Source of the DNA: Armatimonadota bacterium
GTDB taxonomy: Bacteria > Armatimonadota > Fimbriimonadia > Fimbriimonadales > Fimbriimonadaceae
NCBI GenBank assembly: GCA_037138755.1
Contig: JBAXHT010000004.1
Coordinates: 1 to 64,000, forward strand
Direction of reading: 5' to 3'
Length of the DNA: 64,000 bases
The notes under the pieces were generated by a model. The model saw only the letters and a program-made list of their open reading frames with translations. It made no database searches and was not told where the DNA came from. Below are positions 1-64,000 of the stretch, piece after piece. How positions within the stretch are numbered: the stretch's first letter is position 1; the number at the start of each line of letters is the position of its first letter. A program made the position numbers and the translations under genes.

Positions 1-84
1 AGTCTTGAGTCTTGAGTCTTGAGTCTTGAGTCTTGAGTCTTGAGTCTTGAGTCTTCAGTTCTCAGTTCTCAGTTTTCAGCTTTC
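1..84. repeat. Heptamer tandem repeat AGTCTTG
   Basis: Seven perfect AGTCTTG units run from 1 to 49. Five diverged heptamers follow at 50-84 (AGTCTTC, AGTTCTC twice, AGTTTTC, AGCTTTC), so the array decays towards its right edge. The left end is cut by the window, so total length is unknown. An inverted copy (GACTCAA twice) lies at 128-141 next to the stop codon of the leftward gene. Confidence 0.95.
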
Positions 85-127
85 GGTCTCTAGGCTGTAG
101 TCTGATGATGGGTCCGAGTTTGTTTAA

Positions 128-141
128 GACTCAAGACTCAA
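128..141. repeat. Inverted copy of the heptamer repeat
   Basis: GACTCAAGACTCAA is the exact reverse complement of two repeat units from 1-49. With the main array it can form a hairpin with a loop of roughly 80 nt or more, and it touches the 3' end of the minus-strand gene at 138. It could serve as a transcript end or be a remnant of repeat expansion. Confidence 0.8.
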
Positions 142-1043
142 ACAGTCCACGGCTTCATCTCTCCCAACTCATTCCCCTTTTCGTCGATCCTCATCGAGCC
201 GAGCTTGAGCATCGGGACTGGGACTGGCGGAATGGCAGTACAGAGGACTTGGGCTCGGAGGTTGATGAAGTCGACTGAGCGGAGGAAGCCGTAGCCGAAG
301 TCATCGCCGGAAAGTTTCGCGAACGAGCATAGGACGCCCTCGTAGACTCCTGGCGATACAAAGTGGGCGCGAGCGCAGCCGGTGACGTCGAGTGCGGTGC
401 TAATGACATCATCGCTGAACTCTTCGTCGGTGACGAGGTAAAGCGTGGTTCCGGATACTTCGACGTAGGCTCCATCGAGCCCGAGCTTGGTCTTTCTGGC
501 TTCTCCGATAGGGTTTCCCGCGCCAAGGCGTGAACCGCTTAACACTGTCTCAGAAAGATCAACCGAGTGCTCCTCGCACTTCTCGATCATGCTCAGCCAT
601 TGAGCCTTTCTTTGGGCAGCCTGAACGGTTGAAGGAAGAGACTTTTCGAGATCGACTTCTTCGAACGAGCCGGAGAGACGTCCACTGAATCCAGCGTTGA
701 CCAGCAGGCGATCGGGCTTGATGAGTTGCAGTAGAAGTTGAGTTGTCTGGCGGAGAACTGGCGTGACCCGGTACGGGTAGAGCTGAATTACAAGGTTGGG
801 AGTCGCGATCTCCATTGCCTCGACTAACGCCGCGACGACCAGGTGGGGAGCTTTCTGAGGATCGAGAGAGCCGTAGAATCCGTCGAAAACGGGCTTCTCG
901 CCGCGCAGCAATCTGATTCTTGAAGCTGGCCCGTAGCTCGCGTCCGACGGATCAAGCACAAGGAGGTCAGCGTTTCCTCGATGTTGTTTGAGCCATTCGC
1001 GCCAAGAAGAGCCGCTTTCGGCAAGAAGAACGGTTCGACCCAT
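138..1043 (-). CDS. Conserved-looking hypothetical protein
   Basis: A 301-residue protein that I do not recognise. It begins with a hydrophobic beta-strand-like segment (MGRTVLLAESG) and has no signal peptide or membrane helix. Its middle is mixed alpha/beta, and the C-terminus (residues about 255-301) resembles a small beta domain ending in a GSMRID turn motif. The ATG start is supported by a -10-like TAAACT exactly 6 nt upstream, the leaderless pattern seen at other genes here. It is transcribed divergently from the M42 peptidase gene, with 55 nt between the two starts. Its 3' end runs into the heptamer repeat. Function is unknown; codon use looks like that of the neighbours. Confidence 0.75.
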   Translation of the reverse strand: MGRTVLLAESGSSWREWLKQHRGNADLLVLDPSDASYGPASRIRLLRGEKPVFDGFYGSLDPQKAPHLVVAALVEAMEIATPNLVIQLYPYRVTPVLRQTTQLLLQLIKPDRLLVNAGFSGRLSGSFEEVDLEKSLPSTVQAAQRKAQWLSMIEKCEEHSVDLSETVLSGSRLGAGNPIGEARKTKLGLDGAYVEVSGTTLYLVTDEEFSDDVISTALDVTGCARAHFVSPGVYEGVLCSFAKLSGDDFGYGFLRSVDFINLRAQVLCTAIPPVPVPMLKLGSMRIDEKGNELGEMKPWTV

Positions 1044-1049
1044 GCGCTA

Positions 1050-1055
1050 AGTTTA
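1050..1055 (-). promoter_or_regulatory. -10 box TAAACT, leaderless-type
   Basis: TAAACT on the minus strand is followed by 6 nt and then the ATG at 1043. The expected transcription start therefore falls at or next to the start codon. No convincing -35 hexamer is seen. Confidence 0.5.
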
Positions 1056-1098
1056 GCTTGTCGGAACGTTATTACAGTTTGGAAGGGTACAACCTAGC

Positions 1099-2148
1099 GT
1101 GATGAATATTGAACTTCTGAAAGAACTCGTTGAAGGCCACGGCGTCCCCGGCCAGGAAGACCAAATTCGGGCGATTGTCGCTCGCGAGTTACGCGGAATC
1201 TGTGAACTCAGCACGGATGCGATGGGCAACCTCATCGCAGTTAAAAAGGGCTCGGGAAGTGGTAAGAAGCTGATGCTCGCCGCCCACATGGACGAGATCG
1301 GGTTCATTGTTAAGTTTATCGACAAGGACGGATTCATTCGTCTACAGCCGCTCGGAGGATTCGATCCGAGGCAGCTGAACTCGCAACGAGTCATTGTTCA
1401 CGCCGAGGGTGGTGCTCTGAATGGAGTTTTGATGTACGGCACAAAGCCGAAGCACATGCTGACCGATGCCGAAGCAAATGCGGGGCAAAACCTGGACTCC
1501 TTCTTCGTGGACTGCGGTTTGGGCGAGGCGACGAAGGACTCGGTGAAGATCGGAGATATGGTGACCATGTCTCGACAGATGATCTCACTTGGAGAGAATC
1601 TGAGCTGTAAGGCGATGGATGATCGCGTTTGTGTCTTCATCATGATCGAGGCGCTCAAGGCGGCGAAGTCGCACGATTGGGATATCTACGCGGTGGCGAC
1701 AGTCCAGGAAGAGATTGGGCTTCGCGGGGCTTCGGCGGCGGGATCGGGGCTCGTTCCCGACGTGGTCGTCGCCTTGGACGTCACCCTGGCGAATGACATT
1801 CCGGGTGTTCCTGAGCAGGATCATGTGACCAAGCTCGGCGGGGGAGCCGCGATCAAGATCATGGATGGCTCGCTGATTTGTCATCCGAAAGTGGTCGAGC
1901 ATTTCCGCCAACTCGCAATCCGCAACGAGATTCCTCACCAAATGGAAGTTCTTCCTCGGGGCGGAACTGACGCGGGTGGGATCCAGAGGCTGAATGGTGG
2001 CGTCCCGGCGTTTACGTTGTCAACTCCAACTCGGTACATTCACACGGTCAACGAGACCGTAGCCAAGAGCGACGTCCAAGCGTGTATCGACATTTTGGCG
2101 CGCTACATCGAAGATGTACACAATGGCGATTACGTCTATGGGATCTGA
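1099..2148 (+). CDS. M42 family metallo-aminopeptidase
   Basis: A 349-residue cytosolic dinuclear-metal aminopeptidase of the M42 (glutamyl aminopeptidase/TET/FrvX) family, about the usual length. Metal and catalytic positions are visible: AAHMDE with H63 and D65, the bridging Asp in AMDDR (D174/D175), the catalytic/metal pair QEEIG (E204/E205), Asp in ALDVT (D227) and a late His in RYIHT. PRGGTDAGG is also typical. It likely trims peptides in amino-acid recycling, together with the peptidase T-like protein two genes on. The start may be GTG 1099 or ATG 1102, one codon apart; GGAAGGG at 1081-1087 is the possible ribosome site. The 3' end overlaps the small membrane gene. Confidence 0.93.
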   Translation: MMNIELLKELVEGHGVPGQEDQIRAIVARELRGICELSTDAMGNLIAVKKGSGSGKKLMLAAHMDEIGFIVKFIDKDGFIRLQPLGGFDPRQLNSQRVIVHAEGGALNGVLMYGTKPKHMLTDAEANAGQNLDSFFVDCGLGEATKDSVKIGDMVTMSRQMISLGENLSCKAMDDRVCVFIMIEALKAAKSHDWDIYAVATVQEEIGLRGASAAGSGLVPDVVVALDVTLANDIPGVPEQDHVTKLGGGAAIKIMDGSLICHPKVVEHFRQLAIRNEIPHQMEVLPRGGTDAGGIQRLNGGVPAFTLSTPTRYIHTVNETVAKSDVQACIDILARYIEDVHNGDYVYGI

Positions 2149-2500
2149 CCCAACTCCAAAGCGGGTTCGCACGGCGAACCCGCTGGAAAAGACTTGCCTT
2201 GCTCATCTAGATCACGAAGAAAACTGGAAAATCCTTCGACATGAAAGGCCGCCAGAGAGCACAATTCTTGGCTGGAAGCCGTTTATCCCGATTCTCCGAA
2301 TCAACTTCATTCTGTTCGCAGTGGTTCTGTCAATCGCCTTTGTTGCTATTGAACTTGGATCCGGTTCCGCTAGGGCGGATCTTCTTTCGGATGCCCCTTA
2401 CGCCGCAACCATTATTGTTGTTATCGCCGGAGGTATGGGGTCCTACGTCATGTCGCTCTATCGCACGGCTTGGAATCGACGGGCTAAACTCTGGGAGTGA
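2138..2500 (+). CDS. Small two-helix membrane protein
   Basis: About 120 residues with a charged N-terminal half (RVRTANPLEK, DHEENWKIL) and two hydrophobic segments near residues 50-70 and 80-102, so a small inner-membrane protein of unknown function. Start codon is uncertain: in-frame ATGs exist at 2114, 2123 and 2138, all overlapping the end of the M42 gene. I chose 2138 to minimise the overlap. The stop (TGA 2498-2500) overlaps the GTG start of the peptidase T-like gene as GTGA, so it is probably translationally coupled between two peptidase genes. Confidence 0.6.
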   Translation: MGSDPTPKRVRTANPLEKTCLAHLDHEENWKILRHERPPESTILGWKPFIPILRINFILFAVVLSIAFVAIELGSGSARADLLSDAPYAATIIVVIAGGMGSYVMSLYRTAWNRRAKLWE

Positions 2501-3633
2501 TCAACGAAGCTCGGCTCGTTCAGCTCTTTCTCGACCTTTGCAACATCAACTCGCCGTCGCGACAGGAGCAGGAGGTTGTTGCGTGGACGAAGGAGTTTCT
2601 CACCAAACACGGATTGAGTTGTGAGGAGGACAACGCCGGAGAGATCATCGGCGGCAACGCAAACAACCTGATCGTTCATGTGCCAGGCACCCGCCAAGGC
2701 GCGCCAAGAATCTTTCTCAGTGCTCATTTCGATACCGTTGAACAGACACCCGGCCTGGTGATCGAGGAAGTCGTGGGTGTTTTTCGATCCGCCAGCGATA
2801 CCATCCTTGGAGCGGACGACAAAGGCGGGATGGCACCCGCCATCGAAGCCGTTCTCTCCCTTCGGGAAAGCGGCGAAGGCCACGGCGACATCTATCTTCT
2901 CCTGAGCGTTGCCGAGGAAATCGGGCTTCTTGGAGCGGCTGCGCTCGCAATCGAAGATTTAAACCTTGATTACGGCTTTGTCCTGGACACTGGCCCTCCA
3001 GTTGGAACGTATGTCACGCGAACGGCAAACCACGACAAGATGGACATCGTCATTACCGGCAAGCCAGCTCATGCAGGCAAGGACCCTGAGAAGGGAATCA
3101 ACGCGATCCAAGTCGCCGCCGACGCCATTGCAACAATGACGCTGGGCAGAATCGACGCGGAAACAACCGCAAACATCGGGATCATTACCGGTGGGACTGG
3201 CACAAACGTTGTCTGCCCGGAGGTGACCATTAAGGCAGAAGCTAGATCAACGAACGTCGAAACTCTCGACTCCCAAATCGCGCACATGAAAGAGTGCTTC
3301 CAGATCGCCGCAGAGAAGTGGGGTGCCGAAGTCAGATTCGACTACAAACGACATTATCACGCCTACACAATCGACCCAGAAAGCGAGGTGATCAGAGTCG
3401 GGCAAGAAGCCAGCAGGAACCTTGGGCTCGACAGCTCGCTCAGAACGACGCTCGGCGGAAGCGATGCGAATATCTATAATGCCAAAGGCGTTCCGACCAT
3501 CGTGATGGCGACTGGAATGGAGAAGATACACACTCACGACGAGTTCATCAGTCGCGAAGATCTGATCAAAACTGCCGAACTTGCGTTGGAAGTGCTTCGA
3601 GTTGCGGCAAAAACTCCCACAAAAACGCATTAA
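2497..3633 (+). CDS. Peptidase T-like M20 tripeptidase
   Basis: A 378-residue M20-family zinc peptidase, closest in style to peptidase T / PepT-like tripeptidases, about 30-40 residues shorter than E. coli PepT. Zinc-site motifs are seen in order: SAHFDT (H77, D79), LGADDKGG (D107), SVAEEIG (E140/E141), LDTG and the lid motif GKPAHAG. The bacterial exopeptidase dimerisation domain occupies roughly residues 190-290. It starts with GTG overlapping the stop of the upstream membrane gene. With the M42 enzyme it forms a small peptide-degradation operon. The gene is followed by CCCTTG-GCAT-CAAGGG, a 6-bp hairpin that may be a weak terminator or an operator for the next gene. Confidence 0.9.
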   Translation: MINEARLVQLFLDLCNINSPSRQEQEVVAWTKEFLTKHGLSCEEDNAGEIIGGNANNLIVHVPGTRQGAPRIFLSAHFDTVEQTPGLVIEEVVGVFRSASDTILGADDKGGMAPAIEAVLSLRESGEGHGDIYLLLSVAEEIGLLGAAALAIEDLNLDYGFVLDTGPPVGTYVTRTANHDKMDIVITGKPAHAGKDPEKGINAIQVAADAIATMTLGRIDAETTANIGIITGGTGTNVVCPEVTIKAEARSTNVETLDSQIAHMKECFQIAAEKWGAEVRFDYKRHYHAYTIDPESEVIRVGQEASRNLGLDSSLRTTLGGSDANIYNAKGVPTIVMATGMEKIHTHDEFISREDLIKTAELALEVLRVAAKTPTKTH

Positions 3634-3651
3634 GATGCTATGATCGTATCG

Positions 3652-3676
3652 CCCTTGGCATCAAGGGATTTATACT
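3652..3676 (+). promoter_or_regulatory. Inverted repeat plus -10 box before secreted protein gene
   Basis: CCCTTG (3652-3657) and CAAGGG (3662-3667) form a perfect 6-bp inverted repeat. It is followed at once by TATACT (3671-3676), a good -10 box, 9 nt before the ATG at 3686. The dyad could be an operator or the end of the upstream transcript. Confidence 0.4.
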
Positions 3677-3685
3677 GGGGAACTG

Positions 3686-4186
3686 ATGAAGAAGCTATTA
3701 GCGGTTTCGGCTCTTGGAATTTTGGCGGTGAGTGCGTTTGCGGACGATAGCTCTACCCCTCTGACTGTTCGACTTGGACTTGCCTTTCCGACCAACGGTA
3801 CGGTGAAGGATGCGGTGAGCGAGTTCACTGCGATCGGTTTCCAATACAAGGTCGCAGACCTTTCGGGAACCGAGTCTTACAGCAAGTCGGGCGAAATTTC
3901 CATCGACTTTTACAGCCGAGGCGACTACCGCCACATTCCGGTGCTTTACAACTACGTTGGAACCAGCAAGAAGGGAGATTCTTTTTGGAGCATCGGTGCA
4001 GGCGTCGGATTCATCGGACTGCCTTCAGGTGCTGGAACCGAGAGCATCGCTCGCCTCTCCTATGCTCTAGGCGCAGGAATCAACCTGAGCAGCGGCCAGA
4101 CTGCTTCTTTCATCGAAGCTAAGTTCTTCGGCAGCCAGAAGTCCGAGGTCAACGCCCTCGGGTTCTACCTCGGCGTCCGATTCTAG
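3686..4186 (+). CDS. Small secreted, outer-membrane-barrel-like protein
   Basis: A 166-residue exported protein. Residues 1-19 form a clear signal peptide (MKKLLAVSALGILAVSAFA) with cleavage likely before DDSST. The mature part has alternating hydrophobic/polar strands, many Gly and aromatic residues, and ends in a strand with a final Phe (GFYLGVRF), as small outer-membrane beta-barrels do. I cannot assign a function. It is monocistronic: a -10 box lies just upstream and a strong terminator follows at 4202-4231. Confidence 0.75.
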   Translation: MKKLLAVSALGILAVSAFADDSSTPLTVRLGLAFPTNGTVKDAVSEFTAIGFQYKVADLSGTESYSKSGEISIDFYSRGDYRHIPVLYNYVGTSKKGDSFWSIGAGVGFIGLPSGAGTESIARLSYALGAGINLSSGQTASFIEAKFFGSQKSEVNALGFYLGVRF

Positions 4187-4201
4187 TTCGTCTTCAAATG
4201 G

Positions 4202-4231
4202 GACCCAGCGGGACTTTCGCTGGGTCTTTTT
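4202..4231 (+). terminator. Rho-independent terminator
   Basis: GACCCAGCG and CGCTGGGTC form a perfect 9-bp stem with a 7-nt loop, followed by five T (4227-4231). It ends the secreted-protein transcript. Confidence 0.92.
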
Positions 4232-4284
4232 GTATCCGGTGAACATCAGGCTCGCATTGTCGTTGAACCTCTCACGAGAGAGAA

Positions 4285-4899
4285 ATGAAAGGACTCGCCG
4301 GCACTTTAGGAATCAAACCTCTGACGATGCAGACTCGCAACCAGGAAGAATCAAAGTTCATCCCAGGTGGGGTCGAGGCATTCAGTAAAGTTGTGGATGC
4401 CTACCAGCACCGAGTACATGGTTTTGTTCGGCGCATGGTTCCTTCCAGCGAGGATGCCGAAGACATTACTCAAGAAGTGTTTATTCGAGCGTTTCAGAAT
4501 TACGAGCGTTTCGATGCTCGGGCTTCGGTCCGAACATGGCTCTTCCGAATCGCCTACAACCTATGCGTGGATCGAGCAAGAAAGGCCGGGCGGTCGGTTC
4601 AGCAAGTATCGATGAATATGTCCGCTGAAATCGAGGAAGAATATGAGGTTGCAGATGTGCGTTGGCAACCCGATACCATTCTTGAGGATACAGAAATGTA
4701 TGCAAGGGTCGAGCAAGCAATTACCCGGATGAGCGAAAAGCTGCGCTCGGTTCTGTTGCTTCACGATAAAGAAGATTTGAGCTATGAAGAGATTTCGGAT
4801 TCCCTCGGGATTCCGGTTGGGACGGTCAAAAGCCGTCTGTTTTTGGCGCGAAACCAGCTTCAGCAAGCTGTACGCGACCTTGTAGAGGAAAGTCGATGA
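4285..4899 (+). CDS. RNA polymerase sigma factor, ECF (SigE/RpoE-like)
   Basis: A 204-residue group 4 sigma factor. Region 2 lies at about residues 30-100 with the core-binding EDAEDITQEVFIRAF and the -10-reading helix ending in RTWLFRIAYN. Region 4 lies at about 145-200 with an HTH (SYEEISDSLGIPVGTVKSRL). Start ATG 4285 follows GAGAGA; an alternative ATG at 4327 would remove 14 residues that precede region 2. The stop overlaps the next start as ATGA, so it is co-translated with a one-helix protein of anti-sigma type and a LolA/RseB-like secreted protein. That is the arrangement of an envelope-stress sigma module. The two penicillin-binding proteins directly downstream make cell-wall stress a plausible input; this is inference. 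Confidence 0.93.
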   Translation: MKGLAGTLGIKPLTMQTRNQEESKFIPGGVEAFSKVVDAYQHRVHGFVRRMVPSSEDAEDITQEVFIRAFQNYERFDARASVRTWLFRIAYNLCVDRARKAGRSVQQVSMNMSAEIEEEYEVADVRWQPDTILEDTEMYARVEQAITRMSEKLRSVLLLHDKEDLSYEEISDSLGIPVGTVKSRLFLARNQLQQAVRDLVEESR

Positions 4900-5318
4900 A
4901 AACACGATTTGAGAAGGAACCGGTTGTGACCGACGACATGCTTGCATCGCAAGCTTCCGTCAAGCAGTTAGTCGCGGGGCTGAAGGATGATTCCTTGAGC
5001 ATGGCTTGGCGCAGCGAGCTCAATCTAAAACTTCTCGCTGCCGCCGATAAGCGCAAGAAAGCGATTCGGTTCCGAAGGTTTGCGACTTGGGGCTCGTCAT
5101 TGGGTCTTGCTGCCGTTGCGGGTTCGTTCGCGATGGTGATGTTCCAACCAGTTTCGCCTGTTCGTGGCTCGGGATCTGAGGCTAGCGGGATTGCTCGGGA
5201 GTTTGTTCAAGTTCATAATGAGTCTTCGGTTCTCGCAAGCGTCTCTGGAACTGGTATCAATCAACGCGAGACTGAGTTAGGTCTCGAAGTCGGATACAGC
5301 TACGAAGATATGTTATGA
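4896..5318 (+). CDS. Putative anti-sigma factor, single-pass membrane protein
   Basis: 140 residues: a cytosolic N-terminal part (about 1-60, charged, helical), one transmembrane helix at about 64-83 (SLGLAAVAGSFAMVMF) and a short periplasmic tail of about 55 residues. No zinc HxxxCxxC motif is present, so it is not a ZAS-type anti-sigma. The layout is that of RseA-like regulators. The call rests mainly on position: ATGA overlap with the ECF sigma gene upstream and the secreted LolA/RseB-like gene downstream. Confidence 0.65.
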   Translation: MKTRFEKEPVVTDDMLASQASVKQLVAGLKDDSLSMAWRSELNLKLLAAADKRKKAIRFRRFATWGSSLGLAAVAGSFAMVMFQPVSPVRGSGSEASGIAREFVQVHNESSVLASVSGTGINQRETELGLEVGYSYEDML

Positions 5319-6292
5319 AAGTCGTTTTGAGTATTGTGTCGATTGCCAGTTGTGCTTTTTTGGTAGCACAAGGGCCCGGCGGTCCCCAATTAGGTCGTTC
5401 CGGTAAGAAGGAAGAGCTTCCGGCAGTTCTCAGAGATGCTCAAGAAAAATCGAAGAAGCTACGGTTTTCGGGCACTCGACTGGTCACATTCTATCGTGCT
5501 GGTAAGGCCGAATCTCACGAAGAGTACTTGACCAAAGACGGCCCCAATATGCGAATCGAATTCGCCGCAGGATCTCCATTCGCTGGTCAAGTGATCGTTG
5601 AAACCCCAGAAGGGCGTAAGCACTTCTTTCCCGATCGTAATGAACTCAGGGAGTCTCCCGCGAGCGGTCGGAAGCAGTTTGAAATTTTGCGATTCGGAGG
5701 GATGCGCGGTGGAAAACCGATCATCTCAGACGGCGGAACCATTCTAGGATTGAAGGTCTCAAAGGTTCAGTATCTTGATCCAATGAAGAACCCAGCTTTC
5801 GAGGTTTACATTGACACTAAGAGCGGACTCGCTGTCAAACGGGTGATCTACGGACCTGGAGGTAGTGTTGCCGGTTCGTTTGAGTTCAAAACTCTTAACA
5901 TGAACCCAACGATTGCTAAAGGTGCCTTTTCCTTTAACCGTAAAGGAGTCAAGATTATCCGGCCTATCGACGACCTATTTGCGAAAGCGAAGGAACTGGG
6001 TGTGTCCCCTTATGGTTTCAGTAACAACGATGGCTACAAACTCGATGGTGTCAATCTGCGGGAGATGCGAGGGAGGAAGGTCTTGATCCTGAACTACTCG
6101 CAGAACGAATCACGGCTGACCATGTTTTTGCTCAAACCAGATGCCGATCTCCAAGAGATTCAGAAGTCGAGCCGTCGACAGCAGGGTTTCTACGCTTGGA
6201 AGGAAGCGGGTGCATCGATTGTTCTCATCGGAGACGCTTCGCAGGATGAACTGCAGAACGTGGCGAAACGGGTATCGATTCTCGGTCGCTGA
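5315..6292 (+). CDS. Secreted LolA/RseB-like protein
   Basis: A 325-residue protein with a signal peptide (residues 1-18, MKVVLSIVSIASCAFLVA) and an Ala-Gln cleavage region. The domain at about residues 40-210 has the pattern of the LolA/LppX/RseB half-barrel: KSKKLRFSGTRLVTFYRAGK, then long strands with YIDTKSGLAVKRVIYGPGG. The C-terminal part, about 220-325, is a second alpha/beta domain like the RseB C-terminal domain. In the E. coli system RseB binds the anti-sigma RseA and senses envelope damage. The position as third gene after sigma and anti-sigma, joined by ATGA, supports the same role here. Sequence similarity to true RseB was not tested. Confidence 0.65.
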   Translation: MKVVLSIVSIASCAFLVAQGPGGPQLGRSGKKEELPAVLRDAQEKSKKLRFSGTRLVTFYRAGKAESHEEYLTKDGPNMRIEFAAGSPFAGQVIVETPEGRKHFFPDRNELRESPASGRKQFEILRFGGMRGGKPIISDGGTILGLKVSKVQYLDPMKNPAFEVYIDTKSGLAVKRVIYGPGGSVAGSFEFKTLNMNPTIAKGAFSFNRKGVKIIRPIDDLFAKAKELGVSPYGFSNNDGYKLDGVNLREMRGRKVLILNYSQNESRLTMFLLKPDADLQEIQKSSRRQQGFYAWKEAGASIVLIGDASQDELQNVAKRVSILGR

Positions 6293-6294
6293 TC

Positions 6295-6300
6295 TATAAT
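6295..6300 (+). promoter_or_regulatory. -10 box TATAAT, leaderless-type
   Basis: A perfect TATAAT sits 6 nt before the GTG start at 6307, directly after the stop of the sigma-operon third gene. It implies separate, leaderless transcription of the class A PBP. No clear -35 is present. Confidence 0.65.
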
Positions 6301-6306
6301 TAACTC

Positions 6307-8664
6307 GTGGGTTCCGTAAGAAGCCGAGCAACTCGAACCCGCCCTGCTAGAGGTAGGGCAAAAAGCGCACCTTGGGTAAAAAGACTCAAGATGGGCGCGG
6401 TGCTCCTCACGTTCATCACGGCTGGGGGAGTTATTGGTGGGTTTGCCTACTTGCGCTCCAGCATGGAGTCAGTCAAGCCTCTGGTCGCAAATATGGGCGA
6501 CAAGATTCAGAGCTTCAACTCGAAGCCTTCACAGATTTTTTCCGCTGATGGGAAGTTGCTGTATGAAGTGATGCCGATTTACCGAGAGTCAATCTCGTTG
6601 AGCGAAGTACCAGAGATGGTGCAGAACGCCTTTTTGGCCGCGGAGGATAAGCGGTTTCGAACCCACAGTGGCGTCGATCCGATGGGTCTCGGGCGGGCGG
6701 TTTTCAAATTTGCGAGAGCTGGCGAGGCGCAGGGTGGTGGTTCTACGATCACCATGCAACTAGCCAAGATGCTCTTCTCGGCGTCCGAGAAGTCCATGCA
6801 ACGAAAGGTGCAAGACATCTCGATTGCCCTTGAGATGGAGAAGGAGTACACCAAGGACTTCATTCTTGAGACCTATCTCAATCAGGCCTTTTACGGCGAG
6901 CAAGCTTACGGGATTGCCGCAGCTTCTGAGGTCTACTTTGGTAAGAAGCCGAGCGAACTGACGCTTGCAGAGGCCGCGATGTTGGCGCGATGCGTTAGGT
7001 TGCCGAGCACCCAAAACCCTGTTAAGAACTATCAAAAGGCGGATCAGAACAAGATTGTCGTTCTGAACACGATGCTAGAGGAGAAGTGGATTACCCAGGC
7101 AGAGTACAACGAGGCGAAAGAGACTCAGCCCAAGGTCGTTAAGCGTAAAGGGATGGGTAACGGAAAGATTTACCGTGCGCCCTACTTCACCGCAATGGTC
7201 CTCCAAGATCTGAAGAAGCGAAGTATCGACATTTCGGGTGGCGGCTACATCGTTTCAACGACGATTGATTCTGCGCTACAGACTGAAGCCGAGGCCGCCG
7301 TCAACCAGCACATTCGCTGGAACCGGGGACGCGGAGTGAATGCAGGGGCATTTCTCGCAATCGATAGCGAAGGACGAATCGTTGCTGATGTTGGCGGTAG
7401 CGATTATAAGCGAAATCAATTCAGCCGCACTAGCCAAAGCCAAATGCAGCCGGGTTCCGCATTCAAAACGTTCGTCTATGCTGAGGCGCTAAAGGACGGG
7501 GTTCTGGGTGAGTTCGATTCGGTTTCAAACGAGAAGATCAAGCTCCCCGGCAAGTCTGCAAAAGAGCCGTACATTCCCCGGAATAGCCACGGAGGCTGGG
7601 GCGGTTCAATGAGCCTACGACGAGCATTTGCTGAGTCGTTTAACGTCCCGGCCGTCAGAACTTTCTACTCGATGGGTGTCAAGCAGGCAACTGCGAAAAT
7701 CCAGGAAGACTTTGGATTTGTAACGAAACTCCAGCCATATGCGCCGCTTGCTTTGGGTGCGACTGACGTGAGGATGACCGAGATGGCGGAGGCCTACTCC
7801 GTGATCATGCTAGATGGAAAGCGGGTCGAGCCTTATCGAATCAAAGAAGTCCAGGGTCCGGATGGATCTGTAGTGCTGACTGGCGCTCCAGCCTACGTCA
7901 CCACCAGGCTCGGTCCTGACGTTTGTAACGCGATGGATCGACTACTGCAAGCCGTCGTTTCAGAAGGGACTGGGTACAAGGCGGCATCGCTACCCGAGGC
8001 TCGAGGGAAGACCGGGACAACAAACGGCGGCAAGAGCGTCTGGTTCTGCGGATATGCCAAAGGTATTGTTGGAATCACTTGGGCGGGGAACGAGTATTTC
8101 GACAAGAAGAGAAATCGCTGGCTGCTCCGCGAGATGGCAGAGTCGTTTGGTGGTGATGTGTGTGCGCCGATGTGGGCTCAGGCGATGCAAGCCGTTGTGG
8201 CAAAGTACGGCTCAGATGTTAAGCCTGACTTCCTTCCTCGAGAAGCTGAGGAAACGAATGCCCAACGCCGAGCTCGCCAACGGCGCGAACGCGAGCTTGA
8301 GCAAGAGAATCAAGACCAGAATCAAGAACCACTAAGCCCAGATTTGCGGGATGATGAAGTAAAGGTTACACCGGATGACAGTGCGACCAAACCGAAAGCA
8401 CCTACTGAAAACCCGCCCACACAAAACAATGACGATCCACCAGTTCGTGACGACGAGCCGCCAGTAGAAAAGCCAAAAGCTGAGAAAAAGCCGGCCAGAA
8501 AACCGGAAACTAAAGAGGAAGATGTGGATGTTGAAGTGTGCGCAGACTCCGGCCAACTTGCCGGAAGTTACTGCCCAGAAACCGTGGTGAGAAAATTCAG
8601 CAAAGGGAAGCGACCAAGGGGTCGATGTCGAGTTCACAAAGCTCCAAGTGAAGGCGGCGGTTAA
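6307..8664 (+). CDS. Class A penicillin-binding protein (PBP1A-type)
   Basis: A 785-residue bifunctional peptidoglycan glycosyltransferase/transpeptidase. One membrane anchor at about residues 30-48 is followed by the GT51 domain (about 75-240) with AAEDKRF (catalytic E113) and GGGSTITMQLAK. The transpeptidase domain has SxxK at SAFK (S384), SxN at SFN (444-446) and KTG at 568-570. After about residue 645 comes a low-complexity Pro/Glu/Lys linker, then a short tail with paired Cys (CADSGQLAGSYCPE), a tail type common in PBP1A proteins of several phyla. The GTG start sits 6 nt after TATAAT. The stop overlaps the PBP2 start as TAATG. Confidence 0.96.
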   Translation: MGSVRSRATRTRPARGRAKSAPWVKRLKMGAVLLTFITAGGVIGGFAYLRSSMESVKPLVANMGDKIQSFNSKPSQIFSADGKLLYEVMPIYRESISLSEVPEMVQNAFLAAEDKRFRTHSGVDPMGLGRAVFKFARAGEAQGGGSTITMQLAKMLFSASEKSMQRKVQDISIALEMEKEYTKDFILETYLNQAFYGEQAYGIAAASEVYFGKKPSELTLAEAAMLARCVRLPSTQNPVKNYQKADQNKIVVLNTMLEEKWITQAEYNEAKETQPKVVKRKGMGNGKIYRAPYFTAMVLQDLKKRSIDISGGGYIVSTTIDSALQTEAEAAVNQHIRWNRGRGVNAGAFLAIDSEGRIVADVGGSDYKRNQFSRTSQSQMQPGSAFKTFVYAEALKDGVLGEFDSVSNEKIKLPGKSAKEPYIPRNSHGGWGGSMSLRRAFAESFNVPAVRTFYSMGVKQATAKIQEDFGFVTKLQPYAPLALGATDVRMTEMAEAYSVIMLDGKRVEPYRIKEVQGPDGSVVLTGAPAYVTTRLGPDVCNAMDRLLQAVVSEGTGYKAASLPEARGKTGTTNGGKSVWFCGYAKGIVGITWAGNEYFDKKRNRWLLREMAESFGGDVCAPMWAQAMQAVVAKYGSDVKPDFLPREAEETNAQRRARQRRERELEQENQDQNQEPLSPDLRDDEVKVTPDDSATKPKAPTENPPTQNNDDPPVRDDEPPVEKPKAEKKPARKPETKEEDVDVEVCADSGQLAGSYCPETVVRKFSKGKRPRGRCRVHKAPSEGGG

Positions 8665-10490
8665 TGAGCGTCCTTCACGCTCCACGTAAGCCTGATGTCG
8701 ACCGAAGGCTGATTTGGTTCCCGATTATCATCGTCCCGATGTTCTTCGTGCTGTTCCTGCGGCTGTGGTACTTGCAGGTGGTCAAAGCTCCTGAGTTGAT
8801 CGAAAACGCGAGCCAAACTCGCCGCGTTAGCGTCGACAAGCTCGCGCCGAGAGGCACGATTCGGGATCGAAAAGGGAAGATTATTGCCGGAGTAAAACCC
8901 GAATACGTTGTTTCAATTCTCCCATCAACGGTTAAGTCCGCTCCAGAAGTGATCGCAAAAGTGGCGGCACTTCTGGATCTGCCCGTAGAAGAAGTGATGG
9001 CGAGGATCAAAAAAGGTTCTTATCGAAACCTGCCAGCTCCAATCAAACTCAATGTGAGCATCGAGGTGGCCTCGATGATCGCAGAAGCCTCGGACCTTCC
9101 CGGAGTTGCGGTGGAGGAGAAGCCGATGAGGATGGTTGCGGATCCGGCAAACTTCACTCACTTGCTCGGTTACGTGGGCACTCCAACCGAGGTAGAAGAA
9201 AAAAAACTTGAGCCTTTCGATTTGAAACCCGCCGAGTTTGTGGGGCGTTCTGGCCTTGAAGCCGCCTACGAAGTCCAGCTCATGGGTCGTGCCGGTAGGG
9301 AGACGATCGAAAAGCGCGGGACAGCTGTACTTCCTGGTCGCGAACTTGCCGAGCCGGGGAAGCAGATGTTCTTGACGATCGATGCGGATTTGCAAGCCTA
9401 CGCGCAGGCGGTCCTGAGTCGCCGGGGCTGGAAGGGATCAATCACTGTTATCGACCCCAGCAATGGTGAGATTCTGGCGATGGTGTCGAATCCGACTTTT
9501 CCGCTTTCACTTTACGAAGGTGGGATGAGTGACGCTGACTATGAACGTCTGAACGACAAGAACCAGGGTCAGGCTGCTCTGAATCGAGCAACCTCCGGTC
9601 TCTACGCCCCAGGTTCTACTTACAAAATCATTACCGCGATCGCAGCCTATCGAGAACATAAACTGACGCGTAACACCCACGTCTTTTGCAACGGCTACTT
9701 CTCGTTCGGGAGAGGTCGACCGCTGAAGTGTATGAGCACTCACGGGTCCGCAGAGCTCATGTACGCGATGTCAAACTCTTGTAACACTTTCTTCTGCACG
9801 ATGGGCACCAGGGCAGGGGAAGAAGCAATGCTTCAAGCCGCGCTTGACTGCGGACTTGGCAACAAGACCGAGATTGAAATTCCGGAACGACGAGGGACGA
9901 TTCCCACAAAGAAGTGGCGCGACATGGACCCGGTCAACCGATCCTGGAATATGGGACAGCTAGCCAACATGTCCATCGGCCAAGGTTACGTTACGACGAA
10001 CACCGTGCAAATGGCGAATATGATGGCGATGGTCGCCAACAACGGCGTTCGCTACAAGCCCCATCTCGTTCGTGCGTTTCGAGATTCAATCACGGGAAAG
10101 GATGAAATGGTCGCTCCGGTGGTCGCGAACAGAATTGATCTTGACGAGGGATTCTGGAGCATGCTCCGGCAGTCTCTGGTAGGAGTCATCGACCACGGCA
10201 CGGCTCGAAGATTTGCCTCAATCCCTGGTCTCACTTGGGGCGGGAAGACTGGTTCTGCTGAGCACGGCAAAAAAGGAGCAAACAATACGCACGCTTGGTT
10301 TGTTGGTTTTGCCCCGGCGGACAAGCCTAAGCTCGCAATCTGCGCCATGGCGGAGGACGCTGGTCACGGGGGCGACGCGGCGGCACCGCTCGCTGCCGAA
10401 GTCGTAGCTCACTACTTGATGAGACCGGCGGCGGCTGCTTCAAACCGTGTCGCCTCGGCTGCCGGGTCAAACCCAAGATCGCGCGGTTGA
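8664..10490 (+). CDS. mrdA: Penicillin-binding protein 2 (class B, elongation-type)
   Basis: A 608-residue monofunctional D,D-transpeptidase. An N-terminal membrane anchor lies at about residues 17-38, followed by the dimerisation/pedestal domain with RGTIRDRKGKIIA (about 63-75) and the transpeptidase domain: STYK (S318), SCN (372-374) and KTG (528-530). The YAPGSTYK context and length match the PBP2/MrdA class acting in side-wall elongation. The start overlaps the class A PBP stop by one base. No RodA or MreBCD gene is nearby. The last 79 nt overlap the convergent O-antigen-ligase gene, so the Ala/Ser-rich C-terminal tail is encoded on the opposite strand to that gene's end. Confidence 0.93.
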   Translation: MSVLHAPRKPDVDRRLIWFPIIIVPMFFVLFLRLWYLQVVKAPELIENASQTRRVSVDKLAPRGTIRDRKGKIIAGVKPEYVVSILPSTVKSAPEVIAKVAALLDLPVEEVMARIKKGSYRNLPAPIKLNVSIEVASMIAEASDLPGVAVEEKPMRMVADPANFTHLLGYVGTPTEVEEKKLEPFDLKPAEFVGRSGLEAAYEVQLMGRAGRETIEKRGTAVLPGRELAEPGKQMFLTIDADLQAYAQAVLSRRGWKGSITVIDPSNGEILAMVSNPTFPLSLYEGGMSDADYERLNDKNQGQAALNRATSGLYAPGSTYKIITAIAAYREHKLTRNTHVFCNGYFSFGRGRPLKCMSTHGSAELMYAMSNSCNTFFCTMGTRAGEEAMLQAALDCGLGNKTEIEIPERRGTIPTKKWRDMDPVNRSWNMGQLANMSIGQGYVTTNTVQMANMMAMVANNGVRYKPHLVRAFRDSITGKDEMVAPVVANRIDLDEGFWSMLRQSLVGVIDHGTARRFASIPGLTWGGKTGSAEHGKKGANNTHAWFVGFAPADKPKLAICAMAEDAGHGGDAAAPLAAEVVAHYLMRPAAAASNRVASAAGSNPRSRG

Positions 10491-12496
10491 AGCTTCGCTA
10501 GCTCCTTTGCGGCGTTCGCCGCCTTAGAAAGAGTGTCCATCATCGCGCTCTTATCGTCTCCCCCGACACTCGTGTTTGGGTTCACGTCAAACTGCCGTTT
10601 TGCCATTGGAACCGTGATGTCCCGATAGCGAATGAATCCCCTGACCGCCTCGGCCATAAGTTCGGCCCGGTTAGACGGGTTCAGCGAAGCTAGGTACAAC
10701 CGAGCTTGGAAGGAAGCCGTCGGTATCAACTCAGCTTGGCTGGTTACCGTGAAGTACGTTGTCTTTTCAACCTTGATCAGACGACTCGCCGCGGACTTTG
10801 CGTCTTCTTCGATCCCAAACTGAATGGCTGCCTTCATCAGTCCCAGCAGAGCCGGAAAGTTGTTAGGGTCTCGCTCAAGCGCTCGGTTGTATGCGGTCTT
10901 CGCCTCTTGGTACTTGCCGTCTTTAAGGTAAATGAGGGCGACTGCACGATGGTTCTTTGGCGAAGGTGTTAGGCCAGCAGCAAGTTTTGCTTCTTCTATT
11001 GAGCCCGTCGCACGGGCAAGGATCGAATGGGCGTAGCCATCAAATGGAGCGATTCCTAAGCTTGACTTTGCAAGTTGTGTTGCGATCGCGGCATCCGATA
11101 CGGCCAAAGCGCCGCGCGCCTGTGCTCTAAGCATCTCTCCCAGCCCCACGCTGAGACTAAGCGGGATGAAGATCACCACGGCGAAACCAACCGCTAGCCG
11201 CGGGATACGGAAAATCACTTCGGGAGACTGCGAATCCGCACTACTGGCGCAGATGCAACCGCAAAGCATGAACACCAACATCCCTAAGTTATTGATGTAG
11301 AGATCACTGTCAATCGCGTTATGAGCCAACAGGACCGTAAGCGCACCAAAGCACGAGCAAAGAATCATCTTGCTTTGCAATGGGAGCTGTGCCGAACCCT
11401 TGCCACCTTTGACACCGACCGCGACGAAGAAACCGATGAGCGTGAGCGGTGCAAGAAGCGTGGCTTCTGCCCCAAGTTGGAGGTAGCTCTGATGCGCGAG
11501 CGCAGTTTGGGTCACCCGACCAGGGCGAGTCGACTCGAATTGATACGTACCAAGACCCCAGCCGTAAGGTTGCTGCTTGGCTAAATCAATGGCGGAGAGC
11601 CATAACTGCTTACGGAATCCCGCAGATTGAGTCGACGTTTCTCCTGCGTTGGAGAAACGTGACATCGGTGCCGAGCCTCCTGATGGTGCTTGGCTCCGAC
11701 CCGCGTTCTGAGCAGCAAACGCGAGTCCACCGAGCAAAACGACGATTGCCGCGAGTACGCCTAGCCCCCTCCCGACCGGAATGGGGCGGATCGTCAGTAG
11801 GCATATCGTCAGGGCAGCCAGACCCACCGGCAAGCAAACCAAAGCTCCTTTTGATTGGGTGAGGAACAGGGCGAGACCCTGAAGCAGCATTGCGAAACCA
11901 ATCCCCAGCTTGTTCAGGCGATCTCCGCTGAACAGCAACGGAATTCCTATCAGGATTCCGCTCGCCAGGAGGGCTCCAGCTTGGTTCGGGTTGTGTTGGT
12001 TGGCAAAAATGCGCCAGCTGGGGTCGATCGACTTCATGCTCGCGTACTCACGGAGTCCGATCAAGGCAACCAGCGTGATTCCCACAAACCAGCCCCCAAT
12101 CACCCAGAGCGACTGCTTTTTCCCTGCACTAGAAGTGACAGCGTAGAAGCCGCCGATCATCATCGCGAACTCGACAAAGTTGAGAACCGAGACGCTTACA
12201 AAAGAGCTGAAGATGAGCGACGAACCGATCACCCCTGCGAAAACTGCGAGCCACCCGGAGATCTTGATTGAAGGCACATGGACGACCTTCCTTGCCATGA
12301 TCGCCTGAAGTAAGGGGATCAGGAAAAACCAGAACACCAAACAATGACCCAAAAAAGGCGCATTCTCCCAAAGGGTGGCTAAAGAAAAGTCTCCTCCCTC
12401 GAACTGACCCACATCCATCGGATAGCGACCATTCAGCAAGGCACAAAGCGCCGACCCGATGGCAAGACTGAGCACTCCGATGGGCGGTCGTTTCAT
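10412..12496 (-). CDS. O-antigen ligase/polymerase-like membrane protein with TPR tail
   Basis: A 694-residue multi-pass inner-membrane protein. About 11-12 hydrophobic helices span residues 1-460. The large periplasmic loop of the Wzy/WaaL (O-antigen ligase) family lies near residues 240-340, with a PYGWGLGTYQFE-like motif and HQSYLQLGAE, as in WzyC domains. After the membrane part a soluble region has a TPR-like repeat (about residues 510-550; KYQEAKTAYNRALERDPNN). It would polymerise or ligate surface glycan. It is the last gene of a leftward operon with two GT2 glycosyltransferases: its start overlaps the upstream GT2 stop by 4 nt. Its 3' end overlaps PBP2 by 79 nt. Confidence 0.85.
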   Translation of the reverse strand: MKRPPIGVLSLAIGSALCALLNGRYPMDVGQFEGGDFSLATLWENAPFLGHCLVFWFFLIPLLQAIMARKVVHVPSIKISGWLAVFAGVIGSSLIFSSFVSVSVLNFVEFAMMIGGFYAVTSSAGKKQSLWVIGGWFVGITLVALIGLREYASMKSIDPSWRIFANQHNPNQAGALLASGILIGIPLLFSGDRLNKLGIGFAMLLQGLALFLTQSKGALVCLPVGLAALTICLLTIRPIPVGRGLGVLAAIVVLLGGLAFAAQNAGRSQAPSGGSAPMSRFSNAGETSTQSAGFRKQLWLSAIDLAKQQPYGWGLGTYQFESTRPGRVTQTALAHQSYLQLGAEATLLAPLTLIGFFVAVGVKGGKGSAQLPLQSKMILCSCFGALTVLLAHNAIDSDLYINNLGMLVFMLCGCICASSADSQSPEVIFRIPRLAVGFAVVIFIPLSLSVGLGEMLRAQARGALAVSDAAIATQLAKSSLGIAPFDGYAHSILARATGSIEEAKLAAGLTPSPKNHRAVALIYLKDGKYQEAKTAYNRALERDPNNFPALLGLMKAAIQFGIEEDAKSAASRLIKVEKTTYFTVTSQAELIPTASFQARLYLASLNPSNRAELMAEAVRGFIRYRDITVPMAKRQFDVNPNTSVGGDDKSAMMDTLSKAANAAKELAKLQPRDLGFDPAAEATRFEAAAAGLIK

Positions 12497-13395
12497 TTGC
12501 CTTTTAGCTTCCTCTTGATGACGTCTACCTTGTTGCTGAGAATAAAGATGCTTGCCCGTGTGGACAGTGCGGTTGCCGCCATAGCGAGGGCGAATGGACG
12601 AGCTACCGGAGTCATTTGGGGCACCATGTTCTTTTTGTAAAACCTGAACATCGACTTGTGAAAGCGACCAATCATTCGATTTGGAGCCTTATCGGTACTT
12701 CTGCCGATGGCGTGGGTGATGGTGAGATCCGGGAGGTAAACCACCTTCTTCCCGATCTTCCACGTTTGGAAACAAAGATCCACGTCCTCGCAATACATGA
12801 TGAATTCGGAGTCGAAGTAGCCAATTTCTGTCAGGAGTTCTCCGCGCGCCAAGAACGCCGCACCGCTTACCCAGTCCACTTCTTTGGGCTGGTTATGCTC
12901 GAAGTCCTGCATTAAATATTCGCGTGTAAACCGATTGTTCGGGAAGAGGCGACCGATGAACGTATTACGGAACAGAGCGGCGACCGGATTAGGGAACCGT
13001 CGGCACGAGAACTGAAGCGAGCCGTCCGGATTGAGGAGTTTCGGGGCGACGATGCCAACTTCCGGGTTCTCCTCGAGATACTTGAGCAGACCTTTGATTG
13101 CGCCTGGGTGAACAATCGTGTCACTGTTCAAAGGAAACGCGTGGTGCCCCCTGCGGTTCGACATTGCATAGTTCTGTCCGCCGACGAACCCAAGATTTTG
13201 CGTCATCTTTACCAGCCTGACCCAAGGGAATTCATTTTCCACCATGAACGGAGAGCCGTCTTCCGAGTTGTTGTCGATCACGATCACTTCGAAGCTGGCC
13301 TCGTCCCTAACTTTCTCCAAAGAGTCGAGGCACAGGCGTAGGTCATCAATGGTGTTCCAGCTACAAATGGTTATGCTAAGGTCGAAATCCGGCAC
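12493..13395 (-). CDS. Family 2 glycosyltransferase
   Basis: A 300-residue GT-A fold enzyme. The N-terminal core starts with LSITICSWNTIDDLRLCLDSL and shows VIDNNSEDGS and LNSDTIV (a DxD-like Ser-Asp-Thr site), then EYLMQDF and a later GYFDSEFIMYCEDVDLCFQ acceptor-region motif, as in rhamnosyl-transferase-like GT2 proteins. A hydrophobic C-terminal stretch (about 262-285) may be membrane-associated. It lies between a second GT2 (20-nt overlap) and the O-antigen ligase (4-nt overlap), so it most likely builds the repeat unit of a surface polysaccharide. Donor sugar cannot be told from sequence. Confidence 0.92.
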   Translation of the reverse strand: MPDFDLSITICSWNTIDDLRLCLDSLEKVRDEASFEVIVIDNNSEDGSPFMVENEFPWVRLVKMTQNLGFVGGQNYAMSNRRGHHAFPLNSDTIVHPGAIKGLLKYLEENPEVGIVAPKLLNPDGSLQFSCRRFPNPVAALFRNTFIGRLFPNNRFTREYLMQDFEHNQPKEVDWVSGAAFLARGELLTEIGYFDSEFIMYCEDVDLCFQTWKIGKKVVYLPDLTITHAIGRSTDKAPNRMIGRFHKSMFRFYKKNMVPQMTPVARPFALAMAATALSTRASIFILSNKVDVIKRKLKGK

Positions 13396-14212
13396 TGTAC
13401 CCCCTTGCTCGGATCAGGGCACCGAGCCAAATGATGACGGAGATTGGGTATAGCGGAATTCGCGCCAAACCGTAGCTGTGCTTAAAGAGGTATCGAATGA
13501 GGGATCGATGGGACTCCCAAATCATGGGTTTGCGAGTCTGTTTGGTCGAAGCTCCGCCGATGTGGTGGATCCTCAGCGAAGCCTCGTACCAGCACTTTCC
13601 ATTAAGTCGCTTCAGGAGGTCTACTTCATTGAAGAAGATCGGAAACTGCTCGTCAAACGGCTTCATTGGGTCTGGAAAGGCTGACCTTCGGAAGAGAAGA
13701 AAGGTTCCCATTGGCTGAGGAGCGTCCTGACTTTTGTTGTAGTCGAAGTCTCGGAGGCGGTAGCTGTCCCAGTTCTGAATCTTGAATAGATCACCCAAGA
13801 TTCCCTTGATTGTTGGGAATCCCCGGACTGACTGTTGTGTTTCGCCATCCGGTCCTTCAAAGCGTACGGATAGGCATCCGTATGCTTCGCCCTGCGCTCT
13901 GAGAGTTTCGACCGCGTTTCGCAGCAAATCGGGCGTGACTCGAGTATCCGGATTCAGTGTCAAAACGAATTCACCAGTGCTCGCGGCGATTCCGAGGTTG
14001 TTTCCCCTCGCATAGCCACGATTCGCAGTTTCGGCAAGTGTAGTGAACTCGGGAAACTCTTCGATGGCTAACCTTGCCGAGTCGTCGGAGGAAGCATTAT
14101 CAACAACGATGACCTCAAACGAGCCCGGAAAAGGGTGCTGCCGGATCGATTGGAGGCAGTTGCGAAGTAAAGAAGCCGTATTCCAGTTCACAATAATGAT
14201 GCTGAGGGTCAC
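13376..14212 (-). CDS. Family 2 glycosyltransferase
   Basis: A 278-residue GT2 enzyme, first gene of the surface-glycan operon. It opens with TLSIIIVNWNTASLLRNCL, has VVDNASSDDS and LNPDTRV (DxD-like site at about 88-92), then FPIFFNEVDLLKRL and a C-terminal hydrophobic helix (about 249-268). It is a paralogue in architecture of the next gene. GTG start at 14212 is supported by GAGGAG 2-3 nt upstream; the typical first strand begins right at the start, so no longer form is needed. It is divergent from the NlpC/P60 gene across about 125 nt. Confidence 0.92.
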   Translation of the reverse strand: MTLSIIIVNWNTASLLRNCLQSIRQHPFPGSFEVIVVDNASSDDSARLAIEEFPEFTTLAETANRGYARGNNLGIAASTGEFVLTLNPDTRVTPDLLRNAVETLRAQGEAYGCLSVRFEGPDGETQQSVRGFPTIKGILGDLFKIQNWDSYRLRDFDYNKSQDAPQPMGTFLLFRRSAFPDPMKPFDEQFPIFFNEVDLLKRLNGKCWYEASLRIHHIGGASTKQTRKPMIWESHRSLIRYLFKHSYGLARIPLYPISVIIWLGALIRARGYSAGFRP

Positions 14213-14285
14213 GGCTCCTCTGAGTTTACCGTGAAGAAAACCCCCCTATTTTTACCGGGGCGGAACCCCGAAAATTCTTTTCTGG

Positions 14286-14337
14286 TATCCTCTAACGGTT
14301 GCGGTTTCGGTCGCACGCCTGACGGAGGAGAGGAAGC
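14286..14337 (+). promoter_or_regulatory. Extended -10 and strong RBS before NlpC/P60 gene
   Basis: TGGTATCCT gives an extended -10 (TATCCT at 14286-14291). The leader of about 40 nt ends in GGAGGAGAGGAAGC directly before ATG 14338, one of the clearest Shine-Dalgarno sites in the window. A short CGGGG/CCCCG hairpin at 14256-14270 lies upstream of the -10. Confidence 0.45.
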
Positions 14338-15642
14338 ATGACAACACGCGTACTCGCAATCGCCATTTCGGTGCTGGTCTGTATGACCGCTTTTGCAGGC
14401 CCGAAAAAGAAGGTGAAGGCAAATTCAAAATCAAAGACTAGCGTTTCGCGGTCTCACAAGTCGAGCAAAGGATCCGCAAAGTCCGCTCGTTCAACCAAGA
14501 AGTCGTCTAGTTCGAGCAAGACGCGAAGTGCTTCCCGCAGCTCTTCAAAGAAATCATCCAAACCGGAAGTTTCGCGGGTTCGCCGATCAAGCGTTTCAGC
14601 TCAAAATGGTCCGGCGCCTCTAGGGCGAGGCACGATGATTGGAACCAATGTCGTCGTTCGCAGCCAGCCAAACTCAGATTCCGGAGTAGTTACCAAGGTG
14701 ACTGGCGGGAACGTCGCTGTGATCGCAAAGTCTGGTGATTGGTACAAGGTCCGCTTCCAATACGGGTCTATCGGATGGGTTCGAAGTGACTACCTGGTAA
14801 CGTCAACCAACACAACTTCTCAGCGTGTAACCTCACCGGAGCCCAATACGCTTACTGTTTCAAACGTGAACGAGCCGAAGACGGAAGTCTCGGTTCCGGG
14901 GGCTCAATATACTTACATTCGAGCGATGAATACCAACGTTCGGCGCGGCCCTTCGGAGTCCAACTCGGTAGCGGTCAAGGTGAGCGGCGGTAAGGCAGAA
15001 ATCCTTGATAAGTGGGGCAACTGGTACAAGCTGAAGTTCCAATACGGAACTGTGGGTTGGGTTCGGACAGACTTGACCACCAACAATCCGAAGGAAAAGA
15101 TTGAGGGAACCAACACTTATGTGGCTTCGATTCCTTCTTCCGAGAAGGTCGAAAACGTTTTGGCTTCCGCCAACAAGATGCGAGGAACTCGCTACAACTA
15201 CGGTTCAGCTTCGCGATCCGCAACCGACTGCTCCGGATTTACGCTACAAGTGTTCCGAGCGAACGGAATCTCTCTTCCTAGAACCGCTCGTGAGCAGGTC
15301 TACAAGGGTGTTGCAGTCAGCCGGGGCAATCTCCAAGCAGGAGACCTCGTGTTCTTCAACACACGTGGCTATGTCAGCCACGTCGGAATCTACACTGGCA
15401 ACAACAAGTTCATCCACGCTTCCAGCGGAGCGGGACGGGTCATCGAGAGTTCTCTCACCGGCTACTACGCCGCACGCTACATCACCGCTCGTCGTGTGAT
15501 CAAGGGCGGCACCAAGAAGATCGAACTCCCTAAGGTTGACGTGATCGAGAAAGAGCGGCCAATCGACGCTCCAGCTCCTGGTGATGACGGCGAGTACAAG
15601 ATCGACCTCGCATCCGGTGGCGCAGCCTCCGGCGGAAACTAA
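14338..15642 (+). CDS. Secreted SH3-SH3-NlpC/P60 cell-wall hydrolase
   Basis: A 434-residue exported D,L-endopeptidase-type protein. Signal peptide at residues 1-20 (cleavage after AFA), a very Lys/Ser-rich linker at 22-85, two bacterial SH3 domains at about 100-155 and 193-248 (each with an NVRxxP-like start and a GWVRxDL end), and an NlpC/P60 domain at about 268-385. The catalytic triad is visible: C298 in TDCSGF, H348 in SHVG and H360 in FIHAS. The tail, about 385-434, is acidic and Gly/Ala-rich. It probably cleaves peptidoglycan stem peptides. Monocistronic, with a strong RBS and a terminator at 15658-15692. Confidence 0.95.
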   Translation: MTTRVLAIAISVLVCMTAFAGPKKKVKANSKSKTSVSRSHKSSKGSAKSARSTKKSSSSSKTRSASRSSSKKSSKPEVSRVRRSSVSAQNGPAPLGRGTMIGTNVVVRSQPNSDSGVVTKVTGGNVAVIAKSGDWYKVRFQYGSIGWVRSDYLVTSTNTTSQRVTSPEPNTLTVSNVNEPKTEVSVPGAQYTYIRAMNTNVRRGPSESNSVAVKVSGGKAEILDKWGNWYKLKFQYGTVGWVRTDLTTNNPKEKIEGTNTYVASIPSSEKVENVLASANKMRGTRYNYGSASRSATDCSGFTLQVFRANGISLPRTAREQVYKGVAVSRGNLQAGDLVFFNTRGYVSHVGIYTGNNKFIHASSGAGRVIESSLTGYYAARYITARRVIKGGTKKIELPKVDVIEKERPIDAPAPGDDGEYKIDLASGGAASGGN

Positions 15643-15657
15643 GCTCCGCAAAACCTT

Positions 15658-15692
15658 GAGATTATGGCGGCATACCTGCCATAATCTCTTTC
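15658..15692 (+). terminator. Rho-independent terminator
   Basis: GAGATTATGGC (15658-15668) pairs perfectly with GCCATAATCTC (15678-15688), an 11-bp stem with a 9-nt loop, followed by TTTCT. It separates the NlpC/P60 gene from tRNA-Glu. Confidence 0.88.
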
Positions 15693-15697
15693 TGTCT

Positions 15698-15773
15698 GCT
15701 CCGGTCGTCTAGCGGTTAGGACATCGCCCTTTCACGGCGAAGGTCGCGGGTTCGAATCCCGTCCGGAGTACCA
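15698..15773 (+). tRNA. tRNA-Glu (anticodon TTC), CCA encoded
   Basis: Full cloverleaf: acceptor GCTCCGG/CCGGAGT (first pair G-T), D-arm with AGCGGTTAGGA, anticodon stem TCGCC/GGCGA with loop CTTTCAC (anticodon TTC at 15731-15733), T-arm GCGGGTTCGAATCCCGT, discriminator A and an encoded CCA (15771-15773). The anticodon stem-loop sequence is the classic bacterial tRNA-Glu type. No intron or duplicated 3' end is seen nearby, so no sign of integration. Confidence 0.97.
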
Positions 15774-15887
15774 CTCTTCAAAAGCTCGATTGAGCAATTC
15801 TAATGAAAGAAGGGAAGCATCGTTTTTCATTTTCGACGCAGATCGACTGATCCGGGAGGTGCAGGGTATCGGCTAGACGACGTCAAC

Positions 15888-16601
15888 CTACCAAGGAAGC
15901 GCCTCGCCGTCCCAGCAATGCAATTTTAGCTCCTTGTATACTGCATCATCCAGAAAGTAGTTCAGTGCGATCGCAGCGGCCTCCTCGGGCTCCATGTGTG
16001 CCTCGAGGTTCTTCTGGCCAGACATGTAAGTTCGCATCCATCCTGGATGGTAAAGCCGGAACGAATAACCCTGCGCGGAGAGATCGTTCGATAGATTCTT
16101 GACGGCCATGTTCAAGGCTGCTTTTGACATGCAATAGCCAAACCAGCCGGTGCGCTGACTGGCTCCGATACTGCCTGCCTCTGATGAAACAAAACACATC
16201 CGCTTTAGCTCACTCTTTTCGAGCAGCGGCAAGAATGCGTTTGCGATACGCAGGGCTCCAATCGCGTTGACATTAACTTCTTGCAGCATCGAGTCAAAAT
16301 CTAGATCTTCAGAGATTCCCTCGACGTGGTGAGACTTGTGTATTGCTGCATTAGATATCAGCAAGTTGATCTGACTCACACGCTCCAGGGCCTGTCCGGC
16401 GGCTTTTGAAACTGATTCATCTGAGCTGACATCGAGTTCGACCAGGTGAAGTGAACCGCTAAAGTTTTCGCACAGTTCGTCAAGCTCCGGCCAAGCTAAG
16501 TGTCGGCCCGCAATCACGATCCAGCCTGCCTCCAGCAGGGCTTTGGTCAGAGCCAATCCAAGCCCCCGGTCAGCCCCTGTCACGAGTGCGACTCTAGGCA
16601 T
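15888..16601 (-). CDS. Short-chain dehydrogenase/reductase
   Basis: A 237-residue classical SDR. N-terminal NAD(P)-binding TGADRGLGLA (TGxxxGxG), NAG-type motif as ISNAA, catalytic Ser in CFVSSEAG and YxxxK as YCMSK at about residues 153-157. The substrate-binding C-terminus ends in ELKLHCWDGEALPW. It is the last gene of a three-gene operon with a ThuA-like protein (8-nt overlap) and a second SDR. The operon suggests oxidation/reduction of a sugar or polyol, but the substrate is unknown. Confidence 0.9.
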   Translation of the reverse strand: MPRVALVTGADRGLGLALTKALLEAGWIVIAGRHLAWPELDELCENFSGSLHLVELDVSSDESVSKAAGQALERVSQINLLISNAAIHKSHHVEGISEDLDFDSMLQEVNVNAIGALRIANAFLPLLEKSELKRMCFVSSEAGSIGASQRTGWFGYCMSKAALNMAVKNLSNDLSAQGYSFRLYHPGWMRTYMSGQKNLEAHMEPEEAAAIALNYFLDDAVYKELKLHCWDGEALPW

Positions 16602-17226
16602 GGGTCACCCAGCTGAGCGCGTTCCGAATAAGGAGCTGAAATGAGTCGTTTGCCCAGACGGACGGTCCATGTCCCGGAGTCAAAGTGCAGATCCGTGCAT
16701 TTCCAAACTCCTTTATCCACCCGGCTGGCTGGCTGCCATGAGCCGACCGAGAACTCAGGAATAAATCTACGTCGCTGTCGATCTCAACGAAGTAGTGTTC
16801 GTCGTGAACGGTATAGGGAACGACTCCGGCAGCGAGAGGATGGGCGGTCGGGACAAGTTCGACGTCGCATGCTTCGGGATGCTGCTGAAAAGAGCCGCCA
16901 GTGAGCTCCCGGATGATTGGGGCCGGCTGATAACCGACGGTCCCCGCATGAATTACCAACAATCCTCGACCTGCGGTCACATGTGAATGAATCAAGTCCT
17001 GCGAAGCCTGATCGGCCCATGGCGAGGAATCTTCCGCCGACGTGACGTTCAACTTCGCGAGCACGACCGCTTGGAAAATTTGGTCACCCGCTAACAACGA
17101 TGCGTTATCGGCTTGCTGAAAGTGGAATTCCGCTTTGCCAGCATTCTCCAGCCCCAACATAACTTCGTGGGATGCATGGTACTGGTCACCGCAGATCACG
17201 AGGATACGTTGAGGCATTGTCTGCAC
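16594..17226 (-). CDS. ThuA-like domain protein
   Basis: A 210-residue protein of the ThuA/glutamine-amidotransferase-like fold. Features in order: ILVICGDQYHASHE strand-turn, GRGLLVIHAGT nucleophile-elbow-like turn (no Cys at the elbow, as in ThuA), ELTGGSFQQHP, PYTVHDEHYFVE and a late TLTPGHGPSVW. ThuA homologues are linked to trehalose/sucrose use and often sit with oxidoreductases. Here it is sandwiched between two SDR genes: 1 nt after the upstream SDR and overlapping the downstream one by 8 nt. Role probably in sugar-derivative metabolism; inferred. Confidence 0.8.
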   Translation of the reverse strand: MQTMPQRILVICGDQYHASHEVMLGLENAGKAEFHFQQADNASLLAGDQIFQAVVLAKLNVTSAEDSSPWADQASQDLIHSHVTAGRGLLVIHAGTVGYQPAPIIRELTGGSFQQHPEACDVELVPTAHPLAAGVVPYTVHDEHYFVEIDSDVDLFLSSRSAHGSQPAGWIKEFGNARICTLTPGHGPSVWANDSFQLLIRNALSWVTHA

Positions 17227-17227
17227 G

Positions 17228-17932
17228 TTAAAGTTCGGTTCCGGCGTAGTCTTGGGCCCTGAACAACTTTCCAGAAGTACCGTCGTCTATCAGAGCCGGA
17301 ACCAGTGCTCCGGGAAGCACGGATTCTACCGAGTTTGGCGCGTTCGGACCGCCCAAATCGGTTCGCAACCAGCCTGGATCGAGGAGATTCATCAGGACGC
17401 CGGTGCCCTCAAGTTTTCCGACAGAGTCGAGAACGAACTTATCGACTGCCGCTTTGGACACAGCATATGCAATCAGTTCAGGCTGATCAGCGATTCCGGA
17501 AGTTACATTGATAAGCCGACCCCAGCCACGCTCAACCATGCCGGGAATGAATGCGTGGCAAATCCTGATCAGTGCCGTGACATTCACCTCGAAGCTAACG
17601 CGGAGATCCTCTCCGGGCACGCTGAGCCAATCGCTGCGATAAGGGGTCATGAGTGCGGCGTTGTTGTAAACGATATCGATGTTCGGTCCCTTCAACAACT
17701 CCGCCACCATCTCGCCGACTTGGCCGGCATCTCCGAGATCCGCCGCGATTTGACGCGTTTGAACCCCTGCGGCTTCTAACTCCTTTGCAAGTGCAACCGT
17801 GTGCGAAGTATCTCTACTATGAAGAATGATGTTGCAGCCATGGCTGGCCAGCCCCAGGCTCACTTGTCGACCGATGCCTCGGCTTGCTCCGGTCACTAAT
17901 GCCCATTTTCCGTTGATGTTTGATTTGTTCAT
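17228..17932 (-). CDS. Short-chain dehydrogenase/reductase
   Basis: A 234-residue SDR with TGASRGIGRQ (NAD(P)-binding), YNNAALM, catalytic LINVTSG and YxxxK as YAVSK (about 152-156). First gene of the SDR/ThuA/SDR operon. ATG at 17932 is 4 nt after a -10 box TAGAAT with a perfect -35 TTGACA 16 nt further up, so it has its own strong, near-leaderless promoter even though the GH5 gene ends only about 30 nt upstream. Confidence 0.9.
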   Translation of the reverse strand: MNKSNINGKWALVTGASRGIGRQVSLGLASHGCNIILHSRDTSHTVALAKELEAAGVQTRQIAADLGDAGQVGEMVAELLKGPNIDIVYNNAALMTPYRSDWLSVPGEDLRVSFEVNVTALIRICHAFIPGMVERGWGRLINVTSGIADQPELIAYAVSKAAVDKFVLDSVGKLEGTGVLMNLLDPGWLRTDLGGPNAPNSVESVLPGALVPALIDDGTSGKLFRAQDYAGTEL

Positions 17933-17936
17933 GATT

Positions 17937-17964
17937 ATTCTATGTGCTTGAAAATGATTGTCAA
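17937..17964 (-). promoter_or_regulatory. Strong promoter TTGACA-N16-TAGAAT
   Basis: On the minus strand TTGACA (17964-17959), a 16-nt spacer and TAGAAT (17942-17937) lie 4 nt from the ATG at 17932. It is the best sigma-70-type promoter I see in the window. Its -35 overlaps the stop codon of the GH5 gene. Confidence 0.75.
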
Positions 17965-20105
17965 TTGGTCTTTTTGCGATTGGCTAACGCCTCTTTCACG
18001 TACTTGCCCCAATATGAAGTGGGCTTGTAGCTCCAATCCGTGATAATGCAAGGGTTGGCGCTCGGATGGAAACTCCACGCGGTCCAGTTCAGCTTGTGCT
18101 TCTCGATGTAGGCCATCACCGCTGGCGCCCAATCTTCGGTGTAAACGTTTTCGTGCGGCGGATCGCCTTCCTTCCACGGCTTAGTTCCAACCTCTCCCAC
18201 GATCACAGGGTACTTGGCAAAGACTGGGGTGACATTCGCATCCCAATCCTTCTTCCATGGGTAGATGTGCGTGGCGTAGACAATGCCGTTCCCGGATGGA
18301 TCGTTGAGACCATAGCCGCTAAGAACACCTCGGAGGTCGTACGCCCAGTCCAACCCTCCCGCGACGACGACATTCTTTGCGCCGGTGGACCTGACGGTGT
18401 TAAGTAGTGTCTGCATTCCAGGCGAACGGTAAGTAACTCCCTTGCTCGAGTCCTCCACTTGGCCGCCGTTCTTCCAGATCTCCCAAGACACGCTGTGTGG
18501 TTCGTTGTATAGGTCAAATAGCACCGCTGGGTTGTTAGCGTAGCGCTTGGCGAAGTCCTTCCAAAACACGACGGTATTTGCGTCCGGCATCTTGTGCTGG
18601 CCAACGTTTTGACCCCACTGTCCAGCGTCCGACCAGTGCAGGTCGAGCAACACGTAGCAGTTCTTTTCGGCGATCTTTTTGACAATGTCGTCAACAATCT
18701 TTCTGTACGATTCGCCGCGATCGGCTTTTTGCTGTCCCTTCTCGTATCCGAACCAGAGGTCTTGAGTCAGAGGAATTCGGATGATGTTTGCATTCCAACC
18801 GTCAATGGCGACGTCGATCGACTCCATGACGTGTTCGCCAACCGGACTCCAGTCCAAACTTGGAACGTTCACTCCCTGAAGTCGCACAAGGTTTCCTTTC
18901 GCGTCTCTAAGCTGCTTACCTACAACCCGCAGCCCCGCCTGAGCGGAACCTCGATTCTCGAATGCGATGTCGTCGATCAAAAAGCTACCGCTGACTTTGC
19001 CGCTTGGGTTGATGCCGAGGTCGAGTTGGCTCACAATTCTCGGATCGAAGCCGTCTGGTTGAACTAGATCAGTAAGTGGGATCGCAACTTCGTGCCAGTT
19101 GCCATCCCGGAAATCTGGACAATACTTCGCGATGCGAGTCTTCGATGTGTGATGTTCAGGAGTATCAAGCACGTCTCCATTACAAAGGAGTTGGGCGTCG
19201 AGATCACCTGTGCTGCCCTGAGCCTTGATCCAGAATGTCAGGTGCGTCATCGAGCGGATGTCAGTGCCGATGTTCGTGCCTTTTTTCCAATCGAACCAGT
19301 GGAGACCGCAGCCAATCCAAACGTTGTCATCGTCAAATTTGAACTCAAGAGCCGTGTCGCCGCTATGCGCTTCACCTATCTTAGGTGCGTAACTTGAAGT
19401 TGGCGGATTCGCCCATCCGCCGGAAGTTCTTGCTGTTTCGCCGTCCCATACAACCACCCTTGTCGGTTGCGCGGGCATTTTTGAAACGTTTTCAGTTGGC
19501 TTTGCTGCGGCGACGGGAGCCTGCGGACCAGCAACCAGAGACACGTTCGAGAACCAATAGGCTGCCCCAGGCTGAGTCGCAAGGTTTGTGAAAGTAATCC
19601 GGGCGTTCGTGTCGTCCCAAGGGCCGCTGAACGAAAAGGTTCGCTTCTCCCACTTGTTCGTCAGACTGACTTCTGAAGCGGCGCCGTGGTGCTCCCAAGG
19701 CTCATGGTTCTGCATGCAATTGACGGTGATGACGGTGGGACGCTCCGCTTTAGCCCAATAGGATAGGGTGTATTTGCGCCCTTTCTCAATTTTCAACCCG
19801 CCCTGATGAAGCTGAACTTGCCATGATTGCTCACCCTTGTTTTGAATACTGACTTTGAGAGCGGCAACCCCGCCGGGACCATTTTTTGTCACTGTCATCG
19901 ACCCTTTGGCGCCACCTGCCTGCTCCAGAACCCACGGCTTCATTCCTCTCGCATAGTTGCCATTTGTTAATAGTTCGGTCAACTTCTGCGAAACCGGCCT
20001 CGCTGAGAAGCCGGGCCGCTTCTGCAAAGCGGTGCAGATAGCCGTGGCTGCCATGCCGAAAATGACAATCGAAGAGATGTACGAAAAGGAGTTGATTTTC
20101 TTCAC
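17961..20105 (-). CDS. Secreted GH5-type glycoside hydrolase with two N-terminal carbohydrate-binding-like domains
   Basis: A 714-residue exported enzyme. An N-terminal hydrophobic signal/anchor spans residues 8-25. A CBM4/9-like jelly roll is at about 44-192 (NGNYARGMKPW, WSKAE-type strand YWAKAERP) and a second jelly-roll module like CBM11 at about 215-385 (LTFWIKAQGS, GSFLIDDIAFEN). The catalytic (beta/alpha)8 domain runs from about 395 to 710. The acid/base is E535 in DLYNEPH and the nucleophile E638 in IVGEVGT; an upstream WNANIIRIPL strand and DLHW fit clan GH-A family 5. It likely cuts a beta-glucan or mannan outside the cytoplasm. The GTG start overlaps the LacI stop as GTGA, so both are one operon controlled by the LacI protein. 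Confidence 0.9.
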   Translation of the reverse strand: MKKINSFSYISSIVIFGMAATAICTALQKRPGFSARPVSQKLTELLTNGNYARGMKPWVLEQAGGAKGSMTVTKNGPGGVAALKVSIQNKGEQSWQVQLHQGGLKIEKGRKYTLSYWAKAERPTVITVNCMQNHEPWEHHGAASEVSLTNKWEKRTFSFSGPWDDTNARITFTNLATQPGAAYWFSNVSLVAGPQAPVAAAKPTENVSKMPAQPTRVVVWDGETARTSGGWANPPTSSYAPKIGEAHSGDTALEFKFDDDNVWIGCGLHWFDWKKGTNIGTDIRSMTHLTFWIKAQGSTGDLDAQLLCNGDVLDTPEHHTSKTRIAKYCPDFRDGNWHEVAIPLTDLVQPDGFDPRIVSQLDLGINPSGKVSGSFLIDDIAFENRGSAQAGLRVVGKQLRDAKGNLVRLQGVNVPSLDWSPVGEHVMESIDVAIDGWNANIIRIPLTQDLWFGYEKGQQKADRGESYRKIVDDIVKKIAEKNCYVLLDLHWSDAGQWGQNVGQHKMPDANTVVFWKDFAKRYANNPAVLFDLYNEPHSVSWEIWKNGGQVEDSSKGVTYRSPGMQTLLNTVRSTGAKNVVVAGGLDWAYDLRGVLSGYGLNDPSGNGIVYATHIYPWKKDWDANVTPVFAKYPVIVGEVGTKPWKEGDPPHENVYTEDWAPAVMAYIEKHKLNWTAWSFHPSANPCIITDWSYKPTSYWGKYVKEALANRKKTN

Positions 20106-21142
20106 AAGATTGATCTCCCAGGGCTAATTTGATCCTTGGGCGGAGCGCTTGACGAGCGGACGATGAGTTTGGGAGTTACGATGATTGACTGAGGCGCCGG
20201 ATCAGGGTGTGTTCCCTGAATCCGCGCTACGAGAAGGCCGACGAAGGCGGAGGTGAGCGGCGAAATGTGCGTGCCAACCGTCGTCAATTGAGGCGAGAGG
20301 TAGGTAGCAAGATCGAGGTTGTCGAAACCAACCACGGTCATGTCGTTTGGAATCGATACGCCCTGGTCCTCTAGCTGTCGATACACGACGGCCGCCAGAG
20401 AATCCTGATAGGCGAATATTGCAGTTGGGGGCTCCGGTAGTTTCAGAAGATTGGTGACTCCAAGCCTCACATCCGCCTCGCTGGCGACCTCAATCACCAT
20501 CTCGGGCAGCAGCGGAATGCCGCGTTCGTTCAGAGCCTCGGAAAATCCAACCATTCGATCGAGAGCCCCTCTATGCGGAGGCTTTCCTAGAACCGCAATG
20601 CGCGTATGACCCAAATCTGCGAGATGATGAGCGAGTTCTCGTCCCCCTACGGCATCATCTCCGGCTACAAGATCGAGGTGTTCGGCATCCGGAACCCAGC
20701 CCATGATCACCACCGGGGTTCCCGAAGCCGCAATGGAGTTGACTTGAGTTCGAGCGACCAGGCCACGCTCTCCAGTGACAAGCAATATTCCATCAGCCCG
20801 ACTCCCAGACAGAGAGGAGATGCACGCGACCTCCGACTCTTGATCCGCCGCACTCAGTTGGAGCTGCAGGCTGTAGCCAGCCAGCTTCGCATGGTCGGCG
20901 ACCTGCTGGATGAGCTCTGGGTAGAACGGGTTCGAGACTTCTGGAACAACCAATCCGATCGTGTTCGTTTTGCGACTCTTCAGATTTCTGGCTACCTGAT
21001 TGACTTGATAGCCTGATTCCCGCGCCAGGGATTGGATGCGCGCTTTTGTCGAAGGGTTAACCAGTGGACTATCTGCAAGAGCGCGAGACACCGTTGAGTG
21101 CGAAACACCTGCCTGAAGCGCCAAGTCTTCAAGTGTAATCAC
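20102..21142 (-). CDS. LacI family transcriptional regulator
   Basis: A 346-residue repressor if started at GTG 21142. The HTH is ITLEDLALQAGVSHSTVSRAL, the hinge helix follows (QVARNLKSRKT), then the periplasmic-binding-protein-like effector domain (IGLVVPEVSNPFYPEL to the end). The open frame extends to GTG 21175, but GGAG lies 8 nt before GTG 21142, LacI proteins normally begin a few residues before this HTH, and the longer form would start inside an operator half. It forms an operon with the GH5 enzyme. Effector is probably an oligosaccharide made by that enzyme; inferred. Two matching operator-like sites lie just upstream. Confidence 0.92.
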   Translation of the reverse strand: MITLEDLALQAGVSHSTVSRALADSPLVNPSTKARIQSLARESGYQVNQVARNLKSRKTNTIGLVVPEVSNPFYPELIQQVADHAKLAGYSLQLQLSAADQESEVACISSLSGSRADGILLVTGERGLVARTQVNSIAASGTPVVIMGWVPDAEHLDLVAGDDAVGGRELAHHLADLGHTRIAVLGKPPHRGALDRMVGFSEALNERGIPLLPEMVIEVASEADVRLGVTNLLKLPEPPTAIFAYQDSLAAVVYRQLEDQGVSIPNDMTVVGFDNLDLATYLSPQLTTVGTHISPLTSAFVGLLVARIQGTHPDPAPQSIIVTPKLIVRSSSAPPKDQISPGRSIL

Positions 21143-21169
21143 TTGATGAACTCCATTGGACAACGAGCT

Positions 21170-21218
21170 TTGCACACGATTGCAAAGATGCTACCTTAGG
21201 CTCTTGCAATCGTGTGCA
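21170..21218. promoter_or_regulatory. Paired LacI-type operators
   Basis: TGCACACGATTGCA (21171-21184) and TGCAATCGTGTGCA (21205-21218) are exact reverse complements with 20 bp between them, so centres are 34 bp apart. Each is itself an imperfect dyad (TGCA-N6-TGCA). They lie 28-76 bp upstream of the proposed lacI-family start. The pair is well placed for autoregulation by the LacI-family protein. Confidence 0.78.
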
Positions 21219-21282
21219 GAAATTTTCCAATTTGCCGAACGGTCTCTATCTCTCTAAGCCGAAATACAAACCTGTTTCAGCA

Positions 21283-22143
21283 TCAGAGTGCTTTCTTGTA
21301 CAGTTCGAGGAGTCTTGCCCAGGCCTTCTCCGCCAGAGGCTCGTTGTAAACCGCCGAATCTGGTGGGCACCAGCCGTGGGCTGCGCCTTCGTAGACTTCG
21401 ACTTCAGAGTGCATCCCTGCCTTCTCGAAAGTTTCTTTCAAAATCGTCTTGTGCGTCGGAGTGCGTTTGTCGTCGTTCTCGGCGATGGCGACTAGGTAGT
21501 GCGCTTTCGTTGTCAACGCAATTAGGTGCGGACTGGTCGGCTTGTCATTTACCAAACCTCCACCGTGGAAGCTAGCGACAGCACCGACCCGCTCTGGTAC
21601 GGCCGCCGCGGTTCGGAAGGCGATTGACCCACCCATGCAGTAGCCCTGGGTTCCGATTCGGTGCTTCTTCGAAACACTGGGTTGTTTATCGAGCCATTCG
21701 ATGAGAGCCTTGGCGTCAGTTGCCGCGGTTGTCTCATTCAGTGCCGAAGCCAAGGGCCGAAGTTCGGCGATGGGAACCGTCGTTCCGCCAACCATGTCGG
21801 CAGCCTTCTTTGAGCGATAGAACGGGTTCACAACGAGAACCGAGTAGCCAGACTCTGCAAGTCGTTTTGCCATCTTCTTGAACGCGGGGCGCAACCCGAA
21901 AATATCGGGCCAGATGATAACAGCTGGTGCAGTTCCCTTGGCGGGATGAACAAAGTAGCAGTCAGCAACTCCGTCTGGAGTCGTTATCGTCACTTCCGAT
22001 TCGGTGACTTCGGCGGCATTGACGACTGCGGGCAACATCATCGCCATCCCTGCACTCAGCAGAATTCCAAACTGCCGACGAGTCACCTGTCCCCGTTTCT
22101 CAAACTCCTGACGATCTTTTTCAAACTGATCTTGTTCGCACAT
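21283..22143 (-). CDS. Tat-exported dienelactone hydrolase family protein
   Basis: A 286-residue alpha/beta hydrolase of the dienelactone hydrolase family. Residues 22-43 form a twin-arginine signal (TRRQFGILLSAGMAMM, cleavage near NAA). The catalytic triad is Cys169 in GYCMGG, an Asp in AENDDKRTP (223/224) and H255 in AAHGWCPP, the Cys-His-Asp set of this family. Substrate unknown; homologues cleave cyclic esters, and many are carboxymethylenebutenolidase-like. Single gene; start supported by TAAAGT 6 nt upstream. Confidence 0.88.
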   Translation of the reverse strand: MCEQDQFEKDRQEFEKRGQVTRRQFGILLSAGMAMMLPAVVNAAEVTESEVTITTPDGVADCYFVHPAKGTAPAVIIWPDIFGLRPAFKKMAKRLAESGYSVLVVNPFYRSKKAADMVGGTTVPIAELRPLASALNETTAATDAKALIEWLDKQPSVSKKHRIGTQGYCMGGSIAFRTAAAVPERVGAVASFHGGGLVNDKPTSPHLIALTTKAHYLVAIAENDDKRTPTHKTILKETFEKAGMHSEVEVYEGAAHGWCPPDSAVYNEPLAEKAWARLLELYKKAL

Positions 22144-22149
22144 ATCGTC

Positions 22150-22155
22150 ACTTTA
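22150..22155 (-). promoter_or_regulatory. -10 box TAAAGT, leaderless-type
   Basis: TAAAGT on the minus strand, then 6 nt, then ATG at 22143. No obvious -35. Confidence 0.45.
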
Positions 22156-22209
22156 GCCGATCCTCGAAGAAAACTACGATCCTTCTCTTTGCCAGCGGCC
22201 AAAGTCGCG

Positions 22210-22785
22210 TCAATCTTCGAGCAAAATGACTTCCAGTTTTCGCGGTCCGTGAACGCCCTCGACTCGAACTAACTCGATATCGCTGGTCGCGCTTGGGCCG
22301 CTGATGAAGGTGAGTGGACGAGTCGGGTCCAGACGTTGAAGAGCTTCTTCGAGCGTGGCAACAATCTGGTCAGCCCGGATGATGCAGATGTGATGATCGG
22401 GGATCAGGGTGATCGCTCGCCGTCCCTGGTCGGGTCCGGAGTCGAGCACAATGGTTCCAGATTCCTCGATCCCGACGGCGCACATGGTGATCGTGGTATC
22501 AAATAGCGCTAGATCGGCATGTGAGTAGTCTTTATCGCTTTGGGCCGGAAAGATGAAAAAGTCAAACTGTTCCGGGGTGAGACATTGCTTGTTTTCACAA
22601 AGAGTGGCAAGCAGAGATTCAATATCATTTCGTGTTGTTCGGTAGACAGTCGCGCGATAGTCTTCAACTCGCTCCACAAACGCCTCCAAAGAAGCGGGCC
22701 GTTTTTCCACTGGCACGCGCTTGTGGAGAGCAGGAGTCACGGCCGCCGAACGGATGCGTCTGAGGATGAGTTCCTTACTGTCCAC
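22210..22785 (-). CDS. lutC: L-lactate utilisation protein LutC
   Basis: A 191-residue LUD-domain protein (YkgG/LutC family), the non-Fe-S subunit of the LutABC lactate oxidase. The LUD core spans about residues 45-190, ending in ISGPSATSDIELVRVEGVHGPRKLEVIL, a strongly conserved LutC signature (SATADIE-like and HGP). GTG start 22785 has GGAG 5 nt upstream and overlaps the LutB stop by 11 nt. Last gene of the rhamnose/lactate operon, where it completes oxidation of L-lactate to pyruvate. Confidence 0.93.
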   Translation of the reverse strand: MDSKELILRRIRSAAVTPALHKRVPVEKRPASLEAFVERVEDYRATVYRTTRNDIESLLATLCENKQCLTPEQFDFFIFPAQSDKDYSHADLALFDTTITMCAVGIEESGTIVLDSGPDQGRRAITLIPDHHICIIRADQIVATLEEALQRLDPTRPLTFISGPSATSDIELVRVEGVHGPRKLEVILLED

Positions 22786-24160
22786 GTTTGCTCCACCAAG
22801 TTCGGAATGACTCAGCTGGCACTTCGGGCATCTCCCGAGAATCAGTCCAGCCTTTCACGAGGCCAAGGCCAGAGACAATCGAAACTCCCAAACGCCGCCC
22901 CTTCAGCGCGGCTGAGAACCGGCGATGATCCGACATCATCCAGAAGGCGGCTCGAAACGCCGAGGACTCAGCGGGATTCTTAGCAGTCTTGCCCCGGAGG
23001 TAAGCCAAAACCTCGGGAATGTTGATTTTTACCGGACAAGCCTCATAACACGCCCCGCACATTGAACTGGCGAAGGGAAGTGTGTTTGCGTTCTTGTGCT
23101 CCATTCCTAGCAGTTGGGGAGTGAGAATCGCGCCGATCGGGCCGGGGTAAACGCTACCGTAGGCATGGCCGCCGGTTCGCTGATACACCGGGCAGACATT
23201 GAGGCACGCGGAGCACCGGATGCAGCGAAGGGTTTGGCGCCCAACGGCATCGGCCAAAACGGTCGTCCGCCCATTATCCAGCAGGATGAGGTGAAACTCC
23301 TGAGGACCGTCGCCTGGAGTCACACCAGTCCAGATTGAGGTGTATGGGTTCATCCGCTCAGCGGTGCTCGACCTAGGGAGCAGCCGCATCAGAGTTGCGA
23401 CATCTTCCCACTTAGGAAGAACCTTTTCGATCCCCATAATCGTTACCAGAACCTCTGGTAGGGTCAGGCACATCCGACCGTTTCCTTCGGATTCGACAAC
23501 TCCGATGCAGCCGGTCTCGGCGACGGCAAAATTTGCTCCGCTGACTGCCATTTTGGCTTCCAGGAATTTCTGCCGGAGGTGAGTTCGTGCGATCTCGGCC
23601 AGAGCTGCGGGCTCAGATGTCTCCGCACGAACTCCGAGTTTGGCTTCAAAGAGAGCTCGAATCTCGTCGCGATTCTTGTGAATCGCAGGCACAAGGATGT
23701 GGCTCGGCGAGTCATCTGCGAGTTGACATATGAGCTCCGCCAGATCAGTCTCTAGGGCCGTTATGCCCTGAGCGGCAAGGCCATCGTTGAGTTCAATTTC
23801 ATCACTCGTGATGCTTTTGACTTTCACAACCTTTGACACCTGGTGTGACTTGGCAATCATTGCCACAATCTCGACAGCCTGGGTCGCGGTAGCCGCCCAA
23901 TGAACCTTTCCACCGGCCGCAACCACCTTTTCTTCAAGAATTAGAAGATTCTCTTCTAAGTTGGCGAGCGCCTCGTCCTTCAGCATCGATCCGGCAGTTC
24001 GAGTCTGCTCCCAATCGGCAATCTCGGCGACGACCTTCTCCCGCTTCGAGCAGATTGTTCGGGTCGCAAAGCCCAGATTGTGTCGAAGTGTGCGATTCTT
24101 GAGCGTCTCCCGCGCGGCGTCCGAGAAGGACATCGAGGGCCGGATTCCGCCCCCGCTCAT
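22775..24160 (-). CDS. lutB: L-lactate utilisation iron-sulfur protein LutB
   Basis: A 461-residue LutB/YkgF protein. The N-terminal LUD domain (about 40-290) is followed by a ferredoxin-like region with CIRCSACLNVCPVYQ and a second cluster CGACYEACPVKI, ligating two [4Fe-4S] centres, and a C-terminal hydrophobic/Trp-rich tail. The open frame extends to 24253, but ATG 24160 is the better start: it overlaps the LutA stop as ATGA, has AGGAG just upstream, and the extra 31 residues are encoded inside lutA. The partner genes lutA and lutC flank it. Confidence 0.94.
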   Translation of the reverse strand: MSGGGIRPSMSFSDAARETLKNRTLRHNLGFATRTICSKREKVVAEIADWEQTRTAGSMLKDEALANLEENLLILEEKVVAAGGKVHWAATATQAVEIVAMIAKSHQVSKVVKVKSITSDEIELNDGLAAQGITALETDLAELICQLADDSPSHILVPAIHKNRDEIRALFEAKLGVRAETSEPAALAEIARTHLRQKFLEAKMAVSGANFAVAETGCIGVVESEGNGRMCLTLPEVLVTIMGIEKVLPKWEDVATLMRLLPRSSTAERMNPYTSIWTGVTPGDGPQEFHLILLDNGRTTVLADAVGRQTLRCIRCSACLNVCPVYQRTGGHAYGSVYPGPIGAILTPQLLGMEHKNANTLPFASSMCGACYEACPVKINIPEVLAYLRGKTAKNPAESSAFRAAFWMMSDHRRFSAALKGRRLGVSIVSGLGLVKGWTDSREMPEVPAESFRTWWSKRGQ

Positions 24161-24891
24161 TTGGGCTCCTGCGATGCCAGAACCTCGGCAAGATGGATAA
24201 CCTTCGGGACTTTGCCATCCTTTCGTAGGCCCCCGCCGATGTGCATCAAGCAACTATTGTCGATGGCAACGCAATACTCGACATCAAGCGCGCAGATTGT
24301 TTCGCACTTATCCTGAAGCATCGCGGCGCTCGTGTCGGAGTTCTTCAGGCTAAATGTTCCGCCAAAGCCGCAGCACTGCCACTTCTCGCTCAGCTCCACA
24401 AAATCGAGACCTTGAACTTGGCGGAGTAACTGCTCAGGAGAATCTTTCAGTCCGAGAGCTCGTGCGCCGTGACAAGTTGGATGGTACGTGACCCGATGCG
24501 GGAAGTATGGGTTGAGCACATCCATGCCGCCAAACTTCAAAATGAACTCGCTCAATTCAAATAGCTTTCCGTCCATCTTTGCGGCGCGTTCGATGAGATT
24601 TGAATTCTGTGTCCAATGACCAGCGTGGCCGAACATTTCGCGAACGTTTGCCACACAGGAGCCGCTAGGGGAAACAATGCATTCTGCATCTTCGTAGATG
24701 TCCAGCCAGCGCTCGGCGAGTTGGATCGCTTCATCGGTGTAGCCAGAATTGAGGTGCATTTGGCCACAGCAAGTCTGGCGTGGATCAAACTCGACTGAAT
24801 GTCCAAGACGCTCTAGAATTTCGGTCGTTGCGACACCGGTGCCAGGGTAAAGCGCATCGTTCAGGCAGGTAATGAAGAGCTGAATGGTCAT
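24157..24891 (-). CDS. lutA: L-lactate utilisation protein LutA (Fe-S oxidoreductase)
   Basis: A 244-residue LutA/YkgE protein with the two Cys-rich CCG domains of heterodisulfide-reductase type: RQTCCGQMHLNSGY (about 60-73), and HPTCHGAR with KWQCCGFGGTFSLK (about 137-180). It oxidises L-lactate together with LutB and LutC. ATG at 24891 overlaps the rhamnulokinase stop by 4 nt (ATGA), so lactate oxidation is coupled in translation to rhamnose breakdown, whose lactaldehyde product yields lactate. Confidence 0.94.
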   Translation of the reverse strand: MTIQLFITCLNDALYPGTGVATTEILERLGHSVEFDPRQTCCGQMHLNSGYTDEAIQLAERWLDIYEDAECIVSPSGSCVANVREMFGHAGHWTQNSNLIERAAKMDGKLFELSEFILKFGGMDVLNPYFPHRVTYHPTCHGARALGLKDSPEQLLRQVQGLDFVELSEKWQCCGFGGTFSLKNSDTSAAMLQDKCETICALDVEYCVAIDNSCLMHIGGGLRKDGKVPKVIHLAEVLASQEPK

Positions 24892-26258
24892 GGTTTCGGC
24901 TCAAAACTGATCAGTTGACTACTTCGCCGAACTACATCTCGAATCGAATCGCCTTCGAGGTCGCCTGCCGCGTGAAACTGCATCAGCAGATTCCCCATGA
25001 GAGTTGCCTCAACCGGCCCCGCAACCACTTGCAATCCACTGCGGTCTGCAATGAGTTGGTTCAATACCGAGTTCTGTGATCCGCCCCCGACAATATGAAT
25101 CGTGGTTATCTTTCGGTTAGTCACTCTTGCAACATCCCGAACCAAAAGAACCGTCTTCTCCGCGAGACTCACAAGGATAGCCGCCACGACCTCGGCCTGG
25201 CACGCGTCTCCAATCTCGCTGATCACCCGATCTGGCATGTCTGGGCCAGGTGCGAGAAACTTCGGAAGATCAGGGTCGAACGCCTTCGCTTCTCTCAGGA
25301 ACGGTTTGCTGGATTCAATCAGCGCATCCCAATCCTGCAGATCCCAAGCGCGGGCGCACTCCTGGAGAATCCAAAGACCCATCATGTTTTTGAGCAGCCT
25401 GGTTGTTCCAAACGCACCGCCTTCATTCGACCAACCTTCATTGCCCTCCATCAACGGTGCAGCAAGCTCGACTCCGACTAGCGACCATGTTCCGCTACTG
25501 ACATAGGCGCACGCTTCTGGATCTTCCATCGGAACAGCGAGGACTGCCGAGGCGGTGTCGTGGGTGGCGGGCAGGATAACCTCCGTTTTTGCCAGCCCTG
25601 CGGCTGACTTGAATCTGAAGCTCAGCTCTCCAATGTTCGTTCCTGGCGGGAAGATTTCGGGCATGAACTCTTCCGAGACTCCGCACCACTCGAGTAACTC
25701 TGGGATCCACTTTCCGGTGACTGGACTCAACATCTGCGTCGTGCTCGCGTTGGTGTACTCAGTCCCCCGGTAAGAGGTCATCATATTGTGGAAGACGTCC
25801 GGGATCAGAAACATCTGGTTGTCGGCACCTTCGAGATCGTCTGTCGCGCACTTGAGCTGAAAGAGAGTGTTAAACGGGAGCAACTGCAACCCAGTGAGCC
25901 GGGTGATCATCTCCTTTTCGTCATCGCTCAGCCTGTCCAGCACTCCGTCCGTTCGTGGGTGACGGTAGCAGTACAGGTCCGCCATGATGTCTCCATCGTC
26001 AGAAATTAGTGCGTAATCGACCGCCCAAGAATCGACTCCTACGCTCGCTACCTCGCCGGCTTGACCGGCTATCATGAGTCCTCGAACCGCTTCTTCGTAG
26101 AGCCTGTCGAAGTCCCAAACCGGTCCGTTGGGGGATGTGTACGGAGAGTTCTCGAATCGGTGGACGATTTCGAACTCTAACCGCCCATCGACGATCGTCC
26201 CAACCGCCACTCGGCCTGAGCTTGCCCCAAGATCAATCGCAACTCGTCTAGCGGACAT
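24888..26258 (-). CDS. rhaB: Rhamnulokinase RhaB
   Basis: A FGGY-family kinase (456 residues from ATG 26258; 464 if the in-frame TTG at 26282 is used). It phosphorylates L-rhamnulose to L-rhamnulose-1-phosphate. The N-terminal ATPase motif VAIDLGASSGRVAVG, the catalytic region GVDSWAVDYALI, the ATHDTASAVLAVP motif and the second-domain IVGGGSQNSVLNQL nucleotide-binding loop match RhaB. The start overlaps the stop of the aldolase gene; the downstream gene is lutA. Its place between rhamnulose-1-P aldolase and the lactate genes fits the pathway order. Confidence 0.94.
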   Translation of the reverse strand: MSARRVAIDLGASSGRVAVGTIVDGRLEFEIVHRFENSPYTSPNGPVWDFDRLYEEAVRGLMIAGQAGEVASVGVDSWAVDYALISDDGDIMADLYCYRHPRTDGVLDRLSDDEKEMITRLTGLQLLPFNTLFQLKCATDDLEGADNQMFLIPDVFHNMMTSYRGTEYTNASTTQMLSPVTGKWIPELLEWCGVSEEFMPEIFPPGTNIGELSFRFKSAAGLAKTEVILPATHDTASAVLAVPMEDPEACAYVSSGTWSLVGVELAAPLMEGNEGWSNEGGAFGTTRLLKNMMGLWILQECARAWDLQDWDALIESSKPFLREAKAFDPDLPKFLAPGPDMPDRVISEIGDACQAEVVAAILVSLAEKTVLLVRDVARVTNRKITTIHIVGGGSQNSVLNQLIADRSGLQVVAGPVEATLMGNLLMQFHAAGDLEGDSIRDVVRRSSQLISFEPKP

Positions 26259-28326
26259 ATGCGGTTGGGACGCCACCGTCAACAGTCAGGACTCCACCGG
26301 TCGTCTTGCTACTCGCTTCGCTAGCAAAGAAGTAGGTCGCCGCGGCGATGTCTTCGGGGAGGATATTGACCTTTAAGGTCGTCCGCTTTCGATAAAACTC
26401 TTCGAGTTCTTCGGGCTGAATTCCGTAGGTTGCCGCTCGTTCAGCTCGCCAAGTGCCATCCCAAATCCCTGAACCCGACAAAACACCATCGGGCATCACG
26501 CTGTTAACACGAATACCAAACGCTCCGCCTTCTTCGGCAAGGCAGCGGGCCATGTGCAACTCGGCAGCTTTAGCTGCACTGTAAGCAACGGCGTTCTTTC
26601 CGGCAGCAACGCTGTTTTTGGAGCAGATGAAGATGATGTTTCCACCTGAGCGCTGTTGCTTGAACACTTTGAATGCTTCCTTGGCGACCAGGAAGTAGCC
26701 CGTCGAAAGAATGCTGTGATTGAGGTTCCAAGTCTCCAGCGACGTTTCCTCGATGGGAGCGCTCGATGCGATTCCCGCGTTGTTCACTACGATGTCGATT
26801 CCGCCGAAATAGGAGATCGACAAGCAAAATGCCTTGCTGACGGATAGCTCGTCCGTGACGTCCATCGAAAGCGCAATGGCACGACCTTCTCCAAACTCCT
26901 TGATGAGGTCCTCCGCAACTTTTTCTCCACCCTCACGGTTTCGGTCAGCGATCACAACGTGTGCACCTTCAGCCCCTAGCTTCCGGGCGATTGCACGTCC
27001 AATCCCGCTTGCCGATCCAGTTACCAACGCAACCTTCCCAGCAAGAGGCTTGGGAGCAGGTTTGAGACTGAGTTTGTACAGCTCAAGCGGCCAATATTCG
27101 ACTCCGAAAGACTCGGCTGCCGACAATGAGACGAAACCACCCATTCGGGCGGCATTTTGCATCGTGACGATTGCGCGGTGGTAGAGCTGCCTCGAAACGT
27201 TTGCGGCTTGGGCGTCGACGCCCACAGTGATCATTCCAATACGCGGAATCAATATCACACGTGGGGTCGGCGCAAACATTGATTGCCCTTCCGACTTGTT
27301 CGCTTGAAAATACGCAGAATAAGCAGTTGTGAATTCCTCAAATGCGCCGGAGACTTTCGATTTGAGTTCTTCCAGCCCTGTTTTAGGCGTCCAATCAACA
27401 AACATTGGGAGCATCTTTGTGTGTACCAAGTGGTCGGGACATGCGGCTCCGATTTGCGACAGTTCTCGGGCTTGAGAAGAATTGACGAAATCCATAACTT
27501 CGGGAGAGTCATCGCATTTCAGTACAACTGGGCCGTATTTCGAAATTGCTCCGCGCAGAATAGGCAGGATTTGGAGCAAGTAGGCTCCGCTTGACGTCTC
27601 TCTGGGCAACGTTGTCTCCTCTTGAGGAAGTGGCGAAAGCGTATTGAGATAGTCCTGAGCTTCAGCGATGATCCGGATTGTGTTGGCGTAGCATTCCGCC
27701 GAAGTTTCGCCCCAGGTGACGAGGCCGTGTTTACCCATGACGACGCATTCGAGCTTAGGGTTATTCCGAACGGCAGCTCCGATCTGTTGACTGAGAGTGA
27801 AGCCAGGGCGAATGTAGTCGACCCAAGCCGCTCTCTCGCCGTAAATCTTCCCCATGATCTCCTTCCCATTTGGGGTGCAGGCAATCGAGATGATGGCGTC
27901 AGGATGGGTGTGGTCGACGTGGGGGGCCGGGACAAAGGCGTGAAGGAGGGTTTCGATGCTTTGGCGCGGTCGGCCCCGCTCATAAACGGTCATATCCAGG
28001 TAGGCAATCATGTCCTCATCAGACATTTCGGGACGCTCGAAGAGCGGTTCAATTTCGTCCTGTTTGAGCCCCGCGAATCCACTAGCGGTGATGCCGGCAA
28101 TGTCGGACCCAGAGCCTTTGACCCAGAGGACACGACAAGGTCGCCCCATATGATCAATCCCATCGGCTTTTGTGCTCGTGTTTCCGCCATAGATGTTCAC
28201 CAGCGTTCGGTCGCTTCCAAGTAGCTGAGATCGGTAAACAAGTGCTTCTAACCCTTCTGAAGCCGGAGCTTCTGACGGATTCCATCGATTTTCTACCTTC
28301 ACCATGTTATTCACTTGGGTACCCAC
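26248..28326 (-). CDS. Bifunctional rhamnulose-1-phosphate aldolase / L-lactaldehyde dehydrogenase (RhaEW-type)
   Basis: A 692-residue fusion. The N-terminal class II aldolase/adducin domain spans about residues 25-270 with a metal His pair (HVDHTHPDA near 135-143, [10 protein letters not shown] near 198). The C-terminal SDR domain, about 430-692, has [23 protein letters not shown] and YSAAK. The aldolase splits L-rhamnulose-1-P into DHAP and L-lactaldehyde; the SDR oxidises the aldehyde to L-lactate with NAD. This architecture is known as RhaEW (for example B. subtilis YuxG). Start is uncertain: GTG 28326 overlaps the isomerase by 20 nt, or ATG 28305. Overlaps rhaB at its 3' end. Confidence 0.93.
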
Positions 28327-29488
28327 CTCCAGCGTCGGTCACACCCCGTTCGTCGGCGACTTTATCCGTGTACGCTAGGGCCTCCTCAAAGGGGTTCTCC
28401 GGGAGCCCGTTCGACACTCGCCACGCTTTGAGAATTTCTTGAACATCCGTCTTGAAGGCATTGTTCAGAATCCGGTGCGCTCCAAGCACATCGCCACTTG
28501 CTTGGCGATCTCGCAACACCGCTTGGTCAACGAGCAGGGCTTTTGCGTACGCCTCTTGGCAGTTTAAGACGCTTTGCAGCATGGCCTCCATCTTCGGTTC
28601 GATGTTGTGGCTTTGGTCGATCATGTACGCGACCTTGCCTGCTGTTTCCGAGGCTAGGGAATCCGCGGATCGCTCTGCCGAGACGAGCTCGTGATAGATG
28701 CAGAACAGCTCATACGGGTTGGTGCTGCCAACGATGAGGTCATCATCGGCATAGCGCCGCGCGTTGAAGTGGAACCCACCGAGCTTTCCTTCGTCGAGAA
28801 GGAACGAAACAATCGCCTCAATATTGGTGCTTTGGGCATGGTGACCCAGGTCAACAAGAACTTGAGCTTTGTCTCCCAGTGCCACGCAGTGGCTGAGCGC
28901 AGCGCCCCAATCGAAAGAGTCTGTATAGTAGAAAGCTGGTTCAAAGAATTTGTATTCGAGAAGCATGCGCGACCCTTCTGGAAGGGCGTCATGCACAACT
29001 TGCAAAGCCTCTCGGAAGAACTTTTTTCGCTTGCGAAGGTCATCTTGTCCGGCGTAGTTTGTGCCATCCGCAAACCATAGGCTCAGGTCCTTTGAGCCAG
29101 TCTTCTTCATGATCTCGACGCACTCGAGCAAGTGGTCGACTGCCATCGTTCTGACGGCTGAATCGGGATTGGTGACCGAGCCAAGCTTGTAATGATCTTT
29201 TTGGAACAGATTTGGGTTGATTGCACCAACGGTGATCCCCTTCCGAGCTGCATAGTCGCCTAGCTCCGAGTAGTTCTCAACCTTGTCCCAAGGAATGTGC
29301 AAAGCGATGGAGGGCGCAATTCCGGTCAGACGGTGAATTTCTGCCGCATCGTCAACCTTCTCCCAAACGGTCCGGGCGGCACCGGGAGCAGCGAAGGTTT
29401 TGAACCGAGTACCAGAATTTCCGTATCCCCAGCTCGGAGTCTCGATTCTTTGGGCTGAGAGTGCGTTGAATAGCTCAATCTGATTCAT
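28307..29488 (-). CDS. L-rhamnose isomerase (RhaI type)
   Basis: A 393-residue (beta/alpha)8 sugar isomerase of the Pseudomonas-type L-rhamnose isomerase (RhaI) group, not the longer RhaA of E. coli. Metal-binding residues are recognisable in [35 protein letters not shown] and the [11 protein letters not shown] region. It converts L-rhamnose to L-rhamnulose. It overlaps the regulator stop upstream by 14 nt and the aldolase start downstream, so it is first enzyme of the operon and first of the pathway. Confidence 0.94.
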
Positions 29489-30281
29489 GGCAGTGTTGGC
29501 TCGGATCTTCGTTAACGATTAGGCGGACGTCCTCACGCTCGAGGGCTTCTCTCAGCTCTCTCGAGGGCTGGCGATCTGTGATTAGGACATCGATTTCGTT
29601 GAGTTTAGCCGTACTAGCCAAGGCGCGACGACCTATTTTGGTGTGATCGATGAGAGCAATTTTTAGGGATCCTCCCTTCAGAAGCGCACGTTTAGTATCT
29701 GCCTCCTGTGGATTTGGATCGGTGAATCCGTCTTCGACGGTGAATCCGCCGCTGGAGAAGAAGACCTTATCCGGGTGGAGGCGGCTGAGGGATTCAATGG
29801 CGGTTGCTCCAACGAATGATCTTGCTTTCGCGTGGAAGAACCCGCCGCAGACAAAGAAGTCGATGGGTGAATTCATCACCGCTTCAACTGAGTCGAGTCC
29901 TGTGAGGATCGCTCGAACTCGCCGGGCGGGGAGTATTCGGGCCAGTGCCAAGGCACTCGTGCTTGCATCCAGTCCAACTGAGTCCCCGTTCTGAACCAAC
30001 TCAAGCGCGGCGAGTGCCATGCGGTCTTTCGCGCTTGCTTGGACAAGCGAGCGCTGCTGGTAGCTTTCTTCTTCTGCCGCGTGTTCGCGGAGGCGCGCTC
30101 CACCGTGGATTCGTTCGATTTGACCAAGTTCGGCGAGGTGGTCGAGTTCTCGCCGAATCGTCATCTCACTCACCGCAAATTCGAGGGCAAGTTCGCGGAT
30201 ACGTACCGTTCGCTGCGCGAGCACTCGCAACATGATTTCATCCTGTCGCGATCCGCTCACTTGAACCGGCTTTGTTAGCAT
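29475..30281 (-). CDS. DeoR family transcriptional regulator (RhaR-like)
   Basis: A 268-residue DeoR-type repressor. The HTH spans about residues 16-65 ([22 protein letters not shown], then HGGARL, a DeoR signature), followed by the DeoR C-terminal sensor domain (about 90-250) with [29 protein letters not shown] and [12 protein letters not shown]. It leads the rhamnose operon and probably represses it and the divergent transporter. Some Bacilli use a DeoR-type RhaR for rhamnose genes, so the ligand is likely a rhamnose phosphate intermediate. ATG has TAATTT 6 nt upstream. Confidence 0.92.
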
Positions 30282-30381
30282 CTGATGAAATTATTGCACA
30301 ACTTCACAACACGCGTAAGTTAAACCATTCAAAGTTGCTGTACGGTTTTGTCCGTATGCTATATTTACGTTTCACCGCAAG
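30282..30381. promoter_or_regulatory. Divergent rhamnose promoter region with dyads
   Basis: The 100-bp gap between the regulator and the transporter genes. Leftward: TAATTT (30293-30288) 6 nt before the DeoR ATG. Rightward: TATATT (30360-30365) with TTGCTG at 30335-30340 as weak -35. Possible operators: TACGG-N6-CCGTA (30341-30356), lying between -35 and -10, and an inverted CAACTT (30299-30304)/AAGTTG (30332-30337) pair. Which element binds the DeoR protein cannot be decided by eye. Confidence 0.45.
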
Positions 30382-31908
30382 TTGGAATCCTTGAAGCAAG
30401 ACATCGCCGTTTTGGACCCTCATTCTCCCGGGCTATCCGCTTCGGATATCTGCTTGTCGTTCGCAGGATTTCAAGTGCTCAAGGATGTGAATATTCACAT
30501 TCTTCCTGGAAAAATCCATGCAATCACTGGCGAAAACGGGGCGGGAAAATCTAGCCTTGGAAAGGTCATTGCTGGACTCTACAGGCCGGACAGTGGCTCC
30601 GTCGAGCTGAATGGCAAGGCACTCAGGCTGAGTTCTCCGCGTGACGGACTGGCGAGTGGGATCGCCCTTATCCATCAAGAACCTTTAGTGTTTCCCGACT
30701 TGTCGATTGCAGAGAATATTCTTGCTGGGAACCTTCCTATCCGCGCTGGGCAGGTCGATTGGAACAAGGCGCTGGAAGTCTCAGCATCGATGTTGCGTCG
30801 TCTGGGCGCAGAGATGGATGTTAGTCGTTTGGCGGGAACGCTTTCTATTGCCGATCAGCAGCTTTTGGAGCTTGCTGCCGCGCTCTCCCACGACGCAAAA
30901 GTGTGGATTTTTGACGAGACGACCGCTCCGCTCACTCCTTCCGAGGTCAAAGAGTTGTTCGTCGTCATGCGCGAGCTTCGAGATCAGGGGTGCTCTATCG
31001 CCTTCGTATCGCACCACCTGGATGAGGTCTTTGAGATCGCCGATGAGATCACCGTGTTGAGGGGCGGAGAGCGCGTTGCACACTTCCAGACGAGTAAGAC
31101 CACCCCCGCTGAAGTCGTGCGAAACATGGTTGGAAGAGATGTGGGCGCCACTGCCCGAGAGCCGAGAAAAGTCGCAACTGAACAAGCCATATCAGTAGAA
31201 CAGCTTTCAGGTCCTGGCTTCAGCAATGTTTCTTTTGAGCTTCAAGTCGGAGAGATTCTAGGACTTGCAGGGTTGGTTGGCGCAGGAAGGACCGAAGTTG
31301 CAAGAGCCCTGTTCGGGATCACACTTCCATCCTGCGGCACCATCACGCTATTTGGACTGCCTTTTTCTCCTAAGAACCCGCAGGACTCAATCGCGCGCGG
31401 AGTGCAGCTCGTCCCAGAGGACCGTCGTGGAGCTGGGTTGATGCTCGAACGTTCGGTCTTAGACAACGCTTCTTTGGTGCAACTCAGGATTTTTGGTGGT
31501 GCGCTTGGGCTTCTGAACCGTAGTCAACAGGAGGCGAAGGTGGAGCCGGTTTTAACTCGCCTCAGAACCGCCTTGCGTTCGACTCAGCAACTCGTGGGGC
31601 AGCTCAGTGGCGGAAACCAACAGAAGGTCGTTCTTGCGAAATCGCTCCTAAAAACACCGAGGATCATTATCTTGGACGAGCCGACGCGGGGCGTTGATAT
31701 CGGAGCCAAGTTCGATGTCCACTCCCTGATTCGCGAACTTGCTGACTCGGGCGTTTCAGTGATCCTAATCTCGAGCGATCTTTCCGAGGTGCTGAGCCTG
31801 TCCGACCGGATCGCGGTCATGCGACGCGGCTCAATGGTTGGAATCCTTGACGGCACACAAGCTACCCAAGAAGCGGTCGTCGCGCTGGCAAGCGGAGGTG
31901 AAGCTTGA
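30382..31908 (+). CDS. Rhamnose ABC transporter ATP-binding protein
   Basis: A 508-residue double ATPase of the carbohydrate-uptake CUT2 class (RbsA/XylG/RhaT-like). N-terminal domain: Walker A GENGAGKSS, LSIADQQLLELAAALS signature region and Walker B as VWIFDETTAPL. C-terminal domain: degenerate Walker A GLVGAGRTE, signature LSGGNQQKV and IIILDEPTRGVD. TTG start at 30382; no strong Shine-Dalgarno is seen. It is divergent from the rhamnose enzymes and overlaps the first permease start (TTGA). Substrate L-rhamnose is inferred from context. Confidence 0.92.
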   Translation: MESLKQDIAVLDPHSPGLSASDICLSFAGFQVLKDVNIHILPGKIHAITGENGAGKSSLGKVIAGLYRPDSGSVELNGKALRLSSPRDGLASGIALIHQEPLVFPDLSIAENILAGNLPIRAGQVDWNKALEVSASMLRRLGAEMDVSRLAGTLSIADQQLLELAAALSHDAKVWIFDETTAPLTPSEVKELFVVMRELRDQGCSIAFVSHHLDEVFEIADEITVLRGGERVAHFQTSKTTPAEVVRNMVGRDVGATAREPRKVATEQAISVEQLSGPGFSNVSFELQVGEILGLAGLVGAGRTEVARALFGITLPSCGTITLFGLPFSPKNPQDSIARGVQLVPEDRRGAGLMLERSVLDNASLVQLRIFGGALGLLNRSQQEAKVEPVLTRLRTALRSTQQLVGQLSGGNQQKVVLAKSLLKTPRIIILDEPTRGVDIGAKFDVHSLIRELADSGVSVILISSDLSEVLSLSDRIAVMRRGSMVGILDGTQATQEAVVALASGGEA

Positions 31909-32852
31909 AGTTGCGGCTCGGCGTGGGTGCTGGTTTGCTGGTAGCGGCCTACCTATCCGCTCCTAGGCTGTTTACCAGTGGTTCGCTCAATTCGATTCTG
32001 CTCCTTCTTCCGCTGATTCTGACGGTCGCCTTGGGCGAGTTCCTCGTCGTAGTAACGGGCGGAATTGACATCTCGGTAGGCTCCATCCTAGGTTGCTCGG
32101 CAATGACATGCGGCGTAGCGCTCAAGGTGCGGCCAGACTTGCCTATTCCGGTTTGCTTCTTCCTCGGAGCAGTCTGTGGCATAGTACTCGGAGTCGTCAA
32201 CGGGCTTCTCGTTGCAAAGGCCAATCTTTCGCCGCTCATCGTCACAATTGGGACATTGGCATCCTTCCGAGGGCTTGCATTTTTGATTGGGAGCGGCGAA
32301 ACGGTGACTGGAAGTTCGGTGCCAGATTCATTGACGAGTCTTTCGAACCGTGGGTTGACCCTCGGTCCCGTGACCGTGAGTTGGCTGGCTGCGCTTTGTT
32401 TGACTCTGACTGTCGCAACCGCTTGGTTCGTGAAGTATCGACCGCTAGGGAGGGCCTTGTATGCCTTCGGAGGACAACCCGAAGCCGCCGTTCGTCGCGG
32501 AATCTCGTTGAGTGGAGTTCAGCTGTTTGCCTACATATTCAGCGGACTCATGGCGGGAATCGCTGGAGTCATGTATCTCTCGCGGTTCGGTCAGGTACAA
32601 CCCGGCGCTGCGGGGAGCGGATTTGAACTCACGGTCATCGCTACCGTCGCAATCGCCGGAACCAAACTCACTGGCGGGGCCGGTCGTATCGCAAATGTAG
32701 CTCTAGCTGCACTTTGCATGGCGGCAATCACAGTCAGCCTGAGCACGCTGGGAATCGATACGAACTGGCAATTGCTCGTTTACGGTTTAGTTCTTCTAGT
32801 GATGGTTTGTAGCGACGGCCACCGTCGGAATCGGGAGACGTTGATGGCATGA
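31905..32852 (+). CDS. Sugar ABC transporter permease 1 (CUT2)
   Basis: A 315-residue integral membrane protein with about 8-10 helices, RbsC-like. Typical features: GGIDISVGSILG (about 50-61), VNGLLVAKANLSPLIVTIGTLASFRG and the cytoplasmic EAA-like loop with ALYAFGGQPEAAVRRGI. TTG start overlaps the ATPase stop (TTGA). It pairs with the following permease as a heterodimer, the usual layout of rhamnose CUT2 transporters (RhaP/RhaQ). Confidence 0.92.
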   Translation: MKLRLGVGAGLLVAAYLSAPRLFTSGSLNSILLLLPLILTVALGEFLVVVTGGIDISVGSILGCSAMTCGVALKVRPDLPIPVCFFLGAVCGIVLGVVNGLLVAKANLSPLIVTIGTLASFRGLAFLIGSGETVTGSSVPDSLTSLSNRGLTLGPVTVSWLAALCLTLTVATAWFVKYRPLGRALYAFGGQPEAAVRRGISLSGVQLFAYIFSGLMAGIAGVMYLSRFGQVQPGAAGSGFELTVIATVAIAGTKLTGGAGRIANVALAALCMAAITVSLSTLGIDTNWQLLVYGLVLLVMVCSDGHRRNRETLMA

Positions 32853-33799
32853 AGAAGAACATTCCTCCGCTTCTCCTTTGTCTACTGGTTCTATTCATTG
32901 GATGGAGGGTTTCTCCCAATTTTCTTGATGCTGCCTATTTGCGAGACTCTGCGACTCTAATGGCCGAGATCGGAATCATCGCCATTGCGATGAACTACGT
33001 GATCGCGGCGGGCCAGATTGATCTGAGCGTTGGCTCGAACATGGTTCTGACGGCCTGCGTCACCGCCAAACTCCTTCAATGGGGATTACCGATCCCGTTG
33101 GCGCTGATCGTTGGAGTCGGGTTCGCCGCCCTCCTGGGCTGGCTCAATGGACTCCTCATCACCTACTTTCAGGTGCCTTCCTTCCTAGTCACGGTTGCGA
33201 CGCTTGCCATCTTCCGTGGTGCGGCGAAAGCACTACTCGGGCCAGCTTCAGTGAAGGCACCTGCGAGTCTAGTTGGCATCGACACTTCAACGATGGCTTG
33301 GCTAACTGTGCCGTTATGGATTCTCTTGGGATTTGGTTTGGCTTCGGTGATTGTCCTCAACCGAACGGTTTTTGGAGCGTGGGTGCTTGCTGTGGGTTCC
33401 AATCAGCGGACGGCGTTCTACTCGGGAGTTCCGGTTTCGAAAGTTATCCGCTCGACCTTTCTGATCTCTGGGATGTTCAGCGGTGTCGCGGCGCTCTTGA
33501 TGCTCTCTCGGCTAGGAATCGCCCGCGCCGATCTGGCGAATGGAGCCGAGCTCGACGTCATCACCATCGTCGTGGTCGGCGGAACTCTGATTCAGGGCGG
33601 ATCTGCGAATGTCATCGGCTCGATGTTGGCATTTCTGATGATTAGCCTTCTGCGCACTGCCATGGGAGTCGCCAGCGTCACTGCTGAGTATCAGATGACC
33701 ATGATCGGGGCTCTCCTTGTGATCGCCGTGCTTGCTAAAAATGTCAACATACGGATACCATCCCGGAAACGATCACCCATCGGGCAATCAGTGCCATGA
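32849..33799 (+). CDS. Sugar ABC transporter permease 2 (CUT2)
   Basis: A 316-residue permease related to the preceding one: AAGQIDLSVGSNMVLTA, WLNGLLITYFQVPSFLVTVATLAIFRG and the coupling loop WVLAVGSNQRTAFYSGV. About 8-10 helices. ATGA overlaps at both ends (with permease 1 and with the binding protein). Presumed to form the membrane channel together with permease 1. Confidence 0.92.
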   Translation: MKKNIPPLLLCLLVLFIGWRVSPNFLDAAYLRDSATLMAEIGIIAIAMNYVIAAGQIDLSVGSNMVLTACVTAKLLQWGLPIPLALIVGVGFAALLGWLNGLLITYFQVPSFLVTVATLAIFRGAAKALLGPASVKAPASLVGIDTSTMAWLTVPLWILLGFGLASVIVLNRTVFGAWVLAVGSNQRTAFYSGVPVSKVIRSTFLISGMFSGVAALLMLSRLGIARADLANGAELDVITIVVVGGTLIQGGSANVIGSMLAFLMISLLRTAMGVASVTAEYQMTMIGALLVIAVLAKNVNIRIPSRKRSPIGQSVP

Positions 33800-34863
33800 A
33801 AACAAAAACCGCCTCCCTTGCACTCGCCATTATTTCGCTGTCGCTCGTTGTCGGCTGCGGAAGCACGAAAGATTCATCGGCACCCTCGACGACTGCACCG
33901 ACGACTTCGGCAGGGGCGAAGACTAAATTGGTGTTCATCCCCAAGAGCGCGGGAAATCCTTACTTTGCTCAGGTCGAGTCAGGTTTCAAATCAAGCGCCG
34001 ACCAGTTTGGAGTCGATTTCACGTCCCAAGCGCCGAGTTCGGCAGACGCTACGTCGCAGTTGTCGGTGATCAAAGATCAAACTCAGCGCGGAGCAGAGGT
34101 GATCGTGATTTCTCCGAACAGCCCGGATGCACTGAACGAAACTCTCGACCAAGCGGCCGCTAAAGGGGTCGTGATCATCACTGCCGACTCAGACTTGACC
34201 GGAAACGAATCGCACAGATCCGTGGGAGTTGTACCCGTCGATTTTTCGACCATCGGGCCCGAGCAAGTTGAGCTTCTGGGTTCGCAGATCAACTACGAAG
34301 GCGAGATCGCGATTCTGAGCGCAACCAGCGATGCTCCGAACCAGAACGCGTGGATTGAAGGCATGAAAAAAGCGTTGGCCGAGCCTAAGTTTGCAAAGAT
34401 GAAGCTAGTCGAAATTGTCTATGGTGACGACGAACCCCAGAAGTCAACCACGGAATGCGAAGCCCTATTGACCAAGCACCCGAACCTCAAGGGCATGATC
34501 GTCCCAACTTCAGTGGGGCTTGCGGCAGCGGCCCAAGTTCTTACTCAAAAGGAGATTGCACCGGGAGCCAAGAACGCCAAGAGTGGAGGGCTGGTGCTTA
34601 CGGGGCTCGGCACTCCGAACGAGCTTCGTAAAGCCGTCGAATCTGGCGTGGTTGCCAAGTTCCAGCTGTGGGATCCTGCCGATATCGGAATCGTTGCCGC
34701 GTACGTTGGGACTCAGGTTAAGTCCAAGAAGTTAGATGCCAAGCCTGGAACCAAGTTTGAAGTCCCCGGAAAAGGGTCTTTCGAGATCAAGGAAAAGAAC
34801 ATCGTAGTGGCCGGAAAACTGGTCACGTTTTCAAAAGAGAACATCGGGCAGTACAAGTTCTAG
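33796..34863 (+). CDS. Rhamnose substrate-binding lipoprotein (RhaS-like)
   Basis: A 355-residue periplasmic-binding-protein type I fold, CUT2 class. Lipoprotein signal with lipobox LVVGC (lipidated C21), then a Ser/Thr/Ala-rich linker (about 22-42) and a ribose-binding-protein-like core (KLVFIPKSAGNPYFAQVESGF, VIVISPNSPDAL, VVIITADSDL). It captures the sugar outside the membrane. Last gene of the transporter operon, ATGA overlap with permease 2. No terminator is apparent after it. Confidence 0.92.
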   Translation: MKTKTASLALAIISLSLVVGCGSTKDSSAPSTTAPTTSAGAKTKLVFIPKSAGNPYFAQVESGFKSSADQFGVDFTSQAPSSADATSQLSVIKDQTQRGAEVIVISPNSPDALNETLDQAAAKGVVIITADSDLTGNESHRSVGVVPVDFSTIGPEQVELLGSQINYEGEIAILSATSDAPNQNAWIEGMKKALAEPKFAKMKLVEIVYGDDEPQKSTTECEALLTKHPNLKGMIVPTSVGLAAAAQVLTQKEIAPGAKNAKSGGLVLTGLGTPNELRKAVESGVVAKFQLWDPADIGIVAAYVGTQVKSKKLDAKPGTKFEVPGKGSFEIKEKNIVVAGKLVTFSKENIGQYKF

Positions 34864-34915
34864 TCAGCTCAGCACTTCTTGCCGAGTTTCTGCAGTCGCT
34901 TGCGCCGTTCAGCGG

Positions 34916-34921
34916 TAAGAT
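34916..34921 (+). promoter_or_regulatory. -10 box TAAGAT, leaderless-type
   Basis: TAAGAT followed by exactly 6 nt and ATG 34928. No clear -35. Confidence 0.45.
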
Positions 34922-34927
34922 TGGCAA

Positions 34928-35599
34928 ATGTTAGCTCTCGTCACCGCCATGGCCATCGCGGGTCCAACCGAGATGAATCTCGAGGGTTGGAGAATCATTC
35001 TGGAAGGGGAAGTTTTGGCAGACAAGGACTGGCCGGAGGCAAAGGCGGAGCTAACCCGGCAGCTGCAAAATATCAAGCGTGTTGTTGACGACAAGCCGCT
35101 AAAGAACCTGCAGAAGGTTGCCGTCTGGGTGAATTCAGATAGCAAAGTCACACAATGTATGGCCTATCACCCCGACCGAGGCTGGCTAAAAAACAACGGG
35201 GCCAATCCAGAGATGGCGAAGTCCGTGGAACTGGGTAGTTGCAAGCGCTTCGTTGATTGGACCTATGTTCAGCCCTGGATGGTGTTGCACGAGTTGGCTC
35301 ATGCGTACCATGACCAGTTCTTGGAGAAGGGTTTCGAGAATCCGACCGTACTAGATGCGTTCAAGAAATCGATGGAAACGAAGAAGTACGATGAAGTTCT
35401 GCACTGGGAGGGGCGAACTACCAAACACTACGCGACAACAAACCAGATGGAGTACTTCGCAGAAACCACTGAGAGCTACTTCGGAACGAACGACTTCTTC
35501 CCATTCATCCGCGCCGAGCTACGTAACTTTGATCCGGGTGCTGCTGCGCTAATGAAAGAAATCTGGGGGGCTGCCGAAAAGCGCTCTAAGGAAGCCTAA
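34928..35599 (+). CDS. Secreted zincin-like metallopeptidase
   Basis: 223 residues with a short N-terminal hydrophobic signal-like segment (MLALVTAMAIAG). Zinc motif HELAH (H121, E122, H125), and the likely third ligand is one of the Glu residues in MEYFAETTESYFG (175-182), as in gluzincins. The C-terminal NDFFPFIRAELRNFDP motif is typical of a group of uncharacterised bacterial secreted zincins. Its substrate is unknown. Single gene, convergent with the TspO operon. Confidence 0.78.
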   Translation: MLALVTAMAIAGPTEMNLEGWRIILEGEVLADKDWPEAKAELTRQLQNIKRVVDDKPLKNLQKVAVWVNSDSKVTQCMAYHPDRGWLKNNGANPEMAKSVELGSCKRFVDWTYVQPWMVLHELAHAYHDQFLEKGFENPTVLDAFKKSMETKKYDEVLHWEGRTTKHYATTNQMEYFAETTESYFGTNDFFPFIRAELRNFDPGAAALMKEIWGAAEKRSKEA

Positions 35600-35615
35600 C
35601 TTGTGAATTGTTACT

Positions 35616-36086
35616 CTAGCGTACTGCCCGGTTCAGCATCCATATTGAGAAGTTGAGGACAGATGCAAAGGAGACCCACATGATGTAGGGGACGAGTAGC
35701 CAACCAGCCGGACGATCAATCTTCCAGAAGGTCGCTAGCATCGCGACAATGGAAAGCCATAAGGCGACAATGTCTAGAAACGCCAAATCTGGTCGTCGCT
35801 GTGCGAAGAAGAGCCAGGACCAGGCAAGGTTGAAGATGAACTGGACAACAAATATGGCAGCTGGAGCACCCCAAAACTGACCCGACAACCAGACTCGCCA
35901 GGCCGAAACTCCGATGAGGATAAAAAGGGCAGTCCAGACAGGCCCGAAAAGCCAAGAAGGCGGGTTCCAACTAGGCTTGATGATCTCGGGGTACCACGTT
36001 TTGACAGACGAACCAGTAGCTAGTCCACCAATGGCTCCGACGGATAATGATACAAGCACAAACATCAAGAGTGCGAGATATTTCAT
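35616..36086 (-). CDS. TspO/MBR family protein
   Basis: A 156-residue tryptophan-rich sensory protein homologue with five transmembrane helices. Hallmarks: WYPEIIKPSWNPPSWLFGPVW near residues 31-51, W-rich helix ends and NLAWSWLFF. TspO binds and may degrade porphyrins and affects stress responses. It is the last gene of the CsbD-Dps-membrane protein-TspO operon, with its start overlapping the upstream gene stop by 4 nt (ATGA). Confidence 0.94.
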   Translation of the reverse strand: MKYLALLMFVLVSLSVGAIGGLATGSSVKTWYPEIIKPSWNPPSWLFGPVWTALFILIGVSAWRVWLSGQFWGAPAAIFVVQFIFNLAWSWLFFAQRRPDLAFLDIVALWLSIVAMLATFWKIDRPAGWLLVPYIMWVSFASVLNFSIWMLNRAVR

Positions 36087-36541
36087 GAGATACGTCCTAG
36101 CGATCCGAGCAGAAGCGAAACAGCCAGCAGAGTGTAGACCGAGAGCAACGATTTTGTACTGAGAATATGCTCGAAGCCTGGAGTCAAGCGTTTTGGAACG
36201 ACGTGGAAGTCAACGAAGTAAGCCATCACCGTGACCCCGATTGCTACAACAAACGCCGTAGGAAGGTTCCCCGGAGCGGTGCCAAATGCCCTAAAGCAAA
36301 GCTCAGCGATTCCGCTCCATCCAATCATTGCAAACCCGTTTAAGCCAAAGCCTACGGCCAAGAACAAGAGATTTCTCTTCTCGTTTTGGTATGTTCGTTC
36401 GCCAAAGACGATGTGACTGATCGCCTGAATGGGGGCATAAAGCGGTTTGCCTGTCACTCCGGCAAGGAGTATCACGCCACCGATGGTCGCAATGGTGGAC
36501 CAAACCGCCATGATCGAGATATTGCGGAGAGCGGACTGCAT
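36083..36541 (-). CDS. Four-helix membrane protein, unknown family
   Basis: A 152-residue integral membrane protein with hydrophobic helices at about 8-28, 58-82, 92-112 and 130-148. Contains PLYAPIQAISHIVFGER, reminiscent of YagU/DUF1440-like proteins, but I would not name the family. It lies 14 nt after dps and overlaps tspO as ATGA, so it is part of a stress operon. Confidence 0.8.
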   Translation of the reverse strand: MQSALRNISIMAVWSTIATIGGVILLAGVTGKPLYAPIQAISHIVFGERTYQNEKRNLLFLAVGFGLNGFAMIGWSGIAELCFRAFGTAPGNLPTAFVVAIGVTVMAYFVDFHVVPKRLTPGFEHILSTKSLLSVYTLLAVSLLLGSLGRIS

Positions 36542-36555
36542 GGGAGAACGAGTTC

Positions 36556-37035
36556 CTAGTTGCCCCGATGCGAATCCAGCATCCAGAGCAACTTTTCGTA
36601 TTCCTCGGCGATCCCAATCAGAATATCGTTCGTTACAGGTTCATCCGTGGGCTTTTTTGCTGTGGCTTCGATCCCTAAACGAATGCCTTTAAGCGAGTCG
36701 GAGAATGACTCGCAAAGAGCAGTAAGTGCCGCCTTCGCAGTGAGTTCCCCAATTGGAAACGATCTTAGACGCTCTTCGGCTGAGAAGCGACTTGAGGGAG
36801 CATTCACGGCGGTGCCAAGCTGCCTTATCCGCTCCGCAATCATATCGCCAGATTCGTTGACCTCCGCTGCGACCTCATCCAGAAACCGATGGACAACAAT
36901 GAAATTTGCATCTCTCAAGTTCCAATGTGCCGCCTTGACGTGGGTGTACAGTTCAAGCTGATCCAGTAGGATAGGGTCGAGCACCCCTGCAACGGAGTTG
37001 GCAAGTTGCTTTTCGATAGGGATGAAGTGGTTCAT
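36556..37035 (-). CDS. dps: Dps-like DNA-protecting ferritin
   Basis: A 159-residue ferritin-like protein if started at ATG 37035. Dps signatures: LDQLELYTHVKAAHWNLRDANF with the ferroxidase-site His/His and Glu residues (HVKAAHWN, VHRFLDEVAAEVNESGDMIAERI). It stores iron and shields DNA during oxidative or starvation stress. The open frame continues upstream for 79 residues, but these are Lys/Pro-rich and are encoded across the csbD-like gene; GGGAG lies about 9 nt before ATG 37035, and it is 4 nt after the CsbD stop. Operon with CsbD, a membrane protein and TspO. Confidence 0.93.
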   Translation of the reverse strand: MNHFIPIEKQLANSVAGVLDPILLDQLELYTHVKAAHWNLRDANFIVVHRFLDEVAAEVNESGDMIAERIRQLGTAVNAPSSRFSAEERLRSFPIGELTAKAALTALCESFSDSLKGIRLGIEATAKKPTDEPVTNDILIGIAEEYEKLLWMLDSHRGN

Positions 37036-37039
37036 AACT

Positions 37040-37354
37040 TCAAGCTCCCTTGATAGCCCTTTTGACTGCTTCGCTTGCTTGGTGGGCGCCGTCTGCAATT
37101 GCCTCGGCTGCATTCTCGGCTGCATCTTTGGCATGTCCAGCAAGTTGTTGAAGTTTGCCTTCGGCTTCTTCGGCAGCACCTTCTGATTTAAGCTCAGTGT
37201 CGTTGGTTGCTTCTCCAAGCGCTTGCTTGGCGACTCCGATGACTTCTTTCGATTTGCCTTCCACTTTGTCATGAGCGCCAGCGCCTACCATATCGTCCAG
37301 TGCGTCGTTTGCTGTGTCGTTATTCACATACTCAGCTACTCTGCCTGATTCCAT
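37040..37354 (-). CDS. CsbD family stress protein
   Basis: A 104-residue acidic/Ala-rich helical protein. The CsbD-like signature DKVEGKSKEVIGVAKQALG (about 29-47) and EGAAEEAEGKLQQLAG (about 57-72) is clear. CsbD proteins are small, hydrophilic and induced by general stress; their molecular job is unknown. First gene of the stress operon, followed after 4 nt by dps. A start at the internal Met 22 is possible but less likely. Confidence 0.88.
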   Translation of the reverse strand: MESGRVAEYVNNDTANDALDDMVGAGAHDKVEGKSKEVIGVAKQALGEATNDTELKSEGAAEEAEGKLQQLAGHAKDAAENAAEAIADGAHQASEAVKRAIKGA

Positions 37355-37449
37355 TCATTCGGTTTTCAAATGCGATTGGAGGAAACTCATACAGCGAGGC
37401 TCAGTTCCAATATGTCGTTTGGTTATCTCCGTCGCAACCTCGTCGTCGG

Positions 37450-37455
37450 TATGCT
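37450..37455 (+). promoter_or_regulatory. -10 box TATGCT, leaderless-type
   Basis: TATGCT, 6 nt, then ATG 37462. It lies in the 107-bp gap divergent to the stress operon. Confidence 0.45.
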
Positions 37456-37461
37456 TGAGGA

Positions 37462-38280
37462 ATGAAGCTGGCTTGGATATTGACTTTTGTCGCAATCGCA
37501 AGTGCGAGTCAGCCATGCACGGTATTCCTGGTAGCTCGGCACGGTCAAGTTTTTGCCGCGGGCAACGAGGATGAAGGGGCCGACGCAGGTCATTCAAAAC
37601 ACTTTGTCAAGTTTGTTCAAGCAAAGCCGGAGACTGGCGCTTTGGGATATGTCGCGTTTGGTTACTCTAAGAACCCGCTCAATGACGAATCGGCTATGAA
37701 CGAAGCGGGCCTCTTTTATGACTTTACAGCCCAGGATAAGCTCGATAAGCCAAGGGAAGGGAAGCCCCGGGGGAAGTTTAATGCGATCAATGAGATGCTC
37801 ACCAAGTGCCGGACCGTCGCCGAGGCGGTTCACTTTCTGGAGGCATTTGATCTCAGCAACATGAGTTCGGCCGAGTTGTTCATTGGGGACTCATTGGGGG
37901 CTTCTGCTATTGTCGAGAGACATACGACAACCGCCCGGCCGAAAGGGATCGACTTTCAAATCGCCACGAACTTCCGAACGAGCTTAGTGCCGCAGGATCA
38001 GATTAGTTGTGAACGTTACAAGCTCTGCGATTCCCGTCTAGGGGCAAGTAAACGGGTCAGTGTGAAGTCGATTGTCGAGATACTCGACGGAACAAAGGCA
38101 CAAGCTCCGTCGGCTTACCGCACATGGTATTCGTTGGTCTGCGACCTGAAACGGCGCGAAGTGAATTTGTACCGAAAAGGCGACTTCAGTCAGCCGATCA
38201 AATTCTCCCTTTTGGCCGAGTTGAAGAAAGGAGCTCGGAAACTGGATATGGACGAGTTCGTTAACGCGGTCAGTCGTTGA
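37462..38280 (+). CDS. Exported Ntn-hydrolase-like protein (choloylglycine hydrolase/acyltransferase type)
   Basis: A 272-residue protein with a short signal peptide (residues 1-16) followed by PCTVFLVARHGQVFAAGNEDEG. The Cys at 19 would be the N-terminal nucleophile after processing; CTxF...GNxD is the start of the C59/C45 linear-amide hydrolase fold. Later FIGDSLGASAIVER and ATNFRTS carry the expected Ser/Asn positions of the oxyanion site. It may hydrolyse an acylated amino compound such as an acyl-homoserine lactone or penicillin-like amide; this is not decided by sequence. Convergent with the YdeI-like gene, overlapping by 11 nt. Confidence 0.75.
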   Translation: MKLAWILTFVAIASASQPCTVFLVARHGQVFAAGNEDEGADAGHSKHFVKFVQAKPETGALGYVAFGYSKNPLNDESAMNEAGLFYDFTAQDKLDKPREGKPRGKFNAINEMLTKCRTVAEAVHFLEAFDLSNMSSAELFIGDSLGASAIVERHTTTARPKGIDFQIATNFRTSLVPQDQISCERYKLCDSRLGASKRVSVKSIVEILDGTKAQAPSAYRTWYSLVCDLKRREVNLYRKGDFSQPIKFSLLAELKKGARKLDMDEFVNAVSR

Positions 38281-38893
38281 GACCCTGACCTGCCATGATC
38301 TGGTCAACGCACTTCTCAATGCGCGCCTCTCGGGTTTTTGCCTGCTTCGGTTGAGAGAAGTGCAGCAGATATCCACGTTGTCGCCCGGGCGTTAAGCTTC
38401 GAAATGCCTGCCGCAGTTCGGGCATTTCGTCGAACTTATCCGCGAGCTCCTGAGGAATCGGTCGATCCTCGATCTTGATTTTCTCAAACTGCTGCCCGGA
38501 TCTTTCAATATCGATGGCTTCTCTCAAGTAGTCGCGAATCATTTCTGAAAGCTGATGCACTTGCTCCAAACTCCTAATACGGATCACGCGTCCTGCCTGC
38601 GAATTCTCACCCGGAAGTTCAAGAATCTGAGCTGGATCGCTTAACAGAACTCCCTTGAAAAAAGTGAGTACGCAACAGTCTCGAAAAGCCCCGATGACGG
38701 CAATGTTCTTTCCCTGATCGGTATAGCAGGGATGGGACCACTTGACTTCTTCGGTGAGACCGGCCGAGAGTACCGTCGAGCGCAGGAGAGCCAGCTCCTC
38801 CTGCCAAAGCTGAGTCGAACATTCCGAAGTTTGAAAACGGCTGCAACGACCGCAACCGAGCGCAAAAAAATCGGTTATCGAATTAATGCCCAT
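38270..38893 (-). CDS. YdeI-like protein (DUF1801 / OmdA family)
   Basis: A 207-residue protein with an N-terminal DUF1801 (YdhG-like) domain, about 25-130 (LTEEVKWSHPCYTDQGKNIAVIGAFRDCCVLTFFKG), and a C-terminal OmdA/YdeI helix pair with LADKFDEMPELRQAFRSLTPGRQRGYLLHF...AKTREARIEKC. This C-terminal motif defines the family called bacteriocin-protection or YdeI/OmpD-associated protein. Molecular function is unclear. It overlaps the convergent Ntn-hydrolase gene by 11 nt. Confidence 0.9.
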   Translation of the reverse strand: MGINSITDFFALGCGRCSRFQTSECSTQLWQEELALLRSTVLSAGLTEEVKWSHPCYTDQGKNIAVIGAFRDCCVLTFFKGVLLSDPAQILELPGENSQAGRVIRIRSLEQVHQLSEMIRDYLREAIDIERSGQQFEKIKIEDRPIPQELADKFDEMPELRQAFRSLTPGRQRGYLLHFSQPKQAKTREARIEKCVDQIMAGQGLND

Positions 38894-38908
38894 CCGCTTC
38901 TCTCGTGG

Positions 38909-38937
38909 TTGACCTATCTTGACAATCGGTGTATTTT
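38909..38937 (+). promoter_or_regulatory. Promoter TTGACC-N17-TATTTT, leaderless
   Basis: TTGACC (38909-38914), a 17-nt spacer and TATTTT (38932-38937), 6 nt before ATG 38944. Here the -10/start spacing is combined with a real -35 at the ideal distance, so the transcript is expected to begin at or beside the start codon. Confidence 0.7.
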
Positions 38938-38943
38938 ATCTCT

Positions 38944-40869
38944 ATGAAGCGTCTTCTTGTTTTGGTTGCAGCGAGCTCCACTCTCGCAAATTCAGCGGTC
39001 GCGGTCCCGGTTATGACTGCATTTGATCCTGCGGTTCATGGGTTCAACTTTGCAAACACGTTTAACAACGACTTTATCCCGTCGGTCGATTGGACAACCG
39101 GCGGTCTGTGCGGAGGAATGTGTTACGCAGCGATGGATCACTTCAACGATGGCCGACGGCGACTCCCGCAGCAATGGTGGCGGCCGGCGACCGGATCGGA
39201 AATGGAGGAGTACATCTACAGTTGCCAGACGACTAGTACCGTCAGAAACCTTGACCGTTGGGCGGAAGTCGGACATAACCCTGGGGGAGCCAGGGACAGC
39301 GAGTTTTTCACTTGGGGAATCAAAGACCGAATTCCGGAGCTGAGACGGAAGATCGATGCAGGAACTCCCGCCATCATCGGCCTCCAAGGGCACGACAACG
39401 GTAGTCACCAAGTGGTTGTGATCGGCTATGACATGGGTGCGTATCGAGGCGATGGAACCGGCCCCATCGGCGACTTCAAACTGATTTGCTATGATCCGAA
39501 CTACCCTGGACGAACAACGGTGATTCGCCCCGACCCGGCGCGAAAACTGTTTGAGTATGAAAGCCCCCATGCGCGCAGCGGCGGGCGTTCGGACAAGCTG
39601 TATCGCACCTGGTTTGTTGACACGAAATACACCGCTGGAAGGGTTCGAAGTGGATTGCCGATGAACGATTTCCCCAGAGACGGCTCCGTTCGAGGGGTGT
39701 TGCTGGAGTTTCAAACCGGTGACGACGACCTGCGTGGTGACAAGGAAGCGGGAGCGAGAAGCTTTATTTCAGCCCGTTTGCGTTTCAGAGGTGCCCCCGA
39801 GTTGAACGTTCCTAACATCAGTCGCACGGCTCGGTGGATCGGCGGCTATGGCCAGACAGTCTTTATTCCTTATCCATCCGGAGTCTCCGCTGGGCAACTC
39901 GCAAGCCTTCAAATCACGCAGACGAGTACTGGCGGGATTAGCCGAGACAACTGGACCATGAAGAGTCTAAAGGTGAAGGAAGTCGGTCGCCGAGCCGATG
40001 GATCGAGCTTTGAAAACCAGATTATCGACCAGGGGCAGAACCGCTTTGACGGTGCGAATCCGGGGCTGACTATGGAGCTCGACGTGCCTTCGGCAAGCGG
40101 ACGAACTCGAGAAGTTTTGCTTGACTTTGGCACCGGAAACGATGACCTACGTGGAGGGAATGACAACTTGGACGTCATCGTGGACTTCACTAGTGGAGGA
40201 TCGCAAACCTTTACCAATGTGAACCGCGGTGTGCAATGGGGCAACTATTCCACCAATCCGATCACCCTCCGGCTTAGCGGAGACGTGACCCTGGATGGGC
40301 CGCGACAGATCCGCCAGATTCGGCTGAGAACCACGTCGGGCGGTGGAGTTGGCGGCGACAACTGGACGATGGATACTTGCTGGGTTCACCTCAACATCAA
40401 TAATCGCCGTGTGCTTTACGGACTTTCCGGTCAACATCGGTTCACCGGGGTCACGAACTCCGCCTTAGTCAAACCGTTGAAAATGATCCCAACGGGTCAG
40501 GTGCAGCTGCTTCATCTCATCTTTGACTCTGGCGGAGACGATCTGCGTGGGGGCAACGACAATCTCAAGGTTAAGGTGTTTACGCGAGGAGGTGGGAACC
40601 CCGAGTTTGTGAATGTGAATGCGGGAGTTACTTGGCCGGGAGAAAAGCGATCCAACGTCACCGTCTGGTTACCGTCTGCGGTGAGTCCGGAAGACGTTCT
40701 TCGCATAGAGTTGGAGACGAACAACAATACGAACGATAACTGGGATCTGAAGAACTTGGAAGTTTGGGCAAGGGGCGCTGCCGAGCCGGTCAAGATGTTT
40801 GAGAAGGCGAACTTTCGATTCAGCTCGGTCGATTACAAACTCGTGCTGCGAAGGTTACGTGCCCGGTGA
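38944..40869 (+). CDS. Secreted papain-like protein with three repeated DDLRG(G) beta domains
   Basis: 641 residues from ATG 38944, chosen because the promoter -10 is 6 nt away and the signal peptide (MKRLLVLVAASSTLANSAVA) begins there. Domain 1 (about 25-220) is papain-like: GGLCGGMCYAAMDHF with candidate nucleophile C60, H155 in GSHQVVVIGYD and D184/N186 in CYDPNYPG. Three repeats of about 100-130 residues follow, each opening with a strand and GxxDDLRG(G) and closing with DNWTM/DNWDL: onset about residues 260, 393 and 529. They look like calcium-dependent jelly-roll or PLAT-like adhesion modules. No sorting signal ends the protein. I do not know a characterised homologue. Confidence 0.78.
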   Translation: MKRLLVLVAASSTLANSAVAVPVMTAFDPAVHGFNFANTFNNDFIPSVDWTTGGLCGGMCYAAMDHFNDGRRRLPQQWWRPATGSEMEEYIYSCQTTSTVRNLDRWAEVGHNPGGARDSEFFTWGIKDRIPELRRKIDAGTPAIIGLQGHDNGSHQVVVIGYDMGAYRGDGTGPIGDFKLICYDPNYPGRTTVIRPDPARKLFEYESPHARSGGRSDKLYRTWFVDTKYTAGRVRSGLPMNDFPRDGSVRGVLLEFQTGDDDLRGDKEAGARSFISARLRFRGAPELNVPNISRTARWIGGYGQTVFIPYPSGVSAGQLASLQITQTSTGGISRDNWTMKSLKVKEVGRRADGSSFENQIIDQGQNRFDGANPGLTMELDVPSASGRTREVLLDFGTGNDDLRGGNDNLDVIVDFTSGGSQTFTNVNRGVQWGNYSTNPITLRLSGDVTLDGPRQIRQIRLRTTSGGGVGGDNWTMDTCWVHLNINNRRVLYGLSGQHRFTGVTNSALVKPLKMIPTGQVQLLHLIFDSGGDDLRGGNDNLKVKVFTRGGGNPEFVNVNAGVTWPGEKRSNVTVWLPSAVSPEDVLRIELETNNNTNDNWDLKNLEVWARGAAEPVKMFEKANFRFSSVDYKLVLRRLRAR

Positions 40870-40996
40870 TGATTCGTTCATTTGAAATAACCAGTATGAG
40901 GCGATAGACCCATAGTCGAGGTTGTCCCCGAGGAACCCTAACAAAGTGGTGTAGATTTTTTAAGTCGCACTGCGATGCAGTTCCGATGGGAGAGAT

Positions 40997-42307
40997 GTGA
41001 AACTAGGGATAAAGGCGATTCAGCTCGTTTTTGGAGTACTTTTATTGTCGACTGCCGCGATGGCTCAGCGGCCCGTTGCACCAGCACTCAATAGCAATCC
41101 GGGTGCAAGATACACGGTATTTCTCAATTTCACTGGGTTCAATTACAACGGAACTTGGGCAGGAAAGACGCCTGGGAATGTGCCTGCATACACCACAGAT
41201 GCAGACGCAACAACGTTTACAACAGGTGAGATCAACAACATCCGTGAAATCTGGGCTCGAACAAGCCAGAAGTACATCGGCATGAACATCAACGTGACGA
41301 CCGTCGATCCTGCTCCGACGGGCTTGACAGACGCCCAACGACAGACCTGGTATGACAATAAGCAGTACATGACCCATGCAATGATCGGTGGATCCAACGC
41401 TTGGTACGGCGCGGCGGGCGGCGTTTCTTATGTTGGAGTGGCGAAGTCAGCAACATTAACCAGCGGTCAGCGGACGAACTGGACATTTCCTGCTGGTGGC
41501 TCGGGAACTTCACCGCAGAGTTGTACTGCTGCTTGCGCCCACGAGATTGGTCACCACTTAGGGTTGAGCCACCAGAAAGATGAATCGAACGGAGCTGCCT
41601 ATAGTAACAACAATGGTGCAACAGGCAACGGTAGCTACGCTCCGCTTATGGGGACCAGCTACGTTTCCCAGCGAGGAACTTGGCGTCAAGGAGCGACATC
41701 CGGTACGACAACAAATGCAAATGATGTGGCGGTTCTCATGAGCCAGCTGAATATGGGTGCACCCCTCGACAGCGGATGGGGTCATACAATGGGAACGGCC
41801 TCGATCATGCCTGTTAACTCGGACGGTACCGTTAATACTGCGCTTTCGAAAGGATGGATCATGCCCAAAGCATCGACAGGGTACAGCGCTGTCGGTGAAG
41901 CCAGCTATACGACTGACTGGTTTAAGTTCGGCTCCCTCGGTGGCGCCGTGAGTTTGACCGCTAATGACGGAACCTCCTTCCTGCAAAACGGAGTTGCAGA
42001 TCCCGGTGCGACGATGCGGTCAGTTCTTAGGATTTTCAGTTCCACTGGCGCACTGGTCGGAACTGCTATTGAAGATGCAACAACTCTAAAACGGACATGG
42101 AGCGGAAACCTTGCCTTTGGCGAGTACTATGCGCAGGTAGCCAGCTATGGCGACTACATCTCGCCTTACGAACCCAACTCGCGCTACTTCAACATGGGTG
42201 GCTACTTCCTGTCTGGTACCGGTCTAGCTCCGGTTCCTGAACCTGCGACGATGATCGGCCTTGCGGTTGGCCTTGGAGCCTTGGCTCGACGGCGGCGGAA
42301 GAAGTAA
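40997..42307 (+). CDS. PEP-CTERM sorted metzincin-type protease
   Basis: A 436-residue exported zinc protease. Signal peptide at residues 1-23 (ends AMAQ). The catalytic motif HEIGHHLGLSH (H182, E183, H186, H192) is the metzincin HExxHxxGxxH site. The C-terminus (413-436) is a textbook PEP-CTERM tag: VPEP motif, hydrophobic helix, then RRRRKK, which directs the protein to exosortase. A beta-rich domain covers about 270-410. GTG start 40997 has GGGAGAG a few nt upstream. The final stop is followed directly by a strong inverted repeat. Confidence 0.9.
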   Translation: MKLGIKAIQLVFGVLLLSTAAMAQRPVAPALNSNPGARYTVFLNFTGFNYNGTWAGKTPGNVPAYTTDADATTFTTGEINNIREIWARTSQKYIGMNINVTTVDPAPTGLTDAQRQTWYDNKQYMTHAMIGGSNAWYGAAGGVSYVGVAKSATLTSGQRTNWTFPAGGSGTSPQSCTAACAHEIGHHLGLSHQKDESNGAAYSNNNGATGNGSYAPLMGTSYVSQRGTWRQGATSGTTTNANDVAVLMSQLNMGAPLDSGWGHTMGTASIMPVNSDGTVNTALSKGWIMPKASTGYSAVGEASYTTDWFKFGSLGGAVSLTANDGTSFLQNGVADPGATMRSVLRIFSSTGALVGTAIEDATTLKRTWSGNLAFGEYYAQVASYGDYISPYEPNSRYFNMGGYFLSGTGLAPVPEPATMIGLAVGLGALARRRRKK

Positions 42308-42310
42308 ACA

Positions 42311-42335
42311 CATTGGAGGGTAAAACCCTCCAATG
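42311..42335. repeat. Perfect inverted repeat spanning a start codon
   Basis: CATTGGAGGGT (42311-42321), AAA, then ACCCTCCAATG (42325-42335): 11-bp arms with a 3-nt loop. The right arm ends with the ATG of the next gene (42333-42335). It may end the upstream transcript, hide the start codon, or both. No T-run follows. Confidence 0.9.
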
Positions 42336-42791
42336 CAAAAGCTCACCCCTTTCATCTGGCTGAACGGTACCGCCGAAGAAGCCTGCAAGTTTTACACGTC
42401 TCTCCTTCCGGGCTCGAACTTCGTCATAGCGATGCCCGGACTCGAGGGTATTCCCCTTATGGTCACGTTGATAGTACAAGGGCAGTCGATTAACTTTATG
42501 AACTACCCGACGGAGTTCCGTCTGACTCCCGCGTTTTCGTTCCAACTCGACTGCGAGGATCAAGCCGAAGTTGACCGCGTTTGGGAGGCGATGCTGGACG
42601 GAGGAACGACGATGGCTTGTGGATGGATCACCGACAGATTCGGCCTTACGTGGCAGGTGATCCCGCGTAGATTTATGGAGCTACTTTCCATAGGCACTCC
42701 GGCGCAGGTTGAAGCGGTCATGGGGGCAATGCAGCAGATGATTAAGCTCGAAGTCGGGCCGCTTGAAGTAGCATTCGAAGCCGCGCGCTAG
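42333..42791 (+). CDS. PhnB-like VOC family protein
   Basis: A 152-residue glyoxalase/VOC-fold protein of the PhnB/DUF type (3-demethylubiquinone methyltransferase-like domain). Opening LTPFIWLNGTAEEACKFYTSLLPGS and the closing IGTPAQVEAVMGAMQQMIKLEVGPLE are typical; GGTTMACGWITDRFGLTWQVIPR marks the second half. Substrate is unknown. ATG lies in the right arm of a perfect hairpin, unusual for translation start. Convergent with the SbtA-like gene, which ends directly after it. Confidence 0.9.
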   Translation: MQKLTPFIWLNGTAEEACKFYTSLLPGSNFVIAMPGLEGIPLMVTLIVQGQSINFMNYPTEFRLTPAFSFQLDCEDQAEVDRVWEAMLDGGTTMACGWITDRFGLTWQVIPRRFMELLSIGTPAQVEAVMGAMQQMIKLEVGPLEVAFEAAR

Positions 42792-43747
42792 CTCCACATT
42801 TGGGCAAGGTGGGCGTAGAGAGGGATGCCAATCACGAGGTTGAAGGGGAAGGTCACGACGATTGCCCCGGTGAGGTAGAGGCCGGGGTCGGCATCGGGTA
42901 AGGCGATCCGAACCGCCGCAGGAGCTGCGATGTAGGACGCGCTTGCCGCCATCGCACCGAGCACTCCGGCTCCGCCCGGCGATAAACCAGCCATATGCCC
43001 GATGACTACACCGAGGCAGCCGTTGAGCAGCGGAATCGTGGTTCCAAAAACGATCAAGAACAGAGATCGGCTTTTGAGGGCCTTGGCTCGTTCGCCAGCG
43101 ACTAATCCCATTTCGAGGAGGAAGATCGTGAGGGCTCCTTTGAACAGATCTCCGAAGAGGGGGGAAATCTGCTCGTAGCCCTTAGCTCCGCTGATCAGAC
43201 CGATGGCGATGCCGCCAATGAGAAGGATGAGGGCGCGCCCGGTGAGAAGCTCATGGACCAGCGGCCCGAGGTTGCTGTCGGACTGCTTCCGGACGACCAG
43301 ATAGAGCGCGAAGAGAATCGCCGGGACTTCGAGGACCGCAACCAGGGCAGGCATGAACCCTTCGGCTGGGAGATTGTTCGTAACTGCAAACTGGGTGGCG
43401 GCAATGAAGGTCACCGCGGATACCGAGCCGTAGTGGGCGGCCAATGCAGAAGCATTGACGCGATCGATCTTGCCTAGCTTCCTGGCCGCCATGTAGGCTA
43501 ACCAAGGGGTCAGAAGGCTGAGAAAACACGTTGCGAGGACCGGCTTCCACAGCTCGGCGATGGTGCATTTAGATAGCGCTACTCCGCCCTTGAGTCCAAT
43601 TGCAAAGAGAAGGTAGATCGAGAGAGATGTGTACAGCCCTTGCGGGAGATCAAGATCGCTCTTCAACAGAACCGCCACAAACCCAAGGACAAACGCCAGA
43701 ACCATGGGCGAGAGGAGGTTTGATGTGATGAGTTCGACGGAGTTCAT
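42788..43747 (-). CDS. SbtA-like sodium-dependent bicarbonate transporter
   Basis: A 319-residue, 10-helix membrane protein. It has the SbtA family signature: LLFAIGLKGGVALS (about 47-60), LAAHYGSVSAVTFIAA in the fifth helix, and LGAMAASASYIAAPAAVRIALPDADPGLYL near the end. Cyanobacterial SbtA imports bicarbonate with sodium; in heterotrophs the homologue may move bicarbonate or another small anion. No SbtB regulator or carbonic anhydrase gene is adjacent. It shares 4 nt with the stop of the VOC gene. Confidence 0.88.
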   Translation of the reverse strand: MNSVELITSNLLSPMVLAFVLGFVAVLLKSDLDLPQGLYTSLSIYLLFAIGLKGGVALSKCTIAELWKPVLATCFLSLLTPWLAYMAARKLGKIDRVNASALAAHYGSVSAVTFIAATQFAVTNNLPAEGFMPALVAVLEVPAILFALYLVVRKQSDSNLGPLVHELLTGRALILLIGGIAIGLISGAKGYEQISPLFGDLFKGALTIFLLEMGLVAGERAKALKSRSLFLIVFGTTIPLLNGCLGVVIGHMAGLSPGGAGVLGAMAASASYIAAPAAVRIALPDADPGLYLTGAIVVTFPFNLVIGIPLYAHLAQMWS

Positions 43748-43787
43748 GCTTGGCGGCGACTTACAGATTACTTGAGTCGATCACTGA

Positions 43788-44279
43788 TCAGAGAGTTGCC
43801 GTCAGCGTATCCTCTAAATAGGCATCAAAGTTCGACTGAGATCGTGGGTTGTAAACATGTTTGATCCATGCCTCACGCTCGTGGGCTTGAACGGCGAGCT
43901 CCCAGACACAGACGCTGGTGCCGGTAGCATCAATTGACTGCCAGCGCGGTTCTTCGCCGTGTGCAGAGACCCAGACCCTGTGGTTCAGCATGTTTTCTCC
44001 GACCCAATAGTCGCAGAGTAGAAACACGGCGTCGGCACCAACGTGGATCATTGCAAAACCCATTCCGTAGTTTTCCAAACTGTTCCAGTCGGTTCCAGCG
44101 ACGATGAAGGGCCCCCGGTTTGCATGTAGGTGTTCATCGAGGATCGGCAAAGCAGATGCAACCATTGAGCGAGGTTCAAAGCTGCTCACGGCGGCTCGAA
44201 GCGAGTACAACTTGATTCGCCAGTCGCCGAGCGATTCGACTCCAAGAAAGGTAATTGGTCGCGGGACGTACGGTTTCAT
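43788..44279 (-). CDS. Hypothetical cytosolic protein
   Basis: 163 residues from ATG 44279, which overlaps the DUF1272 stop as ATGA; the longer frame to 44420 lies within that gene and is discarded. Sequence: PRPITFLGVESLGDWRIKLYSL, GTDWNSLENYGMGFAMIHVGADAVFLLCDYWVGENML, then an acidic end. No signal or membrane helix. I do not recognise the family; the pattern suggests a small alpha/beta isomerase-like fold. Probable operon with DUF1272 and the TMEM175-like channel. Confidence 0.75.
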   Translation of the reverse strand: MKPYVPRPITFLGVESLGDWRIKLYSLRAAVSSFEPRSMVASALPILDEHLHANRGPFIVAGTDWNSLENYGMGFAMIHVGADAVFLLCDYWVGENMLNHRVWVSAHGEEPRWQSIDATGTSVCVWELAVQAHEREAWIKHVYNPRSQSNFDAYLEDTLTATL

Positions 44280-44503
44280 CGCTTGAGCACTCGAATCGTT
44301 GAGGCAGGATGCTTTTCTAGTTCGGCCGCTGGCCTTATCGGACGTCTGACGAACTCCCCGCCGCAATTTGGGCAGATTCCTTCGAGCGGGCCGGAGACGC
44401 ACTCGGAGCAAAAGGTGCACTCGAACGAACAGATCATTGCCTCTTGTGACTCGGGTGGCAAATCGCGATCACATCGTTCACAGTTCGGCCTTATTTCGAG
44501 CAT
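44276..44503 (-). CDS. DUF1272 zinc-ribbon protein
   Basis: A 75-residue protein with four CxxC-type pairs: NCERCDRDLPP, CSFECTFCSECV and CPNCGGEF. This is the DUF1272 signature (RPNCExCDRDLPP...CSFECTFC). Probably a structural zinc-binding protein, function unknown. Start overlaps the TMEM175-like gene by 26 nt and the stop overlaps the next gene as ATGA. Confidence 0.93.
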   Translation of the reverse strand: MLEIRPNCERCDRDLPPESQEAMICSFECTFCSECVSGPLEGICPNCGGEFVRRPIRPAAELEKHPASTIRVLKR

Positions 44504-45092
44504 ATTCTTCGCGCTCCTGTTGCTCCATCAGAGCTTCCATCCGCTTGTCCGGAACGATCCATATGAGCGCAACTAGGAAGTAGCATGCCACCGACACCGG
44601 CGTGAATATCCACGCCATGGGTAGAGCGATGAAGTAGATCAGAAGAGAGAGCTTCTCCTTTCGCGCTTCCCCAATTGCTTCCGCCAAAACGCCACACTCT
44701 TTTTCGTAGCGAATGATCGCCTTTTCCAGGATGGTGTACGCAATAGCAGAAAGAAACAGCACCAATCCGAACGAGAAAGTTGGGAGCGCCGCAAAAGATG
44801 TTGCGCCCATCCAAGAGTTGCAGAAGGGGACCAGCGAGAGCCAGAACAGGAGATGAAGGTTTGCCCACATGACGCTTCCATTTACAAACCGAGTGGTTTG
44901 GAGAAGGTGATGGTGATTGTTCCAATAGATGCCGAGCATCGCAAAGCAGAGAACATAACTGAGAAAAACTGCTTTAAGTGGAATGAGATCGGCTAACGAG
45001 TTTCCGTGTGGAACTTTGAATTCCAGCACCATGATGGTGATGATGATGGCGATCACTCCGTCGCTAAAAGCCTCGAGTCGATTGGTCGTCAT
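44478..45092 (-). CDS. TMEM175/DUF1211 family channel-like protein
   Basis: About 204 residues from ATG 45092 (208 from 45104), six hydrophobic helices. The N-terminal TTNRLEAFSDGVIAIIITIMVLE carries the FSDGV motif and charged residues that define the bacterial TMEM175 (DUF1211) potassium-channel fold. TATGCT lies 7 nt before ATG 45092, favouring the shorter start. It leads an operon with DUF1272 and a hypothetical protein. Confidence 0.88.
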   Translation of the reverse strand: MTTNRLEAFSDGVIAIIITIMVLEFKVPHGNSLADLIPLKAVFLSYVLCFAMLGIYWNNHHHLLQTTRFVNGSVMWANLHLLFWLSLVPFCNSWMGATSFAALPTFSFGLVLFLSAIAYTILEKAIIRYEKECGVLAEAIGEARKEKLSLLIYFIALPMAWIFTPVSVACYFLVALIWIVPDKRMEALMEQQEREEYARNKAEL

Positions 45093-45152
45093 TCTGCCTA
45101 GCATACGCTGTGACGGGAACTTTTTGAATCTAAGTGTTTGTATTTGGTAGCG

Positions 45153-45641
45153 ATGGGAAGGTCGGCGACTTTCGATATTCTTCGAAAAACATTAGATCAG
45201 GGGACAAGGGAATGGAAGAAGTTTTTGGGAGACGTGTCGGAAGAGCAAATTGTCTGGCAACCCGAAAAAGGGATGCACTCAATCGGTGGAATTTTTCTGC
45301 ACATCATTGCCTGGGAAGCTTGGTGGTGCGAGAAATTTGTTGCGGGTGGAGAAATGGAGCCGCAGACGGTTGCGGCATTAGGTCTTGCTCGATTTTTCGA
45401 TTTTAACGGCAAGTGCCCGTCGCCTCCCTCGGAGTCTCTGGAGTGGTACTACGAGCAAATGCGCTTGAATCGTGAAAGGTGCCTCCTAGTGTTTGAGAAC
45501 GTGTCTCCGGAGACGAAGGTCAAGCGAGGGGAGACGTCGCGCTCGGCACAGTGGGTCTACAACCACCTCATCGATCACGACTCGTATCACGGCGGGCAGG
45601 CGGTTCTGCTCAAATCCCAATTCGAATCATTGACACGCTGA
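45153..45641 (+). CDS. DinB family protein
   Basis: About 162 residues (167 if TTG 45138 is used). A DinB/YfiT-like four-helix bundle with metal-binding His at HIIAWEAWW (about 50-58) and the C-terminal HLIDHDSYHGGQAVLL, which supplies two further His. Such proteins are metal-dependent, some thiol-S-transferases, but the substrate here is unknown. ATG 45153 has TATTTG 6 nt upstream. Followed by a strong terminator. Confidence 0.88.
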   Translation: MGRSATFDILRKTLDQGTREWKKFLGDVSEEQIVWQPEKGMHSIGGIFLHIIAWEAWWCEKFVAGGEMEPQTVAALGLARFFDFNGKCPSPPSESLEWYYEQMRLNRERCLLVFENVSPETKVKRGETSRSAQWVYNHLIDHDSYHGGQAVLLKSQFESLTR

Positions 45642-45643
45642 AG

Positions 45644-45673
45644 CGGCCCCTTGCTTTCGCAAGGAGCCGTTTT
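45644..45673 (+). terminator. Rho-independent terminator
   Basis: CGGC-C-CCTTGC, loop TTTC, GCAAGG-A-GCCG, then TTTT: a 10-bp stem with one mismatch. It sits between the convergent DinB and SPFH genes. Confidence 0.88.
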
Positions 45674-45678
45674 GGAGG

Positions 45679-47646
45679 TTATTTCTCTGCTTTGGGTGAC
45701 TCCCTCGGAGTCTTCTCGGTGACGGTCGTTTTCACGTTTCGATCTTGAAGCATCGAGAGGAGCTGCAAGCCCATGAGGCCATTAAGCGAGCCCTCCGAGC
45801 CGTCCCCGCCGCCATTGATGATCAAGTCAGGGATGATCTTGATGTGGCCTTTGGCGATCTCTTCGGTGATCTTGAGTTTGGCGAAGTTTTCGCCGCCCAT
45901 TGCGCTCACCTGGAGTTGGTAGGACTCAGCGGTTGATCGACCGATTGCCTCGATCTTCTCGGCTTCGGCAAGACCAGTCTTACTGATTTTTTCTGCCTCG
46001 GCCGAGGCGTTGACCTTGGTGTAGTCGGCTTGAGCGATACCGCGAGCGCGGGTCGCTTCGGCTTCGGCATTGGCCCTCATCTTGGTCGCCTCGGCTTCGG
46101 CGTTGACGGCGAGCTTCAGGGAAGCGGCGTCACCCTCGGCCTTTTTGACCGTCGCGTCGGCGGTTCGCTGGGCGATCTCGACGCTCTGGGAAGCCTTAAC
46201 AATTTCGCGCTGCATATCCGCGATTGCGGTCTCTTTCTCCATACCCTGGCGCTTCTCTTGCGCCATTCGTTGGGTTTCGTAGGTCTTTTCCTCTTCCTGC
46301 GCGATTTTTCGGTCGGTCAGGGTCTTCATCAGGGCCTCGGGTGGAACGATGTCTCCGATAAGGGTATCAACCGCGTTGACGTTGTACTCTTCGAGAACGA
46401 CCTGGATATGATCCTTTGCCGCTGCTTGTCGCTCCTTACGGGTCGAGAGGAAGCTGATCACGTCGCTATCCTGCGCCGAGTTTCGGAAGTAGTTTCCGAT
46501 AGTAGGCTCCAGAACCTGGCTGACCAGGTTGTTCATCGATCCGAACCGCGCGATTACCTTGGGGGCCTCGGTGGCGGGGATGTGGATGATCTGCGAGACA
46601 TCCAAGTTGAACGGGAAGCCGTCTTTCGAGCGAACCGTTATAGTCGAGAGGTTCTTGTCGAGGTTGTGTGACTCCGACCGAGCTGTCGCCCAGTTTAGGA
46701 CTAGATTGGTGGTCGGGACAAGTTCGACCTTCATCGTGTATTTGTTGATCGGGTACTTACCTGGGCCGAGTGGCTCGAACCAGACGCCGCGGAAGCCCTT
46801 GTTGACGATGTTTCCGTGGCGGAAAGTCTCGCCGGTTACGTCGGTTCCATCTTCACCGATATAGCTGATCACAACTCCAACGTGTCCGATTGGGACGTCG
46901 GTCATCGGGATCTCTTCAATTTGAAAAGCCCAAGGATTGATGAAGTAGTTTCCGGCGAGGATGACCTGCGGTTGAAGACCACGGTTTCCGCCATTGGCCA
47001 GGAACGTATCCACGTCCTGGAAGTTGTTGTGGTTGTAGATCAGTTCACCAGCGATCTGTCCTTGCCGAATGGGCTCACCGTCAAGGCTCGTGACGATTCC
47101 GACCATGTTCTCGTTGATCATGGTTGTGTCGGCAATGCTGACGACGAAGGCGAGCTTGTTGATACGATAGGTACCGGAGGTTAGAATTCTGGTCTGGCGA
47201 CCTTTCTGACCACCGTTTTCAAGGAACGCCTGCGCGTTTTGGAAGTTATCGCTTTCGACCTTTCGACCCAGAAGGTGACCGGTCGGCAATGGATGACCGT
47301 CGTTTGCGAGAACGATTCCGATCTTGCCTTCGGGAACGACTGTGAAGGGGTCCATGGTGACCGAGTATTGCCACGGCCACATTCCCCAGTACAGCCCAGG
47401 CGCCAGGGTGTCGGCCTGTATACCGGCTTCGCCTTTAGTGGCGAGGATGCGTCCATCGGGAAGCTCCTTGTTGGCGCCGATGAGGACAAACTTCTTGGTG
47501 ACGAGCCCAATTCGATCTTCTGGAACGATCACCATTCCAAGGAAGAGCCGTAGGATAGGCTTGAAGAACACGATGCAGAGAAGGGGAATCAGTGCTGTAA
47601 ACCACAGCGGGTTGATTCCGTTTGCGTCAAATTGTGCGATTTGCAT
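45679..47646 (-). CDS. Flotillin-like SPFH/band 7 protein
   Basis: About 655 residues from ATG 47646 (659 if TTG 47658 is used). A hydrophobic N-terminal anchor (about 13-38) is followed by repeated SPFH-type beta segments (about 38-300), a band 7 core (SKDGFPFNLDVSQIIHIPATEAP), and a long Ala/Glu coiled coil (about 430-590; repeated EAEAT, AEKI). C-terminal Gly-rich tail. Flotillin homologues scaffold membrane microdomains. Several YRINK/YFIN segments repeated near 165, 245 and 320 suggest duplication within the head. No NfeD partner gene is next to it. Confidence 0.88.
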   Translation of the reverse strand: MQIAQFDANGINPLWFTALIPLLCIVFFKPILRLFLGMVIVPEDRIGLVTKKFVLIGANKELPDGRILATKGEAGIQADTLAPGLYWGMWPWQYSVTMDPFTVVPEGKIGIVLANDGHPLPTGHLLGRKVESDNFQNAQAFLENGGQKGRQTRILTSGTYRINKLAFVVSIADTTMINENMVGIVTSLDGEPIRQGQIAGELIYNHNNFQDVDTFLANGGNRGLQPQVILAGNYFINPWAFQIEEIPMTDVPIGHVGVVISYIGEDGTDVTGETFRHGNIVNKGFRGVWFEPLGPGKYPINKYTMKVELVPTTNLVLNWATARSESHNLDKNLSTITVRSKDGFPFNLDVSQIIHIPATEAPKVIARFGSMNNLVSQVLEPTIGNYFRNSAQDSDVISFLSTRKERQAAAKDHIQVVLEEYNVNAVDTLIGDIVPPEALMKTLTDRKIAQEEEKTYETQRMAQEKRQGMEKETAIADMQREIVKASQSVEIAQRTADATVKKAEGDAASLKLAVNAEAEATKMRANAEAEATRARGIAQADYTKVNASAEAEKISKTGLAEAEKIEAIGRSTAESYQLQVSAMGGENFAKLKITEEIAKGHIKIIPDLIINGGGDGSEGSLNGLMGLQLLSMLQDRNVKTTVTEKTPRESPKAEK

Positions 47647-47764
47647 AGTTAAGTGCAAGGGCCTTGCTGATCGGCACTGACCATTGTCATCCTTGCATCC
47701 ACAATATCACTTACTGAGGACAAATGCCTAGGGTTGCAATTGCTGGTTTTCCCTTAACATTTCC

Positions 47765-47784
47765 CCTGGGCCGATGGCTCCAGG
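47765..47784 (-). terminator. Hairpin after DinB gene (weak terminator)
   Basis: CCTGG-A-GCC, loop ATC, GGC-CCAGG on the minus strand, in the 136-nt gap upstream of the SPFH gene. There is no T-run, so a terminator role is only possible. The remainder of the gap shows no promoter I can support. Confidence 0.35.
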
Positions 47785-47794
47785 CAATTGAAAA

Positions 47795-48232
47795 CTAGAC
47801 GATTCCCGTGTAGAACCCAGCGAGGTCTGTGTCAGGAAAGTCCCAACGGTCTTGATTCAGAGCGATTCCTCGGAGGACACCTCGATGGTAGGTACCATGG
47901 TTGATCACGTGCGAAGCAATTTGCTTGACGGTAAGCGACAGGGCTTCGCCGGTCGTTCGTTGGTAATCGATCACTTCGTTGAGTTCACGCGACTCAAGGG
48001 CTTGCTTCCAACGCTGGTTGAGGTCTTGTAGAGTTTCGAGCGTTGGCTCGGGCAGTACGAACTCAGTGGGAGAAACCCCACAGACCCGCGTGATCCACAT
48101 CCTCTGAGAGCCGAGGAGGTGGGCCATCTGTTCCAACTCTTCCGCGGAAGAATCTCGGCTCGCCAGATACTCAATCCAACGCGAGTTCGCCCAGAAGTCG
48201 TAACCAAAGAATTCGAGAAGATGCTCCTTCAT
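47795..48232 (-). CDS. DinB family protein
   Basis: About 145 residues from ATG 48232, which has TAAACT 7 nt upstream; the open frame to 48295 adds 21 residues with no family support. Four-helix DinB fold: KEHLLEFFGYDFWANSRWIEYL, QMAHLLGSQRMWITR, and SHVINHGTYHRGVLRGI with the metal His residues. Short relative of the DinB protein at 45153, on the other side of the SPFH gene. Substrate unknown. Confidence 0.87.
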   Translation of the reverse strand: MKEHLLEFFGYDFWANSRWIEYLASRDSSAEELEQMAHLLGSQRMWITRVCGVSPTEFVLPEPTLETLQDLNQRWKQALESRELNEVIDYQRTTGEALSLTVKQIASHVINHGTYHRGVLRGIALNQDRWDFPDTDLAGFYTGIV

Positions 48233-48302
48233 TGAACCGAGTTTATCGGAAATCGTCAACCATTTAATGAAGTGGCTGGCAACCGAGATCAACAATTGCC
48301 TG

Positions 48303-48587
48303 ATGCCCGCTCCTTCTGATGACTGGAGAGCCGTGGTCGGCTATGCAATCTGGATTCTCAGCTATGCGGTGCGAAGGCTTTTAGTCTCTCTGTATCCCTA
48401 CCATAGCGGCGTCCTCAATGGTGACTGGCGGCTTCTAGATTTCGGGCTCACCCTCTTGTTGACCTTGGCTGCATCGCTTTGGTTTGCGAAAGTTGTCCCC
48501 GTACCCAAATCTCGTCCTGAGTTTGTTTGCACGTTATGGTTCCTCACCCGTCTTTTCTGGGAGATGACTCGTCCAACATTGAGTTAG
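48303..48587 (+). CDS. Small hypothetical membrane protein
   Basis: About 94 residues from ATG 48303 (an in-frame ATG at 48267 would overlap the divergent DinB leader). Three hydrophobic stretches: AVVGYAIWILSYAV, LLDFGLTLLLTLAASLWFA and VCTLWFLTRLFWEM. No family recognised. Its stop overlaps the convergent regulator stop by 4 nt. Weak support; it may be real because its frame stays open against the dense neighbours. Confidence 0.5.
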   Translation: MPAPSDDWRAVVGYAIWILSYAVRRLLVSLYPYHSGVLNGDWRLLDFGLTLLLTLAASLWFAKVVPVPKSRPEFVCTLWFLTRLFWEMTRPTLS

Positions 48588-49504
48588 GCTGGGTCGAGCA
48601 CTTTCTGCAATACCGCGTCAGCAAACTGCTCTAGAGAAGTCGCGAGGAAGTCTGCGCCCTCTTCTAAGAACCGCTTCGGATCGCGGTTAACGATTCCTCC
48701 ACCGACGCCAATCTTTGGCACTTCCGCTCCAGACCTCAACGAGACGAGTTCTCGGATCATTCGGAGCGTCCATTCCGCACCTTCGTCGTGGGAGCAAGAT
48801 ACCAAGACTAGGTCTGGGCGCGAATCGGATACTTCTCGAATAAAGCTTGGAATGGGAACATTTGCCCCAAGGAACCTAACGGACCAGTTCTGACTAGTGA
48901 GGTAGTCGGAGAGCATTCGCAACCCAATCGTGTGGTGATTCTGCGGGGCAGCACCGATGACGGCGACCTTTGCCCCCGGTGCCGGCGAACCAAGATAGTT
49001 CATGATCCGAGTCATCTGCCTTTCGGTGATCGAACTCGTCATGTGCTCCTGGGCTTCGTCGATGGCTCCCGACATATACCAAGCGCCAATGGTCGTCATC
49101 GACGCGCCTAGAAGTTGTGTATAGAGAGTAATGAGATCTCGGCTTGTTCTGAGAGCTTGATCGACGATTCGATTGCACTCGCGTTCGTCGCCTCGACACG
49201 CCGCTCGGGCAAATGGAACGACGAGATCCAAAATGCTTGCTCCATCGTTACCATCCGTTGTCGTTCGGATGATGGCATTGAGCGCGTCCTCAACTTCGGC
49301 CCGAGCGATCGAATAGTAAATGTGTCTTCCAATCCGATTTGCTGAAACAATCCCTTTCGCTCTCAAGCGTGCCAGGTGATTACTGACGTTCGGTTGGCGA
49401 AGACCGGTGGATTCGACGAGTTCGTTGACGCTCCTAGAGCCATCCATCAAGTTCATCAGGATCGCACGCCGGGATTGCTCGGAGATTTCGTCAAAAATGC
49501 TCAT
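48584..49504 (-). CDS. ArsR-type HTH fused to cobalamin-binding domain (transcription regulator)
   Basis: 306 residues from ATG 49504 (AAGGA 6 nt upstream; the frame beyond is discarded). Residues about 1-80: winged HTH of ArsR type (SRSVNELVESTGLRQPNVSNHLARLRAKGIVSA). About 85-175: helical B12 cap with IG-x2-Y-x9-EH (Y143, E153, H154). About 178-300: Rossmann cobalamin-binding domain with NHHTIG (N189, H191, G194), the DxHxxG-type site with Asn in place of Asp/Glu, plus VGGGIVN. The layout recalls CarH/LitR photoreceptors, which use a MerR HTH instead. An inverted repeat at its promoter suggests autoregulation. Divergent from an acyl-CoA dehydrogenase. Confidence 0.88.
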   Translation of the reverse strand: MSIFDEISEQSRRAILMNLMDGSRSVNELVESTGLRQPNVSNHLARLRAKGIVSANRIGRHIYYSIARAEVEDALNAIIRTTTDGNDGASILDLVVPFARAACRGDERECNRIVDQALRTSRDLITLYTQLLGASMTTIGAWYMSGAIDEAQEHMTSSITERQMTRIMNYLGSPAPGAKVAVIGAAPQNHHTIGLRMLSDYLTSQNWSVRFLGANVPIPSFIREVSDSRPDLVLVSCSHDEGAEWTLRMIRELVSLRSGAEVPKIGVGGGIVNRDPKRFLEEGADFLATSLEQFADAVLQKVLDPA

Positions 49505-49522
49505 TCGGTTCCTTCTTAGAAT

Positions 49523-49546
49523 ATACATCAGCATTGACTGATGTAT
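49523..49546. promoter_or_regulatory. Operator-like inverted repeat at ArsR-B12 promoter
   Basis: ATACATCAG (49523-49531), spacer CATTGA, CTGATGTAT (49538-49546): perfect 9-bp arms. On the minus strand it overlaps TATATT, a likely -10 of the regulator gene, and lies 19 nt upstream of its ATG. Size and symmetry match ArsR-family operators. Confidence 0.75.
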
Positions 49547-49681
49547 CTCGTTGTTCAGGCTTTTCACGAAATGAAATTCGTATAAATAGGAAACTGCCAA
49601 CTTGAGGGAATACGCCACAATAGGATGCTTGCTTACAATGTTGTTACAGGCGACGTAGATCAACGAGGACTTATACCAGAG

Positions 49682-50797
49682 ATGTTTTTGAACCTAGAAT
49701 CCGAAGACTTTGCCTTTCTCGAAACCGTTAAAAAATTCGTTGCGGAGGAAGTTCTGCCCAACACCCGAGCTTGGGAAGAAGCAACTGCTTTCCCAGACGA
49801 AATTTGGACCAAGATGGGTGCCATCGGCCTCTTGGGGATGACGCTTCCGAGAGAGAAGGGCGGAACCGGATGTTCGACGATGGCTTATGTCGAGGCTTGT
49901 CGCGAACTTGCCAAAGGCGACCCCGCACTTTCGATGAACGTTGCCGCTGTTAACGCGCTCTGCGTTGCTCACTTCGACCACTTTTCAACTCCTGAGCAGT
50001 GCGAAAAGTATCTCCCTGGCATTCTAAAGGGTGAGATCAAATTGGCTTGGGGACTGACAGAACCGGATGCAGGTTCAGACGCTCGCCGAGTGCGAACCAA
50101 GGCTGAGCCAACCGATCAAGCAGGCATTTACAAGATCAACGGCCGGAAAATGTTCATCACCAATGGTGGCAAAGCAGACCTGATCGTTCTTATTGCAAGA
50201 ACAAGCGACACTGAGCTTTCAGCGTTCTTGATGGAAACCAACCAGCCCGGATTCAAGCTGGAAAAGCGAATCCACACGGTTGGCGTTTCGGCATCCAACA
50301 CGGTTCAATTCGCACTGAATGACGCGATCGGCTGGCACACACCATGTACGTTCGAGCAGGCAATTGGTTTGCTCTACAGAGGGCGACTTGGAATCGCAGG
50401 CATGGCTGTGGGAATCGCTGAGAAGGCGTATGAACTCATGCTCGAATACTCTAAAGGTCGCGAACAGTTTAACCGCCGGCTCTGTGACATGCAGTCCGTC
50501 CAGAACATGATTGCGGATTCCGCGATGGAAGTCGAGGCGGCTCGCCTGTTGCTCCACAAGGGAGCGACCAACATGGACAAGGGCCTTCCTGTCGTTCTGG
50601 AAAGTTCGTACGCGAAGCTGTACGCTTCGGAAGCTGCAAACCGAGTGACCAACCGGGCGATTCAGGTTCACGGCGGACGCGGAATGACCAGAGAGTTCTT
50701 GGTAGAAAAGCTTTGGCGCGATGCTAAATTGACGGAAATTGGTGAAGGTTGCTCAGAAATTCAACGGCTGGTCATCGCAAAGCAAGTCTTGAAGTAA
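49682..50797 (+). CDS. Acyl-CoA dehydrogenase
   Basis: 371 residues from ATG 49682, where the normal N-terminal helix begins; an extra 19 residues up to 49625 look non-domain. A flavoenzyme that forms the alpha,beta double bond of acyl-CoA. Motifs: AWGLTEPDAGSDA (FAD/substrate loop), KMFITNGGKADL, AIQVHGGRGMTREF and the C-terminal GEGCSEIQRLVIAK with the usual catalytic Glu. Divergent from the ArsR-B12 regulator, from which it may be controlled. A -10-like TATAAA is at 49581-49586. No beta-oxidation partner gene is adjacent. Confidence 0.93.
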   Translation: MFLNLESEDFAFLETVKKFVAEEVLPNTRAWEEATAFPDEIWTKMGAIGLLGMTLPREKGGTGCSTMAYVEACRELAKGDPALSMNVAAVNALCVAHFDHFSTPEQCEKYLPGILKGEIKLAWGLTEPDAGSDARRVRTKAEPTDQAGIYKINGRKMFITNGGKADLIVLIARTSDTELSAFLMETNQPGFKLEKRIHTVGVSASNTVQFALNDAIGWHTPCTFEQAIGLLYRGRLGIAGMAVGIAEKAYELMLEYSKGREQFNRRLCDMQSVQNMIADSAMEVEAARLLLHKGATNMDKGLPVVLESSYAKLYASEAANRVTNRAIQVHGGRGMTREFLVEKLWRDAKLTEIGEGCSEIQRLVIAKQVLK

Positions 50798-50806
50798 TAA
50801 TGTAGC

Positions 50807-51874
50807 ATGGCTATTACCGCTATCGCGCTTCTTTTGGCGTCCTCTGGGCGCCAAGACGGAATGATTGAACTCGGGCGCAAGTTCGTTGCCGGAGAAAAAC
50901 TGGTCTACGTTACAAAGGCCGAGATCACCGACGAGCAAAGAAGCGGCGACCTGCAAACGTTTATTCCTCACGACGAGTCATATTCGTATCGCCACACGCT
51001 GGATGTTCAGAAAGTGAAAGCCGACGGGATTGCGGAACTCCTATACACCCGCCCGACCATGTTAGTCACTCTGGGCGATACCGCTGAAGCTGCCGCGAAG
51101 ACGACGACGCAAAAGCTGGATTGGAAGCTTCAAATGGACGTAAGCCCCGTGAATGAGGTTCTTGAGATGAAGGACCTTACTCCGAAGAAGGCGGATGCTC
51201 CGAAGAAGAATGACGGTGTGCAGTGGTTGCGATCAAAAGGAATCCAGGGCTCGGAGGCGGACGGAACCGCGGTCGGACTTCTATTCTCCTTTGTCGGTGA
51301 GGTTCAGCGACTGGCCTTCTTCATTGGAGGATTCGATACGTCTCTTGATATATCTCCACGGATGCCCTTTGAAGAGATCAAAGTCGGCGACACGTGGCAA
51401 CGAACGGTCTCTGCGACGCCGCAAAAACTGAAGGGCCAAGGGGACAAGATGGGTGTCCAAAGGTTGGACTACACCTACACCTATAAGGGGATCACTAAGA
51501 GCACCGAAGGGAAGGAGATTCACCGGATTGAGGCAGTTGTGAAACTTGATACCGACATGGCAGAGTTCGCCCGGCAGCTAACGAAGTCGTCAAAGTCGAG
51601 TACATCACTCAAGACCGTTCCCCTGAAGTTTGACGCTAAGGTGAAATACGATCTCGACCTCAAGACCATGCACCTCTTAAAGGCGGCTGCCGAAAGTTCC
51701 GGGAGCTTTGCCATTGAGGTGAAGGGCGTTTATCAGCCTTTGCTTGAAGATCGGTTCAGAGGGCGGACCTTGGTGAAGCTGGAGTCTTGGACGAAACCGG
51801 GTGACGCAAAGCCCAGCACGGCAAAGCCCGGAACGAAGTCGACGACCAAGCCTGGCAAGAAAGGCGGCGGCTAA
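50807..51874 (+). CDS. Secreted hypothetical protein
   Basis: A 355-residue protein with a short N-terminal hydrophobic segment (residues 1-14) and a mature part rich in strands: GEKLVYVTKAEI, LYTRPTMLV, FEEIKVGDTWQRTVSATP, YTYTYKGITK, LDLKTMHLLKAAAESSGSFAIEVKG. The last about 35 residues are Lys/Thr/Pro-rich, perhaps wall-associated. It resembles the DUF6263-type periplasmic proteins, but I am not certain. It begins 9 nt after the acyl-CoA dehydrogenase stop. Confidence 0.72.
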   Translation: MAITAIALLLASSGRQDGMIELGRKFVAGEKLVYVTKAEITDEQRSGDLQTFIPHDESYSYRHTLDVQKVKADGIAELLYTRPTMLVTLGDTAEAAAKTTTQKLDWKLQMDVSPVNEVLEMKDLTPKKADAPKKNDGVQWLRSKGIQGSEADGTAVGLLFSFVGEVQRLAFFIGGFDTSLDISPRMPFEEIKVGDTWQRTVSATPQKLKGQGDKMGVQRLDYTYTYKGITKSTEGKEIHRIEAVVKLDTDMAEFARQLTKSSKSSTSLKTVPLKFDAKVKYDLDLKTMHLLKAAAESSGSFAIEVKGVYQPLLEDRFRGRTLVKLESWTKPGDAKPSTAKPGTKSTTKPGKKGGG

Positions 51875-51894
51875 ACGCACTTGGTGATCGTCTA

Positions 51895-51910
51895 GAATCC
51901 TACAGGATTC
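51895..51910 (+). promoter_or_regulatory. Palindrome covering the ribosome site of the HD-GYP gene
   Basis: GAATCCTACAGGATTC is a perfect 16-bp palindrome directly before ATG 51911. The AGGA ribosome site is inside its right arm, so the mRNA hairpin would hide it. Confidence 0.6.
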
Positions 51911-53116
51911 ATGCGTCAACAGATTCAATCACGGACCCAGGATGATCGCGCGCTCGAGTTTGTGCTGAGCGTTGGGGTTGTGGGTTTGATGTCTCTTTTG
52001 GGTTATCAGGTCAAGGGCGTCAGTGCATCAGTAGTTGCCGGTTTATTTGGTGTGGTCGTCTTTGCACAGGGTCGCTGGACCACGCGAAACTTTGTGATCC
52101 ATGTCCCGCTGGCTGCGTTCGCAGTTGCAGTGTCGCCGGTGCTCCTTCCGGTGTTAGCGGTTGGACTGTTTTTGCTCATGCCGCTCGCATCGCGGCACGG
52201 CATTCGCCGAGTTCTGGCGCTTTTCGCTGGGGAGTTGGCTGGACTCGCGCTAGCGTACGCCCTGGCTAGTCAGCCTTGTTGGCTGATTGTGTTGCCCTAT
52301 CTGATTGTACGGATGGCGGTGGCGATGCTCGTTTCTCGTTTCAGCGGATTGCCCCTGGATGTCGGGGCAATGAGCGGCCTGCCAGCGTGGTTGGCTGGCG
52401 GACTGGCCGGGATTGTGGCGGGTTGGGTGATGTCGGTTGCTCCTTCACCAGAACTTGCCTGTTTGCAGTTTGGGTTGATCGCAACCGTTTGGCTCGGGGT
52501 GATGCGGGCATATCTGGTGGCCGGAGAAGAGTTTTCGGCGGGTCTGGTCGGACTGGGAAATCTCCTCGGTTACGCTCACCCTTATACGGGCGGCCATTCG
52601 CGAAGGGTTGGCTACCTGGCCCGGGAAACGGGGCGACGGCTGGGTATTCCTGAATGGCGATTGGATGAGGTCGTGCATGCCGCTTTGCTGCACGATATTG
52701 GGAAGTTGGCGGTTGACGAGAGAATTTTAGAGAAGCCCTCCAAGCTGACGGATGAAGAGTTCGCCGTCATCAAAACTCATCCGGGGATTGGCGAGGCGAT
52801 TGTGGCTGAGGTCCTTGCTCACAAGCCATTGGCGAAGTGGATTCGGCACCATCACGAGCGAATGGATGGTCGTGGTTACCCTGACCAGTTGCCCAAGAGC
52901 GCGATTCCGATAGAGAGTCGGCTGATTGCGGTTTTGGATGCCTACGATGCGATGACGGGCACGAGTGCCGATGGACACCGGCGTCTCTACCGCGATCCGG
53001 TCACTTCCGAAAAGGCTCTCGATGAGCTGCGGCGATGCTCGGGGACCCAGTTTGATCCGCGAGTTGTAAAGGCGTTTGAGGCCGTTCTTAAGCACGGGAA
53101 GGGGGGCGTCTTGTGA
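51911..53116 (+). CDS. Membrane HD-GYP domain phosphodiesterase
   Basis: 401 residues. Six to seven transmembrane helices at about 18-200, then an HD-GYP domain at about 215-395: HSRRVGYLARETG, catalytic LLHDIGK (H261/D262), and HHERMDGRGYP (about 314-324), the diagnostic GYP loop, plus DAYDAMTG. Active HD-GYP enzymes hydrolyse cyclic di-GMP to pGpG or GMP. It heads an operon with a degenerate HD protein (stop overlap TGTGA), a GT39-like enzyme and a recombinase. No GGDEF partner is in the window. A hairpin covers its ribosome site. Confidence 0.93.
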   Translation: MRQQIQSRTQDDRALEFVLSVGVVGLMSLLGYQVKGVSASVVAGLFGVVVFAQGRWTTRNFVIHVPLAAFAVAVSPVLLPVLAVGLFLLMPLASRHGIRRVLALFAGELAGLALAYALASQPCWLIVLPYLIVRMAVAMLVSRFSGLPLDVGAMSGLPAWLAGGLAGIVAGWVMSVAPSPELACLQFGLIATVWLGVMRAYLVAGEEFSAGLVGLGNLLGYAHPYTGGHSRRVGYLARETGRRLGIPEWRLDEVVHAALLHDIGKLAVDERILEKPSKLTDEEFAVIKTHPGIGEAIVAEVLAHKPLAKWIRHHHERMDGRGYPDQLPKSAIPIESRLIAVLDAYDAMTGTSADGHRRLYRDPVTSEKALDELRRCSGTQFDPRVVKAFEAVLKHGKGGVL

Positions 53117-53712
53117 TAGGGTGGCTGGTAACAGGTCTCATGTGTGCGGCGATGATTGGGTTCACGGCGTGGCACCTGCCGATTCTGCGGGTAGCGCGCC
53201 AGCGGCGGCTGGCTAAGGGGATCGGGGTCGCGGTGGAACACCGCTCGCCCTTCCTAGCTGGTTCGGTAGATGCCCTTGAGCAGTTGGTCGCAGCGGTAGC
53301 GCTGGAGATGTCGCTTTCCGCTCGCCAGCGCGAAAAGGTTCGGATTGCGTCGCAAATCTGCGATCTTGGCTTGTGCGGGGTCCCCAGCCAACTTCTGAGA
53401 AAGAACTTTGAGTGGACGCCGGAAGAGCAATCCACGTTTGAACGACACGCTGCCGGTGGGGCTGGAATCTTGAAAGGGAACCGTCTTCTTGCGGAATACG
53501 CACCGATTGTGCGGCAGCACCATTCCCGGTTTGAATTGGAACCCGAAGCTCCGGTTGAAAGCCGAATCTTGTCGGCTTGCTCAGACTATCTCCAGCTCAT
53601 TCGGCATGTCGGGAAGGAGCGCGCATTGGTTGCTCTGGATCGTCAATCGGGATTCCACTACGATCCGTGGGTGGTGAAGGCAATCAGAGAGGTGGTCGCT
53701 AAGGATGAATAA
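53113..53712 (+). CDS. Degenerate HD-GYP-like protein
   Basis: 199 residues, one N-terminal transmembrane helix (about 3-20), then a domain that aligns in style to an HD-GYP domain: LGLCGVPSQLLRKNFEWTPEEQSTFERHAAGGAGIL and RQHHSRFELE. The HD pair is lost: where the active protein has LHDIGK this one has ICDLGL (C83, L87), and the GYP loop is missing. It is likely a non-catalytic, perhaps c-di-GMP-binding or regulatory, partner. GTG start overlaps the active HD-GYP gene by 4 nt and its stop overlaps the next start by 8 nt. Confidence 0.8.
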   Translation: MIGWLVTGLMCAAMIGFTAWHLPILRVARQRRLAKGIGVAVEHRSPFLAGSVDALEQLVAAVALEMSLSARQREKVRIASQICDLGLCGVPSQLLRKNFEWTPEEQSTFERHAAGGAGILKGNRLLAEYAPIVRQHHSRFELEPEAPVESRILSACSDYLQLIRHVGKERALVALDRQSGFHYDPWVVKAIREVVAKDE

Positions 53713-55405
53713 GATCAAGATCAACTGGCGTGATCCACTGTTGCTAATCGTGCTCTTCGCGTTCTTGTACCGGCTGATCGGCGTCGGGTGGGGGTTACCC
53801 AACGAGATTCGAGCGATTTCCTTGCACCCGGATGAGCAGGTGAACTTGCTCATTGCCCGTCAAGGTATTGAGCCGGGGAAGTTTGATTTCACTCCGGGGT
53901 TTTACAACTACGGAACTTTGTACTTCACGTTTCTCCGGTTCGTTTCCGATGTCGTCGGAGTTTATTCTGGCGGGTTTGATGCTCAGGGCCAACTGACCCC
54001 TGCTGGGATGGGTTCGGTTCATCTGGTCGCTCGTGTTTTCAACTGCCTGTTCGGAGCGATCACTTGTGGATTGGTGTTTGCAATCGGGCGGCGGTTTCTG
54101 AGCACGGTTGGCGCGGGGTTTGCCGCGGCTGCTTGCGTCGTCGCTCCGGCCTTGGTGGTCCATTCTCGGTTTCAAACGGTGGATGCCATGGCGACAATGT
54201 TTGCCGTCGCCTCGCTGTATTGGTGTATTCGCGGCCTAGATTCTGGCGAGAAGTTAAGACGCGCCGCGATTTGGGCGGGCGTATTTGCTGGCCTGAGTGC
54301 AGGGACGAAGTATGTGGGATTCGCGGCTGCATTGGCAATGATTCCGGTTGTGTTTTTGCGCTCATCCATTTCGGGCCAAGGATCTGCCGTCGAGACTGGG
54401 TCTAGAAAATGGCTGGAAGCCGGGGTTGCCCTTATTGTTGCAATCGTGGTGTTCTTAATCACGACCCCAGGAGCACTGCTGGAGAATGCGGTATTTATTC
54501 GAGACTTCACCTTTGAGCTCAACCACAGCAAAGAGGGGCACGGAATTGTCTTTGCCCAAACGGCCCCGGCGTTCTTGTATCACCTCGGAAATCTCTGGCT
54601 AGGATTCAGCTTGATGGGTCTCCTTGTCGGGCTCTATGCTTTCGCACGAGGTGCAATGTTGAAGTCAGCACCCATCATCGTTTGCGCGGTGTTCTTCGTG
54701 CTGATGTACGGAGCGGTTTCGGGAGGGCAGATCAAGTTCATGCGCTACATTCTCCCGACGATTCCAGCCCTGGCGCTCGGCCTAGGATATGTGATCGATC
54801 TGATGCGGGCGAAGTCCGATCTTGGCAAAAGGATCGGCGTCGTTCTTGGACTTGCTGTGGTTGGTGGCCTGGATAAATCAGGGTTTGTCGCCTCGGGAAC
54901 GATGACGGCACAGATGTTGGCAGTTGATCCACGCGATTTGGCCGGGAAGTTTTTGAAGGACAAGAACGAAGTTGGCCTTGTGAGCGATCCCTGGTTCTGG
55001 TCGGCGACGGTTCATCCCGAAGTACCGATGACCAGAATGTTTGGCCCGAAGCGGCTGATGGAGATGTGGGCTGGCTGGTCCTCGCCAAAGATCGTTCGGT
55101 ACATCCCGGAGAATCCTGCGGAGCGGTACGACTGGGATAAGCGGCTCATCACCGAATTGAAGCCAGAGTACATCACCTTCAGCTCGTTTGAGTACGGTCC
55201 GGTCCAGCGAATCGCGGACAGTAAGGGAGGCACCGATGTCGAAAAGCTCTTTGCATCCCGTTACACCGAGTTCGTTGAAGAACTGGGCAAAGCTTACGAA
55301 ATTTTTCCGGGGCCGTGGGACGACGGACTGGGGCACCGACTCATGGTAGAGGATATGGAGTACATCCACCCGAGGGTGACGATTTGGAAACGCAAAACGC
55401 CCTGA
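53705..55405 (+). CDS. GT39-like membrane glycosyltransferase
   Basis: A 566-residue integral membrane protein with about 11-12 helices and a large external C-terminal part. N-terminal acidic loop ISLHPDEQVNLL (about 38-49) holds the DE motif typical of PMT/ArnT (GT39/GT83) enzymes; FDFTPGFYNYGTLYFTF follows. It probably transfers a sugar from a lipid carrier to protein or lipid at the outer face of the membrane; acceptor unknown. It overlaps the recombinase gene start by 22 nt and follows the degenerate HD gene with an 8-nt overlap. Confidence 0.87.
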   Translation: MNKIKINWRDPLLLIVLFAFLYRLIGVGWGLPNEIRAISLHPDEQVNLLIARQGIEPGKFDFTPGFYNYGTLYFTFLRFVSDVVGVYSGGFDAQGQLTPAGMGSVHLVARVFNCLFGAITCGLVFAIGRRFLSTVGAGFAAAACVVAPALVVHSRFQTVDAMATMFAVASLYWCIRGLDSGEKLRRAAIWAGVFAGLSAGTKYVGFAAALAMIPVVFLRSSISGQGSAVETGSRKWLEAGVALIVAIVVFLITTPGALLENAVFIRDFTFELNHSKEGHGIVFAQTAPAFLYHLGNLWLGFSLMGLLVGLYAFARGAMLKSAPIIVCAVFFVLMYGAVSGGQIKFMRYILPTIPALALGLGYVIDLMRAKSDLGKRIGVVLGLAVVGGLDKSGFVASGTMTAQMLAVDPRDLAGKFLKDKNEVGLVSDPWFWSATVHPEVPMTRMFGPKRLMEMWAGWSSPKIVRYIPENPAERYDWDKRLITELKPEYITFSSFEYGPVQRIADSKGGTDVEKLFASRYTEFVEELGKAYEIFPGPWDDGLGHRLMVEDMEYIHPRVTIWKRKTP

Positions 55406-56277
55406 TCGAGTCGGTCGAGTGGTTCCTTGACCACCTGAAGGTGGAAAAAGGAGCTTCGCCGCACACTTTGGAGGCGTATTCGCGCGACCTCACAGAAGCA
55501 GTTTCTTGTTTTTCACAGCTTAGTGCTTGGGATGCCCTGACGGACGAAATGATGCTCGCTTGGGATTCGCACTTAGCCTCCCAAAGCTCGGCACGGTCGG
55601 CCCAGAGGAAGGCCTCGGCGCTGCGGTCGATGTTGAAGTTTTTGAAACGTAACGGCGTGGCGATTCAGATTGATCTGCCTTCGACTGGTGGATTTCGAGT
55701 TCCCAAACGGCTGCCAAAGGCACTGCCAGTGGCCGTCGTCAACGACGTGCTGGCAGGTGCCGAAACGGATTCGCGTTTAGCACCCAGGAACTTATGCCTC
55801 TTAGAAGTCTTGTTTGGCTGTGGACTTCGAGTTTCAGAAGTGGTCACTCTCCGAACTTCTGAGGTTGATCTGGATGCTGGTGTCCTGCGGGTCACTGGCA
55901 AACGGGGGAAAATGCGCGTTGTGCCCATGCCTTCTGGAACATCGACGTCCCTTCAGAACTGGCTTGAGAACGAAAGAAAGGGCCTCTTGAAGAAGCCTAG
56001 TGGACTGGTTTTTATCTCGGCCCGAGGAAGTGCCCTCTCGCGACAGGCGGTTTACGGAATCATCGCCGCCGCCGCCCGCGCTGGCGGAGTCACTGGTCAT
56101 GTCGGCCCTCACACGATGCGGCACTCCTATGCGGTGTCTTTACTGAAGGGCGGCGCGGATTTGAGGGCGGTTCAAGAGCTCTTGGGACATGAGTCGGTGG
56201 CCACCACGCAGGTTTACACTGAGCTAGCTGACGATGAGATTAAGAGTCGGTACTTGTCGGCGCACCCGCGGGGGTGA
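55384..56277 (+). CDS. XerC/XerD-type tyrosine recombinase
   Basis: 297 residues from TTG 55384 (GAGGG 7 nt upstream), the usual length of XerC/XerD; the longer frame to 55315 overlaps the GT39-like gene and is discarded. The SAM-like N-terminal domain (about 3-95) is followed by the catalytic domain with R149 (GLRVSE), K173 (TGKRGK), H243/R246 (HTMRHSYA), H269 (LGHES) and the nucleophile Y278. It likely resolves chromosome dimers. Whether it is XerC or XerD cannot be told. No adjacent inverted repeat or cargo suggests a mobile element. Confidence 0.92.
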   Translation: METQNALIESVEWFLDHLKVEKGASPHTLEAYSRDLTEAVSCFSQLSAWDALTDEMMLAWDSHLASQSSARSAQRKASALRSMLKFLKRNGVAIQIDLPSTGGFRVPKRLPKALPVAVVNDVLAGAETDSRLAPRNLCLLEVLFGCGLRVSEVVTLRTSEVDLDAGVLRVTGKRGKMRVVPMPSGTSTSLQNWLENERKGLLKKPSGLVFISARGSALSRQAVYGIIAAAARAGGVTGHVGPHTMRHSYAVSLLKGGADLRAVQELLGHESVATTQVYTELADDEIKSRYLSAHPRG

Positions 56278-56788
56278 GTGTTGAGAGCCAACTCTCTGCC
56301 TGTTTTGGCCACCGGAAAACTAGGACTTCATGGTTTGGGCTGGACTGCCATTCGTGCATTCTCTTTCGCTTGCTGTTGAAGGATTTGAAGTGCCAGAGGA
56401 TGGTTGATTCGCTGGTCAGGAGCCGTGTCATGCTCTCATTGTTTCCGTTGCAGCACTTTTCGCCGAGAATGCCTCGTTTGATGCACCTGACCACGAGGCG
56501 GCCGAATGAAAGCCACCTGGGGTAGTCAAGGCACACGATGAGGTCGGTGCGTGGGTCAATGATGCTTCGGAAGCGCCGATAGTCGGAGTCGATTACCCAG
56601 CCTGGTTGCGAGGTGAGTTGGTCAATCCTTGCCTCTTGCTCGACCAACGGGGGCTCAGCCCAACCAGGAAGCCAAGCGATCTCGTCGACCTCGATGAGAG
56701 GTAGACCAGTTCGGTAGGACACTGCCTTGGCGAGGGTCGACTTTCCAGACCCGGTGACGCCGGAGATGAGGATTCGCCGAGGGGTCAC
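56240..56788 (-). CDS. P-loop adenylate-kinase-like / topology modulation protein
   Basis: 182 residues with Walker A GVTGSGKST (about 9-17), a hydrophobic strand after it, DEIAWLPGW (about 36-44) and WVIDSDYRRFRSIIDPRTDLIVCLDYPRW. This layout matches FlaR-like / DNA-topology modulator small kinases. Nucleotide substrate unknown. It is the last gene of the rimI-tsaD operon (13 nt after tsaD) and overlaps the convergent recombinase by 38 nt, so the last 12 codons of the two genes share DNA. Confidence 0.85.
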   Translation of the reverse strand: MTPRRILISGVTGSGKSTLAKAVSYRTGLPLIEVDEIAWLPGWAEPPLVEQEARIDQLTSQPGWVIDSDYRRFRSIIDPRTDLIVCLDYPRWLSFGRLVVRCIKRGILGEKCCNGNNESMTRLLTSESTILWHFKSFNSKRKRMHEWQSSPNHEVLVFRWPKQAESWLSTLTPAGAPTSTDS

Positions 56789-56801
56789 ACTTAAATTTTA
56801 C

Positions 56802-57788
56802 TCATGCAAAAAGGGCACTATTCGGATGAACCTGAAGGTTGAACTCGATGGCAAAGTCTTTGGAGGCCGCAACAAGGCCGATCATGGCGGCATTGTCGGT
56901 GCAGAGCGATAGCGGTGGTATGTAGGCGGGGATTTGATTCTGTTCCCCGAGTTTCTTAACCATGGCTCTCAGATTTGGGTTTGCTGCGACTCCCCCGCAC
57001 AGGGCGATGCTCGCGGGGTTGTGGTCTTCGATAGAGTTTCGGAGGCGTTTGACAAGCACATCGTTGATTGCAGCTTGGAGCGAGGCTGCCGCATCAGGGA
57101 CGCTGATGCTGGGACCTTTCGACTCGGCCAGGCGAAGCACCGCTGTCTTTAGCCCGCTGAAACTCATGTCATATCGCTCTTTGGCAAGCCCTCGTGGGAG
57201 GTCGTAGCGTTTGGGGTTGCCAAGGATTGCCTGCTCAGAAATCTGCTTTCCTCCGGGGTAACCGAGGCCGAGCAATCGCGCGCCTTTATCGTAAGCTTCA
57301 CCCGCTGCATCGTCCCGAGTTTGGCCGAGCAGTTCGTATTGTCCGATGGCTTGGATCAGGACGAGCTCGCTATGTCCGCCAGATACAAGAAGTGAGATGC
57401 AAGGGAACTTGATTTCATTTGGAAGTGCCAGCATGGCGAGAAGGTGACCTTCCAGATGATCGACTCCGATGAGCGGCTTCTTATGGGCAAAAGCAAGCGC
57501 TTGGGCTGCGGTGACACCGACACTGAGAGCTCCGACAAGACCAGGTCGGTTCGTAACGGCGATGGCATCTAATTCGGAAACCTTGCAAGTAGCGATCTCA
57601 AGAGCTTCGTGAATGACAGGGAGAATCGCTTCGACATGGGCGCGAGCAGCGGCTTCAGGTACGACTCCGCCCCATTTTTGGTGCATCTCGATTTGAGTGG
57701 CAACGACGTTGCTGAGAACCTGGCGACCGTTAACAACCGCCGCAGAAGTCTCGTCGCAAGACGACTCAATAGCCAGAATTCGGCTCAC
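56802..57788 (-). CDS. tsaD: tRNA threonylcarbamoyladenosine transferase TsaD
   Basis: 328 residues from GTG 57788 (331 if TTG 57797 is used). A universal Kae1/TsaD protein that completes t6A at position 37 of tRNAs reading ANN codons. Motifs: LAIESSCDETSAAV, the metal site GVDHLEGH (H114 and H118, in TTG numbering), SGGHSEL and LCGGVAANPNLR. The GTG overlaps the RimI stop (GTGA). Context with RimI is the usual bacterial one; TsaB is not seen here. Confidence 0.96.
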   Translation of the reverse strand: MSRILAIESSCDETSAAVVNGRQVLSNVVATQIEMHQKWGGVVPEAAARAHVEAILPVIHEALEIATCKVSELDAIAVTNRPGLVGALSVGVTAAQALAFAHKKPLIGVDHLEGHLLAMLALPNEIKFPCISLLVSGGHSELVLIQAIGQYELLGQTRDDAAGEAYDKGARLLGLGYPGGKQISEQAILGNPKRYDLPRGLAKERYDMSFSGLKTAVLRLAESKGPSISVPDAAASLQAAINDVLVKRLRNSIEDHNPASIALCGGVAANPNLRAMVKKLGEQNQIPAYIPPLSLCTDNAAMIGLVAASKDFAIEFNLQVHPNSALFA

Positions 57789-58255
57789 GGCTTCCAACCG
57801 AGCAAGTCATCCATCATCATCACAATGGCATCTTCTTGGTTGTCAGGATAGTACGCCTTCCGAACAGTGGCTTGTATGAATCCCATCGACTCATACAGTT
57901 TTAGGGCCACTTCATTGGACTTCCGAAGTTCAAGAGTTGCGCATACTGCCCCCTTTTCCCGGGCCTTAACAAGCATCTCGTTCATCAGCTTACGGCCAAT
58001 CCCTTGTCCGCGAAAATCGGGCGAGACGACGACGTTGGTGACGTGTGCCTCATCCACTAGAACCCAAGTACCGCCGTAGCCGATGACTTTGCCCTCCACC
58101 AACGCCACGAGGAACACTCCATACTTGTGCTCTAACTCATTCTCGAATGACTTGCGACTCCAGGGAGCCGAGTGGGTGGCACTCTCGATGACCAAGATCT
58201 CATCAATGAGATCTTTTGACAAAGGAACAAAACGAAGGGTAGCGAGTGCGCTCAC
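57785..58255 (-). CDS. rimI: Ribosomal protein S18 N-acetyltransferase RimI-like
   Basis: 156-residue GNAT fold: LVDEAHVTNVVVSPDFRGQGIGRKLMNEML carries the acetyl-CoA loop RGQGIG, and LELRKSNEVALKLYESMGF is typical of RimI. GTG start at 58255 shares one base with the LivF stop (TAGTG) and its own stop overlaps tsaD. Substrate S18 is inferred from family; other N-terminal acetylation targets are possible. Confidence 0.92.
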   Translation of the reverse strand: MSALATLRFVPLSKDLIDEILVIESATHSAPWSRKSFENELEHKYGVFLVALVEGKVIGYGGTWVLVDEAHVTNVVVSPDFRGQGIGRKLMNEMLVKAREKGAVCATLELRKSNEVALKLYESMGFIQATVRKAYYPDNQEDAIVMMMDDLLGWKP

Positions 58256-58959
58256 TAGCCTCCCAAATAGGCTTCCTTCACCTTAGGATCGTGGAGCAAA
58301 TCTTGTCCCGTTCCTTGCAAAACGAGTTCACCGGTTTCGAGCACGTATGCCCGATGGGCAATTTCCAATGCACGATTCGCATTCTGCTCAACGATGAGAA
58401 CCGTTTTTCCGTCAGCGTTCAAGTCCTTGACGATGTTGAAGATCTCCGTGATCAGGAATGGCGCGAGACCTAGCGAAGGTTCGTCAAGGAGCAGAATCTC
58501 CGGTCGAGACATCAAGGCGCGACCGATAGCGAGCATTTGCTGCTCACCGCCCGACATCGTGCCGCTGTTCTGCTTAAATCGTTCTTTGAGCCTTGGGAAG
58601 CGGCCAAGGACCATCTCCATGTCGGCGGCAACTCCGGCCTTGTCCTTCCGTAGATAAGCGCCGAGCTGAAGATTTTCTTCAACCGTCATGTTGGTGAAAA
58701 TGCGACGACCTTCTGGAGCGTGCGAGAGACCACGCTTCACGATCTCGTGCGGTTGCAACGTGGTCAACTCTTCGCCGTTGTATGTCACCGAACCTGAGCG
58801 GGGGCGAATTAACCCCGAAATGGTGCGAAGCAAAGTACTCTTTCCCGCCCCGTTGGAGCCGATGATGGCGACGATTTCGCCGGGCTGAACGGTGATCGAG
58901 ACATCGTTCAGCGCGTTGATCGCCCCATAGAACACGTTGAGATTCTTTGTTTCAAGCAT
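58255..58959 (-). CDS. LivF-like branched-chain amino acid ABC transporter ATPase
   Basis: A 234-residue ATPase of the LivF class. Walker A GSNGAGKST, LSHAPEGRRIFTNMTVEENL (hallmark of LivF), signature MSGGEQQ, Walker B ILLLDEPSLGLAP. It would energise a branched-chain amino acid or urea/amide importer, but LivG, LivH, LivM and the binding protein are not in the window, so it is an orphan here. It heads the rimI-tsaD operon. Confidence 0.9.
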   Translation of the reverse strand: MLETKNLNVFYGAINALNDVSITVQPGEIVAIIGSNGAGKSTLLRTISGLIRPRSGSVTYNGEELTTLQPHEIVKRGLSHAPEGRRIFTNMTVEENLQLGAYLRKDKAGVAADMEMVLGRFPRLKERFKQNSGTMSGGEQQMLAIGRALMSRPEILLLDEPSLGLAPFLITEIFNIVKDLNADGKTVLIVEQNANRALEIAHRAYVLETGELVLQGTGQDLLHDPKVKEAYLGG

Positions 58960-59022
58960 GAAATCGATATTGGTTCTACCTTAACTACGATTCAAAACCT
59001 GATTTCCGGGAGGCGAATACCC

Positions 59023-59028
59023 TAGAAT
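59023..59028 (+). promoter_or_regulatory. -10 box TAGAAT before glgP
   Basis: TAGAAT is 12 nt before ATG 59041; transcript start is expected near 59035, giving a very short leader. CAGG precedes the ATG by a few nt. Confidence 0.45.
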
Positions 59029-59040
59029 ATTTACCAGGAT

Positions 59041-61602
59041 ATGAAGAATCCCAAGTTCACTCGTGCCTTCGAGGTCGTAACGGCGCTACCTCAGCCCCTT
59101 TTGCCGCTTAAACGACTCGCCACGAACCTCCTCTGGACGTGGGACCACGAGATTCGCGACTTGCTCCGATCCATCGACAAGGATCTTTGGCAAGAGTGCG
59201 AGCACAACGCTATCCTGTTCCTGAACCGTGTTCCCGCCTCGCGCTGGGCAGTTCTGGAAGTCGATCCGGTGTTCATGAATCGGGTCGAAGGATGTGTTGC
59301 AAAGCTTGATAACTACCTAGCCGCGAAGACCTGGTTTGAAACCACTTACCCGGAGGAAAAGGGAACTTTTGCCTACTTCTGCTTTGAGTTCGGCCTCACA
59401 GAGGGTCTCCCAATCTACTCCGGCGGCCTCGGAATTCTTGCCGGAGACCACCTTAAGTCGGCCTCTGACCTTGGTTTGCCTCTCGTCGCCGTCGGTCTGC
59501 TTTATAACCGTGGCTACTTCCGACAGCGTCTGAACAAAGACGGCTGGCAGGAAGAGGTTTATCCGGAATATGATTTCTACCAAATGCCGCTCTCGCTCAT
59601 GCGGGATAGCAATAACGAGCCGATTCGAATTCCGGTCGATTTTCCCGACCGGGTGGTGACTTGCCAGATTTGGAAAGCGGAAGTCGGCCGGATTCCACTG
59701 TATCTGCTTGACTCGAACATTCTGGAGAACGCCGAGAACGACCAAAACATCACCGACTCGCTTTACTCGGGCGATGAGGAAATGCGGATCCGCCAAGAGA
59801 TGATCCTAGGAATCGGCGGAATGAAGGCGCTTCAGGCGCTGGGTATTCAGCCAACGGTGTGCCACATGAACGAGGGCCACGCAGCCTTTATGTCCGTCGA
59901 GCGAATTAGGCAATTCATCGCGGCCCAAGGTTGCGACTTCCGAACCGCTCGCGCAGCAACGGTGCATGGCAACGTCTTCACCACTCACACGCCGGTTCCT
60001 GCCGGGTTCGATGTGTTCCCAGAGCCACTACTGAGGCGGTACATGAACAACTCAGTTGAGGCTTCCGGTATCCCGTTCTCTGAGTTCATCAAGCTAGGAA
60101 GATTCGATCCACTGAATCAGGCTGAGAACTTCAATATGGCGCTGCTGGCAATGGAGACTGCGAACCACGTTAACGGCGTTGCAAGACTTCATGGCGAGGT
60201 CTCGCGAGGAATGTTTGCCAACCGTTGGCCGGATTATCCCGAGAAAGAGGTGCCAATTGGACACGTGACCAACGGGATCCACACGATGACTTGGATCGGG
60301 CGTGGGATGGCACGCCTGTTCGATGAGTTCTGCGGCACTGATTGGCGCAGAAATCCGTCCGAGCCCGCGAACTGGGCGGGAGTCGCCGACATCCCCGACG
60401 AAGAACTCTGGACGGTGATGGAAGATCAGCGCGGCGCGTTGATTCGAACTGTGCGAAAGCGGCTCGCCAAGAGCCTTGCCGCCCGAAATATGAGCAGCCG
60501 GCCAGATTACGACTATGTTAGTTCAATCCTAGACCCTAGAGTCCTAACGATTGGTTTTGCGCGACGGTTTGCGACGTACAAGCGCGGTTCGCTAATGCTC
60601 ACTGATCCAGATCGACTGAAGTCGATTCTCTATCACGCCGAGCGTCCAGTTCAGATCGTGATCTCTGGAAAGTCGCACCCTCGTGATGATGCCGGAAAGA
60701 AGCTGATTCAAGAGCTTTTCAACTTCATTAACCATGGCGGCGCAAGGTCCCGAATGGTCTTCTTGGAAGACTACGACATGGGTGTTGCGCGAGCACTGGT
60801 CCAAGGCGTTGACGTCTGGCTAAACAACCCGCGACGGCCCTACGAAGCTTCGGGAACGAGTGGAATGAAAGTCGTTCCGAACGGTGGCTTGAACTGCTCG
60901 ATCCTTGATGGTTGGTGGGATGAAGGGTATCAGCCTGGCCTTGGCTTTGTGATTGGCAACCGCTCCGAGGGCGGCGATTCTGGTCACCAGGATTGGCTCG
61001 ATTCGAGATCGCTTTATGATGTGATCGAGAACCAGATGGCACCAACGTTCTACCACCGAGTTGAGAAAGGAATCCCGGTAGGCTGGCTCCAAATGGTCCG
61101 GGAGTCGATCATGGCTCATGCGCCGTTCTTTTCCACTCACCGCATGGTCCAGGACTACACGCGGCAAGCATACGTTCCTGCTTCCGAGTCCTTTGTTCAA
61201 GTGAGTGCGAACGGATCTGCTTTAGCTAAGGACGGATTAGCCTGGCGTGACAAGGTGCAAGCCAATTGGGGACAAGTTTCGGTCGTCTCTGTTTCGGACA
61301 GCGCGGCTCTGTCGAACCCAATGGGGAACGAGTTCACAGTGACGGCTAGGGTTCGATTGGGAGCATTGTCTCCTGCGGAAGTCCGGGTTCAGGCAGTCAG
61401 CGGAAAAGTTGGCACCAACCGGGAGTTGACGAATACCTCGGTGATTGATCTTGCATTTGGTGAGAAGGATGGCGAGAACTACGTTTACTCCGGCCCACTG
61501 AATTTCGATCAGCCTGGTCACCAGGGATACACCATTCGTGTAGTTCCGTTCCACCCCAATGTATCGGTTCCGGCAGAGCTTAACTTGGTTCGCTGGCAGT
61601 AA
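59041..61602 (+). CDS. glgP: Alpha-glucan (glycogen) phosphorylase, DUF3417-type
   Basis: 853 residues of the GT35 family that releases glucose-1-phosphate from alpha-1,4-glucan. The N-terminal DUF3417 helical domain (about 10-120, LPLKRLATNLLWTWDHE) marks the non-classical bacterial/archaeal type. The PLP-binding Lys is K610 in GTSGMKVVPNGG, with GLNCSILDGWWDEGY after it; HTPVPAGFD and NEGHAAF are seen earlier. Length fits this branch. It is single, ended by a hairpin, and lacks GlgX/GlgB neighbours. Confidence 0.95.
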   Translation: MKNPKFTRAFEVVTALPQPLLPLKRLATNLLWTWDHEIRDLLRSIDKDLWQECEHNAILFLNRVPASRWAVLEVDPVFMNRVEGCVAKLDNYLAAKTWFETTYPEEKGTFAYFCFEFGLTEGLPIYSGGLGILAGDHLKSASDLGLPLVAVGLLYNRGYFRQRLNKDGWQEEVYPEYDFYQMPLSLMRDSNNEPIRIPVDFPDRVVTCQIWKAEVGRIPLYLLDSNILENAENDQNITDSLYSGDEEMRIRQEMILGIGGMKALQALGIQPTVCHMNEGHAAFMSVERIRQFIAAQGCDFRTARAATVHGNVFTTHTPVPAGFDVFPEPLLRRYMNNSVEASGIPFSEFIKLGRFDPLNQAENFNMALLAMETANHVNGVARLHGEVSRGMFANRWPDYPEKEVPIGHVTNGIHTMTWIGRGMARLFDEFCGTDWRRNPSEPANWAGVADIPDEELWTVMEDQRGALIRTVRKRLAKSLAARNMSSRPDYDYVSSILDPRVLTIGFARRFATYKRGSLMLTDPDRLKSILYHAERPVQIVISGKSHPRDDAGKKLIQELFNFINHGGARSRMVFLEDYDMGVARALVQGVDVWLNNPRRPYEASGTSGMKVVPNGGLNCSILDGWWDEGYQPGLGFVIGNRSEGGDSGHQDWLDSRSLYDVIENQMAPTFYHRVEKGIPVGWLQMVRESIMAHAPFFSTHRMVQDYTRQAYVPASESFVQVSANGSALAKDGLAWRDKVQANWGQVSVVSVSDSAALSNPMGNEFTVTARVRLGALSPAEVRVQAVSGKVGTNRELTNTSVIDLAFGEKDGENYVYSGPLNFDQPGHQGYTIRVVPFHPNVSVPAELNLVRWQ

Positions 61603-61604
61603 AC

Positions 61605-61646
61605 GATCAACCCTCCGCTGTCAGCCCTGACAGCAGAGGGTTGATC
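61605..61646. terminator. Bidirectional hairpin between convergent genes
   Basis: GATCAACCCTC-C-GCTGTCAG, loop CC, CTGACAGC-A-GAGGGTTGATC: a 19-bp stem with one mismatch between the ends of glgP and the ABC permease gene. There is no long T-run on either side, but size and site favour a shared terminator. Confidence 0.75.
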
Positions 61647-61648
61647 TC

Positions 61649-62848
61649 TCAAATCCGATTCAGAATTGACTCGCGATTGAATAGTCTAACGCTCCAGCCC
61701 ATGGCGATGAAAGCGAGTACGGTTCCGATTCCGACGGTCATCGCGATGCCAACGGCATCATATTTGCCGCTGAGGGCGTTTCGGATCACGTTCGCGGCAT
61801 TAAGGATGGGGATCGCATAGACAGCCCTGCTCTGGGCGAAATCGGTGAAGCCGATGATCTGGCTGAACATTGCCGGAAGCATAACAAGGATGCTGCCTTG
61901 CGCCAGATAAGTCTGCGCTTCGCGGGTGTTTCGGGCAAAGCTGCTGATGGCGATCAGGGCGCTCGCAAAGAACATTGTTGTCGGGATCAACGCTACCAAG
62001 ATTACCAAGACTCCGGTGAAGTTCAGCCCAAGACCATTCTCGAACAGAGGCTTCAGGAATTCTAGACGCAAGCTGTAGAACACAAAGATTGTGGCGATGC
62101 TGCTTGCGGTGGCAAGGAATGAAGCCGAAGCTAACGCGAAGAGCTTACCAAGGGCAACTTGTTTACGGGCGACTGGGCTGATCAGGAGAGTCTCTAGCGT
62201 CTGACGCTCCTTCTCGCCAGCGACCATGTCGCTAGCCGAGCTCATGGCCCCGTAGAACGCCCAAATCACGATCAGATAGGGAAGTAGTTGGACGAGGAAT
62301 TCGTTGGTGTTCGTGTCTCCGACCTTGACTTCCTTTCGCTCAACGCTGAGGGGTTTGAGCATCGCCTTGTCGATCTGCTTCTCCTCGAAGAGTTTGCCGA
62401 CGATGGCCTCGTTCATGGCACCCATCGACTTCTCGATCACGCTGAGGGCAATTTGGGCTTTCTGCTCAGAAGGGTCAAAGTACGCGGGGAGCTTGAACGG
62501 CTTGTTTGACGCTAGAGCGGACTCCATTCCGTTTCCAAAGTCGAGGGCAAGGCGGACATCGCCTTTCTTGATTTTCGCTTCAGCATCAGCGACTGAAGGC
62601 AATTCCTTGACGGTCATTCCGCCTTTCTCCAGTGCCTTAATGAATCCATCGGTGGCGGCGTCGTGTTTCGGGACGATGGCGTGGACAGTCGTCTTGGTCG
62701 CTTTGCCGATGCTTGAGAAGATCAAGCCGAACAGCATAAACATCAACGCAACCGAGAAGATTGGGCCGATGAACATGGCTGAGCGCACCCGCTTGTCGCG
62801 GAGCATTTCGCGCATTTCTTTGCGGTAGACGGTGAGAATTGGGTTCAT
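61649..62848 (-). CDS. ABC-2 type exporter permease (NatB-like)
   Basis: A 399-residue permease with one N-terminal helix (about 22-45), a large extracytoplasmic domain (about 46-190) and five C-terminal helices (about 190-385). GEKERQTLETLLISPVARKQVALGKLF is the coupling helix typical of the NatB/YhaP family. Exports an unknown substrate (Na+ for NatAB). ATG is joined to the ATPase stop as ATGA. Confidence 0.9.
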   Translation of the reverse strand: MNPILTVYRKEMREMLRDKRVRSAMFIGPIFSVALMFMLFGLIFSSIGKATKTTVHAIVPKHDAATDGFIKALEKGGMTVKELPSVADAEAKIKKGDVRLALDFGNGMESALASNKPFKLPAYFDPSEQKAQIALSVIEKSMGAMNEAIVGKLFEEKQIDKAMLKPLSVERKEVKVGDTNTNEFLVQLLPYLIVIWAFYGAMSSASDMVAGEKERQTLETLLISPVARKQVALGKLFALASASFLATASSIATIFVFYSLRLEFLKPLFENGLGLNFTGVLVILVALIPTTMFFASALIAISSFARNTREAQTYLAQGSILVMLPAMFSQIIGFTDFAQSRAVYAIPILNAANVIRNALSGKYDAVGIAMTVGIGTVLAFIAMGWSVRLFNRESILNRI

Positions 62849-63594
62849 GCCACCACCTCCCGGCTGTAACCGACGACATTCAAAAAGGCCTTCTCCAAAC
62901 TGCTCTCTCCGGTTTGAGCCTTGAGCGCTTCAATCGAGCCCTGGCCCTTGAGTTCGCCGTCGTGGATACAAACTATGTGATCGCATAGACGTTCCACCTC
63001 GCTCATGATGTGCGTGCAGTAGATGATCGTCTTGCCTCGCTCGCGCTCTTGCTCCACAAAACGCATGACATCCTGGCTCATCACGACATCGAGGCCGCTG
63101 GTGGGTTCGTCGAAGAACAGCACTTGGGGATCATGGATCAGCGTCCGAGCGATGTTGACTCGCTGTTTCTGTCCGGTACTGAGTTTATCGCAGAGGCCGT
63201 CGGCGTACGAGCCAATATCTAAGCGTGAGATGAGTTCATCCACTTTCGACTTGAGTGTCGCGCCCTGCAACCCGTAGAGTTCTCCAAAGTAGGCGAGAAT
63301 TTCCCGGGGGGACATCCGCCCATATAGGGCGGTTGAAGTAGACATGAACCCGATGCTCCGCCGGACCTCGGTGGGCTGCTTGACGATGTCAAAATCATTG
63401 ACCCAGGCGCGTCCGCCTGACGGAGTGAGAACCGTGGAAAGCATCCTAAGCAGGGTCGATTTGCCTGCGCCGTTCTTTCCGAGTAACCCTACTATTTGGC
63501 CCGCGTTCGCTTCAAACGTGGCATCTTGGACGGCTTTCACGTCGCCACGTTTGGGGTCGATGAAGACTTTTGAAAGTGACTCAGTGCGAACCAT
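62845..63594 (-). CDS. ABC exporter ATP-binding protein (NatA-like)
   Basis: A 249-residue ATPase: Walker A GLLGKNGAGKSTLL, signature LSTGQKQRVNIART, Walker B VLFFDEPTSGLD, H-loop in YCTHIMSEVERLCD. The sequence is typical of NatA-type exporters. The permease follows at once. ATG 63594 has TATAAT 7 nt upstream. Confidence 0.92.
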   Translation of the reverse strand: MVRTESLSKVFIDPKRGDVKAVQDATFEANAGQIVGLLGKNGAGKSTLLRMLSTVLTPSGGRAWVNDFDIVKQPTEVRRSIGFMSTSTALYGRMSPREILAYFGELYGLQGATLKSKVDELISRLDIGSYADGLCDKLSTGQKQRVNIARTLIHDPQVLFFDEPTSGLDVVMSQDVMRFVEQERERGKTIIYCTHIMSEVERLCDHIVCIHDGELKGQGSIEALKAQTGESSLEKAFLNVVGYSREVVA

Positions 63595-63601
63595 GCGAGG
63601 G

Positions 63602-63607
63602 ATTATA
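63602..63607 (-). promoter_or_regulatory. -10 box TATAAT, leaderless-type
   Basis: Perfect TATAAT on the minus strand, 7 nt before ATG 63594. No clear -35. Confidence 0.55.
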
Positions 63608-63646
63608 CGTTTGCAACTCAGGTGAGGATTCGCAAGGGCTGATCAG

Positions 63647-63683
63647 TTGGCACAGTTTATGTCACCAGGTAACCTGATGGAGG
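63647..63683 (+). promoter_or_regulatory. Promoter and RBS of the last gene
   Basis: TTGGCA (63647-63652), 17-nt spacer, TAACCT (63670-63675). The -10 lies within CAGGTAACCTG, an 11-bp palindrome that could be an operator. GGAGG at 63679-63683 precedes the TTG start. A four-codon frame (ATG 63677 to TGA 63691) overlaps this start. Confidence 0.5.
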
Positions 63684-63687
63684 CCGA

Positions 63688-64000
63688 TTGAAAGTGTTTT
63701 GTCTTACGAGGATAGTGGGTGGATTAGTTGCGGCGAGCCTGGCTTGTGCGGCTCTTTCTCGATCTGTATCCGCGTCCGGCAGCGCTGTTTACGTTGACGG
63801 AACTCAAGTGATCACATTCCGGGCGACTTCAAATGGAGTGAGTCCAGATCAGCTTGCGGCAAAGGCAGCTTCCCGGCTTTCGAGGGCCTCGGGAAAAGTT
63901 GCTGTGCGGAGATCCGGTGACGATTATGTCATCAAGGTTGGCGCAGACACAGTTTTGACGATCACGCGTCCGGAGGCTGTTGCTCGGGGAATTGACCGAA
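63688..64000 (+). CDS. Secreted protein, truncated by window end
   Basis: Open from TTG 63688 to the window end (about 104 residues seen, frame still open). Residues 1-27 form a signal peptide (LTRIVGGLVAASLACAALS, cleavage near SVSA). The mature part begins with SGSAVYVDGTQVITFRA and continues VAVRSGDDYVIKVGADTVLTITRPEA, a small alpha/beta module seen at the start of several secreted or envelope proteins in which a second domain follows. The function is not visible. GTG 63694 is an alternative start with better RBS spacing. Confidence 0.75.
   Translation, partial: MKVFCLTRIVGGLVAASLACAALSRSVSASGSAVYVDGTQVITFRATSNGVSPDQLAAKAASRLSRASGKVAVRRSGDDYVIKVGADTVLTITRPEAVARGIDR

Follow-up and report, generated by a model that had tools for sequence, protein, structure and literature searches.

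The stretch of DNA analysed here (hereafter the window) covers 64,000 nucleotides of an Armatimonadota contig, and a gene on its reverse strand encodes an ArsR winged helix joined to a complete cobalamin-binding domain (CBD), a combination referred to as ArsR-CBD. The gene, the parts of its product and the features beside it are the following:

48584..49504, reverse strand: gene of the ArsR-CBD regulator (306 aa and a stop codon), starting with ATG at 49504 in agreement with orthologues
49265..49501, reverse strand: ArsR-type winged helix, residues 2-80 (HTH_5, NF033788, structural match to CzrA)
49010..49213, reverse strand: four-helix CBD cap, residues 98-165, with GAWY-x9-EH (PF02607)
49076..49078, reverse strand: Tyr143, aligned with CarH Trp131 (residue counts in 47 sequences)
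49043..49048, reverse strand: Glu153-His154, aligned with CarH Glu141-His142 (46/47)
48647..48964, reverse strand: Rossmann part of the CBD, residues 181-286, with NHHTIG and GANVP (PF02310, structure matches)
48923..48940, reverse strand: NHHTIG, with His191 as predicted lower axial cobalt ligand (His in 45/47)
49523..49546, no strand: operator candidate, a perfect 9-bp inverted repeat, ATACATCAG-N6-CTGATGTAT (genome search, shuffles, motif tests)
49682..50797, forward strand: divergent acyl-CoA dehydrogenase, likely target, start set by comparison with L035 (alternative ATG at 49625)
50807..51874, forward strand: conserved gene next in line behind the acyl-CoA dehydrogenase, a possible further target, matched in 26/47 loci

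A Shine-Dalgarno-like sequence, AAGAAGGAA, precedes ATG 49504 and, together with the orthologue starts, favoured this start over a 359-aa open reading frame with a TTG start that runs through the operator candidate, which was rejected. The fusion of an ArsR HTH with a B12 domain, proposed in a preliminary description of this DNA, was borne out, since the ArsR model and both B12 models of Pfam exceeded their curated cut-offs: HTH_5 at residues 10-54 (45.7 bits vs. 22), B12-binding_2 (PF02607) at residues 98-165 (40.2 vs. 23) and B12-binding (PF02310) at residues 181-286 (69.5 vs. 32.1, 3e-19). The ArsR/SmtB model NF033788 of NCBIfam gave 69.4 bits (cut-off 55), and by Pfam and NCBIfam the head is ArsR, with no MerR HTH in the protein; the CarH equivalog of NCBIfam, for which 400 bits are needed, reached 32.9 bits. 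As the protein carries neither a MerR head nor an intact Wx9EH (it reads Yx9EH, with W in 10/47 orthologues), ArsR-CBD is not a CarH, though it may well work like one. The HTH, the cap and the Rossmann part are the sole Pfam domains within the 306 aa, a globin-like biliverdin domain being absent, and the match to the AppA Pfam model reached an E value of 0.18 only. The recognition region QPNVSNHL of the head is conserved across the family alignment. In an AlphaFold2 model built from 33 family sequences (mean pLDDT 89), residues 1-86 matched the ArsR repressor CzrA with a Z of 15.3. The head therefore resembles ArsR/SmtB proteins (CzrA, CmtR, SdpR) in score and fold, but it lacks their metal-binding cysteines, no Cys being found in residues 1-100, and it is followed by an extra CBD of 210 residues.

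ArsR-CBD is a conserved family and not a single case. The search of relatives for the same fusion and operator, suggested in the preliminary description, returned 47 distinct fusion loci, all from Armatimonadota as far as their origin is known, and for 17 of 35 a candidate site next to the regulator gene. Among 101 related genomes, the full-length fusion was present in about half of those of the same family and in three elsewhere in the phylum; one locus (L074, from a 'Fimbriimonas sp.' MAG, matching G016) belongs to the same genus as the window. When 84,980 species of bacteria and archaea were scanned, the fusion came up only in Armatimonadota, so far as the records give an origin, and in a few mislabelled MAGs; outside the phylum, matching CBDs were joined to other partners. 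That ArsR-CBD stands in for CarH was rejected as a rule, since four genomes (G004, G005, G013, G019) carry both. At the loci of relatives that were inspected, the neighbours of MerR-CarH, as recognised by eye, are fasciclin-like genes in L184 and L185 and phytoene synthase/desaturase-like genes in L192. No description of the ArsR-CBD fusion was found in the literature searched, an earlier mention being possible in surveys of CBD or photoglobin architectures; CBDs joined to various HTH domains have been mentioned in general terms (PMC11796333).

The CBD of the window protein groups with photocobilin/photoglobin-type and stand-alone CBDs, away from MerR-CarH, and tree, HMM and structure thus depart from its initial description as CarH-like. 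In a maximum-likelihood tree of 67 CBDs, 20 of 22 ArsR-CBDs formed one clade (100/98) sitting among photoglobin-type, stand-alone and XRE-linked CBDs, and the branch parting this whole group from MerR-CarH was supported at 86/90. MerR-CarH formed a clade of its own (100/99), on which ground a head swap onto a CarH CBD was rejected. The divergent sequences L068 and L069 lay outside the ArsR-CBD clade, and a single ArsR fusion is therefore not proven. With the CBD family HMM, photoglobin-type, stand-alone and XRE-linked CBDs of other phyla scored 126-179 bits, a set found with ArsR-CBD family patterns and hence favoured towards high scores, whereas MerR-CarH of the same phylum scored 42-93 bits, corrinoid proteins 61-80 and MetH 32-40 (40 for MetH of the window genome). 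Corrinoid methyltransferases or MetH-type proteins as nearest kin were rejected on their separate clades and on the MetH scores. Foldseek ranked full-length TtCarH first (5c8e, E 1e-13), followed by CtMerR and photocobilin, and structural alignment of the C-terminal part gave Z values of 25.8 for photocobilin (rmsd 2.0 over 209 residues), 24 for CtMerR, 22.6 for MetH, 20.9 for CarH and 20 for the AppA SCHIC domain. By sequence and fold together, the nearest PDB relatives are CtMerR (8JBS/8JBT), photocobilins (8J2W/8J2X/8J2Y) and CarH, the CBDs of all of which have been reported to be light-responsive (PMC11796333, PMC10979010).

Photocobilins and photoglobin-linked CBDs share with ArsR-CBD the closest fold, an NHHxIG-type motif and high family HMM scores, but ArsR-CBD has no globin or biliverdin domain, carries an ArsR head and has Tyr in place of Trp. 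CtMerR, second-closest in fold, is a light-responsive CBD without an equivalent of His132 (PMC11796333); it differs in its MerR head, its Trp156 and a full set of the signature motifs considered below. The CarH/LitR proteins of MerR type have the same overall fold, with a DNA-binding head followed by a four-helix cap and a Rossmann CBD, and share the EH pair, the lower-ligand His and GxxxP with the window protein. The latter differs from them in its ArsR head, in three residues (Trp131 to Tyr, His132 to Met, Asp/Glu to Asn), in a CBD outside the MerR-CarH clade, in an acyl-CoA dehydrogenase in place of adjoining carotenoid genes, and in its candidate operator: TtCarH and BmCarH recognise 11-bp direct repeats in tandem (PMC9304148), the window site being an inverted repeat. 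Further non-MerR heads were seen by eye on the type of CBD found in ArsR-CBD: in L146 (5839-6747, Fimbriimonadales) and L118 (5854-6903, Planctomycetota) the CBD is followed by a C-terminal XRE-type helix-turn-helix, and L139 (Clostridiales) has an N-terminal XRE head.

The Glu-His pair of the cap is the one that contacts the adenosyl group in CarH, and it is kept in 46/47 family sequences, as are the Gly and the Pro of GxxxP (46/47 each), while the lower-ligand His is kept in 45/47; the equivalents of E153, H154, H191, G213 and P217 are thus retained in 45-46 of 47. The motifs of the window protein, G140-A-W-Y143-x9-E153-H154 in the cap and N189-H-H191-T-I-G194 in the Rossmann part, read as previously described, but the Tyr and the Asn, then taken as peculiarities, turned out to be normal for the family. 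The column of CarH Trp131 holds Tyr in 33 of the 47 sequences, Trp in 10 and Phe in 2, with Trp as the preceding residue in 33 (Trp142 in the window protein). At the Asp/Glu position of the classic B12 motif, 32 sequences have Asn, 11 Ser (together 43/47), 3 Glu and 1 Gly; Asn or Ser at this position also occurs in photoglobin-type CBDs elsewhere. No His was found at the CarH His132 column in any of the 47, and a bis-His light state like that of CarH is therefore unlikely in this family.

The published signature of light-responsive CBDs consists of GxxW, EH, GxxH and GxxxP (PMC11796333), and all four motifs are present in 6 of the 47 family members, among them L093 (Armatimonadetes bacterium Uphvl-Ar1, genome CP021423), whose gene also adjoins an acyl-CoA dehydrogenase. 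Two of them occur in the window protein, EH (E153-H154) and GxxxP (G213-A-N-V-P217); GxxW is replaced by G140-A-W-Y143 (intact in 10/47 orthologues) and GxxH by Q188-N-H-H191, where the ligand His is kept but the Gly, present in 30/47, is not. The loss of His132 need not end a light response, since the residue is Arg in CtMerR, whose Glu moves under illumination to bind cobalt through water (PMC11796333). TtCarH H132A remains mostly tetrameric in light (PMC10442372), and Myxococcus CarA, which resembles the window protein in keeping EH and missing the CarH Trp, differs from it in its MerR head, has lost the flanking residues and is B12-independent (PMC9304148). This evidence cuts both ways and leaves moderate confidence in light sensing. 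In the same genus, at locus L066 (G012:C33:55700-72600), EH has become YR and the lower-ligand His is Cys, and the acyl-CoA dehydrogenase no longer adjoins the regulator although the next gene does; L066 is possibly a natural loss-of-cobalamin variant.

The 24-bp inverted repeat at 49523-49546, placed 19-42 bp upstream of the ArsR-CBD start codon, occurs once in the 3.27 Mb genome when up to three mismatches are allowed, and never arose in shuffles. The two nearest relatives preserve its arms (ATA[C/T]ATCA...CTGATGTAT) and differ in the spacer, the far-side DNA and much of the nearby DNA; the same comparison revealed a second conserved block on the acyl-CoA dehydrogenase side of the intergenic region. 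Coding dS was saturated between the window and these relatives, and dN/dS therefore gave no ratio. The family form of the motif is ATAnATCA-N8-TGATnTAT, and an unconstrained search of 35 orthologue upstream regions converged on Ac..ATca-N8-TgATgTAT. With the window and the two loci closest to it held out of training, the motif reached a log-likelihood of 108.5 (75.5-84.9 in 15 shuffles), showed an unforced symmetry (r 0.50 vs. at most 0.20 in shuffles) and ranked the window repeat first in 20 kb, with 16.2 bits against 9.2 for the next site. In leave-one-out scans of roughly 17 kb around each regulator, the best site fell within 150 bp upstream of the regulator in 17/35 loci, against 0.36 expected at random positions, an expectation that the AT-richness of promoters lifts to perhaps 2-4 by our estimate, still far below 17. 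The motif recurs at distances that vary between -30 and -120 relative to the start codon, and roughly half of the 35 loci show it weakly or not at all. The perfect 9-bp-arm repeat was confirmed, while its supposed overlap with the likely -10 is only plausible: TATATT at 49520-49525 overlaps a repeat arm, and no sigma-70-like promoter passed the promoter scan. A -10 at this position would leave a leader of about 9 nt, so that the protein may block elongation instead. The repeat was rejected as a terminator, as no real T-run follows the hairpin on either strand. A second operator-like site, ATAAATCA-N8-TGATATAT with one mismatch, lies in the same genome (G000 C3:111022-111045, L153), 65 bp upstream of a pilin-like gene; it is the sole other site with at most two mismatches and was judged a likely chance occurrence, and a wider regulon was accordingly rejected.

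A gap of 177 bp separates the regulator gene from the divergent acyl-CoA dehydrogenase, whose orthologues (58-96% identical over the compared stretch) are likewise divergent and adjacent, at 72-300 bp, in 29/47 loci. The suggested link of the regulator to its own operator and to this gene is thus supported by comparative data, namely the motif tests and these loci. The pair survives in L040, L043 and L065, which have lost other gene order, and synteny across loci extends to further genes of the region. The acyl-CoA dehydrogenase groups with short-chain enzymes; its best NCBIfam match is acryloyl-CoA reductase, below the cut-off of that model, and its PDB matches include butyryl-CoA dehydrogenase. 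The gene that follows (50807-51874) encodes a conserved protein of unknown function with no NCBIfam match, and FadB-like and ETF genes lie downstream of the regulator in some loci. The window genome contains a PduO-type adenosyltransferase, which makes adenosylcobalamin (AdoCbl), and methionine synthase as the only other PF02310 protein. Methylmalonyl-CoA mutase was not found in it, nor in many orthologue-bearing genomes, so that a B12-cofactor logic for the acyl-CoA pathway is missing there and regulation of the mutase was rejected. Among the genes adjoining ArsR-CBD, none was recognised as light-related (carotenoid, photolyase).

We propose that ArsR-CBD may act as a one-component regulator, which would bind the 24-bp repeat as an ArsR-type dimer, repress its own gene and control the divergent acyl-CoA dehydrogenase across the gap. 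The C-terminal domain would hold AdoCbl with His191 as lower ligand, and Glu153, His154 and Tyr143, aided by Trp142, would face the adenosyl group. The AdoCbl form would keep the DNA-binding shape in the dark; light would break the Co-C bond and rearrange the cap, thereby releasing repression and placing acyl-CoA oxidation under light control. This scheme draws on the computed domain make-up, the conserved pocket residues, operator motif and synteny, and the PduO-type enzyme of the genome. Binding of the repeat is very probable, and binding of cobalamin equally so, while for light as the natural signal the balance is close to even and leans, if at all, towards acceptance; repression, AdoCbl as the bound form and the direction of the switch are what we infer. 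The complete scheme, in which an ArsR autorepressor binds AdoCbl, has acyl-CoA oxidation under its control as well and is released when light breaks the Co-C bond, has, in our judgement, an even chance of being correct. The light reading is supported because the nearest PDB relatives of the CBD are reported to respond to light, and weakened because the window protein has two of four signature motifs and because CarA, without the Trp, works without B12. Given its conserved DNA site and its fat-oxidation neighbour, ArsR-CBD may link light or B12 to fat metabolism. More tentative, and somewhat short of an even chance, is the view that ArsR-CBDs form a B12 photoreceptor family of their own, distinct from MerR-CarH and confined to Armatimonadota; its photocobilin-type CBD would drive an ArsR repressor, and acyl-CoA oxidation would be directly light-controlled, with Tyr for the adenosyl-facing Trp and no bis-His light state.

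The same pocket could instead report cofactor supply, with AdoCbl or another cobalamin as ligand and light incidental. A conserved site with Tyr in most members in place of the adenosyl-facing Trp, and without His at the His132 position in any of them, is consistent with such a cobalamin-status sensor, and AdoCbl metabolism beside acyl-CoA oxidation would be sensible where methylmalonyl-CoA mutase is present; yet, as the mutase is missing from the window genome and many others and methionine synthase is the only other PF02310 protein, the link between acyl-CoA and B12 metabolism is lacking there, and the nearest fold relatives are light-responsive, so that we regard this explanation as rather unlikely. 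Retention of the CBD fold for dimerisation or protein interaction, with repression independent of B12 as in CarA, is improbable: CarA has lost four Trp-flanking residues besides the Trp that is also missing here, but the window protein retains G140 and W142, and although L066 has neither EH nor the lower His, the near-complete conservation of both (46/47 and 45/47) argues for retained cobalamin binding.

The least probable of the alternatives, in our view, is that the CBD senses something else, such as methyl- or hydroxocobalamin, cobalt redox state, oxygen, or haem as in AppA SCHIC. The structural matches to the haem-binding SCHIC domain and to methionine synthase (Z 20 and 22.6) would fit such a ligand, against which stand the E value of 0.18 with the AppA Pfam model, the retained adenosyl-contacting EH pair and the 40 bits of the window MetH with the family HMM. 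The repeat, in turn, might be a leader RNA hairpin or a chance repeat, and the gene pair a reflection of conserved chromosome order; it lies 19-42 nt before the start codon, its counterpart in the nearest relatives could fold with a single G-U pair, further genes of the region are syntenic and AT-rich promoters favour any AT-rich motif. This is quite improbable, as the motif was recovered in leave-one-out tests at distances varying from -30 to -120, its symmetry arose unimposed, and the regulator/acyl-CoA dehydrogenase pair outlasts other gene order in L040, L043 and L065.

If the proposed light-released repression is right, B12 sensing domains have been coupled to DNA at least once through a non-MerR head, with a different operator architecture (an inverted and not a direct repeat) and next to a gene of metabolism instead of photoprotection, and the protein would offer a compact ArsR-type part for green-light gene control. 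With its natural Trp, Tyr and Phe pocket variants and the decayed L066, the family also supplies material for asking which residues give a cobalamin domain its light sensitivity. Elsewhere in the window, at 22210-34863, lies a sugar-catabolic block with an aldolase/SDR fusion, a sugar kinase, an isomerase, a DeoR-type regulator, an ABC sugar transporter and LutABC-like genes, which by eye resembles a rhamnose pathway.
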